Below, piece after piece: positions 1 through 64,000 of a stretch of DNA of 64,000 nt. The notes below the pieces were generated by a model. It was not told where the DNA came from and ran no database searches. It saw only the letters and a program-made list of their open reading frames with translations. The translations under genes were made by a program, and so were the position numbers. Source of the DNA: Atrichornis clamosus (lineage: Eukaryota > Chordata > Aves > Passeriformes > Menuridae); the NCBI GenBank assembly GCA_013400975.1, contig WBMZ01011894.1, positions 124,001 to 188,000 of the forward strand. The letters run 5' to 3'. Positions within the stretch are counted from its first letter, which is position 1, and the number at the start of each line of letters is the position of its first letter.

Positions 1-3000
1 TGATAGATGAGTGCGTGCCAACACAATAAATGTGGTACGTGTCCAATATGAAATAGATATTGCAACTTTCTTGAGCATACTGGGTGCTTTAATACTTGAA
101 TGTTTCAGGAAATGTTGTCAAGGCAACAAAGATCAGTGTTCTTGCTTGGGTTTCTCCAGCAGAAAGGAGTTTTTAGTCACGAAAAATGACTCCTTTCCCA
201 TTACCTCTGGGGAAAAGTATTTCTAGCAGGCAATGACAGCATAGTAAGAGTGAGGACTTTTACATAGATTTTCCGCTAAGCAGTGGTTTTCATAGCTTCA
301 GGGCTTGCCTACTGAAAGGTGATCTGATCCTAAATCTGCAAATTTCTGTGTAGATATGTGCAACTCCACAAATCTAAATAAACTTCAGCACGTATTTAGC
401 CATTTGAAAGGTGTTGGCCTAAATAATTTTTGTCAAATGTGGTTCTCATACACAGTATAACTACTCCTCTAGGGCTTAATTCAAAATATGTTAAATCATA
501 GAGAAGCTTCCACTTGACTTCAGAGAATGGTGGATTGTGCCTGTATCAATTTCATCTTTGCTTATCTAAAGTGTTTCGCACTTAAGTGCTACGTAGTATT
601 CTTTTAGTTCTGCAGAAAGAAGACATGAGGGCAGAGACAGGTGGATATTTTGCATGAAATCATATGAAAAGCCTAAAAATAAGATCCAGGTCTTACAATT
701 TTCACCTTTTTTTTGGCTGTAACTGATATGAACAGGATTTGATCTCATGATCTAGAGATATATATATCTGCTCTCAAATGTCTCTACCATCTTGCTACTC
801 CACACATTTATTTTTATAATACTATTTGTTTAATATTAATTGGCAAAAAAAAGCACCATTGTGTGATTTCTCCTGGCTGTGCATAGCTCTAGTTTCTGTT
901 CAAGGGGCTGCTGCCTGCCCTGGGTTTGCTTCCTGTGCACTGCTGAAACTTGCACCCCACCTTGTAAGAGGTGGCACAGTGCCATTTTCGCAGATGGACC
1001 TGAAAAGAGAAATGCCAGGCCACCAGAAGGTTCCCTTGATTTCAGACTGCAAGGTCAGGTCAAGTTCTAAATATGTTTGTGATATTGTAATTTATGCTGA
1101 GCTTCTCCTGATTTTAAAGAGGAGTAGTAATTTAAGATGTGGTACTTAGCATGAATGAAGTTTAGTACTTGTAAATACTGTTACTTTAATGGCTGGAATT
1201 TTAAGATGTCTCATCTGTGCCGTAACTAATGCTGAAAGATCAATTCTGAGATACCTGTCCTTCTGAAGTTTGAAGGAAATAACAATAAATATGGGAGGGA
1301 AGAAACAAACAGTGAAAGTTGCTACATTTGTCTAAGAAAATTGTATCCATATTTAGGAGGCAAAAAATGTGAGCCAGAAGAGCCTGTAAGTTTCTTCAGG
1401 TGTTGTTTTCAGAGCTAGATTTAGAAGCCTGGGCTGTGAGAGATTCGTAGAAGTTTCTGCTGATTCTTTAGATGTGAATGAGTATGTTCTAAATAATAAA
1501 CAAACAAATAAATAAATAACATGACAGAACGACCTTGCTGGGTCCCATATGAACTGTAAATTATTTATTTGAACAATGTCTATGCTGTTCAAGTGTTGCC
1601 TTCTGCCAATACTTACCCACATGAGCAGCTTTGCTCACGTGAGTATTAGCATTCAGATGTTTCAGTTGATTGACTTTCAGGGAAACTCAGCAACCTGCAT
1701 GTTTAACTAATCTGTTTTAAGGAAACCTAGGTTCACAGCTCATGTGAAAACGTCACTCTTCTCTGCAAAGAGCTATGCAGAAGAGTTTGGGTTGGTACTT
1801 TGGTACAGTCATGCATCTGGTCCTGTGTTCTTAAAACACTTTCTAGATTATTTCAATTCTGTTCAGCAATGTTAAATGAAAGAGTAGCATATATTCTTCT
1901 GCCAAATGAAGTATTTAGCAAGGCTGTTTTCATAGCAGTTATGCAGGAAGTATCACAAAATATGTCATTTACTGGATTTTAATGCTGCAGCCTGTACTGG
2001 TAATACAGGTTGATGTGAAGTAAAATTTCAACCATTTTTTTAATAAATGAAGCAATTAATGAACCAAACAAGGACTGATGATAGGATGGATCCAAACAGG
2101 TTTGGCGGTGTGTTAGAGTTGTGGTAAAATAATGTATCTGGAGAATGCATTGCCATTCTGTTTTCACAGCACTAGGTGTCTGCTGCTTTGGGTGTCTTAC
2201 AGGCTTGGGAGAGACTTTGCCCTCAACCAGTCTCCAAGTGACTGCTGTAACCTACACACACCACAGTAATCCAGGGGAAAAGGCCACAGAGCATTGGAGA
2301 AGCAGCAGTGTTCAGTGCATGCTTTGTTAGTTCTGTGGTTTGCTTTGTTTGTGTTTCATTTTGCTGCTGTTAGGATAAAGGAGAAAACATGAACGTTTCT
2401 TGAACATCACAGGCAAATGGTAACAAAAAGCAGGAGCACATGCTGTGGTCATTTGCCCTCTTAGACAGGTCAGCACAGGACCTTTTTGATTATCAGATAG
2501 GGTCAATGCACAGAGCCCACTGAAAACTCATCCAATGCTCCTGGAGTGTGACTGAAGCATGACCTCACTCCAAAATGTGAAAAAGGATAAAGGGATACAG
2601 GTACCAGTGGGAGAAGTGGCCCCAGCACTTTGGCTGCATCAGTCTGAATTGGGCTAGAATACAATCTCAGTGAAACTAAGTGTTTCTGACAAAACCAGAC
2701 TAACACCCAGGAGGCTGTATAAATTCTTCAGAAGCTGTAGAAGTAATATTTAATAACTTCCAGAGAAAGAGAGTACTGAGTTCATACTCAGCAGATGCCT
2801 CTCCCCAAGGGAAAAACGTTCTGAATTGTGTCCACATCAAACAGTGACACACAAAAGTGGTGAGAAATGGTCCTGCCCCTGCATAGGCTGGTGTTCTTCC
2901 CCTTTTCCCTCTCCAGAATGGGATGGCCGAATTGCTGCCCGAGTGGGTTTGATGTGCAGGGAGGGTTATTTGCCGGTTTTGGTGGGTGTGTGCAGGAGAG

Positions 3001-3099
3001 GGCTGAGGGAGGAGGAGGAGGAGTGAGGCTCCGGGCTGGGTGCAGCTACAGGCACAGCCGAGCTGGTTCGGGGAGAACAGCACCAGCTGCACAGCGCTG

Positions 3100-3100
<1 letters not shown>

Positions 3101-3151
<51 letters not shown>

Positions 3152-3152
3152 C
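3101..3152 (+). repeat. (TGCTCC)n hexamer tandem repeat
   Basis: About eight perfect copies of TGCTCC run without interruption inside a locally GC-richer stretch (about 2.9-3.2 kb). In the + frames it reads as alternating Cys-Ser and on the minus strand as Gly-Ala. That explains the repetitive open frames seen here, which are not genes. Confidence 0.95.
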
Positions 3153-6100
3153 CGAGTCTGAACAGAGCTGAGGAGGGAATGGGCTTGGACTGAAAAATTG
3201 CTATCAGGAGGTAAACCCCTTCCTGTGAAACTAGAGCTGAACTGGGAAGGGTCGTGGCTTTCTTGGGGGAGGGAGAGGAGGGTGCAGCTTTGTGGTGTGA
3301 CTGAATAGCTTGCCAGTGGGATCATAATAGGGTACTTGTACTTTTGTTCCTGTGCACCAGAAGGAATTTTTTTTAAAAGACTGTGTATAATTCTGTGTCT
3401 TAGATAAAGAGAGTGCAGCTAACATGCTTTTAAACTGCCAGGAAGAGAGGAGAGCTTGGGCTGTTTCTGATTGCAACTGATTGCTGCTGTATGGAGGAAC
3501 AATAAATTCTCTACCTTAAATAATTCTTCATAGAATTTCTTGACTCTTTTGATCACTTTGGAGATTTGTTGCATAGAAATAAGGTTAGCATTTGTTTCCA
3601 GTTTCCCTGCCTTTTTGCTGAGAAATGTGTTTTATCAGTTAATGTGGAACACGGATTTTTTTTTTTCTTAATGTCAGGGTTCTTTACAGAAAAGCAGTGA
3701 AATGAAAAGTTTAATAATAACTCAGGATACGGGTAAATGGTTCAGACAGGTTGTCTATGTAACTGAGTAGCAGCACAGATTGAACTTAATTTAGACTGCT
3801 CTTCCCTGATGAAAAATATGCTACTGTGAATGCTGAGAGCACCACACCATGCACAGGATCAAAATCTGGAATAAAGATACTTGTGGAAAAATAACATAAA
3901 TTGCTTGTTGTAAAAATCCTTCTAAGAAGGATTTTGCTGATTTCTGCTTTCTTCCCCCCCGCCCCCATCAAAAGATTGAATTTCACAGGAGGGGTATCTG
4001 CATTGGGAAAGACTTGGTGTATAAAGATGACAAAAGAGTATCTGAAGTTGACAGAGCCCTACCAGAAGTTCAGTTGCTATGGCAGCATAATCACAAGGCA
4101 TTAACTTCTCAGCAGTGGTTTGGAAACCATCCTTCAGTCAATTTGAACATCAATAGGAAGGGGAGGAATGTTAAGAGGATGTAAAGATGGTGAATAATAA
4201 GAGCAGGTTGTAACAAGTAATTTGAAAAAATAACCAATTAAAGCTTCCTTATTGCCACAAAGAGATTTGTGAAATCTCGCAGGTGGTTATAAAATTATGG
4301 CTTATCTCTATAAATTGCTTTTGTGAGTACATTGCTGCTGATTAGGATCTATATCTCCTGGCAGAGCATCTTTAGTGTCTACCTTTTTGATTTAGTTAAA
4401 TATTCTCTAATGTGTTTCTTGTACTAAATATTACTAAAAAACTTCAACAGACTGATCAAAATTCTTTAAAATGACATTTCAGTAGAGGCATTAGCACAAA
4501 GTCTCTTGTCACCACCAACAGCCTTTGTGATAAATAGCCACTGGGTGTATTCCAGTAATATGAAACAGGCACTTAAAATAAGTAGCTTTTTCATCTTAGA
4601 GGTGCATAGAACACAAGCCAGTTTTTAGTAGAAGAGTAACTTACCTGGCTGAATTTATTATTCGTGTTACATAACTGTATTAAGAATTCAATTGGTTGTA
4701 CTGCAGAACACACCTTGTTCTCTTAGAGCAGACTCCTTTAGAGAAAAATACTGCTTTATTTTTATTTTGTAGCCCCCATTGCTTCTTCTGTCCATCTTTT
4801 AAACCTTTGCATTGTGCTGGTGCTACCTGCCACAATAACCCACAAGAGAGATATAAAACTATTAACGATCCCTGCACTAAGGTACTGAGACTGAACCCAG
4901 AAGTTCCTCCAGCGTCAGTCCCACTGGCAGCTGGGATGTGGTGATGGGGGAACGTGACAATGCACTCTGCAGCAATGTGAAGTTATTCCAGCCAACTACT
5001 TCTTGTTTCTCCTGAACTGAGATCACAATGAAAAATGGATTAAGTGGTGAAATAATTTTTTGCAGGATTCTGATTTTCCATTTTTAAGCCCTGCTTTAAC
5101 TTTTCCTATGAGTGAAGAGTTTGCGACTGACTTCCAAAACAGTAAGATAGAACTTACACCTATCTCTTGTAAAAAATAATTGTTGGGAAGAATGCAGCAA
5201 TAACGTGTTTGAAACTTGAGAACTGGAGAAGAGCCTGTGGGGGCAAGTCTGGAGCTGTCACCTGCTTGTAACAGGCTCCATCTGGGTACTGTGCTCAGCA
5301 TTCACTCTGTGAGCACTCTGTCCCCTCTCTCTTTTGTCTGCTTTGTCAGGGTGCTTTCCGGGGGAAAAAAAAAGTTAAGAAAAACAAATCCAAACCCAAA
5401 AGATATGTTTGGAATCCCTAAGGGCTTTGAAGTCCACAGAATTAACACCTGTCTTTACTGAGCAGGTGGTTTTACACATGAAGAAATATGATCACGTGAG
5501 TATTCTATGGTTGATTAAATGCTTGAAATGACCACCTGAAGTACAAGATGGGTAGATTTTAATTATATGCTCATGCTACAATTAGAAGATCATACAGATC
5601 TAAAAGCTCTTTGAATCGATATCTGGGATGTATGACATTTATTACAAGCCTTTTTAGGAGGGGAAAAAGAGCACACAGTAAGAGATGCACCTTTTCATCA
5701 CCAGCAATGCTACACTGGCTTTTTAACTGTCTGTGAAACTGTCTCTGGTTTGCAGAAGTTAAGGAAGTGAGTGTCACAAATCATTTGAGTATAAGTTAAA
5801 ATGTTAAGAAATTGACCTTTACATGTAGGATTTGGAGAGAAAGATTTGTTATACGTAGAGATGGATTTCTTGTTGCTTAGAGTTCTGTAAAGTAGCTGCA
5901 TCTTGGCTGGAAAATGTTTTTTCCTAGCAATGAGAAGAGTAAAAATGGAGGCAGTAAGAGACTTTTAAGCAGATGTATCTCAACATCACTCTTGAACTAC
6001 TGCTGTTGAGGCAAAATTGTGGAGATCCTGTAGTTGGTTGAAAACCAAATGGCAGCAAATTTTGTTAGATATCCCTTTCTGCTCTTTCCTGTTGATCACT

Positions 6101-7721
6101 ACAGTAATATGTTGGAGTCGTTTTTCTGTGGTAACTTGGATTTTATATGGAGCTGAAGTAAACAAAGTAGGGAGTAAAAATCCCTATGTCTTGGCTCCAA
6201 CATACATACTCTGATTGGATATTCGTGCCAGCAAGGATTCAAAAGTGTACTTGCATAATTTTGTAGCTGTAATTGGAAATCATGTGTATCAGCAGTTAGA
6301 AGACTGACAAACAGGAAAAAAAAAAAACCCCAAGGATCTCTGCCAAAAAGAAAAGGCTTAGCTTCTAACAAGTATGTGTTGGTGGTCTGACATTTATTCA
6401 AAGTTGGTCTTTTTGAAAAGGAGACAACTATTTCTCTGCACTAACTATTCACTGGTTACCTTGATGTCTTTTCTTATTTCCATTTTAAATTTAGTTTAGC
6501 ATAAACACTTTGGCCAGAATTATGAAACGAAGATTCTGGAGAAATGGTGGATGTAGTCAAATCCAGACTCATAATTGATATGGGTGACTCTGGAGTGACT
6601 GGGAAGAAAAATACTTGAAGAAAATCTGTCCATTCCCTAGGTTGTCATCTGTTGGCTGTTGTGACCTCTCGTTGTAAGAGATTTCCAAAGGTAGCAGGAA
6701 GCATTGCCGTTAATCAAGGATAAAACCCATTCTTTAGACTTTTGAAAGCATTATTGGATCAGACTGGTTGCAACAGGATCAGTTTGCTACAAGAGCAGGC
6801 TCCAGTCATTAATAGAAAAAAATATTCCCTTCTCAATGCCCACATAAGATGTTTCCCTATGAGAACAACCTGTGAGTCTCCAAGGTACCAAGCTATCATA
6901 AATTGAGTGTTGCATATCTGCTTTGTTTCTTACAGGCTACTATTGTTTCATATTCTCTGGTTATTTTCTACGAATGCACTGTGTCTGACCTCCTGCTTAG
7001 TTGCTTTCTCCCCTCCTTTGGCACTTGCAACTTCTATTTCTCTGTTGTTTTTGGGACACTCCCTCTGAAGTGAATGCAGATATCAGAATGGAGCCCAGGC
7101 TTTGCTGAATCACAGGCCAAAGCTTGCATGGTTCCTGAAACAGCCTTCTGACAGACAACTGGAAAGCCAGTTCTGTGTGAGATGAACAAGACAATTGGCT
7201 GCAGTTACTGAGATCTGGTGCTGTGCTACACGGAGGTCCAGCAGGGCTGGGAGTCTGGGAATGTGCGCTCTGCTTGGCTCTGCTGCAAGCATTAAGTCTG
7301 GTCCAGGGTGAGTTGCTTAAACTCCCAAGCTCTCCCTTGCTTCACCAAAGTGGTTTGCACTTCCCACTGAATAGTTTGAGTTTTGCCTTCAGCTGTTCTC
7401 CCAGCCTTCCCCATAGCATAGAGCCCTGTCACAGTGCTGGGCTTTCAGGGTCAGCAGCAATTTTGGGACTGATGCAGCTGCCCCAACCCCAGGACTTCTC
7501 GTGCCCTTGCACTTGAACTGTCTCAGTGAACCACACCCAGGTCAACCAAAGCTGCCTTCCAGCTGCAGTGCCCCTGCCACACCAGGAACTTTGCTGCTTA
7601 GCCAAGACAGGTCTCAGTGGACTGATTTAACTCTATTGGAAACTTTTCCACTGTGACCTGTGCTCCACAGGAGCTGCCTGATGCATGTGTAAAGGCTTCT
7701 CTCTGTATAATGTCCACTGGA

Positions 7722-7835
7722 ATGGATTTTAAGGTCAGAAGCACTGCTAAAGTCATCTTGCTTGACCTTCTCTTTTCAAAATCATAGAGCTTTACCCTAG
7801 AAACCAAATGAATGCCTATCCTTTGGGAAATTATC
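7722..7835 (-). mobile_element. Old CR1-family LINE 3' fragment
   Basis: The block containing TTTTAAGGTCAGAAGCA, then TCATCTTGCTTGACCTTCTC and CATAGAGCTTTACCC follows the order of a well-known sauropsid CR1-type tail (AAGGCCAGAAGG, then ATCATCTAGTCTGACCTCC, then CATAGAATTTCACCC), read as its reverse complement. The copy is clearly diverged, and the subfamily cannot be assigned by eye. Confidence 0.55.
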
Positions 7836-10800
7836 CTCTCATGAAGACTGCAGAATGATTGCAAGGCCAAAAGTTTTCCCTCTTGCTGCTTAAATTGCTT
7901 TTACTTTTTAGAAACTTAACCTTATTTTGAGGTTAAATTTGTCTAATTTCAGTTTTTTGATGTCACAGTGTTTTCAATGGGATTGAAAAGCTCGTGCTCT
8001 TTCCTACTGTTACCTCCTTTCTCTGCTTTTAATCACCTGTCATTGTGACCTGACTTGATTCAGTCCTTCAGCATCCCAGCTCAAGGCTCACATTGTGTTG
8101 ATCGTTCTCCACTGAATTCCCCTGTGCAAATCCACGTGTACACACTCACCAGTGTTAGAATGGGGATGTTGCAGTATCTGCAGTCAAAAATTTTTTCTTT
8201 TCCTTTATATTTTTTGTATACATTAAATGATCAGAAGAGCCACCTCTTTCAGGTACTCCGTGAGAGCATTTTCTGGGAGATCATTAATGACATTCCCTGA
8301 CTGCCTCTCAGTTACAGTAGCCCAGAACATGTCTCTCCATCTCACAGGGCCTTGCTTTCTGGATTTGCAGGCATTTTCCATTAGTCTGTTGAAACAAACT
8401 TGTTTGGTTTAGATGGCTTAAACAAGCGTGGCTCGTGAGTCACCAGCAGATTTACCAGGAAAGGTTTTGTATTCTTGTCTTGGCCAGCAGTACCTCATGC
8501 TGTGGGTTTGAAGGAAGTGATCTCTGAGGTATCTGGCTCAGCAGAGCCTCCCCTGCTATCAGAGCCATCTGTCTGAGCAATTCCTGGCTATAGCTTTCTT
8601 AAGACTCCTTGAGTTCAAATTATTTGGGTCTCTTAATTTGTAAATCTTGATTCATGGAAAAAACTATTTAAAAAATTTTTGCTCAATAAACTCTTATCAA
8701 ATAGGAAATTGGCATTGTCAAATACAGACCCTAAAGATGCACATCCTGAATACTCCTACCTTTTCTGTGTAACCTTTCATAATTTTTAATCTACAGCTCA
8801 CAAGGAACCTGGTCTGTTATTTTTTTTCCTATCATGATTTAATAGAGATTTTTAATGTCTCTAAACATACAGTTCCTAGTTGTTTCTTTGGTAAATGTAT
8901 CTTTCTTTTTAGTTATATTTATTTCTAATTTAATGACTTAGCTATATTAAATTTTCTTTTTCGCTTTAGTTCTTATTATCTCCGTTCTTACGATTGGGAC
9001 TTGCAGCAGAATGTCTTAAAAATTGATGGGTTTTCCTTTTATGGTTACCTTTAGATCTAGGAATATGTATGTTCCTTTCAAACTGTACATGCATGTATAA
9101 TTACATATGCATATCTGACACTGCTCTTTATTTCTCTATGTTCGTACACAAAATCAAATCATGATTGGAGATAATTTTTTGAATTGATAAAAAGCTTTCC
9201 ATAGAAAGTAGGACAAGGTCCAGTATTTATTACATGCTCTCAGGTGCAAAACTTTCTGATGTATCTAATAATTCTGTTGAGTTTTTCTAAGATACAAAGG
9301 CGGTTTGCTACTGATTTTTCTAGCTAAATTTCAGCAGGTTTGAGTCAGCTTTATTTCTACTGACTGAGAAAGTTGCTTCCAATTCAAGTTGCTTCCCGTT
9401 GTTTTGGAGATGACATTGCAGCACTGCAAATAGAGCTGCAGTTGATGAGACATGGAAATGCACACACGTCAATCTCTGTTATCAGAAATCCAGCCAGAGG
9501 AAGTGGTCGAGGGACCAACTTCATGCAAGAGTTAAAGGGAGAAGCATGGCCATGTCTCACTCTTGGACTCACGTATTCCTGATCACCCCGTGGTTCTGTT
9601 ACCACCTAATGAAAGAAGACATGAGGATGGCTCGGAAAGTGGGAGATTCCCGGTGTTGCGGAAGATTGGATATTGTATGTGTCCGGTACAGAATCCATTC
9701 CCGAGGCTCCCTGCTGTCCCCTGACCTGTGCCATCGAGCTGACACTCGGCACTGAGCCAAGCCAAGGGCTTTGCTCTGCTCTCAGCAGCCTGGGAGCTGT
9801 GGTTGGAGTGGCTTTCCCACCGTGCTGCAGGGACAGGTCACTCAGGAGAGCCCAGCACACCAACACTGCGCTCTTGGCACTCAGCACAGGCATTCTGTGC
9901 TGGTGGAGACAAAATTACAGTATTGGGCTGTTTCAAAAGGCCCTTGGCACCATGGTGGAGTTACTGTAAAGTAGCTTCGCTGGTTAATTCTAATTACAAA
10001 CTAATCCAGCAATAAGAATGTGGCTGTAAGCAGGTCCTTCAGTTTCTGAAGTATCTTTTCATGTCAAAAATCATGCTGGACAAAATGCATGCAAAATAAA
10101 GGAATCTTTAGTTATCTAATACTTTGTGATGCTTAAAGATTACAGAAGATTAGAAGGTCCACACCTGTACTTATTAACTGGACCTGTTCCAGCAGTGTTA
10201 AGAAATAGAGAATGGATTTGTGTCAGGCCTTGCCAGATACTTGCTGTTGAGGAGCTCAGAATTAAAAAAATAACCTTTGCAATAAATGGAGTTTAAAAGA
10301 AAATTAAATGGTGGGTGCTGGATTTTTCCTTCATATGCACCTGAAGTAAGGGCAATGAAGGCAGTGAATTCACAGATTTGTATTATAATTAGGTTAGAAT
10401 GAAACTTAATTAAATATAGTACATATATTTCTTTTGGATTGTTTCTGATTAACTACATATTCAGTTAGTGGGATTGGGTTTCTCTATGCATAAATCTGAC
10501 ATAAGATCCTGACAGAGGTGGTGCTGAAATCCTGGCAATAGGCAGTAAAGCTGGGTTTGCTCTTGCTTTGCCCACAGCATCCTAACCAGCCATTCTGACT
10601 TTGGGCTACTGTGGATACATTTCTTAGCTGAGTGGAATTACCTTCTTCACACTGACCTCCTGCTGTTAACTGTGTAGGTAACATAAATTCTTAACTTTGG
10701 TCCTGTGTGTAGCAATAGTTGGGTTTGCCCCATAAAGACAGAATGAACAGATCCCATAAAGACCATAACTGAGAGTTAAACATCTCACCTCTGCGTGCAA

Positions 10801-12639
10801 CTTGCCCAACTTTGGGTGTTGCCGGAAAGTGAGAGCTCAGAGCTGACAGTGCAATCACAAGTAAGTGCTAGAACCTAACTAAAGCAAGTCCAGTTGGTAT
10901 TCAGCTGCCATGAGGTTGTTTCATCACGCCAGTAGAGCAGTTTCACAGCTGGGGATTTAGCCTGAGTGATTACTCACCTCTTTGCTATAAGGAAAAGCTG
11001 TATTCCATGCAGTGAGTAATTGCATTGCTGTCAGCAGCAGCTGATGGATATAACAATATTGTGTGTCTGTGGAATTAACACTAATAAGTTGCAAAGTTTA
11101 TTACAGTGCACCCATTAAAGAATACACGAGCATGACATTGTCAGTCACTGTTGTAATGCTGGGAAAGTATTTTTGTATAGAATCAGACACTGGGCATGAA
11201 TTGACAGTGCAAGTGTTCATAACAGCAAGGCAGCTGGCGTTTTGTCTTACCCAAGGCAGCACAGCAATCAGTGGAAGGCTCTGAGGGTCTCCCATGTCTC
11301 TTGCATCCATGTTGTCATCCAGATTTACAGTCATGGCCTCACGCTCCATTTCCCACTTTTCCCCAGTCTTGTGTACTGCAGCTCCACCAGCTTGGGAACT
11401 GCCAGGGTGAGCTCTGCTTCCTGCTGCTCCATCCTCTCAGGTTGAACAGGGGCAGAGACTGTGCTGAGAGCTGGTTCTAGTGAGATGGTGTGACAGGAGT
11501 TTCAAAAACACCTTTAGAAGGTCCGAATTTTAAAGGTACATATTAGACAAGGACTAAAGTTTTAAAATTTTATTACACTTTCCTTCCATTGGTAGTAATA
11601 GAGAAAATCATGATGAATTATGAAATCCTTTGGAAGCAAAGAAACTGCACTTTTATTTTTGTTTCTGAGCACAGATATTTCTAGTGACTTGCTAAACAGA
11701 CAAGAGCCTGGGAAAAATGAGTGGACAGTTTGGGTCAGGATGTTATTAGAAGCAAATTTTGGTCTTCATAGTGTTTATGCTGTTCCAGCCGCTCGTGAGA
11801 TCACAGAAGCCTGCAGAGAAGGAAACAATGGAATTTGATGTTACACCGAACATCAAACAGGGTTGAAGGTTCTGTGACCTCTGCAAGTAATTAAAATAAA
11901 GCTTCACTGGAAGATGGTAGGCTACTGCCACAGTTCCTGTTTTACAATTCATGACATTCCTTAAGGGGTTTAAAAGATGAGTCTGAATTATTCTTTGTGC
12001 TGCTCCTTAGTCCTTAAGAGAGTTAAGAAATCAAGTCATTCTTCTCAGAGTCATGGTAGGAATAAATACTGGATAGGTTTGTCTGTCAAATGGGCCTATT
12101 ATACCTGCTCATAAAAATGAAAAAAAATGGGGAAAAGGGAAGTGCTTTTACTCTTAAATGTACTCTTTCAACTACATAATAGTTTTTGTAGTATTTAAAT
12201 AGAAAAGTAAAGCTTTCTACATGTTTAATAGCTATTTGTCAGGTGACTGCTAAGTTATCTTTGAAAGGAGAGTGAGCGAGTGCAGCTGTGCAAATGTAAC
12301 ACAACAAATATGCACTTAATTGTGTCCTTTGGCCAGCAGAACATGTCTGTTGGTAATTAGTTCTTCCTCTACCAGACCCACTGGCATGTGAGCTCTCCTA
12401 GCGGGATTCTTGTTATTGTTCTCTCTGGCTCTTGTTCACTGTTGTTCTGGAAGGAAGGACAGGATTGAAGGCATGAGTAATAGGAAATCTTTAGCTCTCA
12501 CGTTCACCAAAGAGGAAAACATTTATTTAATCAGCCTAGAGCTTTACAAGCACTCAGAGAATAAAAGTTAGTCTTGTGGGAAGTGGGGGCAGAGGGGTTG
12601 GACGCAGAGAATACACTCCTTGGCTTTTGAAGTACTGTT

Positions 12640-12915
12640 ACCACGGGGTTAACGCCGTGCGTGAGCTCAACGCAGGTATTTTTCAGCTGGCTTTTGGGGG
12701 CACCTTATGTCAGCTTGTCTGCAGCCGTATTTGCAGCTCCTGGGTTGGAATAATTCTTGCCATACCCACCACTGCCTTGTATGACAGCTAGGAGTGACTG
12801 TACGTTTGTGGCTTCAGGCGGTCCCCAAACACGTGCAGTTGATAAAGTGAGGGCAAGCGAGTGTTGTGCGCGTTGTGAAGAGGTCGGAGCGTCAGAGGGG
12901 GAGAAGGGGTTGTGC
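12640..12915. promoter_or_regulatory. CpG-rich intronic patch with a CACGTG E-box
   Basis: CpG dinucleotides are unusually frequent here against a CpG-poor background, with clusters around AACGCCGTGCGTGAG and GTTGTGCGCGTTGTG. A perfect CACGTG E-box lies at 12830-12835. The patch is too small and too modest in GC to be a full CpG island. It could be an enhancer or a minor promoter; nothing in the sequence shows transcription. Confidence 0.3.
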
Positions 12916-15900
12916 AGGAGGTCAGTGCCTGCTGTGCAACTGGGGCTTCAAGTACCTCCCAGCCCCGTAGTTTACCTCTTAAGCTGGGTGCACTCGGTGT
13001 GTAAGCCAGTGCCTCTGTCCTGTGACCCTTCTCACTCTGGGCAACTGTGCAGGGTCAATACCCCCCCATCAGAGGGAGCCCTCAAAGCCCTCTGTGAACA
13101 GTACACAGAGGGTTTTTAAATGGTTTGATAAGCTAAGGAGAATTTGTAAGGTCCAAGTTAAAGTCACTTAGGAGAACAGCATGCTGGGAAAAGGCTGGAA
13201 ATTTATGCTTCTGAGTTTGAAAATGTGATCTATGAAAATTTTGGTATGCAAAATTTTGTTTCTCATTATCAACTATTATTAAAGGTCTTGGTATTGCTAT
13301 AATACATAAGAGAGCTTGTACTTCTGCTCCTGTTGCTGTGCAGAATAAACACATCCAGCTCCCCTATGTAGCCCATCATCTATGAATCCTGATTATTGAG
13401 CCTCCAACTGTCCTTCATAAGCATTAGAGATGTGATTACATGGTTTTATTTTTAAGACTGGTTATGAAGAATACATTTCTGTAATGGTTTTTCTTGGTAG
13501 TATTTCTCCAAAGTATTTTCTGTAGGATGTTAAATGTTATTTAACCTGCTTTATAGACTGGGAAACTGAAGGTCGGTGTTGATACAGACTTGATTCCAGT
13601 GTAAGTCTGGAAATTAATAAATAGAGCCTTAATACTATCTAAAATAATGTTGTATCTATTTCATTAACATGAACATGCATTTAATGTGCATATTGTGTAT
13701 AGTATATATATTTAGTAGTATTTTGAAAATAACTAAAACTTGTATATCACTGGTCAGTCACCAGTTAGTGAGACTTGCAGAGCCATAGAAAGCTACTCAA
13801 ATTAAGCATGTATATATTTACCTTTATAATTATGTTTATAAAATACTTTTGGTCACTGTTCCTGCACTCTGCAGTTCTAAAGCTCTGGAAGTATTTGGTA
13901 AATGAGTACATATTATTACTTTCCTAATTTAATTTTTTTCTGTCTACTATGTTCAAATGGGATTTAATCTGCAAACCCATTTTAGATTTGTCAATGTGGG
14001 TAGAAGATAAATAGGCAAGTCAGAAGAGATTGTATGTTGTTATAAGTTGATAACTGATGTTCTTTGCTTCTAGGGCAAATGCAAGTGCCAAATGACTTAA
14101 CAGAGACTTCATAAGCAGTGACAGCAACACCTAGGTTTCATATTTCATTTGAAAATAAATTGCAGTCAATTCATTCAATTCCATTTAAGAATTTGTGGGC
14201 AAAGTAAAAATGTTAATTATTATTTTGGTTGGTTTTAGCACTTGTAGCTAAGCAAAACCAAGATATTTACAGCAATTAATGTAACTTACTCAATCTTGGT
14301 TTAGGGACAATCCTCTAAGATAGGTCACAGTTTGTGCTTGATGTTTTGGATAGTCCTGAAGGCTCAACCAAAGTTGAAATAATTCAGAAAGGACCATAAG
14401 CAGTGTGATAGATCAAAACCTAGTGGCTGCAAAGCAAAGCTAACTGCCAAGTATTTCTGGATGTGAACTTGCCTTTTGGGGTGAGAAGAGCTAGGCATAG
14501 TGAGAAGACAAGTGTCTTTAACCCTCTTGCACTGTGACTGAAGGATGTTTGGGGAAAATGTGCACTTAATTAATGTTACCTTTTACTGCCATGAGGATTG
14601 AGATGCAAACCTTAGAATCCACAGCACAGTAGTCTGAGATCACAGGAAGCTGCACAATGGATGTACTGAATGAGGGTTTCGTAGCCCTAAGAGGGCAAAA
14701 GCAGATGTCTTAAAAGTGTGAATATTTCATTACCTTGTAGATCCAAAAGGTTTTCCTAATACATTATAAATGACTGGTTTATAGCAACCATTATCCCAGA
14801 TGATCACAGCAAGTCAGGCATAGCAAGATGGGTCCTGGATTCCTTGAGATTCAGAATGTTTCTCAGCAGATACCCGCTGTAGAAAGGCTCCCAGTCATGA
14901 GTTGTAGAAACATTACTGAGGCAGAAAACTCATGAAACTGTTTTGGAAGTGTTTAACAACAACAGCTGCAGCTGCTGTGGTGTGTACCTCCCCAAAAAGC
15001 TCTCCAGTGCAGGGTGTGTTCCCACTTCGACTTCACAGGGTTGTGTTATCTGGGGCGTGGTGTTCATTCATCAGCACTCACAACAGGCTGAAATTTGGCC
15101 AGTTCTTTCAGTCTTGGGGAAAGACCCGATAAACTTGAGGTTGATCCCTTTGGCTGTTTTGAAGAGGCAGGTGTAAATTGTTTAAACTATATTCCCTTGA
15201 CAGTAGCTTACCAGAAGTTTCTCCGGGAAAAAAAAGTCTTCAGAGAGGCCACAGGTCTGCACGTAATAATGTGATGAATTCTGGGTTTCTTTATCCTATA
15301 AATAGTCTGGCTTTTAAAACCATGTAAACTGCTTGTAACAATTAACAGATGAATACTTGAATCCAGGCGCCCTTTCCTAAAGGATCCTCATAAAAATCTT
15401 GGTGATAAGGTGAAAAAGAAGTGGAATGTTTACTGTATGGCAATGACGAGTTAAAAACTCAGTGTTGGCACTAGATGGACTGGATACAGACTCTTTTAGG
15501 ACAAAGCGTGGATCGAGCTAGTAGAAGTAACTTACCAAAGTTGTTATGAATGAACTGCAAAACAAGGAACAGAAAGCTCAGCAGCCTGGAGTGTGACTGT
15601 CAGAGAGCTACAGAAAACCCAAAAGGATTGGCAGCTTTTGCTTATAACAATGAAATACAGCATTTTTGCTAAATATAGGTGCAATATGGTCTTCTTGTTT
15701 TTTAACAAAAAACATTCAAACAAAGCCAAACAAAGAAAAAGTCAAAAGAAACTACCACACCCAGACTGGAAGAACGGAACCTGAAACTGTCCAGGTGTGA
15801 GTGTGTGATTTTCTTTGTCCATGTGCCACGATCCTCTGACAATACAGATGTCTCTGCTGGATCCTGACTACTCTTCTTCAAACTACATTGCCTTAGTTGA

Positions 15901-16643
15901 GAGTGCTTGGTAGGGAATTATTTCTTCATAAAACCTACATCATCTGCTAATGAAAAGATTCAGTCCTTTGTGTCTGGTAATTTGGTAAACCTCTCACAGG
16001 ATACAATCCCAGCTCAGACAGGATATCTCAAAGGTTAATTAACAATAATATAACAGACCTCGTGCTCTTCCAGTTCAGACTGTGTAGCTACATAGCTACC
16101 CTAATGAATATTTTTTAAGAAACTATAAATTTTATTTCAGAAAAACCTGTGTGCCTACTGAAATTTGAGCTGTTAAGCAGTTAATGCTGCAGAGACACTC
16201 TTTAGTTGGATGAGACAGTCAGAGCCCAAAAAAAGATTAGTTTTATTATTTCAAATCTATTTTTCCATTATTGTCTTCCTCTTTAGAGAAGACCCTTTTT
16301 GGCAGTGATTCAGCCTTCTTAGGAACTTTTTCTATCTCATTAACTGGGAGCAGTTCCCAGGACATCAGATTTGCCATCATCTTTAAATCAAATAGGTCTG
16401 AAATCACTCATGACAAACAGAGCTGTGGGCCCCAGCCTGCTGAAGAGCTTCAGGAATGCTCAAATTTGGAATTTTTTGTTTTGCCAAGCACAGATAAAGT
16501 TGCTGTTCCTCGTATGTGCAATATTGTTTGTGTGAGGCAGAAAATCCAGAAAAAGGTATCTGTATCTGCTGAGTGCTGAGTTGTCTGAATTAGAGGTCTG
16601 CTTTGAATCCTCTTCAATATTCACAGCCCTAATCTGCATATAT

Positions 16644-16669
16644 CTGTATCTGTCTGTCTGTCTGTCTCT
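16644..16669 (+). repeat. (TCTG)n microsatellite
   Basis: A short run of TCTG units, slightly interrupted at its 5' end (CTGTATCTGTCTG), lies in the intron. It is a simple repeat with no visible function. Confidence 0.85.
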
Positions 16670-17644
16670 ATTAGGTGTTCTTTGCATGCCTGCACTCAGG
16701 ATCAGAAGAGTTGTGGTTCAATGCCAGCGTTACATTTCAGATACATTCAGAGCTTCCTCATTTGCTTTTTCTTAAATTCCAGTCTTGAATGAAACTAATG
16801 GGACACCTCAGAGGTTAAATAATTGCTAGAGAAAGTCAGAGATCAAGAGGACAGCCAGTAATGAAAATGGTAGAAAGAGAATGAGCATTAACTGTGTTTT
16901 TCTCTCTCAGTTCAATATTGGCTTTGTTGCTGCAAGTCAAACAGCAATTCTGTGTTTTCTCCCTCATTAGCTTTTCTTCCTTGAGTGAGCACATTTTGTA
17001 GTGACTTTTCAATCTCCCTTTCAGCAGAGACCATTTTGCCTGATAGCCCTAAGTCTGCTGAGCAAAAACCCCATAAATCCCATTAGTCTCTGTGTTTGGT
17101 GGATTTTGCCCCTAAAGAGCAGGAATCAGCAATCACAGGCAGGATCTCACTAAGAGAAGTACAGGTTTTTTGCAACTGAATGTGAAATGTATGGCTAAAC
17201 TAACAGCACACTGAGTGCTCTGCTCTGGCCTTGTATTGCTGAAATTCCTGGATGGGAGTTGTTAAATTAAAATTGAATGGTGCAGCTCTACCTGTAGAAG
17301 AGCTGGGTGGTAGAGCTGATTTTCTGGTAGCTGTCAGGTACTTTAATCCCTATACTTCATCATCTCATATAAATACTTTTAAGTTGTAAGCCTGCATAAT
17401 GAATGGCAAATGTGAACCAAAAATATGTTGTTATTCATCTCAATAGACATAATGAAAGGTTGGATTTAGTAATGTTACATTCTTGAGCACAATGAGGCAG
17501 GAAATGGTTTTGATGACATTTACAAGTCGGCTATAGAGTAAACAGATATTTTGTGCAATAATATCTCGGTGGATATGGAATATTTGTGAAAAAGGGTTTG
17601 AGGTTGACTTGTTTGGAAAGTCAATTACAAATTTAAAGACTTTT

Positions 17645-17689
17645 TGAATTCTTTACTTGAAGAATTTTTTACTTTTAGAATTCTTTACT
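17645..17689 (+). repeat. Imperfect 15-17-bp tandem triplication
   Basis: Three neighbouring units, GAATTCTTTACT, GAAGAATTTTTTACT and GAATTCTTTACT, form a small AT-rich tandem array in the intron. It is likely a local replication-slippage product. Confidence 0.6.
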
Positions 17690-18631
17690 ATGATGGGTCA
17701 TTTAGGATTAATTATTTTTCTATTTAAAAGCATGACGTGTGCTTAGTTTATGATGTAAGGAAGTTAATGCGTTGATTGCTTTGTTCTCCTAAGGGGAAGA
17801 AATCACATTAATATTTGTGCCATGATTTTTCCTGTTCTTATAGTCCTGGAATCTGATCAGCTTTACCTATTATGGGTATCAATGTATTTAAGAGAATGAA
17901 TGACTCAGTGGATTTGGATTTGGGTAACAGGATCTAGGGTATTTAGCATCTTTACATCAGCAGTTCAAATTCAGCTTAAGCTGTCTGTGCTAGCGTAGCT
18001 TCTGAAGTCAGGCATCTGTGAATTGAATTAAATTAATGGTCCCAGAAGTAGCTCTAGAAAGCTCTCTCCATTAATGCCCATATCAGCAGTGTAGGGAAGA
18101 AGGCCAAGGAATGAAATGGCAGGTTGAAAACTCATTCATTGACTAAATCCTTCCATAACAGTGTAGCAATTGTGAAAAGATGCGTTGTTTGGCAAAATGA
18201 GGAGGCAGCAGGGTTACACAAATCGTCTGCAGTGTGGCATTCATTGTCGTGGACTGTAAGGTGAAGATTTAAGAAGATGTCTGTCAAAAGTGAAAGAACA
18301 GAGACATTATGACGCAGCCCCTGGCCAGGAAGACACTGATTACTCGAATGGGAGGGTGTGAAGAGGAAGGGCTCTTCTGTACTGCCTTTCCTCTTACAGA
18401 CTTCTGCCCAAGCAGTCCCTGCTGGCCTCTGCTGGGGACAGGATAGACCTCAGGGCTGAAGCAGTGTGGCAGAGCTTACATTCTCATTGCTATTGTCACA
18501 TCATGAGGGCAATGTAGTGTCCGAACTGGTGAATCAGGAGAAAAAGGGCAATGGTCTGTCAGCAAACAATGAGTGCTCACAAAGCGGTGCAATGCATTTG
18601 TCCCTCATGTCCCTTTTTTGTTTCTGTTTAG

Positions 18632-18719
18632 GCAGGTGACAAGCATTATCATCCAAGCTGTGCACGATGCAGCAGATGCAACCAAATGTTCACAGAAGGA
18701 GAAGAAATGTATCTGCAAG
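18632..18719 (+). CDS. ABLIM1: ABLIM1 exon: LIM domain 4, zinc-binding core
   Basis: An 88-nt exon (phase 0 in, 1 out) encodes AGDKHYHPSCARCSRCNQMF and continues to MYLQ plus one base of a Gly codon. It carries H-P-S-C-x2-C-x2-C, the zinc-ligand pattern in the middle of a LIM domain; the first CxxC pair must be in the upstream exon, which is not in the window. The acceptor is TTTCTGTTTAG and the donor G|GTAAGG. A second AG four bases downstream would shift the frame and is probably not used. In the protein this is the last of four LIM modules, which bind partner proteins rather than actin. The HYHPSCARCSRCNQMF run matches ABLIM1 as I recall it, while ABLIM2 and ABLIM3 have CALCVRC or CARCVRC. 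Confidence 0.95.
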
Positions 18720-21497
18720 GTAAGGATGTCTCCATTCCAAAACAAGAAAATCAGACAATGTAATTTTTCTGTCACAGGCCTCAGGAGCTTATAAAAGGAC
18801 TATAGTCATCCTGTCTTCAAGAGTGTTCTCATACTTTTTCACTTGATACCCTTTTGCTCTGTTAGGTGGCCACAGCTGTGGCTTTGAGGGCTCTGCACCC
18901 TCGCTGAGCCAGCCTGTGCTTGCTAAAGCTGTGTAGCAAAAAAGAAATTTATTATGTGCCTCTGAATTTGACATCTAATGGATAGCTTAGCCCCAGACTG
19001 GTGTATGAGATACCAGACAAAGTAAAGGGATTTCCCCTGATTTCTGCTGTTCAGTTTCTGTGCTCTTCTGGACCACACTCCAAGTTGTAAAAGGCAAGGG
19101 AAAAACTTCCAGAAGCTGCAGGGAGTTAACAAACTTGAACCCTGTAGACCTCATTCCTTGTGCACATCGGCAGAGTCTCTCCTCTGGTTCCTAATCATAT
19201 TTGCTTCCCTTGCCTACTTCCCTTTTATCTGGTCATGTCTCTCTTTTTATTCCCATTTACCTTATTTTTATGTCTTTCTACAGTCACTTCTTTCTCATAT
19301 ATTCACTTTCATCTCCTCTTTCTTGTTAACAGTCTCACACTCCCAAGTATTGCCAAGCTTGGTTTTTTCACGATCATTTCATGTGAGAAAGAATATTGAA
19401 AAGTAGCCTTGATCTGAATCCTGCCTACTGTCTGAGAGGGTAGCATATTAACTATTAAGTTACAGTTATTTTTATTACTTGCTCTACTATTACTCTTGGC
19501 AGAAGGATGTATAATACCCATTGATGTAAGCCAGAAATGAAAGTGAAAAAGGCAGGTACATGTTGAGATATTTTGTATTGCATTTAGGGTAGAAAACTTG
19601 ATACACTTGAAAGGAATGTAGAAGAATAGGGAAAAAATTATTAAAGTGTGGTCACAGCCATCTCTTGAAATCCTGAGGAGAGATTCTCACTGGAGGAGTT
19701 CCAAAATAAGAAAATATTGTTAAGGCATTCCTTTGAAGCTAACTTGTTTTATTTTGTAGTCTGTCCTTCATCTCTCTCATCTCCCGCTGACCTTATACCT
19801 TAGTGTTCTTACTCCAGCTGTGCACAGAACTGGGTGTCAAATTGTGTGGTAGCTTTGCATTGCAGGAGCAAGCAGAGGCTGGGACAGGGCTGGGTAGGAG
19901 GAGCTGCCTTCTGATGGCAAATTGGAAAGACTAATTTGAAAGCAGCAGTTATAGCACCAGGCAAATCTTCTCTGTTTGCTCACATCATAGTGTGATAAAG
20001 TACAGGCAGAGCTCAAGGTGAGCATCAGTTCATCCTTTGCTGTTATTAATAACAACCGTTTGCAACTGGGGCCGTTTGCACCAGTCCAGCAGAGAGTGGG
20101 AGTTTGCATTGATTGGGGAGGCTTTGGTGTAAATTTCTGCAGATCAAAATAAGATAGAAGGCCTCACTTCAACTAGGCTGGACTTTGTCCTGGACAAGTT
20201 CAGGTGATAAGAAAGGGGAGAGGAGAGAAACCCGGCTGCTTGATCTGCTGTTCTTTTCTTAGTGTATCTCTCTTTCTGTGGTTATGAATCTATGTTCCAT
20301 GTGTTCACAATGTCTCTGGGGGGGAGCACCTCAAACTGCATTGCTTTATTGTTCACAAGCTGTTTTCTGACTAAATAATGTAATTGCTGAGTGTGCTCCA
20401 GACTGTCCTGCCAAAGCTTTCCTTGCTGAATTCAGCATGCTTGTAAGTGTGAGGACCTGAGAGCCTTTCCTGTGCAAAGCTCTCAGCCGAAATGCATATC
20501 CTGACTCCATCCAAATCGTTGACCCTAGGGTGCAGAATAACAGCATTCCAAGCATTTCTCTGAAATAAAAATACAGCACCAGAACAACAAAGAACCAAAA
20601 TCACGTTGTTGATAAAATACACGAAAATAGGCAGCTTCCATCTCACCTCTAATTGTCCTCTCCCTGGGATATGAAAGCACTGTGTTGGTGTTGCTTTGTA
20701 AAACAGAGGAGCCTGGCAGGACTGCAGTAGAAACTTCTATTAGAAATGTGTGGGAAACCTGCAAAAGGCGAACACAGGAAAGCAAGCTGTCTGTCTTGGG
20801 GCTTTCTGTGTTAAGGGTGGTTGGAATAATGCTGGCAGAAGGGCTCTGGCTTGGCACTGCTCCAACACATGAAAATGAAAAAGAAGCAGCACCAGAAACT
20901 TTTATCTTTCCCATTGACTTCCTGGTAATGCTTTGGGCTGCCCCAGAAGGGTGTTGCTGAGCTAGGATTGCCCAGTATTTAGAGGGATGCTGATGTTGGA
21001 ATAGTGGTATGTGCAGAGTAAAAAGCTGACAAAATGAACATGCTAGTTGGTGTTTGCCATAGGTTAAGAATAGGAATGCCCACAATTCGCTGAACTGTTT
21101 CTGGTAGTGAAAAAGAGGAGTGATGCAGTTTGAGAATTTGGACCATTCCAAGCATTTCAAAATAGATTGGCATGTTTGGATGAATAGTATCTATGAAATG
21201 TAGGTGGTTCGGAGCTCAAGATCACAACAAATGTTTACATTTAATTTCTTAAACCTGCTCTATCTAATTTGGATTTTTAAATGTCACATCTTTCAAATCA
21301 TGTATCATTTTGTGAAAGGAAACTCACAACCTTTAGCTAAATTTCACTATGAAAATGACATCCAGACTCTTGCATTTCTTGCTCACCTTCAGCAGCTGCA
21401 GCATTCTCCCAGGGTGTCCCTAAAATTGTGCCAGTTTATGATAAATACTGCCCAAAACACAGTGCCACTTTTTCTTTGATGGTAGGGATAGTTAAGT

Positions 21498-21572
21498 AGA
21501 ATAGAATCATAGAATCATTAAGGTTGGAAAGACCCCCAAGATCATCAACTCCTACCATTAACCCAACAGTGG
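21498..21572 (-). mobile_element. CR1 LINE 3' terminal fragment
   Basis: The sequence ATAGAATCATAGAATCATTA, followed by AGGTTGGAAAGACC and CCAAGATCATCAA, is the reverse complement of the hallmark CR1 3' end, including the terminal ATTCTATG-type octamer repeat. CR1 is the dominant LINE of bird genomes, so this is a main taxonomic clue. Only the 5'-truncated tail is present, which is usual for CR1. Confidence 0.9.
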
Positions 21573-21584
21573 AATACAGAGGAA

Positions 21585-21672
21585 TAAGGATCATTTTTCT
21601 CAGGGCCACACAGGAAGCAAGCTCACAGCTGGATTTGAGACTTGAACCTGAACCTTCTGAGCCTTAGTTCAT
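21585..21672 (-). mobile_element. MIR-like SINE fragment
   Basis: GGCCACACAGGAAGCAAGCT, followed by CAGCTGGATTTGAGACTTGAACCT, follows the antisense MIR order (GGTCACACAGCTAGTAAG, then GCTGGGATTTGAACCC). It lies immediately beside the CR1 tail. Divergence is high, so the family call is tentative. Confidence 0.5.
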
Positions 21673-23228
21673 CCTTGAGCAATGGGTGTCATATTCAGTA
21701 GGGTATTGCTCAGATCACTTCTTGTAACATGAACTTACAGCCTTAAAACATGAACTCTCTTCCTCCTGTGTGGACAGGGCACGGCTCCCTCCCGATCTCG
21801 CAGGCTCTGTGGGGTCCTGGCTCCGAGGCTGCTGTTTGTTTTCAGAGAAGGCTGTTGGTGCACTTCTCCCTGTTGTCTGATGGTTTCCCTCTGCCAAATG
21901 CACAGTTTCTTCTTCCCAGGCTTGGACTCACAGCCAAACATCTCAGACCCTTGATCCAGAGTCACAGCGTTCTCTCCTGTCTCCTGATGATGACTATACT
22001 GTGTACTGCTGGGAACTGAAATGATTCCTGCTGGTCTTTACTTCTGTACCAAGCCATGTAAGGGCTTGTTAGAAGAAAATTTCCAGGGGCCTTGACCCGG
22101 CTCTCTCCTGGGCTCTGAGGGTGGGGTTTCCTCTGGCTGCACTTGAGCTAATAGTCACCAGCAGGAGACCTGGACTTGGCCCTGTTTGGATTCTTTGTGG
22201 ACAAAGTGAAGAGGTGATGTTCCCCCCTCCAGGTAATCAAGGCTTTGGATTGGCTTTGTGGTGACTGGAAAGAAGTATGAATTTGACTGCGGCTGCAGTC
22301 AGTGTTAAAAATCAGCATTAGTTTTTGTTCCATTTTAACTTGGTTAACACCTGCCAGCAGCTTCCCAGCAGTGACCACAGTTTACACTCTGCTCCAAAGG
22401 AGAACGGAAAAGGGATGAAAATGCTCCTTGCCCCCGACATTGCTCAGTCCTTGGGGACAGCCAGATACTTACACTTTTACAGCATAAGAGAGAATCCTGT
22501 GTTTTGGGAAACAAACAGCAGAGACCTTGACATTTTTAGTAGGATGGAATTACCAGTGCCACACATCAGAGCAAGGGGGAGAAATGCTGTGTGTGCCAAT
22601 GGCAGGTACAGTGTGCTGTGATCCTGGGACAGGCTCTCTCACGTGCTGCTTTGCACCACCTGTCATACTGGCATCTCACCCACTCCCCTGGCTCTGCTGT
22701 ATTGTGAATTTTCTAATTTTGCTTTTCCTTTTGCATTTTGCATAAGTGCAGGGAAGAAGCGAGTAATACTTTAGAGCAACTGAATATGACACCTATTGTT
22801 CAATGGACTTAAAATCAGAACTTCCTTTTCATGTGGGGCAGTACATAAGGGGAGAACAGATCAGGTTCCCATGGCCCAGTTCCTTTGCTCTTTCCCTCCA
22901 TCCTGCCAGAGGAACCCTCTGCCCTTCCGTTCCTCCAGCTGGTGCTCGCTGGCTCTGTTGCCGCTTGAAGCTGCTTGAGTTTTAATTAAGAATGTGTGCA
23001 AAGTGCTTTGACAGCCTCAGGACAAAGGTGGTGTAGATACTCCACGGATTTGAATATTTTTTTGTTTCACTTGTATTTCCCATGAGCTAGACTTTAATGT
23101 GAATTACTCACACAGTTCATACAGATTCACCATCTGATGCAATGAAGAGATTCTCTTTAATAACTGACTTGTCATGACCAGAAGTCATCTGCTTTGCTCT
23201 GAGTAAAGGTGTTTTTTCCCTCCCTCAG

Positions 23229-23287
23229 GTTCCACTGTCTGGCATCCCGACTGTAAGCAATCCACTAAGACTGAAGAGAAGCTCCGG
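23229..23287 (+). CDS. ABLIM1: ABLIM1 exon: end of LIM domain 4
   Basis: A 59-nt exon (phase 1 in, 0 out) encodes GSTVWHPDCKQSTKTEEKLR when joined to the previous Gly base. W-H-P-D-C supplies the last zinc ligands of LIM4 (H-x2-C), and the Lys/Glu-rich tail begins the linker. The acceptor is CCCTCCCTCAG and the donor CGG|GTAAGC. The peptide is identical to ABLIM1 as I recall it; ABLIM2 and ABLIM3 read differently here (CRQAA or CKQAA). The next constitutive exon is at 32203, with the optional cassette at 25637 between; both joins keep phase 0. Confidence 0.95.
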
Positions 23288-25636
23288 GTAAGCTGAATTC
23301 ATGGCAATGACACACCATACATTTTGCACACACAAAAATTGAATGTTGTTTTTAAAAGAGTGACTTTTTCCATGTTTTTTTCGCATAGCTGTCACAACTC
23401 TGGCAGAATATACAGTGGAGGCACTTCAGAGGTATTGCTCTGATTTTTAGGCTTACCACCTTCACATACCTGTCTCAGTGCACTGCCTTAAAGATAGTGT
23501 CATTTACTGACATACAGACGTGGCCAAGTATCTTAAGACACTCCATTTCATATCTCAGTTGTTGTGAGAGAGACTCTTAAGGAGAAGATATGAACAGGGC
23601 CAATGCTATCTATCATATATTTTAGTGTTTTTGCACATCTGTGTAATTGCTCTATAGTTATCCCCTGTTCTGCGTGGTTATTTGTAGCATTTAGGCAAGA
23701 TGAACTCTTCCTTCTTTGCCATCCAAGTAAGCCTCAACCTAAAGTGATCCTAATTTGAATGCCAAAAAGAGCCATAGTTACCCTTGGAGTCACATCAGCA
23801 TATTCAGACAAACTTTGTGGGTCAAATCCTTGGTGACAATAATGCTGCACTGATAAATGCTAGAGCCTGGCTTTTTGCATGAACCAGGCAATTCTAAGCC
23901 CTTATTCACTGATTCATCCTCTGGGCAATTTACTCCTTTTGATATCTCAGTTGGTCCCTTGAATGTTTCTAATTTGCCAGGATATGAATATTAGAGACTG
24001 CATATGAAAAAATGTCTTTCAGACAAGGAAAGAGGTACTGGTCTGAAGGGACCTGTGACATCCTGTGGGTTGTATTCTGTGTGGGGTTCATTCACAGGAA
24101 GCCACATCCTTTAGCATTTATTCCAGAACACTGGTCTGTAAAACATCCCCTGCAGAGAATTTATTATGGTCATAGGTAGTGTACAGATAAATTCTTATTG
24201 AGTAGACTTCTTGTTAGGGCAAAATTATAATTGGCCCTAGATGGGCATGTAGTCTAGGATGGCCAAACATCAGTGCAGGTACCATCCAGCATTCACACAT
24301 TGTTCTGTCCTGACCTTTTCTAAGAAAATGGAAAATCATGCCAGGCTGGATTTTCTTCCTCATTTAACAATTTGAATGTAAGACAGTGTTTTGGCCATGC
24401 TGAAGTGTCAGAATGCTTGTGCTTTGTAGTACATGGTTGCAGTACAATACCTCCCTTTCACTTGGACCCAGAAGTCTCGTCAAAGCACTCCTGACTACAC
24501 TGTGGCCCGTCTTGGCTTTCTCCAGCTGACCTTATAAATCAGTTGTCTTATTTCCATTCCCCATGGAAATGGCCATAGTCCTCCTCAAGTATTTCCCTTT
24601 TTTCAGTCACACATTCAAGCGTGTCAGTATTCTTCCCCCTCGGCTAATTTTAATTGGAGAGAAGGAAATGAATTAACTCACCTGCAAGGCTTTGCCTAAG
24701 TGGGTTCTTGCAGGAAAATGAAGTGAAGCAAGAGAAGGCGTTTTGAGGGAACACCCGAGCAGTGTCACAGCACAGCCGTCCAGCATCACCACACTCCTGG
24801 AGGAGAGCTTCTGTGCAGAGATTTAATGTGTCTTAGAAAGGCTCTGACAAGTGCACCATACTGAAGCTGCCTGAGAGATGGACCACTTCTAGCTTCAAAG
24901 GTCCATCACAGATAGTCTCTGTCTGCTCTGGTGCAAAGTCAGACACCTTATTCTAAAATCAGCTGGAGTTCACTTCGGTGACTTCCACGTGCTTCGTTCT
25001 ATTGACTCAAGCGAAGGCAGTAGCAAACAGGTAGGTACAGAAACAAACAAAACTGGGAGAACTATGTGCTATTTGAGCATGTCAGCACTAAATTAGGAAC
25101 TGTACTTCGAATTTCAGTTTTTTGTTCAGGGTCAGGCCTAGATTTTCTGGTGGTTCTGCAAAAAGCCAGTGCCATTGCCTATTTGCTTGCTGAGTTTCCT
25201 TTCCCTATAGAACAAAACAAAACAAAAAGCCTTTTTATCATTGAAGTCACTTCAGAAGTTTTCAGCAAGTTCTGTTTTCCCATAGTAACTGAATTGTGAT
25301 AAAAACTAATCAGCATTCTAGCTGGTCAAGATCTGAGAGGGAGTTCATAAAAAGCAGTGGTTGCTTTAGATCTTTTCCCCACGGATATTTGTGGAAGTTT
25401 ACAAAGCCAAAACAAGCAGAAAACAAAGCAACCATATGCATGTTACAAATACATATATTGTTTAGGTGTTTATTTACAACTGTCTGGCTGTTCATGATTC
25501 TGCAGCAGTCAGTAAGGAACACTGATATTATAACACAAGTAGATATTAATAACTTGATTGAAAAAAGAGCTTAACCACTGAACTGGGGAAACTGCTTTCC
25601 TTTTCACTCATTTTTCCCTTTTGTGTTTCATGACAG
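23288..25636 (+). other. ABLIM1: ABLIM1 intron upstream of the cassette exon
   Basis: A 2.3-kb phase-0 intron, GTAAGC to TTTCATGACAG. A TGCATG (RBFOX-type) motif lies at 25437-25442, about 195 nt before the cassette exon. No gene or clear repeat was seen. Confidence 0.75.
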
Positions 25637-25699
25637 CATTCCTCATCTGAGTTCTTTTATCCAAAGAGTCTGGTTCTGCGCAGGCCACGCTCTGCAGAG
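25637..25699 (+). CDS. ABLIM1: ABLIM1 cassette exon in the linker
   Basis: A 63-nt, in-frame (0-0) exon encodes SSSEFFYPKSLVLRRPRSAE preceded by His. It resembles the optional ABLIM1 segment I recall as SSSDFFYSKSLIRRTGRSPALQ. An in-frame TGA lies just upstream, within the acceptor (CATGACAG), so the exon cannot extend 5'. The donor GAG|GTTTGC is weak, which fits an alternatively used exon. TGCATG motifs lie about 195 nt upstream and about 465 nt downstream (26165-26170). It is an Arg/Ser-rich, probably disordered insert between LIM4 and the conserved linker. Inclusion adds 21 residues and skipping keeps frame. Confidence is lower than for the other exons because the match is partial. Confidence 0.75.
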
Positions 25700-28600
25700 G
25701 TTTGCTGTTGTGTTTTCATAGTGTTGATAATGATCTTCTTTACTGAGAAGATTCTTCATGATTGTCATTTGCTGCGCTTGCTACTACCCCTGCCACACAG
25801 CTTTCCTGCTATCACTTGCCACCATGGGCACTGACGCTGTATTTTGCATCACTTGTTTCAGTGTTGCTTGTTAATTCTCACATTTTTTATTTTTGTTTAA
25901 TGAAATGCTTAAAATTAACTTTTTTTTTTTAGATTCAGATGAGCTTTTGGGGGCTGTAGTATTGGTCTTCCAGTATTCCAGAAAGTTTTCCTTCTGAAAC
26001 AAAAAATTAGAGTGCAAATACCAAGCAAATGAAAATGATGAAAAATATCTGACTTGAAAGCGGTGGTTAAAAAGAAATACTTTTCCATGAACAATGGCTT
26101 ATGTTTTTAGAAAAAAAATGCCGTCAGTTAAGTCAGTTCCTTTTCTATATATATTGACTAACTATGCATGAACACTTTAGTTGAGAAAATGCTTACAAAA
26201 TTCCAGGTTTGGACATACGCGGTGTGCTGCCTGAGAGCTTTCGCCTCTCTAATCGTATGCACATCCACATCTGAGTTGCAAGGTCCTCTCTGCCCTCTTG
26301 ATTCTGGAGTTGAGGTTGCTTTGCACCTACAAACACCACCCACTTCCATTCCTTCTCCTTCAGGGCAGTGTTTATTTGTTGGTTGTGTCTGCTGTGGGCC
26401 GTGTGGCTGTGCTGATGCGGGTGCACCTGAGGTAGTTTTCAGCTGATGCTGAAGTCAGAACTCACTGGTATGGACCTGGTACAGGCTGGCAGCAGACAGA
26501 CAGGCTGAGAGCCCATGCCACTGGATTTCCTTTGTGTTGGTTTGTGCAGCCTTCACATCTCTAATTACAAAGTAGATGTGGTCATATGTCAGCCCGGGCA
26601 GGGTGTCTGTGTTAGATCCAATCTGCAGGATGGTGTTGGATGGTGGAATCCACTGCTGTGAGTCAGTGGGGGTTAATGCAAGCCCTCTACCCTTAGTCCT
26701 GCACAATACTTTAGTTACTGAACTACTCTTGGACACCGCTCTCTCTGTTAGCTACAGATCTATGTATCAAGAAAATGCAGCATAAAGATGTGTTACCAGT
26801 GCTCCTAAGGAGAGCAATGGCTCTTCGGTCCTGGGCTTTATGGAATCAAAGGTTGGAGTCTGAGAACAGCAAACTGTGGGACCATTTCATTCATTTTTTA
26901 GGCCAGTGTAGTGACTTTTTGCATTCAGCTTAGCATGCATGAATCTGAGTTTCCGGTGTTGAAATCCAGGAGCCTTAGGATTAAAAAACCAAATCCTATT
27001 CAACGTATTAGAGAAATATGCAAGGCAAAATAGGAGCAGCCCACGTCAAAATAAAGGTGTGTTCTCTTCCTTGCTTTGTAGACAGTGTAGGATATAAACA
27101 GCTTAGGGTCAGATGAATATCCTTTTGTGTATATTTGGTCAGTACTACATTCTGTTTAGATTTACATGTTGATTCTGCAAAGTGTAACTCAAGGCAGATT
27201 TTGGCTTTTTCTGCAGAGTAGACACAAAGATACTGTCATGGCTGTTGCTGTAAAGGTGGGCCAAAGGCTTGAATCTACATGAAAGTTGTAGTTTGAAAAT
27301 GGTAGGGTGAAACCTTCTGATTTCTCTGTGAAGCTTGTGTTGAATTCAGTATGTTCTGGACTTCACACCTTATTTTCTTGTTCTTCCCACTTACTCTCGA
27401 TGAAGGCTAAGTTTGCATGGGTAGTATTGTAGGGGTTTGTTTGGTGCCAACATACCTTCAGTAATTCATTCTCTTCTGGCCTTTGTGTCCAGAAAGGAAA
27501 GAAAAATTAGTTGTAACCTATTAATATATGTCTGTGTGAGTTTGAACTAAAACTGTTCAATAATTTTGTCTTGATGCATATATAGTGCAGAGAAGTAAGG
27601 AATGCATGCATTTGAAGGAAACACTCTTGTAAGGAGAAGGGTGCAGTTAAAGCAGCAGAGAGGCACAAAGAACACTCTGACATTGAGGGGCTTTATTGAT
27701 CTTGTACAGCCATTGAAAATTACTGAAATCCATAGGAAGCCTGTGTTTTAGGAACCTCAATTCCAAGTCCTAAGTAACAGTAAAACTTTGCAGTTGATGG
27801 AGCAGGTAGTCAGCGTAACAAGTGTTGTACTGGGAAAGCCAAATCCCTACTGTTGCAAAGTCTGTCAGCCTAGTAGAAGAAATTCCACCCTAATCTTCTA
27901 TTAGTTTATTCATAAATATGCTTCACTGAAAGTAGCTTCTGAGGTTTAGAGAATTTGCTTAAGCTATAATGTTAAATGTTAATAAGTGAAAACATATTCA
28001 TTCTTCTGCAGCTATTATCACCGCCTTGCATAATGAACTCTATCAAAAAATTAAGGCAGGTACTGTAAATGGTGACGATGCCTTTGTTAAACAATAGTGC
28101 ATCCATTTGGCCAGATGTTCTTGGGATCAGTTTTGATCTGGTTGCCTGCACTTGTAAGTCTTTACAGAGCATGTTGCTGAACATCTGTACTTGAGAATGC
28201 CGGAGCCACCACATTGTAGCAGCACCTGGATGATGTGAATGGCTCTAGCCGGGATTTCTTTTTTTTTTTTAAGAAGTTATTTATTAAGATGACGTACCAT
28301 GCATGATGACATGACACACAGAGGTAAATGCAGATGAACATCTTAAGCTTTGTAGCCTAATATTAAAATATCAAGTTAATCAGTTCGGGGCGTATGCATG
28401 GGTGATGTGATAACTGAGCACTAAGTTCATGGTCAACCTAAGAGGATGAGCATGACAGTTGGTACTACCTCTATCAATCTGCAAATGAAACCGGTAAAGA
28501 ACTTTTGTGTTGAAGTCAAGTGCATGGAATGAAGAGCAAAAACATGAAAATAAGAAGTCTGTGATAAAGTGGGAATTACTGAGAAGTCTTGCAGATACTT

Positions 28601-31600
28601 TAGATGCTTTGTGATCTGGTTTTTCCTTTGGCTCCTTTAATGACATGCATGAATTTTTATTGACTGAATTTCTATTGATTTTTTTCATATACTTCATAGA
28701 CTTCCTGTATTTGGTACAGACATCCTATATTGATATATTTACTACTGTTACATCCATTTGCGTGGAAGAGGAAAGGAAAAAAGCGATGACTCTTCTACTG
28801 TCAGAAAATATGGAGAAGCCATGTACCACAAGAAAAGAAAAAAAGATTAGCTCTTCATAGAAATTTGCTTTAAATTTCTCTGCACAAAGGTGGCCTTATA
28901 AAAAGCTCTATTTGAATCTTCCAAGGAAAAGAACAATCATATAAAAATGTTTCAGATCTGTTTGTAGAAGAAATATAGCAGCTTAACTTGTTTTGTTGGT
29001 GGGAGTGTATAACAAGTGTCACAGGACTATTGTGGTGGAAGTAAATACCTCTGAGTTATTGCGTTCATATTGAAGATTGTGTCATTTTTCTTTCCCTGTT
29101 TTCTTCCCATAACATGTGCAAGAGATGCTCCCATATTATCAGGGCTAGCCCTATTCCTGTTTTAGCTGTGCTCTGATCAGCTCCTCTCTAAGGTGGAATT
29201 TACACCCCAGTGCAGTCACATCAATAGAGAGCTTGACCTCCAGTGTGTCTCTTGTCACCTGTTTAAGATACAAAGTCACAGTGGTGTTACACAGGGTCAG
29301 GGATGAAAGTGTAACATTCCACCTAATAAAAGCCATACCAGGTCACAGATTTTCAATCAGGAGCTATTTTAGGTCTCTTAGGAGAGCAGCCAACCATAGC
29401 AACTAAAAGTATGCCAGAGGAACAGCTTATATCAAGGAATCTTTGGTGTATGTTTGTTAAAGCAAGCAGGATAAATATTTTTAAGTGCAGTGCAATTGTC
29501 TTTAGGGGAAAGTGCAAAGCTGCGAAGGATTCCAGACCATATGGGAAGAAGCAGAGTAGGAAACAGCCATCTGCAGTGGGAACAGCCTGTGTAATTCAAA
29601 ATAAGAAATAGGGCAAAGTGAGGCAGGAAGGGTGAGAGTAGATGTAGAAGTCCTTTTTCATGCACTGCCTTCGAGGGTATGTTGTAGACATAAGCAAGCT
29701 ACAGGACCGGGATCTAATAGAGGAGCCTCAGAGTTCCAGGTCTGCTTGGATTCAGCTCCTCAGGAAAGGAGCAGTGTGTGCTCGGGCAGTGGCTGGCAGC
29801 AGGGCGTCCTGCCCAGGCAGCGGGGAGCTTTGCAACAGACAGAAGGTAAAACTGATGTACACAGAAAGAATTACAGAAAATAGAAAACTGGTTTAAAGGC
29901 TGTCATATCTGGCTCATGGCCTTGCTAATGGGATGGTAAAGAGGAACTTGGAACAGAAACACAGTGAGGAAATGAAGAACAGGTGCTTGCCAGTCCATCT
30001 GACAACTCCTCCTGCACTCCAGAGTTAAGAGCACCTAAGAAAGTTATTATTAGGATATGGCTGAAACTATCTTCTTGAAGTGTCTATTTAATAAATTCAC
30101 TGAAGTGATAAATGCAAGTGAATTTTCCGTAAATGAAAAGATTTTTAGCAGTGACACTAAGAGATGAGACTAAGGAGCTGGATCAAGGACTGAGAATTTC
30201 TTGTTTTCTGAGGCAATTATAAAAGATCCAAAGGGCCTGCCAAGTGGGAATAAGCCATAACTGCCTCGAACACTTGTTTTCCTGCAACGGGGAGAATTGA
30301 GCAGACAAAACTCTTAAAGTATGTCTGCCAAAAGCCAAAGGTAACAGAGACACCCCTAACAGTACCTCAAGTACGTAATACTGTTCCCTATGTTGTAATG
30401 AAAACAATCATTTTCCATAGTAACTGCAGCAACATGTTGCATGTGTCTCCACTCAAACAGAGTGAAATGGAAGAATGGAAGTGGGAATAAAGTGTTTCCC
30501 AACAGCAGCCAGATTTTCCAGCTTAATTCTTGTAACATTTCCATGAAACAAGTGCTTTTTGTTGGGCTTCTCAGTTTGATTCCATCATGGGAGGAGCTTA
30601 AGGGCAGATGAGAATATTCTGTTCCCTTTTGAGATGTAGGAATTTGCAGCTACAGAGAGAAAAGAAAAGAAACTTGTAAAGGTCCAGCTGAGAAAGTTCT
30701 CAAACATGCTCTGGAGAGGATTTGTGACTGTGTCAGTCCACAGCTACATCTTCTCTCTGTTTGATCCGAATCTTTACGTTTTTTGGTGGAACATATTCAA
30801 AGCCTTTTATTTCTCTAACTCTCCCTGAATATAGTGACTTCATTTTCACAAATGAAGTCAGAGAAAGCCTGCTGTATGATTCATGACCAGTCTTCAGCAT
30901 TATACAGACAGTTCCAATAGCTTTCCTGGCTATGAAATTAAAGGTGGAAAGTCTCTGGGGTCAGTTGAAGGGTTCTTTCAGAAAACGTATGCTGAGAGAT
31001 AAGATAGGTTCAGTAGCCTTTTTGTGTTCACTCCAATATTTCCTAAGAAATAGTGAGCCAGGCTGTCAAGCCTTATTTCTCTTCAGGTGTGCCTGAAGGT
31101 CCTTTAGTCCAACATCACAAGCTGATGAGGTAAGGACTGTTTACCAGGGTTTAATTTTAAGTGACTTTGAAGTATCCCACTGCTCTGGTGTCATCAGAGT
31201 CATCTGCTGACACGTGGCTTTGTGATGGGATTTGGTTCTTTGCAGCCTTTCTTAGGGAGCAAAAATTGTTCATGGTTTCTCAATTGCAAGTGGGGTATGA
31301 TTGACTACCTTTGTGTGTCTGCTGTGTGCCAAGTTCAGGAGTAATTGTCACAATAGCCAGGGTGACTTTTGATCAAAGAGTGTTTTTCAAGTGCATCAGG
31401 TTTTCAGGATCCCCACATTTTGGTTAACAGTAAGTTATTTTGTCTTCTATGACAAAACTCCCCTCAGGGCATCAGTGTGTGTTTAGTCCTGATGGAAGTG
31501 TTGGCAAATCTTCTAAAATGTAACAGCACTCACTGTGTAGGGGTGAGAGTGTTCTCATGAGTTTCAGTTTGCAGGACATTGTCGTTAGACATCACGACTT

Positions 31601-32202
31601 TTGCAGTATGGGGAACCATGACATTTCAACCAACAGTTTTGACTTTCCTGCTGCATCTTGATTGTGCTGCAGATGTAGGGAGCAGCTCCAAGCAAAGGAT
31701 TTCAGGCCCTTCTACTTAGAAGGACTGAATCCAGTTCTGATGATTTCATTCCTCGTGGAAATCCACTGATTGAACACCTGGGAAGTGATAACGTGCGTGC
31801 TGCGCTCCTCACAACAGTTTTGTCTGCTGAACTGCTGGCCCCTACAGGGGTTTGTGAACTAACGTTTTGCTAAACTGACCAGCAGAACTGTCCTGGGTGG
31901 TCCTTTGTATGGCTCCTACAGTGTCTCTGGCAGGTGTTTGATTTTGTTCATTATTGTTGTCAGTCTAGTCTTTTACATTGTGTGATTTAGAAAACCTCTT
32001 CCCCTCTCACAGCACTCCTTCCCCTACCAAAAAAAAAAGTCCACTTGCCTCACAAGATTGTGAAATTTGCCAGAATGCTTGCATTTGTGTTGACGTTTTT
32101 CCTAAACTCAGTTATTTTTGAGATGTGTGCAGATTTCTTCACTTAAAATTACCAATGTTAATGGCTTCAGGTTGCTCTCAAAAGTTACCTTTTGTTTTTC
32201 AG
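25700..32202 (+). other. ABLIM1: ABLIM1 intron, 6.5 kb
   Basis: A phase-0 intron ending in TTTTGTTTTTCAG. Apart from the TGCATG at 26165-26170 and several poly-T runs (for example near 28257) I see no gene. A slightly GC-richer stretch at about 29.65-29.84 kb has open frames but no splice or domain support. Confidence 0.75.
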
Positions 32203-32280
32203 CCTACAAGAACATCATCAGAAAGCATTTATTCCAGACCAGGTTCCAGTATACCTGGTTCTCCAGGCCACACTATCTAT
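32203..32280 (+). CDS. ABLIM1: ABLIM1 linker exon (PTRTSSESIYSRPG)
   Basis: A 78-nt exon (0-0, 26 codons) encodes PTRTSSESIYSRPGSSIPGS followed by PGHTIY. The acceptor is TTTTTCAG and the donor TAT|GTAAGT is a consensus match. The peptide is the same as mammalian ABLIM1 in my recollection. It is Ser/Thr/Pro rich, without predicted fold, and contains basic-directed Ser sites of the kind phosphorylated in this linker. The next exon starts with the conserved AKVDNEILDY block. Confidence 0.95.
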
Positions 32281-34370
32281 GTAAGTATTCCTTCTGATGA
32301 ATAAGCTGCTGAGCTTTTGCTTGAACATGAACTACTCATGCTGAAAAAAATCACTTTTATGCTGATGCTTCATTTTTAGTGCTTAAATTGTTAAAACTTT
32401 CGCCACGTAGCTTTTATAACTACAGGATTCCAGAGCAGGATAGGCCTTTTCGAGGTCACATTTCCCTTGGAGACATACAGTAAATCTTTTGATGTCGTTT
32501 GGTGGTGTGAAGAAGGACAGAGGGCAGACGGGTCATTTGACTTCGTAAGGATTATGTGAGGAGATCTGTGCACTTTGATAACACAATTTTTGAGAGATCT
32601 GCTTGGGGAACGTGGGGAGCAGGGTCAGCTACACTGAAAGAAGCCTGGCTGATCCAACACCTTCTGTTTCAGAAGTCAGATGTTCTGGTTGTGAAAGGAA
32701 AGATGTTTTTAATTTAAGAACAAAAATTTTATTAAGCATAATGCTGAATCACTGATTTTATAGGTAACCTTGAGATTATGTAGGTGAAAATAGAGTGTAA
32801 GACACAGAAATTTATCAGTTGCATATATAATAATGCAGAAAAATGGCCAAAATTACAAAATTACTCAAGTCCTGAGTTAAATTCTAGTTCTTCTATGCAT
32901 TTCAACATCCACAAAAATTAGCTGGTATATGAAAAGTGTTGACACTGCAGATATCAAAAGACAGAGCATGTCCTGGAGAACTGCCATTCTGTGGGTATTA
33001 TCAACTTCATAAACTGTAGCTTATTAAATTTAATTGCTACTCAAAATCACAGTCTGTAGGGCAGCATGGTGGCCTAGACTGGAGTATACAAAAATATCTG
33101 TAGTAATTTATAGTGGGTTAGGAGAATCCAGGCATATTTGCAGCTCATTAACAGACTGATAAAAACACTACAGAAGTAGCATATATTAATATACCTACAT
33201 TTTTTAAGGGTTAAACTAGCTTAAGGTATTGTGTTATATCTGGTAATTAAAAGCTTAAAAGATTTCAGGCTATTTTTAGACATTCACTGTCCTAACTAGT
33301 TCAAACCTTGCTTCTCTAGCAAAAAAATGTTTTGTATTGTTTCTAGTTTAAGGCATTGCTTAAAAACCACCAGGAGTATTGGTTGTCAGAGTTTGGGAAG
33401 GCAAATGCATGTTAATCTGAAATTACTAGGTGCTAGTACTCAGAAAGGACAGAACTGAATGGGAGTTTCCTTATGCAATCTACTATGAAGAAGTAAAATA
33501 TCTAGTGGAAGTGTTGAAAAACAATTTGAATATCCTCTTTCAGTTACAATCATCAATGTATTTCTGTAAGGTAGGTAAAAACTTATGATGATGCTTTTTA
33601 AAGTCTTTCTGTAAATAAGAAAAGATATTGGTTATCTAAACTAAATGTAAGGCCTCTTTCTAGCACCCTCTAATGGGTGCAGCTGACTTTGGAATTTATT
33701 TCCTAATTCCACTTTTTAATTAGTCAAGATCTCATTGCAGTCTTAGTGGAAAAAACAGTCAATGCTTGTACCATGTAGTCAGCAATCAGTGGATGCCTTA
33801 GTCAGAAGCTTGGGTGTAGGATGAGTGATGAATGCAATGCAATAATTTTGTTTGGGAGTTTGGATACCCAGTCCTGACAGTCCTCCTTGTGTTTTTATTT
33901 CCTTCTAGTGAGTTCTGTTTCCTCTTGTGTTCACAGTTATAAGTTGAATATCTGTCTGTGGTCTTCGGCATGGAATCCTTTTGTAATCTCTGTAATCTGC
34001 AAACAAAATGATGTTATCACACATTTTACATATGGGAAAACAAGAGCAGAAAGGTGAAAATACTTGCCTGAGGCCACAAAACGAGCCATTTGCAGAGTTG
34101 AAGTTTCCAGCTCACTACTGGGAATAAGAAACTTTTGTATATAGATCTATATATGCCATGTCTTCCCAAAGAGAAGAGAAAACACTGTGAGCTGCTGCAG
34201 AGGAGGCCTGCTGGAGAAGAACAAGAAGCATGCACTTCACATGTAGGGTGCCAAAAAGGGGTTTCCATAGCAACAGTGTGACAACAAATACACAAAATCA
34301 TAACTTGTGTAAAACAGAAATTGCCAGTGCATTTGTGTAAGTTAATTTATCTTCTGTCTTTGACCTTTAG
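32281..34370 (+). other. ABLIM1: ABLIM1 intron with a MIR-like element
   Basis: A 2.1-kb phase-0 intron, GTAAGT to TGACCTTTAG. An antisense MIR-like fragment sits near 34.02-34.11 kb. The remainder is AT-rich without visible genes. Confidence 0.75.
34018..34115 (-). mobile_element. MIR-like SINE fragment
   Basis: ACATTTTACATATGGGAAAA, then AGCAGAAAGGTGAAAATACT and TGCCTGAGGCCACAAAACGA follow the antisense MIR consensus (ATTTTACAGATGAGGAAACT, then AGAGAGGTTAAGTGACT, then TGCCCAAGGTCACACAGC). It is one of the best MIR-type matches in the window. Confidence 0.65.
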
Positions 34371-34526
34371 GCAAAAGTAGACAATGAAATCCTTGATTAC
34401 AAGGATTTAGCAGCCATTCCCAAAGTCAAGGCCATTTATGACATTGAGCGTCCAGACCTAATTACTTATGAGCCATTCTACACTTCCGCCTACGAGGACA
34501 GACAGGAGAGACAGAGTCTTGGAGAG
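34371..34526 (+). CDS. ABLIM1: ABLIM1 conserved linker exon (AKVDNEILDYK)
   Basis: A 156-nt exon (0-0, 52 codons) begins AKVDNEILDYKDLAAIPKVK, continues AIYDIERPDLITYEPFY, and ends RQERQSLGE. The acceptor is GACCTTTAG and the donor GAG|GTAATG. This is the most conserved part of the ABLIM linker. The version with IPKVKAIYDIERPDLITYEP identifies ABLIM1 against ABLIM3 (LPKVKSIYDVQRPDLISYEP) and ABLIM2 (LPKSKAIYDIDRPDMISYSP). The tyrosines here are plausible phosphorylation sites. Small bird-specific changes are visible near the end (SAYEDR where I recall SGYDDK). Confidence 0.97.
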
Positions 34527-36029
34527 GTAATGACCCAACCAGCACCTCATTCCGCTTTATCCAGAGCCTGCTTCGCTTCTCACGGACACTCCTGGGGATT
34601 GTTGCTGCTGCTGTTCACAGTGCTTTGTGTCTGTCTGCTCTGGGGTTCATGGGAACAGTCATGATGCTGCCTCGTGTGTGGAACTGCACCATTAGACACC
34701 TACATGAACACAAGCAGAGGATGGCAGGGGGGAGGCTTGCAGGCTGTCTGTGTGCATCCTCATAACTGCCGTGGATATCCTCATCCTTGGGAACGGCAAG
34801 GTCCAGAACGTGAGGCCAAAGCTGTAGTGCTGTGGAGCACCAATATCCACAACAGAATAGGAGGAATACCATGGTATTCTATGGACTAAGAGTAGTAGGA
34901 TACTTTATCTCACACATGCTGAAGGGAAGTATATATCACCGGAGAGCACTTCGCCAGACATACCAGATAAAATCTGAACTGTGTCAGGATGAAGTGCTCT
35001 TCCACCTGGGAAAGCAGGTTAGTTATGTTACAGAAATACCTTCCTCACATTTTAACCTGCTGACATTTACTAAGGATTCATATATCATGCAACAGTAAGA
35101 AAAAGCTATCTCACTTTTTCTCTCGAATTTGTATATAAAGGTATCTTTCAGGTTGTAGGGTCCACAGTTTCCTCAGGTGAATTTCCCTAGCTGCGATTGC
35201 TGTTTACAAGATTCCAGTGCAGACTGTAAAGCAGGTTTTGTCATGTCCTACCATCTGTCTGTGAATCAGACTTCCTGAATGCAAATCTAAATGGATGTGG
35301 AAATGGATTTACCTCTTTGCAATGTCAGTGACCTTACTGACTGTAACTGAATTTAGCATGAAAATAAATTGAGGAAAAAAGAATTACAGTAAATTTTTCA
35401 GGCACCAGTGGTCTGCAGATGTCCAGATCAGTGTGACTGGTAATCTGCTTTATTATCAAAGTGTTCTGCCTGCCAGCAGGTCAGAGCTGCCTCAGTTTTT
35501 CTCCATTGTTCTTCAGTGTTTTATAGAGTTAGGTTTTTTTGCATGAGTTGGAAATTCAGTTCAGGAATAAAATAAAGGGATTAACAGGTCAGAACATTAC
35601 AGAATTTCTCCCTTCCAATTTATGTTGGTGGTGAACCCAGCTGGCATCTGGTTCCAAACCACTGTGAGATGCATTCGTGACCCCTGACCAGTTCCAGCAG
35701 GCCTGACCTATTCCACAAAACCTGCTACAAACACAAGTCTCTTGTTAGTCACAGAGGGGGAGCTGATCTCACCAGAGAAGGTGAACTGTTTGTTAATCCT
35801 TCAAGGGAAGTTTCTTACTGACAAAGCAGTATGTTGGAAGCTGATAAGGCAATGTGGTGTAAGTTGTCTGCTTTTATGCTTGTTCTGGGAATGAGCAAAA
35901 GCCTTTGGGGTTTTCTTATACCATATTTTCATTAGCTTTAAATTCAGTTAATTTCTAGTGACTACAGAAATTTGTTCTGAAAAAAGGGGCTCTCACCCTC
36001 TTTTAAGAAGATCTTGGTTTTTCACCCAA

Positions 36030-36115
36030 TGCTACTGCTGACTGCTGTCACCTTGGGCAAGTTACCTCACCTCTTTGTATCTGTTTCTCCTCCCTTCCCT
36101 TGCCCTAATGAGAAC
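36030..36115 (+). mobile_element. MIR-like SINE fragment
   Basis: GACTGCTGTCACCTTGGGCA, then AGTTACCTCACCTCTTTGTA and TCTGTTTCTCC match the sense MIR core (GCTGTGTGACCTTGGGCAAG, TTACTTAACCTCTCTGTGCC, TCAGTTTCCTC). It lies about 0.4 kb upstream of the CpG island. Confidence 0.65.
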
Positions 36116-36539
36116 ACAAACCCATTGGGGTGGAATGATCCCTTACCTTGTGTTCGTGTTGTGGTAATCGAGTGACAACAATCTTAATGCAATATAACCA
36201 GTCCCCACCATCTTTGAAAAGCACAGAAGGTGACACGTTTAGTCTTGCAAACAGTGATTTATCCAGCATTCTCTTTGCTAAGGGTGTGCATGTGGCGGTG
36301 TTAAGTAAAAGGGAACCTGAGTTTATGCTTGCACACTAGAAATGCCCCTCACCGTGATTTAAAAAGGAAAAGAAATACAAAATATCACCAGCCTCAGCGA
36401 AAAAAGATTTCTGGGCGTACAAGGGAGACGTGCAAGAGGCACCAAAATCAATCCAGAGGTGGACACAAGCCTTAAAATTATAGGGGATGGGCTACAAGAA
36501 AGGATATACTTCAGCCACAGGAGGTGAGAAAACGCAGCA

Positions 36540-36800
36540 TGAGAGCGAGAGAGCACAGCGTGAGGCCGCGTTCGTGGCTGCGCTGGAGGGCAGGGCGTGC
36601 ACCGCGCCCCCGCCCCTGCCCGCGCCCCCGCCCGCGCTCCCGCGCTCGGGTCGGTCCCGGCGCTGCGGCCGCGCGCTCTCCCGGCGCCCTCTGGCGGGCA
36701 GCGCGGGCAGCGCGGGTTGGCGCCGCCCGTCCACCAGCTCCGGAAATACAACTGAGGTTGCAAATTAATTGTCTGCCCTCGAGGCTGACCCGAGACAGAG
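36540..36800. promoter_or_regulatory. Compact intronic CpG island, candidate internal promoter
   Basis: About 260 bp of very CpG-dense, GC-rich sequence stands out sharply from an AT-rich intron. Two GC boxes (CCCCGCCC, Sp1-type) lie at 36608-36615 and 36626-36633, a GCGGCCGC site sits near 36665, and a CTCF-type motif at 36684-36697. There is no TATA box. CpG islands of this form usually mark unmethylated promoters, often bidirectional. It lies between the exons at 34371 and 39152, so transcription from it on the + strand would yield an ABLIM1 form without LIM domains. It could equally drive an antisense non-coding RNA or be an orphan island. No convincing phase-0 first-exon donor was found next to an ATG. 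Confidence 0.75.
36684..36697 (-). promoter_or_regulatory. CTCF-type binding motif
   Basis: GCGCCCTCTGGCGG on the + strand fits the reverse complement of the CTCF core (GCGCCMYCTRGTGG) at nearly every position, the one clear difference being C for T near the 3' end. It lies inside the CpG island. Occupancy cannot be judged from sequence. Confidence 0.6.
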
Positions 36801-38437
36801 CGATAATGTTTCCAGAAACTGTCAGGTGTTCAGGTTCTTCGGGGGCTGTCACTTCTGCCCTGTGAGCAGCAACCTGGTGACCACAGAACTGTCAGCTCTT
36901 CTGTGGCTTTTGCTGTGTATACATTGAGAAGCAGCACTTTATGTCCTTTATTTCAAGTATTCTGTTTGTTGAAAGCACTGAATGTTCGTAACAGCTTTCA
37001 GTAAACAAGCTGACGTAAAATGAAAAAAGGATTTTTCTAATGTGATAGATGCTTCAGAATGGAGCAGGGATCCCACCTGGTAGTTCAGTTAAAAGACAGC
37101 TAAAATGGCATCACTGTGAAATGCTGGAACTTGTGTTACAGAATAACACCTGTAAAAGTTTGCAGAAACTTCGCAGAGCAAAAATTACCTGTGCAACTTC
37201 AGGTATTAGAGAAGACCCTCAGATCTTAAAGCAGTAGAGAACTGAGCCTGTTGCTGTAGAAGTTTTTATGTAAGTTTGGTCAGAACGAGCCATATTCCTC
37301 TTCCCTATGTGTAGGCATCGCTGGCTTGCTTTTCTGGAATGGAGCTGCTTTTCTCAGTCGACTGCACAGTGTGTTTCAAACTGACTGTGGTGCAGACTTC
37401 TGCAATAGACCAAGTTTTAAAAGACCTCATAAACCCTGGAGAACCAAATGTTCCTTGGCACCCCCAGAGTCTGAGATATGACAGTTCACCTGCACTTGAT
37501 AAAATAGTAATTTGGCTGCAGAGTGTAGTTCCATTTCCCAAAAAGCAAGATGATGTCTGGTAGTCATGGAGTAAAAAGACATCAAAGGAAAAATACCTAG
37601 ATTCAGCACGCTGCTTTCTGGGCTGCCTTCCCAGTCTTAGATTCCTGTGACTACCTTTTAACTCAGCATCCAGGTAACCCCAGCAGATGATGAAAATTCA
37701 TTTATTTAGAGTAACACATGAATTACTAGTAGATAAAGGTGGGAATGCACCTCACAGCATGTGCTTTTTGCATTCATATTGAAAGTTTTAGATTAGCTCT
37801 CAGTTTTTGTGGAGAATGTTGTTCCAAAGCACTGTGTGTGGTACGTTTCATGTGGAGCAAAGTTTTTGTAGCTGATGCTGTTAGATTATAGGCATTAAGA
37901 AAATAAGAATGTAAAAGACATTCAAGGCTTTGATGGAAAATAGAAAAAACAGTCTTTAAAAGATTCGTGGTAACTTGCTGAAAAGGAGATGTTCTGTATG
38001 TAATAAAAAATATCACTGCTTTGTTTGGATACTTTGCATTCCCAGTGTCACCAGCTCCATGAGAGTTAATGTCTCTCAATGCAAAAGGTATAGCTGGATA
38101 TTTATTACCAGAAACTCTGCATACATTTCACACTCCTGCTGTTGTACATTAGTGTAGTAGTTAGACCAGAATCAGCAGCTTTGCTTCTGAGACATTATCT
38201 TAATAGCTGCATCATTCTATAATAATTGTGGTCTTATTTAAAAGCATAATCTCTTGCCTTGTTTATTATGACAAATAATATTGAAATTTTGTGCACAAAG
38301 AAAATAATTAAATCCTGATCTTCCAGCTTCAAATTGTCTGGTGATTAAAGGGCACATAACTAACTGGTAATTACACATAGCCTTTATTCCTGCTTGTACC
38401 ATCAACATATGCATAATCATATGTTTCCTCTAAAGGT

Positions 38438-38495
38438 ATTTTTTGCCTCAGTTTCCCTATCTGTGTCATAGAAACTTCTCATAGTATTGTGCATA
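38438..38495 (+). mobile_element. MIR-like SINE fragment (short)
   Basis: TTGCCTCAGTTTCCCTATCT followed by CATAGAAACTTCTCATAGTA resembles the sense MIR segment GCCTCAGTTTCCTCATCTGT and its downstream CTCATAGGGTTG. The copy is short and diverged. Confidence 0.5.
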
Positions 38496-39151
38496 TTTCT
38501 GCCCACTGGCCTTTGTGCAGTTCTTTCAATACCCATGTTTGTAATTCCTGTCTGTTCTCCTTACGTAACCGTGAAAGAACACAGAGATTTAAAGGAGGTC
38601 ATATCAAAGAAATGTGGATGACAACTACGTGCTCCTTTGCATGGGTATGAAATGTAAGGCCTTGGGGAGAAGCACATTTTTGCCAGAGTGTGTGCGTTGG
38701 AGGGAAAACATGCTTCATCCTGAAAGATATTCTGTAGTTTGATTTTCCATGCAAAGCTCTGAGTTAAGTTTATTTACTTTTTATTTCCATTTAAAAGATT
38801 TCTTCATAACAGGCATGGTTATTAAATTAATAACTCTTTCTGATTTTGATCTTTACAGCTATGTTTTAATTACCACAATGATTAGATGGCTAAGACAATC
38901 TTGCATGATATTGACTGAATTAATCATGCTTATAAAGATTCTCCCAGAAACTTTAAACTTCAATGATTTATGGACCAGTTCCTGAGCAATGTGGAAAAAG
39001 CAAGTTCCGGTGCTGGAATGGCCTCAGTAATTTCTGCATTGCCTCTTTACATTGCCATATATCAAAGTATCTGCAGCAATGTTTAGATTACCATTTTCTG
39101 CCCCAGTATATCCAGTGATATTTCATAACCTTATTTTTTATGTCTTTGCAG

Positions 39152-39187
39152 TCTCCAAGGACATTATCACCTACCCCTTCTGCAGAA
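39152..39187 (+). CDS. ABLIM1: ABLIM1 linker mini-exon (SPRTLSPTPSAE)
   Basis: A 36-nt exon (0-0, 12 codons) encodes SPRTLSPTPSAE. The acceptor is TGTCTTTGCAG and the donor GAA|GTAAGT. It holds several Ser/Thr-Pro motifs, which are candidate sites for proline-directed kinases. The peptide is identical to ABLIM1 as I recall it. It is small and symmetric, so it could be skipped without a frameshift. Confidence 0.95.
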
Positions 39188-40437
39188 GTAAGTTTGGTGG
39201 AACCTTTGGGGGCAGCATCTTTCTGTGATTACAGTGATTCACTGGAGCAAATGCAGGCGTTGGGTTTGTTATCAGTCTGACCCATCTCTGTTTGCCACAC
39301 AGGCATGTCTCCTGAGTATTGAAACTGAACAAAAATTATTTCTAAGGGGGAAACGTTAAGCTCTTGGTGACAGATTGTACAAAAAATGAAGCTGCTACTC
39401 GTGCCTGGTTGCTGCCTGTAGAGCAGAGCCCTTTGTCCAGCAGGCGTCACTTCTGGTACATTCCTGCCCCTGTGGCACAGGCGGATTCACACGCCGGGAG
39501 CTGGGTGATTGGCAGGAGATGAAACGCTACTCTGAGCACCTAAATAGTAACCCCGGGTTGCTGCTGAAACATTTTCAGTTTTGTCTTGAAGAAAACATAA
39601 CCATGGTCTGGTTTGGTTCTGCTTTGCCATAGCAGTTAATTTGAACACCACAATAATGTGATACATTTGGGAAGTCATTTGTCAGGATACAACAGATCGT
39701 AGTTCAGAATCACTATCCTTGCATTATCATGTTGATTATTTGCAACATAAAAGTTATACTCATTGTTACTAGTTAAAAGTTGACTGTAAAATTTTGTGTA
39801 AATCTTCATGCATTAACATCAGTCCTTTCCCTTTTGTCCTGGTTTAGTTTGCTTCATGGGGTTCTGGAGGAGCAAATTTTGAATTTTTTTGTTTGTTTCT
39901 TTCTTTTATTGGATTTTTTTACCGCCAGAAAACCAAGTGAATAGAATTTTGCTATACAAGAAGGTGTCATGTTTTCAGATACATGGGGACTCTAATTTGG
40001 ATATAGATACCTTCTGATGAAGCTTGTTGTGACACATGGTAGATTTAGCCACAGAGAGCTGTGTGCTGCAGCTGTTGAATTCTTGCTGGTCTCCAGGTTA
40101 GGTGGCTCATGGCCATACGCGTGTCTCGTGCAGGACACTGCAGGACACACATACTCTGCAGGGGACGTGGGCAAATCTAGGATTATATAGAATTTAATAG
40201 AAATTACAGGTGGAGTTGGAACCTTTGAAGACTGAACTCTGGCCTAGACTGTAAAAATGGGTTGGAATCTTTGGAACAGGTCCTTGGAGAACAGGAATAA
40301 TGAAGTAGGTTGAAAGCTTAAGGGACGTTGCTATTTCAGTATCTTCTGCCGATGCCTTCAGGTCCGTGGAAGTTAAGTGCTGCTGAAAAATGTGTGATGT
40401 GCGTTTACATTTATCAGTGAATGCCTCTGTCCTGCAG
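39188..40437 (+). other. ABLIM1: ABLIM1 intron, 1.25 kb
   Basis: A phase-0 intron, GTAAGT to TGTCCTGCAG. I see no gene or confident repeat. A TGTCCTGGTTTAGTTTG near 39.84 kb recalls the start of some songbird LTRs but is too short to call. Confidence 0.75.
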
Positions 40438-40567
40438 GGTTACCAGGATGTTCGGGACCGCATGATTCACAGGTCCACCAGCCAGGGCTCCATCAACTCT
40501 CCCGTGTACAGTCGGCACAGCTACACCCCCACCATGTCACGCTCCCCCCAGCATTTCCACAGACCTG
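40438..40567 (+). CDS. ABLIM1: ABLIM1 linker exon (GYQDVRDRMIHRSTSQGS)
   Basis: A 130-nt exon (phase 0 in, 1 out) begins GYQDVRDRMIHRSTSQGSIN, continues SPVYSRHSYTPTMSRSPQHF, and ends HRP plus one base. The acceptor is GTCCTGCAG and the donor G|GTAAGG. It is a Ser/Tyr-rich, basic, probably disordered segment. The Met in DRMIH is the first in-frame Met downstream of the intronic CpG island and could start a LIM-less short form. It matches ABLIM1 apart from a few changes (PTMSRS where I recall PTTSRS). It begins the switch from phase-0 to phase-1 exons. Confidence 0.97.
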
Positions 40568-42857
40568 GTAAGGGCTGCTGCGTTGCCAGTACATGCAAAA
40601 CTATTCTTTCCTTATTATGCCACTTAGTGGTGCAGCGAAGCACTTGTTTCTCTCAGAAGTGAAAGCTTAGGATTGAAAAATCGTTGCGTATTTTAATATC
40701 TCGTTTTCTACCTGGTTTTTATTGTTCTTGATTTTGACGCAGGCTTTTGCACTAGGCTGAGTGCTTCTTGTGTCATAAATATGTATGTTCTGGTTTTGTT
40801 TCCAATCTATTTTTAAAATACTTGTATGTTTCTGAAAGCAAGCAAAAATTTGCAGCAGCGAGTCGCAAACTTCATTCTAGAATTTGGGAAAAGTATCACA
40901 TATTGGAAACAAAAATTATGGCTTGACTATACAGAAGTTAGTAATGTAGGTTTACTGCCTTGTAAAAAATTTAAAGCTTGGTGCAGCCATAGAATTTCAT
41001 ATTCAGCCGCAAAACACCCATATATTCCATATATTCCATGTTTTAAGATATGGCCTCATGGTTCACAAGGTATCTTTCTTAATTAAAGCCACAGACAATT
41101 GCCTGGGAACACTTGAAAACACAGACTTTATTTTCTGGTTTAGCAGTGTTGTTCAAGTTCTATATACAATATAGAAAATGCACAGGTCATTCAGGTTCCC
41201 AGTGCATTCAAAATTACTGGTTGTGTATATAAAAGCAAGATATGAAAATGAACTATTCATCCACACCCAAACTGCATAAAAATGTATCGCTAAATGCCAT
41301 TCATTGAAGACTTTTCAAGACTGATTTTATTGTGTATGGTAATGAATTAAATCTTTGTGATCTGTTTTTAAATTAAGTGATACAATCGTACAGCTTCATC
41401 TTCCTTGGTGATTACAGCTGAACAGTTGGGATGCCAAAAGCCCATATGCAATAGGAGCTGTATTTTTAAAATTAAAGATTGATAATAGAGCCACCACTGT
41501 GGACCTTGAATGCTGCAGCCATTTCCTAGTGGGGTGGGCTGAAAGCAGCCAGTTGTGTCTGTCAGTGAATGCCTTATTTAAAGGACCCAGGGGAGGTGGG
41601 ACAGAAGCAAATTGTGTCTGATGCTCAGTGCTGACAACATAACTGTGTTTTAAGATGATGTTACAACTGAAACTGAAAGAGACTTGAAAATGTGAAAAAG
41701 CTGCAAACTTCTGTCTCTTGAGTCTGGTAATCCTGAGGGGATTTTTCCATTTTTATCAGTTGTATCAGGGATGTGAACAAATCCAGGCCCTATTTCAGAC
41801 TTGTCTGTGATTGAGTTTTACTGTCTGTGTTCAGTCAAAGACCTTCCCCAGAAGCAATTTCTGTTTATGTAACTCTTGTGATTGGCAGGTGGGCTCAAGC
41901 CAGAGTTTGGATCCAGATGTAAAATCTTCCAAAGTCCACAGACTGAAGGGTTTTCTGAGAAGATATTAGTTCAAACTTACCTCTGGTCAGATGATTTCAT
42001 CTTTTAGCTCACCTGTTACTGTTCCTCATACGACACAGAACTAATTCTGTAAAATTCATCATTTGATGTTTTCTACACTGCTTTGGGGTAGTTGTTAATG
42101 CTCCTTCAATAATCTTTGTGCAGTAATTATTTTCCTACAGTAATTATTCATGTTGAATAATAGCACACATATATGTACTTTTTTTTCTCCTAATGGCACT
42201 TCTTTTCACCATGTTATTTGCAAGAATAATTTCTCTCTGGATAAACCCAGTGGCCCCAGATAAGTTCGCTTTTGCTCCCAGCTAGCCCTTGAGAGAGAAG
42301 TGAACTGCTGTACTGACGTTGTCAGCATAAGGTTCTTCAAAAATTGAGTGCCATAAGTTCTGAAAAAGTTTGCAGCCTTTTCCTCCTGCAGTGCCCTAGC
42401 TGATGTTGGCAGCATTTTTGGAATGTCTTAAAGCAATAGAAAACAGCTTGCATGCCTCTCGACTGACATTTTTTGGTCAGGCACTTTTCAAACCAGCTGC
42501 TTTCTTAACTAATTGAGCGTCAGTGTTTGTGATGTTTGCATGCTGGTAGCCGGCTACTTTCTGGTAACAAGGCATAGATCAGAAGCTCATTAAGCCAGTG
42601 ATATGCTAAATTAGCGATGCGGTTCAAACCTAAGCCTCTCTTCTGATACTTCCTGTAATTTTGTCTAACATTTACGGACCCTTCGGTACGTCGTCTTTAA
42701 CCGCTTTTTTTTTTTTCTCCTTCCTTCTTTCCAGAATCCTAATCGTTCAATGCCTTTTTTTTTTTCCTCCTTCCTTCGAAGCCTCCTTCCCTGCCTCTCT
42801 CTTACTGCCTGTCTTTGTTTCCGTTCTGTCCTGCCCCCCGCCTCCCTGCTGCCGCAG
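40568..42857 (+). other. ABLIM1: ABLIM1 intron ending in a very long pyrimidine tract
   Basis: A 2.3-kb phase-1 intron. Its last 160 nt (about 42695-42857) are almost pure C and T, with a decoy acceptor CTTTCCAG near 42734 and a branch-point-like CCTAAT just after it. Several YGCY (MBNL-type) tetramers lie in the last 60 nt. TGCATG (RBFOX-type) motifs lie at 42449-42454 and 42537-42542. No gene was seen in the rest. Confidence 0.8.
42695..42857 (+). promoter_or_regulatory. ABLIM1: Extended polypyrimidine tract, likely PTB/MBNL-regulated acceptor
   Basis: Repeated CTCCTTCC, CTTTC and TCTCTCTT runs with two long T stretches precede the acceptor CTGCCGCAG. Such tracts are typical of exons repressed by PTBP1. 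The TGCC and TGCT motifs in the distal half fit MBNL binding. As I recall, ABLIM1 splicing is regulated by MBNL, CELF and PTBP1 and disturbed in myotonic dystrophy muscle, but the link to this particular exon is inference. Confidence 0.6.
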
Positions 42858-42965
42858 AGCTGCTGGCGGTGGGCGCGCAGCGCTTGGCTCACCTGCGCAG
42901 CTCCTCTCACCATGACTCCCGCCCCAACTCCCCCTTCCGACACCACTTCATCCCCCATGTCAAAG
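42858..42965 (+). CDS. ABLIM1: ABLIM1 alternative linker exon (FRHHFIPHVKG)
   Basis: A 108-nt exon (1-1, 36 codons) reads ELLAVGAQRLAHLRSSSHHD then SRPNSPFRHHFIPHVKG with the flanking Gly bases. The acceptor is CTGCCGCAG and the donor AAAG|GTAAGG. It corresponds to the optional ABLIM1 segment I recall as ELLSPGVHRW... ending PFRHHFLPHVKG; ABLIM2 has a related FRHHYIPYFRG. The N-terminal half has diverged much more than the HH..PHVKG end. Codons are GC-rich compared with neighbouring exons. The symmetric phase lets it be included or skipped cleanly. Confidence 0.9.
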
Positions 42966-45562
42966 GTAAGGAGCCAGGCCTCTCCAGGGAGTACCCTCCA
43001 GGCTGGAGATGTGTTAGCCTTCTGGCAGAGCTGACAAGGTGTCTCTCTGTGAGGTTGCCTATGGCTGTGTAGCTGAGCATGCCTCGAAATGTGCCGCTGC
43101 ACTTAAAAACTACGTTAGAATAGACATAACGTCCTTTTTCTTGGAGGAAATATGTCATTTCTAAGGGCCCTAGTTGAAGAGTCATCAAGCATTTGCCTGG
43201 TAGAAACACACAGAAAAGCATTATCATTTATTACTTAGAACCTGTACGTGCCTAATTTAGCTTCTTTCTAAAGCAATACATAACAATCACTTCAGCAGTT
43301 AGCATATCAAATTTAATTATTACTTCCACATTCTTAAAAATAGCATTGAAAAAATTGACTACAATATTGCCCAAATGAGAGCAAGGTGATCAGAAATATG
43401 GAGAAGAAAAAATAAAATTATATGAAGATCAATGGCAACAAAGAAGTTAATCTTTGTTTTTCGCATGGGCAATAATTAGAGCCCAACAAAGTAAAATTCA
43501 AATCTCTAGGCCTCTCCTCAACAAGTGCAAATCAGCAGGCTCTGCTGAAGGCAGTGGCATTGCAAGGATTTGCATTATTTGAAGATATGGTCTTTTTTTC
43601 AATCTTTTATTTTCCATGGTTTGATTTGGAAAAGGATCATTCTTTCATTGTGTCCCTTCAAGGAAATCATTTAGCTCAATAAACTTTTAGTTTTGTTTCT
43701 TGCTTTCTGAGAATGTTGTTTTAATTTAATTTCTATTCTGGCTGGGCTGTCTCTTCTTTTGGAGGAGAAGGTCTTAGCTTATATTACCTACAAGAGCTCA
43801 AAAAGAGGCAGCTCAGTAAATTGAACATAGATTCTAATCTGGCACCATTGATTAATGTAAATAATCAAAAGCAGTTGCAAGGAAGTTGTTGCCATGAACT
43901 TTCAAGAAATGCTAATAGATCTCAACATTATAGCTCTTTAAGCATTCAGATCACCACTACTGATTTTATTCTTGCCTTTTTTTTAGATTATTTTTGTTAA
44001 TCTGCACTGTCCACTTTCCTATTATGTCACTGTTTTTTAAAAAATCTCTCTTAAAAAGATTGGGACCCTTAAAAATAGATATACTGCTCATTTCAGCATG
44101 CAGTTAATTCATAGTCCTTGCAATTTCAACATTTCTTTGCTGTAAATCCAAATCAATGCTCACACTCTTTCAAGTGGCATTTTCATTCTTTTCCTGTTGA
44201 GAAAATAGCTTCTTAAACAGATAAATGAGACAAACTGTTGGAAATCCGTGCTTATTGTTTTCGGATTTCAAAGAATCACCTGGCATATAGATCAGGTATC
44301 TATCTCAGTTATTGGTACAAAAGGCCAAGTGGGATTGCAAGTGCTGTAGACAAAGGGGTGGGTATGGTTTTTATCAAATATGTCACGGAAGATGTGGTAA
44401 GAATCCACAATTTTCTGAAGGTCTGGACAACATTTATGTGTCATAACTCAGCAAAGCTCCTGAAAGCTCAAGTTCATATCACTGAGACAGAAGAGGGACC
44501 ATGTGATCTGTTTACTGGGTCAGCCTTTCTCACTTGTACTTTTAGCAAGAAGGTGAACTTGATGTAAGTTTGTAAGAAAGATTTCATAAAACCATAGTTT
44601 TGAGGGTTTTTTCCTTTAGGAGTCAGGAAATACGGATCATGTCTGAACTGCTTTGGTAAAGGGACATGATTTCCAAACAGCAGAATGATAATTAAACTGT
44701 CACTTGGCACATTATACCTGTGTTATTTTGTATAATTAAGCCAGAAAAGCAGACATTTAGACCATTTTCAGTGTGTTTTCGTACAACATAAGGCTTAAAG
44801 AAGCACAGTGCTTAAGCCTTGTAGACGTAGCCAAAAGTAGAGAAATTGGAGGAGTGCTAAAAGGAGCTAAATACACCTCAGAAAGTCTTAGTGAGAGTTT
44901 GTTGATGTGACATAGATGTAGAATGAGCTGGAAGAGTGTGTAATATACATCAGCTTAGACTTCATTTAATCTAATTTGGACTCTCCATTGAATTTGGTCT
45001 TGTCTCAATAAAGTACTGTCTTTGCTATGAAAGAATCGAAACAAGTCTACGAATGAAAGAAACCCTGACCCTTCTGAAATCAGAGACAAAACTCTCATTG
45101 AGAGCCAGGATTTCATCTCACATGCCTAGAATTTTTCAGAGGCGTTCAAGAATATTGCAAAGCCCCCATAAGATTTCCATGTAAAAAGAACGCCAAATTA
45201 AAGGGTATTCCTTTTCTCACAGACCTTCCCATGAGGAATCTACCCACCTTCATAGAGAATTTGGACCTTGGTTTCCACAGGTTTCTGCTTTCCTTGCCTG
45301 GGGCAGGTCTCTGAAATCAAATACTCTCTGTACCTGATTACTATTTCCAGGGGTTTGTGGATGCAGCTCAAAGTTCAGCTCTGGAAAACAGCCGTGTTTC
45401 TGCTGTGTCATGTTTTTCAGTTTTGTATGTGAAATAAGGGCTGCACATCTGAACAAGATGACGAACCATAGTTTGACAAAACCTGAGTCCCTTAGGGTTT
45501 CAGATATTGTTGAGCTCGTTTTACTGTGTCTACTCAGAAGTAGAGCAACTAAACTGCAAGCT

Positions 45563-45616
45563 GACAGAAGGCTCTGTGCTGGTTGCAATGACAGAAGGCT
45601 CAGTGTTGGTTGCATA
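45563..45616 (+). repeat. 27-bp tandem duplication
   Basis: GACAGAAGGCTCTGTGCTGG followed by TTGCAAT is immediately repeated as GACAGAAGGCTCAGTGTTGG followed by TTGCATA, with three differences. It is a local duplication. Confidence 0.85.
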
Positions 45617-45644
45617 TGGGTTTTTTGGCCTGATTCTGTGAGCT

Positions 45645-45760
45645 GAGCTTGTGAATCCCACAGTGAGCCCAGTGGTGAGTACTTCAGAAGGCAGCAGGAA
45701 CCTGCATTACACTGGGCTGTGTGTAGGCAAGCAGTTCTATTCCTGACTGCTAGGCCGACC
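45645..45760 (+). mobile_element. Possible tRNA-derived SINE remnant
   Basis: GTGAGCCCAGTGGTGAGTAC resembles a pol III A box (TAGCCCAGTGGTTAGAG). About 70 nt on, AGCAGTTCTATTCCTGACTG resembles a B box (GGGTTCTATTCCTGGCTC) as found in old sauropsid and MIR-type SINEs. The spacing is plausible but the sequence is degenerate. Confidence 0.35.
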
Positions 45761-48292
45761 TGCTTAACAAATTGAGCTATAGAAAACAACTACCTGACGG
45801 AGCAAAAAGAATGAAAGAAAAAAAAAAGCTTCTGAATTTCACTTCTGCTGTGCTCTAGTGATTGATTTTTATATTTAGCTTGCTCCATTCTCTCTCAGTA
45901 TCCCCTCACCTACACGCAGGCATATTCAACTTCATGCCAGGGGTGTGGGAATTAGTTCTCTCTACAGTATTGGTGAACTGGAGTCCTCTTGTTGCTTTGG
46001 GAAGTTAACAGTAATTGCAGCATATCTGACACACTCAGAGAGACTTCCCTGTGCAGGCAAGGAACCCAAATTTGATGGGCTTTTTTATGTAAAGCTGCAA
46101 GCAGGCCGGCCATGAGGCCCTGGAAGGTAGATACAGGCAGCCAGAAGCTCTGCTCTCCTGTGTGCATGTGCTCATTCCACAGATGTTGGCACTGCTTCCA
46201 TAAATTGTGGGTGGTTTTGCTGCTGCATCCGAAGCACTTAGGCCTCGTTATGAGAGTGGGCTCCTCGGGGACGGCCTAATGGGAATCTAAGTAGATGTGC
46301 CATTCCCTCTTGCAGAGGTTGGAGGTAATGAGGCTGCCATCCTAGAAAGTGTAAAGGAGAGTTATTTGTCACTACAAGTAGGAGTCATTAGGAAGAGAGA
46401 GACTGCACAGGAACCCCAGGAAATACAAGCCAACAGAGACATCTGTGAAGCATCACATGCAGGATGATAACCACAGTAATTGTGTGCCTGGTACTGGGTG
46501 CTTTATACAACATCACCAGTTCTCTCTGAACAAATTATCTGTGTCCCAGATACCAGATCAGCCAGTGTACATTTAGGGGTGTGAGCACCTAGCTGTGTCT
46601 GGTTGAGGTAGAGAAGGATATAAGAAGGGTTTCTTCCCTGTATTTGTAGTGTTGGTGATAGAAGCATTACAAATTGAACACGCCCACATTTCGACTATGA
46701 ATTCCCAACAGGTAAAATGTGTTTGTGAGTCCTCTGTTGTGACATGTCCACAGGTCAATAAATCCCTTTTGTTTTTTCTCTTTCATTGAGTGTAATTGCT
46801 AAAGGAAGCAGAAAGGCAGAGTGACCTGTCTCTATGGAGAATTAACTCTATCTTGACATATATCAATATTGATAGGGTTTTTTTCCTATAAAACAATGAT
46901 TTAGCTGAAAAGTAGCTCATAATTTCTCAATAAAAACAAAAGTAAAATTATCTTAACCAAGTGAGGTGTTTCACCATTGCAATATCTCAAAGGCTGGAGA
47001 AGTAGAACACAATATTGGAATTGCTAAATAAAGGACCATAGACTGAGATATGACAATAATGTTTAACTAATCATTCATACTGCATTTCAGAGTTAGCAAA
47101 CCTAGCACTTACTGTTACCTGGACAGAAACTCAGCATCACTGCACCCAAAATAGAAAACCACCATCAACTCATGTGGTTGAAAGAGCATCATGTCATTTA
47201 GGGCTGAAATGACAAAGTGCTAAGTATAGAATTTTGCACACGCATTCTTCTGGACATATTTTGTACAGCCAAGCCCTCTGAACTGTGCATGTAATTTTTA
47301 AAACAAGTATATGCAGATGGGTTAACTTGGATACTGGCTGAGGCTTCTGTGGCATATGTCTCTAGCAAGGTTTGTAAAGAGCATTTTTTTTCCCTTTTAG
47401 TGCCTTTTAGATTGGCAGATGACCATTTAAGTAAAAGAGGATTTTTTGTGCAAATTGTGAAGGAAACTGTTTTTTTCCTTGTCCCACACCTATCCCCCCA
47501 CTCCAAATACATAAATAAGAAATATGCTAAGTCCAAGGTTTTGGGTGCTCTAACAGCACATAGGAAACAGGCCTGCAATTTATTTTTTCTTATGTTTTAT
47601 AGCCCTCCTGTATTTGTTATCATTCCCTCCTCTGCCCTCCATTTTTTCTTGCTTTCTTAATCATCTTTTCTAGGGTTTTTTAAGCTCTTGTTCATACTTG
47701 CAAAAATGAAAGAAGTTTGATGCTCCCCTACTTTTCACTGTTGTGGTCACCCCCATCCATGTAAAATAAACCTCCATGTGGGTGGTTTTTCCTTGTGTGA
47801 GTTTGCACTAGTCTGAAAAATGGTACAATAAAAGAGGCAGCTGCATTCTTTCAAGGTACACACGCAGACATGTGAATGGATATCTGGCTGTTAAGTCTTG
47901 ATGCTTGGGATCAGCCAATGTGGTTGTGCCACCCTGACAAGACGTGGAAACTTTCAGGGCTGTTGGATTGCTGTGGTGCATGGTTAGGAAGCAAAGGAGT
48001 AGTCCCAGGAAGTGTAATCCTACAAATGGAACAGGCAGCATGTGCAAAATGAAAGTAAGGTTTTTAGGCATTAAATTCAGATTTGCTAAATCAACAGTGG
48101 TGAAGTATTGTCATCAGAGGCAAATTTGGCATTGACAGAGATTTGGAACAGCATGAATGATGCGGGCCCAGCCACCAGATGGGCTGCACTGCTTTGCAAA
48201 TTATTTTGCCATATCAGAATTTTCCTAAACCAATGAAAGAGTGTGTAAGGAACAGTTATGCCTTTTGATACGGGCCAAGTCACCTAAGAGCT

Positions 48293-48327
48293 GTTTTCTG
48301 TTTCTGGTTTCTGTTTCTGGTTTCTGT
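48293..48327 (+). repeat. TTTCTGG-type short tandem repeat
   Basis: CTGTTTCTGG is repeated about three times in tandem (TTTCTGTTTCTGGTTTCTG). It is a simple intronic repeat. Confidence 0.7.
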
Positions 48328-48805
48328 ACACTTTTGGTTTAATGAACTGTAGTAACTGCCAGCATCTGCTTCTATCTGCTTTGGGTTTGCATATCAACTA
48401 CTCTGCTCCGTGTTTGCGCCTTTTAATTCCAAATATCAATCTCTGTACTAAAAAATCATTGCCAAGTAACCTTCCATTCTTCTCTTCTATACTGCCCATC
48501 TAATCACCAGCTACGAGCACACAGCTCCTGCCTGCATGCCGTCAGAATGAGTCTGAGCTGCTCAAACCTCAACTCCAGCCTGAACGTGAATTTTTGTCTC
48601 TGCAGGAATATCAGGGTGGGGGGAAAAAGGTCACCAGGGCTACTACCAGGTCTCCTTATTGTTTGTATTTATGCTTTTCGTTCAACTTCTTTTCTCCCCG
48701 GAGGTTTTGATTCCACCAGTTTTGTTCGGGTTTGATTGGGCTTGCTTTTTTTTTTTTTATTGCTCTCCCTCTTCTCATTTTGTTTTCTCCATTCTTTCAT
48801 TGGAG

Positions 48806-48910
48806 GCAATGAGCCGTCCAGCGGTCGGAACTCCCCTGTCCCCTATCGGCCTGACAGTCGCCCTCTCACTCCAACTTACGCTCAGGCCCCTAAACATTTC
48901 CATGTTCCAG
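48806..48910 (+). CDS. ABLIM1: ABLIM1 linker exon (NEPSSGRNSPVPYRPDSRP)
   Basis: A 105-nt exon (1-1, 35 codons) encodes GNEPSSGRNSPVPYRPDSRP then LTPTYAQAPKHFHVP plus one base. The acceptor ends TTGGAG, with a long T-rich tract upstream; the donor is CCAG|GTAGG. The (T)YAQAPKHFHVP end is a signature shared by the ABLIM family (ABLIM2 QQAPRHFHVP, ABLIM3 YQAPKHFHIP). The first half matches ABLIM1. It is disordered and Ser/Pro rich, with symmetric phase. Confidence 0.96.
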
Positions 48911-51187
48911 GTAGGAGCTGGCACTGTGTGTGTCTCGGTGTCCTGTCACAGTGTAGAATGTAGCCTTTGTAACTTCTGTCTTGTCTCCATCGTTTCACAC
49001 CGTTTACCATGGGTTGCACCCTCAGGGTTTGGAACTGCTTCTGGGCTTGCTGAGAGGAGTAGTGCCTTAAGAAGTGTGGGGGTTCGCTGTGATTTTTACC
49101 TATTCTGTTGGTCAGGTGCTTCAGTGCTAGAATGCTTTGGTTTTCAGAGTTTGTTGATGGCCTGTGAGCTGTATATGAGCTATGTAGGGCTGGATTTTTC
49201 TCCCAGTTGCACCAGCTGAGCACCAGCATAGCTCTGCTAATTTTAAAGGAGTTGGTTTTGATTCATATGCAGAAAAGAAGTGGCCAATGAGCCATTAGAT
49301 ATGTTGTTCATCCAGACTGTTGTGACCTGTTTCAGTCTTGAACCCAACAGTTCTGGTTTAGTGTTCCCTTTTTTAAAGGTGGTGAAGATGTTTCTTTATG
49401 TGTTTTGTGCAATGTCTTGATGTCCTCAGGGATATCTGCAGGGATATGTATGCCTGGGATGTCCTTTCTATAGAGAGCAGTCTCTGTTTTGAAGTTGTTC
49501 CAGCATCTGAGAAGACCACGTGTCTTGGATTTTGGTGGGATGAGGCCATGTGTCCCTGGATTTTTGGACAGGCATCTGACTGTACCAGCACTAGCTGAAA
49601 GCCTTATTATATCCAGTTATTCTCCAGGTCCCCTTCAGCCTGGTATCCCTCCACACTGCCAGAGGTTACTGCCCTTCCCCTCTCCTCAAATCTGGCAAAG
49701 GAAGAGTTTGTGCACACCCCCTTTCCGTCAGGGTGACCTGGCTTGGCTGAGGTCAGCTCTTTTAACTGCTTCAGCTCACCTGGCTCACAGTGCCCGGCCT
49801 AAACTACAGCCTAACTGCATGAATAGCTGTGAGAAGGGACCTGGAGCACGGTGGGGGAGCTCTCCTCGCCTGCTGGCGTGGTGCAGCCACGGAAGGAGCT
49901 GTGCTCCCCTTGGAGCTCTCCGGAGTCCATGTGCGCAAAAGGACTGCATGAGTGCCCTGGTAATGGCTGTACCTGTCTGCTGGCCAAGGGGCCGTAACAG
50001 AGCACTCACAGGATTGAAATTCCACAGTGCCAGTGTGTGCTATGAGTTTGCCTGTTTGTTTAAGGATGTAGGGTTCTGCAGAGTAAGATTTGCTTCTGTT
50101 CCAGTAGGTTTTTAGGGTTAGCTTTCCTCAGCGCCAAAGGCAAAGTTGTCTCCTGTAGCACTTTAATTGGATCTGTGGTACAGCACATGTGTTTCTGAAA
50201 TTCCTTTTCATCTTTCATTCTAATGTAACTGAAAACTTTTTTCAGGCAGTATTTTGTAGCAAAATGGGTTTCTGACATTAATTTTCTAGTTCCCTGTAGC
50301 TCAGTTTGGTCTTCTAATAAGATTTTGGCACATTTTTACACTGTAGTGCTGATTTTGGATTAACTTTTGTGTTTGTAGCTGTGCCGAATACATGAAGTGT
50401 TGGCTGGGGTGGGAAGGTAGTTTAGAACAAAATGGTTCCTGTCATAGATTATTATTTGTAAGAATACATCTTTTAGACATGCTGTAGATTTACTGCATTA
50501 GAATTCTGAGAAGTGTTTTTATTCTGATTTATATAGGTAATGTGCAATATGATGGGCCTTACATTAAAAATACCAAAAAAAAGAAATAAAATCTGTCCTT
50601 AAGGTTTGACAATTAGTAGCATATCAGTGAACACTGCATAAAGAATCCCTTTGACTCGTTGAAGTGTGGCTGTTGTTGACTGTTCAAAACAGTGTCCTAG
50701 GCAGCTATTTTGTTCTCTGGATTTTGAAGTGAATTGTAGGCTCACTGCATTCTCCTCTGTTCAATCCAGCCAGTCAGCTGGAAAGAAAATTGAGCTGTTA
50801 TGACTGAAGCACAATTTTCCACAAAAGTTATTTGGGGTAGTTTTCCTCAAATGGCTTGTATCTTCACCATTGAAATGTCTTGCCTGCTTACATTTCTTCT
50901 CTAACTTTTATCCCACTTTCAAATTAACGGTTCATGCGTTGATGCATCCACATGTTACAGAATCAGCTCCAAAGGACTTCATACCACATGTCTTTGACTT
51001 CTCACTTGTTCTTACGTTTCCTTTTCTTTAAATAATCTGATTTTGTATAATAGTAGAAATAGCTTTCTGGCTTTTTCTTGTGCTACATCCTTGATTTGGT
51101 CTGTCTATTGCTTTAGTGGTGGAGTTACCTTTGTCTACAACTGAAGCAGTTCTCATATTCCCATTTTTCTGTCTCTTAATATCACAG
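48911..51187 (+). other. ABLIM1: ABLIM1 intron, 2.3 kb
   Basis: A phase-1 intron, GTAGGA to TTAATATCACAG. A GC-richer segment at about 49.6-50.0 kb leaves long frames open on both strands, including a 208-codon + frame. These overlap each other in several frames and show no domain or splice context, so I do not call a gene. Confidence 0.75.
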
Positions 51188-51235
51188 ATCAAGGTGTCAA
51201 CATTTACAGGAAACCGCCCATCTACAAACAACACG
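51188..51235 (+). CDS. ABLIM1: ABLIM1 linker mini-exon (DQGVNIYRKPPIYKQH)
   Basis: A 48-nt exon (1-1, 16 codons) encodes DQGVNIYRKPPIYKQH across the junction. The acceptor is ATATCACAG and the donor CACG|GTAAAT, a somewhat weak donor. IYRKPPIY(K/R)(Q/R)H is the strongest linker signature shared by all ABLIM proteins and looks like a short linear motif with tyrosines. The exon could be skipped in frame. Confidence 0.97.
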
Positions 51236-53308
51236 GTAAATGATCTTTCCCTTTTTATTTCAAAACTGGAGTGCCAACTGAATTAAAAGGTGTGCGGATT
51301 AGTGAAAAGCATTCAGTTTTTACTTTGTAAGCATAAAAATTTAGTAGTCCAAGCTTGCAGCGGCTGTTATTGCATGTCCTGTCAAGTGGTTATGTTTTAG
51401 AGCATGTTGTTTCATTTGGATCATATGGTTTAATCTTGGCCATGTGGAAATTAATGGCAAAATTGCCATAAGCTGGGATTTTGCTGTTTGCATTATGATT
51501 CCTTCAAGTATTTCTCTTCTTTAAGTTTATATTTTCAGAATACAGGTACTGGTCACGTTAGAATGGGTTAACAGTAGGCTGATCTCTGACAGGGACTTCA
51601 CGAAATATCCTCATTTTAAACAGACACAGTACAATAATTTATTTCAATGGCAAACGTGGAGATGTTATTATCATGTTGTTGTAGCAAGCCTGAAATGAAA
51701 ATGATGGCAGAAGCCCACGGCCCTGCCTGTCTTCAGTACCACAGAAGGCCCTGTTAAAAGGGACTCTGCCCTCCTGCTGTGAACAGACGACTGTGCGTAG
51801 GAGATGATTTTTATTTACTGTGGTGAAAGAGAGATGACTCCTCTGTTTAAAGACTCTTGAGTTTCCATCCCTTTGCAGACCTTTTATCAGTGAAGTGTAT
51901 TTAGGGTTCAGTAGCAAATCAGCAGCACTACAGGGCTTAGATGAACACTTGGCTGAGAGCCATTGAGCTGGGATGAGTAGGAAAGCCCACAAGTCCATTC
52001 TGTAGTCAGGAGTGAGCGTTGCAAATTACACTGCTCTGGTATCACATCAGGGTTTTTTCCTCTTTCTTTTTTAAGTTTCAAACCATATGCTCATTTTGGA
52101 AAAAGTCTTAACATTGTTTCTGTTTATTTTTATGGTTTTAATGTATCTCCTCACCTCCCATTAACATGTGAATGTTTAACCACTGACATCACCAATTCTA
52201 ATACGTAAGTACTGTTTGAAGTCATGCTTCTGTAAACTCTGACCAGCTTCCTCCATGCCTGCAATTATGCTTAAGAGTTTTCCAATCATAAACTGCTCAG
52301 AATTCCCAATGATATCTAATGCTGTTGTTCCTAAACTACCTGGAATGTGTTGGATGAGCAACACAGTGCATCACTTCGTTAATAGATGTCTTTCTGTTTA
52401 AAAAAAATAAAAAAGAAAAGGAAAAAAAAGCCCAGAACCCTTGCTTCTGATACGATAGCTTCATACAAACAAAGGTGGTGTGAGCTAACAGTTTCCAGCT
52501 CAGGGGTAGTTAAGGCTGGGTTTAATGTAAACTGAATCCTATTGGATTTTTTTTTCTTTTTAACATAAAGAAGTGAAAGCCATAATGCACATCCTCACAT
52601 GCTTTTACGAGATTTTGGCTTAGAATGGAATTTAAGTGAAAGTTCCACTACTGAGCTATTTTATTGGTGAGGTTCATTGCTTTGCAAGTGCCTTTCCCTG
52701 CCAAGTTGATCTGAATGGAGTTTAGTATTTATTAATAAGTTCACATCTGCTTTTACTACTACTGCATGCTCTAAGCAAGGGCATGCAGCACCAAAAAAAT
52801 CCCCTAGTTAAACATATTTGTTTCAAGTTTCTTTTTTTCTTTGTTTTGCAGCTTCTCACAGATATATAAGAAATAATTAGCATCAGTAGTGTTAGAATCT
52901 GTACTCTTACTCTGAACTATTTGTTTTCTTGCTCTAGGGGGAAAACAGATCAGTACATAAATCTGAGTTCATCTTCATAAATAATCAGCTGTCCTTAGGA
53001 GATACTGGCAAATACTGTTAGGCTGAATTTTCTCACTCTTGCCTAATCATTCTTAAACTGTGAAACCCTAGTAAAATCCAAAGCTGATTTGGGGTTATTT
53101 TGGGGTGGGGACACGGGAGGAGAGGAAGGTTTGATTCCAACCTACTGGCATGAGAAAGTCATTACTTTGCTTCGAATTGCAATTAGAAAAGCGAAACATG
53201 AAAATGTTTGCTTTTGAAAATTAACTTCTTGTAAAGTATACCATTTTGCCAAAATAAGGCTGGCTGATACAGCTGATAACATAGCTAAGTTCCCTGATTG
53301 CCATCTAG
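51236..53308 (+). other. ABLIM1: ABLIM1 intron, 2.1 kb
   Basis: A phase-1 intron ending TGATTGCCATCTAG, with a second AG six bases further on. It has several A- and T-runs (near 52.4 and 52.55 kb) and no visible gene or confident repeat. Confidence 0.75.
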
Positions 53309-53455
53309 ATGCAGCTGCCTTGGCAGCACAGAGCAAGTCCTCCGAGGATATCATCAAGTCCTCCAAGTTCCCAGCAGCTCATGCACCAGCACCCAACGAG
53401 ATACCAAAGATTGAGACTGACCACTGGCCAGGCCCTCCCTCCCTTGCTGCCGTAG
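53309..53455 (+). CDS. ABLIM1: ABLIM1 linker exon (AALAAQSKSSEDIIK)
   Basis: A 147-nt exon (1-1) encodes ...AAALAAQSKSSEDIIKSSKF, then PAAHAPAPNEIPKIETDHWP and GPPSLAAV plus one base. The donor is TAG|GTATGC. Two acceptors six bases apart are possible: at 53308 the join reads QH-DA-AALAAQ, and at 53314 it reads QH-AALAAQ, which is the form I recall for mammals. Both keep frame. SEDIIK and KIETDHWPGPP match ABLIM1. The role is linker, with a possible interaction motif at DHWPGPP; the function of that motif is unknown to me. Confidence 0.95.
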   Translation: MQLPWQHRASPPRISSSPPSSQQLMHQHPTRYQRLRLTTGQALPPLLP

Positions 53456-55148
53456 GTATGCAAACACAAGTGGTACGACTCTGCAGCTCTAAAGGTACTG
53501 GGAACCAAGGGACATGAACAGAGCGGCTGGAAAAACGTGTAGGGAAGGTGGTGTCCTCCCCAGACGCTCACCACAAAGTGCAGTTCTTCTGCTGAGTGCC
53601 TGAATGTAAAACTATTGCATTGCACTGGGTAGAAGAGGTTTTGCTAAAGGACTTTGGGGTTGATCACACAGATGTTAACCCATAGGCAAATTTGGTGAAC
53701 TCCAGTGCAGTAGCTTAAAATACGTGGTGTGTCACACAAGCCTGACTTCTTTCAGTTTTTCTATTTAATCTTTTAGTCCTAAGCTAATAGCAAATATGCC
53801 ACAGAAAATGTGATTTCTTCCAACCACATGACTAATTTCATGGCAAGAAGCAACGACTGAATTGGAACAATTAACAGACTAAATAATTCCTGATTTCCAG
53901 AGTTACTGTTTCTACAGACATTGTATTTTTCTTCTGTGTTGTAGCACTACACATATCTTATTTTCTTTTCTTTAATTCATGTGCATCATCATTTTAATTT
54001 TTTTTTTGGCTTTGTATTTTTTTTCCTCTATTATTTTTTAATGACCCCTATAGCATAAAATAAGCTGTCTAGGCTGGTTCATTCATGAAGTCACATCTGA
54101 AGCACTGAGGTGTTGCTTGTTTCAGGTCTCTGTGAGGGAATTCAGGGCTTTCAGAACAATGGGATCCTCACAGAAGTGCTGGGAGAGGAGACACAGGGTG
54201 GGAGAGCTCAGTGACCAATTGAAGGGGCTGCACACGCAGCAGCAATTTTTTGAAAATGTCCTTTAGTTAGGATTGCAGGCTGACAAAACATGCTGAGTCC
54301 TTGAGTCACTGAGGTAACATCTACATACTTGAAGCTCTCTCATCTACGTATTGGAAATGTTTACATACTTTAAATATTGGGTTTGTCCAGCACAGGACTG
54401 GTAAATAACTGTATCAGATACAGCCTGTGCAGAAGAAAATAAAACTACTGTCTAAATGCTTGCAGCAATATCACATTCTGTGTATTCATGGAAGTGTCCT
54501 GGCATCCAAACTGGATTATTTCTTAAGAATATTCAAGAAAATAAATATTATTCAATAAAAACTAAAGAACTAAAATGTAGAACACCTGTGCCTTAATTTA
54601 TTTTAGCTTTATCCAATGGATCAAATTAGTTATTTCATCTTAGACTAAAACCAATGCCTTGTTTATTTCAAATATGAGTGTTCCTTCAGGAGACTAATGT
54701 AGTTTAATTATCCATTTGAAATGTTAATTCAGATTTGCTTTTCTGAGTCTAGATAAAAGTGTAAATGTAAATCAGACTTTAGGTTTTCAGCTGCTGATCC
54801 AGTTACTGGTGTTATTAAACCCCACATTTCTAGAAGCGGCAACATGAGCTCCTTTTCTCTATTACATGGGATCATGGCTTTGTATCCAGGACCATTGCTT
54901 GTTTGAAATTCACGTGCAGCCTAAATTCTTGTTTATTATATAGCAACCCTGATAACCATAGGGCAGGCTATCCAAGTGAGTTTTAGTAAGAGTGAGTTTT
55001 GAAAGAGTCTTTTGACTTTGCAAGAAAATACTGCTTTGTTTATTCATCAAATCAAAGTGACCAGTACTTTGAACTAGCATTGAAATCTTGGAGCTGCGGT
55101 TGAACTGGTGCACAAAGCTCTCTCTGTGCTGTGGTTTTGTGGAAGCAG
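53456..55148 (+). other. ABLIM1: ABLIM1 intron, 1.7 kb
   Basis: A phase-1 intron, GTATGC to GTGGAAGCAG. The acceptor has a poor pyrimidine tract (TGTGCTGTGGTTTTGTGGAAG), suggesting regulated or enhancer-dependent use. It is AT-rich, with no gene seen. Confidence 0.75.
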
Positions 55149-55240
55149 GAGCTGACATGAGGCGCAGATCCAGTGGAAGAGAGGAAGATGATGAGGAGCT
55201 GCAGAGACGCCGGCAGCTGCAGGAGGAGCAGCTCATGAAG
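55149..55240 (+). CDS. ABLIM1: ABLIM1 exon: charged coiled-coil-like segment
   Basis: A 92-nt exon (phase 1 in, 0 out) encodes GADMRRRSSGREEDDEELQR then RRQLQEEQLMK. The donor is AAG|GTGGTT. RRRSSG is a classic basophilic-kinase context, and EEDDEELQRRRQLQEEQLMK has the alternating acidic, basic and Leu pattern of a helix or short coiled coil continuing into the next exon. It matches ABLIM1 apart from small changes (MRRR where I recall MKRR, ELQR where I recall ELLR). Confidence 0.97.
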
Positions 55241-55354
55241 GTGGTTATAAGCTTGTCTTCATGCTGTTTCTGAACACCATCCAAAAAGTGCCCCTTTGCT
55301 TTCTGAAAGCGATTTCTACCGCTGTCTTGATCAGCTTTATTTTATTGATATATA

Positions 55355-55390
<36 letters not shown>

Positions 55391-55411
55391 TAACTCTGTT
55401 TTGGGNTGTAG
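55241..55411 (+). other. ABLIM1: Short ABLIM1 intron with poly-T tract and an undetermined base
   Basis: A 171-nt phase-0 intron. A TA repeat and 29 consecutive T lie at 55349-55387, and an N at 55406 stands five bases before the acceptor AG ends. The N and the homopolymer suggest a difficult sequencing spot. The acceptor reads GGGNTGTAG. Confidence 0.85.
55359..55387 (+). repeat. Poly-T homopolymer
   Basis: Twenty-nine consecutive T follow a short TA run. It could serve as an unusually long pyrimidine tract for the acceptor at 55411, though a homopolymer's length in an assembly is often unreliable. Confidence 0.9.
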
Positions 55412-55508
55412 CTCAACTCTGGTCTGGGACAGTTGATACTGAAGGAAGAGATGGAGAAGGAGAGTCGCGGTAGGTCAGCCCTTTCTGCCAGTCGTTACGA
55501 TTCTCCAG
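55412..55508 (+). CDS. ABLIM1: ABLIM1 exon (LNSGLGQLILKEEMEKE)
   Basis: A 97-nt exon (phase 0 in, 1 out) encodes LNSGLGQLILKEEMEKESRG then RSALSASRYDSP plus one base. The donor is CCAG|GTAATT. The S(G)(L/I)G(Q/R)LILKEEM core is conserved in ABLIM1 and ABLIM3 and continues the helical region begun in the exon at 55149. Differences from mammals as I recall them are G for E in SRGR and SALSAS for SSLLAS. Confidence 0.96.
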
Positions 55509-56799
55509 GTAATTCATGGAGGCAGCAAAGCTAAGCGTGAACAATGGGTGGTAAACACCACGTGTGCACATCTCAAGCAGTGTCCCAGAAGAGAGACAAC
55601 TGGGAAAGACTGCTTGATATGTGCATATCTGATGGTCTGCCCTGAAAGAGTGGCCTAATTCATGACCTGGTTTTGGTGAGGGGAGGACTGTCATGGTTGT
55701 TTTTTAATTAGAAAAAATATGAAGTTGAGGATTTTCAGGCAATTTTGAGGCAGGAGATGTTCTCATATAGATATAGAATGAGGTAAAGTGTTCAGTGACT
55801 ATCACACACATGCTAATAGGCTGGTTTTTTTTTTCACAAATGTTGCATTTCGCTTAAACTGGTGGTTCCTGTCCCTGTTTAGTCTCTTCTCCCAGGGAAG
55901 GAAATTCAGCAATATTGACCAGTGGGCCTGCGTATTCCAAACACAGCCAGTGTTTTGACCTGGGCTGACATTTTAATCGGGTGTATTTTGTACCAGAGCA
56001 AAAGCACAAAAGTTAATTTTAAGTAACTGGTGACTTAGATTCTTTGCCTCATTGCACATTTTGATGTACATCTATGGCCTTCTCAGATATCCAGAGAAAG
56101 GTTTGGGGGTTTTACTTCACTCTTTTCGTTCACCAGTCATTGTAAGACAGAAGTTGTACTTCGAGCCAGGAAGGGACAAGATGAGTCTCTCTGGAGTCAC
56201 CCACTGGAGTAGCTGCCAAGCAAACTAAGATTCCCTTGTGTTCCCTGTTACATAAATGTGTTCCTTGATAGCCTTGGAGAGGATGCCTGTGGCTCTCCCT
56301 CACTATCTGTAATTTTTATGGGGCCAGAGTCTACCTGCTCAACTCAGAGCTTACGATTTTTTTATTAACCTTAGCACAGATTGGAGGACTCCTTTATTTG
56401 AGATGTGTCCATCCCTCCTTGGAGGGATAATCAGTGCAGTCATCAATTGCCTTTTGTGGAATCAGGGGTACCTTGCCCAAAGCTGATCCCATGGCTGATC
56501 CATGAGGATTATTTTCAACCCAGTGGAGACCACCTTGGTTTTGAGCCTGGCAAGATCCCAGTGTCCCTTTTAATGGCCGGCCACCATGGCATGGCAAAGC
56601 TGTTTGTAACTTACAGAATGTGTGGAAGTTTGTGTTGAGTTTGGGACTGAGTTTCTTAAAGTCAGGGTGTCTCAGTTTGTTGTGTATATGCTTGGCTCTT
56701 TTAACTTGTATTTTATGCTAGGTGATTCCTCAAATGTTCTAGTTTTTGAGTGTCCACGGGATTTTTCCAGTAAAATATTTTCCCTTCCTCATTCAACAG
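55509..56799 (+). other. ABLIM1: ABLIM1 intron, 1.3 kb
   Basis: A phase-1 intron, GTAATT to CCTCATTCAACAG. No gene or confident repeat was seen. Confidence 0.75.
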
Positions 56800-56861
56800 C
56801 ACATGCTGCAGCCTCCAAAACTTCTTCTCTCCCTGGGTATGGAAAAAATGGACTTCACAGG
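56800..56861 (+). CDS. ABLIM1: ABLIM1 exon (SLPGYGKNGLHR)
   Basis: A 62-nt exon (phase 1 in, 0 out) encodes AHAAASKTSSLPGYGKNGLH then R. The donor is AGG|GTAAGA. SLP(G/A)Y(G/R)(K/R)NGLHR is shared by the ABLIM family. The segment before it is about four residues shorter than the mammalian version I recall (INSASHIPSSKTAS). A second AG, 12 nt into the exon (start 56812), would also keep frame and give SP-ASKTSSLPG, so two acceptors are possible. Confidence 0.93.
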
Positions 56862-57174
56862 GTAAGAAGATGGTGATTTTGAGAAGTGAAAGGTGGCTTT
56901 AATTTTCCATGGTATTTATTTCCATAATAATTGTATTGGAGTTTCAGTTTGATTACTCTTTCTTATAAGACCACCTGAAGTCAGACAAAACCTATTTTCC
57001 CCTCCCACAAACTACTTTGGTAAAAAGGCAAGAAAGCAATGCAAGAAATATTGTAAAATTGAGGGGGAAATAAAAAAATAAAAGCAATTTACTTCCCCCC
57101 ATATACCAACCTGCTTGTGAAGTCACGAACTGTGGATTTATGTGATGTCCCATGTCCCTCTTTTCCTGTTGCAG
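56862..57174 (+). other. ABLIM1: ABLIM1 intron, 313 nt
   Basis: A phase-0 intron, GTAAGA to TTCCTGTTGCAG. Short and AT-rich; nothing else was seen. Confidence 0.85.
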
Positions 57175-57235
57175 CCGGTGTCTACGGACTTTGGTCAGTA
57201 CAACAGTTACGGGGATGTGAGTGGTGCTGTTAGAG
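57175..57235 (+). CDS. ABLIM1: ABLIM1 exon (PVSTDFGQYNSYGDVSGAVR)
   Basis: A 61-nt exon (phase 0 in, 1 out) encodes PVSTDFGQYNSYGDVSGAVR plus one Gly/Asp base. The acceptor is CTGTTGCAG and the donor AGAG|GTAAGG. It is a tyrosine-containing linker close to the headpiece and nearly identical to ABLIM1 as I recall it (DFAQY, SGGVR). The next annotated large exon is in phase 0, so a connecting exon with two extra bases is needed; the 8-nt microexon at 57936 supplies this. Confidence 0.96.
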
Positions 57236-57935
57236 GTAAGGCTGAGGAGCCTTTACAGCCCCTTCATTACTGAACGTGGTACCATGTTTGATCACCTCTG
57301 CTGTTTTATTTTAAGGCTGTGGATGGGGTTACTTTGTATTTGCTCCGAACATTTTCATTTTCCCTGGCAAACTCAACAATTGACTCAAAACACTTCATAC
57401 GCCTGTTAAAAATGTTGGGTTTATCTTGCTAAATCTGCTGTGTGGAACTGATCCTTGTTTATGCCAAGGGACTGCTTCAGCATTGGGTTAAATGGAAGGC
57501 AAGTAATATGTGCATTATGAGGAACAAGAGCTGAGTTCTGTGATGGTGTTTTCTTTGGAAATTACCATCCACTGTGCAGTCTGAAAGAATGTGCCACAGT
57601 GAAGAAAGGGAGCTAATGCCTTCTAATTAATCCTGCTGCTCAGGATCTTCATTATCACTTTGAGCTAGATGTGGTTAGGCTAGTCATTGCCTAATAAAAA
57701 TTCACCATAATATCTATGAAAGTTATGAAGCTTGGAGAGTTAAGGGCTGCAATACCTGGAGTATCTGACTTCACAAACTGAGTCCAAAATTAGGAATGCT
57801 GCTGGCCTTAGAGAAACAGATGTGATTGTGGAAAAGTCATGTAGACCAGAAGACACAAGGATTATCTGGCAGATTGAGACTGACTCCTGTTCTTCAGCAC
57901 TCTGAAGCTGATGAGAGTTCTCTTTTTCTTTTCAG
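57236..57935 (+). other. ABLIM1: ABLIM1 intron before the microexon
   Basis: A 700-nt phase-1 intron ending in TCTCTTTTTCTTTTCAG, a very strong pyrimidine tract, as expected for a microexon acceptor. Nothing else was recognised. Confidence 0.8.
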
Positions 57936-57943
57936 ATTTCCAG
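57936..57943 (+). CDS. ABLIM1: ABLIM1 8-nt microexon (D-F-Q)
   Basis: The 8 bases ATTTCCAG lie between a strong acceptor (CTTTTTCTTTTCAG) and a fair donor (GTAGAG). With the G left over from the exon at 57175 they encode Asp-Phe-Gln and convert phase 1 to phase 0, which the exon at 59208 requires. The joined peptide reads VR-DFQ-SLPDGH, against VRDYQTLPDGH as I recall mammalian ABLIM1. Without it, direct joining of the flanking exons would shift frame. It is far below the size gene finders normally detect, so automatic annotations may miss it and mis-predict the C-terminus. Confidence 0.88.
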
Positions 57944-59207
57944 GTAGAGTACGGCTTTTCATCAATCAACTGACAGCAGAACTTAAAGCAGCTACTTGTT
58001 CACGTCTGAATTTCTGCTACAGGGAAGGGTTTCTTAAGACAATAGCTTTGATTTTTCCTGCATGTTTAAGCATAATCACCAATGTAGATTCTTATCACCG
58101 AAACACAGGCACAGCCTCGGATTCCTCCTTGTTACCTCCCCAGAGCTGAGTCGAGGCAGCTCACACCAGTTCTGTGACTTGCTCTGTAAAGTCCACTGTC
58201 TGTTTATCTATGAGTTACCTGTCATAGTCTTCTCTGGACACGTGAGGGTGGATTTATTTCCAGCCTTTCCAGTACTGACCCCAGAGACATAGAGAGAGTC
58301 TCTTCCAGAGGCAATTTTCTCTCATACCAGGAGCTTTGAACTCCTCATTTTTACCCTGGAATTTGCTCTCCAGACAAGATGGCTGATCAGTAGTTTTCTA
58401 CAGTGCTGCCATCACAGATGAGCCAGAAAGAGGTGTGCTTGCAAATAGAAACCTTTTTGCTTCACTTACTGCCTGCAGAGTTTTTCTCAGAATGGTTTGA
58501 GTCTGACTGGCTCCTCAGCACAATCACAATATGAAATGGCAATTTAAGAAAGAGTTTAATTACTTGGATAATTTTGTTAATGGCATATCAAAATCATGAT
58601 GATTGGAAAGAGAATAAGATTATGGGAGGGGAGCAGAGTTGTCCATGTATTGTGCTCCAAATGTTATTTCCTTAGAAACAGTACCTGTGTCAAAACAGCA
58701 CCTTTTTACCCTATCCCTGTTTGTGTTCGTAGTAAAAATTCCCCGTTGAAGAGACAAAAAAAGAGAAATCCCTCAGTTGATATAGTAAATGACAGGAAGG
58801 AAAGCCCAGAGGTGTAAGAGTGCTTTGTATGCTGTTGGGTGGGATCGGAATTAATGCTAGAGAAGAACTAGAGAAGAACTTCACTCAGTCCCTGGGATGG
58901 GAAAGGGCTTCCTCTGTCTTGAGGTGCCCAAGTCCACCTAGAAAGTGATGCTGGTCAGCTCAGTGAGGAGCTGTCACCAGCCTTAGCAGTGACAGGAGGC
59001 TGTGGTGGCAGAGAGGACTGCAGGATCCTTCTGTGTGCCCCAGAGAGTAATGAAGAGTAGCCATGGCAATGATCTATAATAAGACTAAGAATTAAGACTG
59101 GAAGGAAGTGTCAGGGCAAATTCACCTGTGTTTTCACCACTACTTGAGTGCCTTTTCCCTCTGTGTGTGTAACCTTTGTGTCTGATGTATACCTGTATCT
59201 GATGCAG
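57944..59207 (+). other. ABLIM1: ABLIM1 intron, 1.3 kb
   Basis: A phase-0 intron, GTAGAG to TGTATCTGATGCAG. No gene or confident repeat was seen. Confidence 0.75.
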
Positions 59208-59282
59208 TCCCTTCCGGATGGTCATGTCCCTGGAATGAGAATGGACAGAGGAGTATCTATGCCTAACATGTTGGAGCCAAAG
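59208..59282 (+). CDS. ABLIM1: ABLIM1 exon (SLPDGHVPGMRMDRGVSMPN)
   Basis: A 75-nt exon (0-0, 25 codons) encodes SLPDGHVPGMRMDRGVSMPN then MLEPK. The acceptor is TATCTGATGCAG. The donor is CCAAAG|GCAAGT, a non-canonical GC donor with otherwise perfect consensus flanks (AAG|GCAAGT). It encodes the Met-rich segment just before the headpiece. No GT donor nearby would preserve EPK-IFPYE. It is symmetric and so skippable; ABLIM2 and ABLIM3 have no equivalent Met-rich stretch in my recollection. Confidence 0.95.
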
Positions 59283-62238
59283 GCAAGTGCAGATGTTATT
59301 CACTTTCCTTCAAGACATTGAAGGTTTTACTGTGAAATGCAGATAAAATACGGGAAATGTCTTAGTTCCCTTGTTTTCCTTGACCTCACCTCAGTCCCTG
59401 CTCCTTATGTGCCAAACCTGTCCCTTTGTTCTGGACCTCACCTGTTGCAGGCTGAGGCTGCCCAGGTGCTTCCTGCCTTAAGGAAGCTTTTCCAGGGGCA
59501 AAGTGAAGGATACAGGTGCTCCATAGCTGGTTGTCTGTCAGACTTTCACCAGCCAAAACACCAGGCCAAGCTCAGTGGGAAGGTCTCCGTTTGAAAAGTG
59601 CTGCAGCACACTGTGGCTCACAACACACTGCTGAGACTGTCTGAGTGTATAAATTGAGGGGATACATGGATCTTTGATTGGAAGTAAGATACTACATATC
59701 TGTCTGGATCTGTTTTTTAGCTCTCAGCACTGTTAACCTGAGACCTCTCACTAATATTGAATTCCTTATATGAGGAACTCTTCAAGAGATTTATTGGAAA
59801 AAGAGAAATTAAAATGCTTTCAGAGCTATTTCTAGAGATGCTTGATTCAAAAATGAATATAATAAATAGAGGGAATTCAACCAGGGTTGTGTTTTAAATC
59901 TTACAACTTTATTGCTGGTGAACCTTCCATGAAATCATGATTTTGCCAAAGTTACAAGGATCAGAATTTCTGCAGTTAAGTGAGGAGCTCACTTTGCAAA
60001 CCAGATCACTACTTGTGCTTCCGAGTCACCTCCAGACAAACTGTGCAAGGCAATAACCCTGGCTTTATAAGCTGAGTCCCCAGTGCACTGTACAGTTACA
60101 AGTGGGTTTATATATTATATAAACAAGACCTTGGGGACTCCTGAGATACTACTTTTTATTCCAAATAATTTCTTTTTCAGTGCAATAGAAATTCTTACAG
60201 CCACCACTGCTGTTGATGTACCCAGTCATTTGGGATGCTATTCTGGGTGACAAATTCTGTCAGTATTATTAATGACAAAATTTAACAATAATGTATTAAT
60301 TATTATTTTAATGATAAAATTTATGGGAATTTTCATGAGATAGTAGGTCACTTTCTGTTGATGTTTATAAAGGTGATGCCAAACCCTCAGCATGTGTGAA
60401 TTGGCACTGTTTTTATTCATGTGAATGGTCCAACACTAACTTAAACCTCACAAAGCAAAATAAGCCAATTCAAAGTCAGCATGAAAAATATGAAAAGTGA
60501 AAATTAATAACCTTAAGAATGACTAAATCTTACTAAATGGTTCTCCAGAAAGGACAGAATTTGTGCATCCTGCCAACCCAGATTGAGACATGCCTTGTTG
60601 TGAATATTTAAATATAAAATGTACTTATGACCGTAGATCTTGACTGAAACTCTGCCTGTTTAAATATGAAAAGTTACATTTTAGTTTCCTATAATGCTGT
60701 TTATGGTAGCCATTTCCAGTATCAAACATAAGCAATGTAATTCCAAGTATAGACTTAATTGTACAACTGTGACAATGTCAGAATCTCATAAGAATCATAT
60801 CTTACAATTGGTATGTAAGCACACGTTACTTAAATTACTATTACTTACAATAAACTCAGTGGTGTGTTCATTGATGCCTGAATGTTATTTATTATATTTT
60901 TGAAAAGTTCATTGGGATCATTGTTAACAATGGAATGAGCTTAATTGCTGAGTGCTGCACACAAGTCAATTAGGTCAAATTTCTTCTGATGTTGAAATAA
61001 TGTGATGAATAGCATTTGATAATAGCTCAGCTCTCTCCAGGAGAGTTTTGGTGGTCTCACTCATGTCAGTAAGACAAGACCCATAAATGACAGTCAAGGC
61101 TGAGCCAGCCAGTTGCCACTGAAGTTTCCAGAAAAACTTCATTGACTTCAGTAGGGGTTGGATGAGGGGTCTGGGAATGCTGCTCTCCTACTCTGCAGAG
61201 ACCTGAAGTGAGAAGGGCTCTGGAGAAGCTCTGGCAGACAGAACATGAGCTCTCCTAAGCCAGTCCAGGCCCAAAAGTGTCTGTCCAAGGAAAAAAATCC
61301 TAGAACAGAGTTTTATTTGCCAGGGATGATTCCAGAAACTGAGTTTGATATTTTCTGAAATCCTTTCCAAGCAGCATTGTTTGTATTAGAGTAGCCTGAT
61401 TTGAGACCCACTGACAGTAAAGAGTTCTTCAAACAAAGAACCTGCACACGTAAAACAAAAGGTAAATGATTTATGCAATCAGGAGTTGATTATTTGCCAA
61501 TATCTGATATATATTAGTTCTGGACATTCTTTGCAATGTAAAGGGAAATCAAGGGAAATGTTAATGGGAGATGTGCTGGACTCTTCTGAAGCAGATAAAG
61601 GTGCATAAGACAGGTATGTCTCCAGAAGTATCTCCTTTAATCCATGTGTATAGCACAGCCAGCAAGCACAGTGGGCAATTGTTTGAATTCTTTAACTATC
61701 CAGAAAGGCAAAGACAATCATGATAAATTCAATTGAATGTAGTGGCCCCCACTAATTAATATCTTGTTTATTTAGAGATGCTGCTTTTTTTAATGTACTT
61801 TCATGTTTTAGAAGTCCACTCACTAACTGCTTGTCCTTAAGGGCTGTCCACACTCTGACAACCAATGACTGACAAATGCAATTACCTTAATGAACTTGCA
61901 TATTGATGGATGAGAAAGTACATTAACTAGAAAGGACTCTGACCAAAGCCAGCTGATGTGTTATTTACACCATATAAATCAGTGAGGTGGGGAAGTTCGT
62001 AGTGGATTTACAATATGAGGCAGTTCAATGCTAAACAAGTTCTGGCTCTGTCCAGATCAGTTTGTCTTCCATACAACTTTAGGGAAAAAATATATTAACT
62101 TCCCCTCACCCCCTATTTGCTTTGAAAATGAAAACAGATGAACAGATGTTTGTGTGTTTATGAAAATGAGACACATTTTGTTCTGTCTGCTTTAGAATAT
62201 AAATATCTCTTTTTCCCCCTTTTATACATTGTTAACAG
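59283..62238 (+). other. ABLIM1: ABLIM1 GC-AG intron, 3.0 kb
   Basis: A phase-0 intron beginning GCAAGT and ending CATTGTTAACAG. AT-rich throughout (strikingly so at 60.24-60.33 kb), without visible gene or confident repeat. Confidence 0.8.
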
Positions 62239-62319
62239 ATTTTTCCATATGAAATACTCATGGTGACCAACAGAGGGCGAAATAAAATACTAAAAGATGT
62301 AGACAGAACCAGGCTGGAG
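62239..62319 (+). CDS. ABLIM1: ABLIM1 exon: start of the headpiece (IFPYEILMVTNRGR)
   Basis: An 81-nt exon (0-0, 27 codons) encodes IFPYEILMVTNRGRNKILKD then VDRTRLE. The acceptor is TTGTTAACAG and the donor GAG|GTAAGA. (I/K)(F/Y)PYE.L.VT.RGR followed by (D)VDRTRLE opens the villin-type headpiece region as in dematin and all ABLIM proteins. The segment supplies the N-terminal half of this F-actin-binding domain. ILKD where I recall ILRE is a minor change. Confidence 0.97.
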
Positions 62320-63570
62320 GTAAGAGAAGCAAGTTCCTAAATGATCTTTCCTGCTGAAGTTGTTTGTTGTTTGTGAAAGCTGAATCACTGAAATGTTGTC
62401 CTGAGAAATGTGGGAAGATTTCTCAGCACTAATCAGGGAAAGAGAAATCAGGTGCTGGGAGGAAGCAGACACATCTCCACGAGCAGTGTGGAGCTGGGAG
62501 TCCCACATCTCTGTCTCCCTCCTCATGGACTGAGCTTCTCACAACCCCCTTATGTTTTCAAGCATTTCATTACACACTTGTGGATTTGTTAAAAGCCCAA
62601 AACTGCACGAGTGTCGTAGGATCCATATTGGAATGGAGCAATACTTTGTTCGACCTTGGATCATCCCTTAGCTGAGAGTCAGTGTCAGCCATCCTTGACA
62701 ATCAAAAGTCCTTCCTTAACTCCTCACGAGTCCTGTGACTTAGATAGACTGGCTGATACCCCAAAATATGAGGATTTAAATCCCTGCCAACCAATAAACA
62801 TAGTTAACAGCTTTGTGGATTAGGAAGACTGTAGCAGCCCAGTGGAATGCTGGGGATGTTTAAGTCGTTTGTAGTTAGTTAATCTTCTGTGGAGGTGAAT
62901 GGAAGGAGCCACAAAAATTCGGGGTAATTTGGGTAATAACTTGGATCCATGCCCATTTTTAGACTAGCAGAAATATGATCATTAATCAGAATTCAGTGCT
63001 ACATTAGCGTCACAGGGAGACACCTTCCCCGCCCAGTGCACTCTCAAGTGGCTGAGCAAGAAGTACCTGGTGCACAGGACATCACCAAGAAGCGTTTCAT
63101 TAGCAGTAGAGAAGAAGTGTAGAGAACAGTAGAGAACAGTTAGCCTGGCCAGACATCTTCCTTGTCAGAACTTTGAGCCTGTCAACCTGCAGCCCTTCTG
63201 CAGAGCTCTCCTGAAACCCAGCTCTGTGTGGACTTCCAGAGGTGACCTGCTAAAGCCTGGGACAGGGGTGTGCAGGAGCTGGTTCTGTTCTTTGGTCTGT
63301 CACTGCTTGTTGGATGGCTTCACAGTAATAATTTCTCCGTCTCTTGCTGGTTCAGCAAGTGAAATAGTTCCCTTGATTGATTCATTGGGCACCCAAGTTC
63401 AAGAGGACTTGGATATGTGTATTGCCAAAGCATTACTTTTTCCGACAATGGCTTTTACACAGCAATACGAAATCCCTAAGGCACTCCTACGTCCTGTTGT
63501 GTCTCTTTGGCTTTGACTGACCGTTGCCTTTTCTCCTTTTTTGTTTTCCCTCTTTTTTTTTTTTTTAAAG
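62320..63570 (+). other. ABLIM1: Last ABLIM1 intron, 1.25 kb
   Basis: A phase-0 intron, GTAAGA to a strong T-rich acceptor ending TTTTTTAAAG. Nothing else was recognised. Confidence 0.8.
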
Positions 63571-63684
63571 CGTCACTTAGCACCTGAAGTTTTTCAAGAG
63601 ATATTTGGCATGACGATACAGGAGTTTGACAAGTTACCTCTCTGGAGACGCAACGACATGAAGAAAAAAGCAAAACTCTTTTAA
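63571..63684 (+). CDS. ABLIM1: ABLIM1 last exon: villin headpiece C-terminus and stop
   Basis: A 114-nt coding end (37 codons plus TAA) encodes [20 protein letters not shown] then [17 protein letters not shown]. It is the C-terminal helical subdomain of the villin headpiece: the hydrophobic F-x3-FGM...F core, the W, the basic K/R patch and the terminal hydrophobic residue expected for F-actin binding are all present. [13 protein letters not shown] is the ABLIM1 form; ABLIM2 ends KKALLF and ABLIM3 ends KKQARLF. In the cell this end anchors the protein to actin filaments. The TAA at 63682-63684 closes a frame consistent over all exons. Confidence 0.98.
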
Positions 63685-64000
63685 CCTCCCTTTAAACAAA
63701 CCAACAACAAATGATGCACAGAATATTGCATCATACGGTCCAAACTGTTTGGAAGCAACTACTTATCCACCAAAAAAGGGAAAACCAACATAGTGGCACC
63801 TCTGTACACAGCAATTGAACAAGACGAACATTTGCCCTCCTGGAACACAGGGAGAAAATATCTGGGCTCAGAAACAGCAATGATAGCTTTCAGAGGTGTC
63901 AACCTGTCACACAATATTATACAAGATAGAAAACTGTTCTGCTCTTCTCCCTCAATGATACTCCCTTTACTTCTCTCCACGGTATGATGGACTTTACTGC
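63685..64000 (+). other. ABLIM1: ABLIM1 3' UTR, beginning
   Basis: Sequence after the TAA has no AATAAA or ATTAAA before the window ends, so the poly(A) site lies beyond. Short open frames here show no conserved motif. Confidence 0.8.

Follow-up and report, generated by a model that had tools for sequence, protein, structure and literature searches.

An 8-nt microexon of ABLIM1 in Atrichornis clamosus and a putative second C-terminus entered through its weak donor

The 8-nt segment ATTTCCAG lies inside an intron near the 3′ end of the ABLIM1 coding region, and it raises the question of whether so short a piece of DNA is a true exon and how it affects the end of the protein. The window analyzed here is the whole 64,000-nt stretch of Atrichornis clamosus DNA. 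We conclude that the microexon is real, and we estimate a probability of roughly 0.78 that it serves two endings of abLIM1: one with the headpiece, and one without it that is reached by reading through the microexon donor.

Gene model and location of the microexon

ABLIM1 occupies the + strand, with 17 coding exons in the window running from LIM4 to the stop codon. The exons were placed by human sequence first, with the splice sites of the window then taken as bounds. Exons 1-6 were located at 18632-18719, 23229-23287, 32203-32280, 34371-34526, 39152-39187 and 40438-40567, and exons 7-12 at 48806-48910, 51188-51235, 53315-53455, 55149-55240, 55412-55508 and 56812-56861. The next exon (57175..57235, 61 nt) ends in phase 1 at the strong donor GAG/gtaagg and is followed by the microexon at 57936..57943. 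Downstream of it are a 75-nt exon (59208..59282) in phase 0 at both ends, an 81-nt exon (62239..62319) where the headpiece region starts (IFPYE...), and the final coding exon (63571..63684) with the headpiece core and a TAA stop. The preliminary description had given 59208 as the start of the 75-nt exon; this start is retained, and the exon is now closed at 59282 on the GC donor AAG/gcaagt. The reading frame continues over this joint, which supports the resulting GC-AG intron, 59283-62238. The sole N of the window, at 55406, falls inside the acceptor of exon 55412-55508.

The joined model encodes 472 residues with a single, terminal stop. Two Pfam families scored above their cut-offs: AbLIM_anchor (PF16182, 472.2 bits) and VHP, the villin headpiece (PF02209, 57.9 bits). 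LIM scored 22.5 bits, slightly below its cut-off of 22.9, because the model begins within LIM4. An AbLIM_anchor region combined with a C-terminal villin headpiece places the protein in the abLIM family, and its nearest relatives carry the name actin-binding LIM protein 1. A PDB search with the full protein matched the headpieces of dematin, an ABLIM3-like protein and ABLIM2, which does not settle the matter of the microexon; with the 31-residue downstream exon, the PDB search gave nothing useful.

Evidence for the microexon and properties of its splice sites

The segment sits between ...ctctttttcttttcag and gtagag. Microexons are defined as exons shorter than about 30 nt flanked by AG and GT, and the present one is 8 nt long in the arrangement cag/ATTTCCAG/gt. 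It enters in phase 1 and leaves in phase 0, so that (G)AT TTC CAG is read as DFQ and the joint peptide of the gene model becomes SGAVR-DFQ-SLPDGH. In the 1,972-nt host intron there are 261 AG..GT pairs with a spacing of 3-27 nt; 65 are both open and frame-compatible. Among these 65 candidates the microexon ranks first, with a summed splice score of 19.5 versus 11.9 for the runner-up; the scoring matrices were textbook values. When the intron was resampled 300 times with first-order composition, no resampled intron held a candidate equal on both scores, 1% attained the summed score, and in about 1.3% an open candidate encoded DFQ or DYQ.

Closest proteins were compared through the best 120 listed of 7,992 scored. 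RD[FY]Q-[ST]L was present at the microexon position in 103 of these 120. SGAVR, the peptide ahead of the microexon, occurs in eight proteins of the same set, belonging to seven passerines and one falcon, which makes a passerine source probable. Two of the proteins carrying the peptide come from short contigs: P0002, 626 residues with RDFQ from a 2,487-nt contig of another species, and P0089, 455 residues with DFQ from a 1,845-nt contig. These contigs are too short to contain the introns of this region and, judged by their length, are therefore very probably transcripts. Together, the gene model, the top rank in the intron and the protein comparison bear out the claim of the preliminary description that the microexon is real, and its claim that the exon is required for the frame also holds, as skipping it shifts the frame. 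The mammalian reading RDYQTLPDGH given in the preliminary description was recovered in the mammalian models listed, the exceptions being P0105 and the marsupial and monotreme models, all with RDFQ.

The microexon peptide was absent from 17 of the best 120 proteins, three of which have other joints and 14 of which read VRGK or similar. The latter raise the possibility that the segment matches an exon by chance and that the true joint uses an upstream donor moved 5 nt onward to GC (GTAAG/GC), giving VRGK-SLPDGH. Such a joint requires a poor GC donor, and all 14 proteins that read it are bird or turtle rows found in UniRef only. Sorted by source, the best 120 proteins carry the microexon peptide in 0/15 UniRef-only sauropsid rows, 5/5 UniRef-only mammalian rows and 98/100 other rows, which points to an exon missed by one annotation route. 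We rejected VRGK as a real joint on this pattern (0/15 versus 98/100) and regard the chance match as scarcely credible; we read VRGK as a repeated annotation error, not a splice form. All 15 UniRef-only models from birds and reptiles within the best 120 miss this tiny exon, which would mean wrong residues in reference proteomes.

The two splice sites of the microexon differ greatly in strength. Its acceptor, tctttttcttttcag at 57921..57935, has the highest score of the 17 in the ABLIM1 model (14.5), while its donor, CAG/gtagag at 57941..57949, has the lowest of 16 (5.0). The site had been described as lying between a strong acceptor and a donor; of the two, the acceptor is strong and the donor is not. 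In neural microexons of the SRRM4 type a UGC motif closely precedes the 3′ splice site; no TGC occurs in the 100 nt upstream of the ABLIM1 microexon (57836-57935). The hexamer TGCATG, which we take to be an RBFOX-type motif, occurs at 58059-58064, 116 nt beyond the donor. It was dismissed as evidence because its count in the window (56, with 57.9 expected) is no higher than chance. A search of the window against Rfam gave no match at gathering score, and viral contigs scanned for exact copies of the microexon flank yielded no stray vertebrate DNA.

According to the available text of PMC4317164, strong 5′ and 3′ splice sites mark constitutive microexons, and in this respect the ABLIM1 microexon, with the weakest donor of its model, does not conform. 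Constitutive microexons with a length not divisible by three are described in PMC9929638 for MPC1 (4 bp), TNNI1, KSR1, TMEM237 and MUSK, with the 3′ splice-site side mattering most in MPC1. The ABLIM1 microexon resembles these in being tiny, not a multiple of three and required for the frame. Unlike them, it has a weak donor whose read-through recurs as an alternative C-terminus. We place it near to the constitutive kind, with the weak donor as its distinguishing feature. ABLIM is not mentioned in the main text of that article.

Probable read-through of the donor and the annotated ending without a headpiece

If the donor is not used, the window encodes DFQVEYGFSSIN followed by a stop, that is, DFQ-VEYGFSSIN. 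The added VEYGFSSIN and its TGA (57971-57973) occupy 57944..57973, where a putative composite terminal exon would set in. In a protein search directed at this tail, all 120 proteins listed (best 120 of 1,696) end in the read-through form and match DFQV[EQ]Y[GR]F.S[IVL][NK]. By hand count they represent 56 species, of which 47 are birds (ranging from passerines to Rhea), seven are turtles and two are geckos. The Pfam column of all 120 lists AbLIM_anchor and LIM, and no VHP (PF02209). Variation among the matches listed is confined to YGF/YRF, VE/VQ, SSIN, SSVN, PSIN, SSIK and SSLK; this constancy is partly built in, because the rows were picked for tail likeness, and neither the frequency nor the variability of the tail can be read from them. 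A second search, with a skip-tail query lacking the read-through tail, listed the best 120 of 456 matches, and 18 of these 120 end in DFQ-VEYGFSSIN or SSVN, compared with 0/120 for the control, read-through of the strong donor of the neighbouring exon. The read-through proteins derive for the most part from automatic gene models. Two of these proteins, P0171 and P0204, are UniRef-only rows, and the form is therefore present in more than one annotation source.

The tail also reports on the donor. A consensus donor has A at +4 and G at +5. The first two tail residues are VE in 105 and VQ in 15 of the 120 read-through proteins listed, which places G or C at +4, followed by A at +5. As V is encoded by GTN after a phase-0 microexon, the donor therefore departs from consensus at both positions in these proteins. 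The nine residues of the tail may be conserved owing to splicing signals in the intron flank.

As annotated protein forms, isoforms that cross the donor into a stop are thus on record, which is the feature expected of a composite terminal exon, and public databases already have entries for both protein forms. Judged by these entries, the form without a headpiece is widely annotated through read-through of the microexon donor, not through skipping. No description of the DFQ-VEYGFSSIN ending was found in the freely accessible main texts consulted on ABLIM1, microexons or polyadenylation. Where ABLIM1 and microexons occur together in the available portions of this literature, the terms are used separately and no ABLIM1 microexon is described; the accessible text on ABLIM1 and intronic polyadenylation deals with MBNL1 and exon 11 instead. 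Two papers on ABLIM1 isoforms and alternative polyadenylation (PMC5599659, PMC11137256) have, in their available parts, other subjects than the microexon.

The read-through ending can be regarded as a variant of composite terminal exons. In those described in the available text of PMC5928244 a donor is left unrecognized and the sequence that follows it forms the end of a shorter isoform, as appears to be the case here. The ABLIM1 case differs in that the extended exon is only 8 nt long, the intron lacks a canonical poly(A) signal and its cleavage is putative; the same text gives a figure of 80% for a canonical signal at composite terminal exon events. Neither AATAAA nor ATTAAA occurs in 57944-59207, although both were also absent from 167/300 resampled introns. 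AGTAAA at 58784..58789, with 66% G+T downstream (52% in the intron), is a weak candidate. A further parallel is the 13-nt microexon near the 3′ end of ARL6, which also chooses between two C-termini (PMC4317164, available part). There the choice is between inclusion and skipping; in ABLIM1 it is apparently between splicing and donor read-through.

Competing explanations and consequences for the headpiece

Under the preferred reading, use of the weak donor lets the microexon bridge phase 1 to phase 0 and gives the long protein with a villin headpiece. When the donor is left unused, the same acceptor would open a longer exon encoding DFQ-VEYGFSSIN-stop, and the protein would end before the headpiece. 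Intronic polyadenylation would close this longer exon and make it a composite terminal exon, and how well U1 defines the weak donor would set the balance of the two endings. Sauropsid gene models suggest that when the donor is ignored, an early stop follows and the actin-binding tail piece is lost. Human abLIM1 without VHP lost its association with F-actin and the cortex, and VHP alone bound neither (PMC6056535, available part). By analogy, loss of the headpiece would weaken binding to F-actin and the cortex, and the headpiece-less form should therefore crosslink weakly. More specifically, and at slightly less than even confidence, we propose that in sauropsids the microexon is a two-way junction at a weak donor: it is indispensable for the frame that leads to the actin-binding headpiece, and it also opens a conserved alternative last exon, VEYGFSSIN, that removes this headpiece. 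U1 strength or intronic polyadenylation would then set how much abLIM1 is of the crosslinking form and how much is not. If so, the actin-binding end would be switched by recognition of the far side of a microexon, not by its inclusion or skipping.

The main rival to intronic polyadenylation is intron retention. On that account the read-through form results from intron retention, or from an exon extended to a later donor, and is destroyed by nonsense-mediated decay; the microexon is then no more than an obligatory bridge for the frame, and unspliced reads have given rise to the VEYGFSSIN models as by-products. The lack of a canonical poly(A) signal in intron 57944-59207 would be expected from it, the later donors at 58241 (6.9) and 58432 (7.3) outscore that of the microexon, and the read-through models are automatic. 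However, by-products of this kind do not readily account for an identical end annotated in 56 species (hand count, best 120 of 1,696), nor for read-through at the microexon in 18/120 proteins listed for the query without the tail as against 0/120 at the neighbouring exon. Annotators treat models that are decay candidates differently from proteins, and the read-through forms are filed as proteins. Retention is a serious explanation, but one that we consider less likely than not.

Skipping of the microexon, proposed in the preliminary description as an on/off switch for actin binding, is improbable as the route to the shorter form, and we rejected it as the main switch. It does shift the frame: the joint 57235-59208 reads VPSGWSCPWNENGQRSIYA-stop. 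This stop precedes the last junction by 97 nt, however, and decay is therefore predicted instead of a truncated protein. Few skip models were found. Those in the skip frame without a headpiece among the matches listed are from elephant and manatee (P0123-P0126), and no clean bird model occurs among the best 120 of 456, where the pigeon pair P0121 and P0122 reads VRDAVPSGW at the joint. From its sequence, VRDAVPSGW looks like a mis-aligned microexon with its bases pushed onto the next exon. The part of the earlier proposal that survives is headpiece loss as an actin-binding switch, which agrees with the human VHP deletion.

Several other joints were noted in this region. In P0123-P0126 the skip frame is open through the headpiece exons and yields a different long C-terminus, whereas the same frame in the window stops at once. 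The models P0127 (Neotoma) and P0128 (Galemys) leave the frame and later rejoin it. Omission of the 75-nt exon 59208-59282 alone would preserve the frame, but such a joint is absent from all 338 proteins retrieved. Finally, the upstream exon contains a donor-like GAT/gtgagt at 57216-57217 that is in frame with the exon starting at 59208; its use would remove VSGAVRDFQ without a frame shift.
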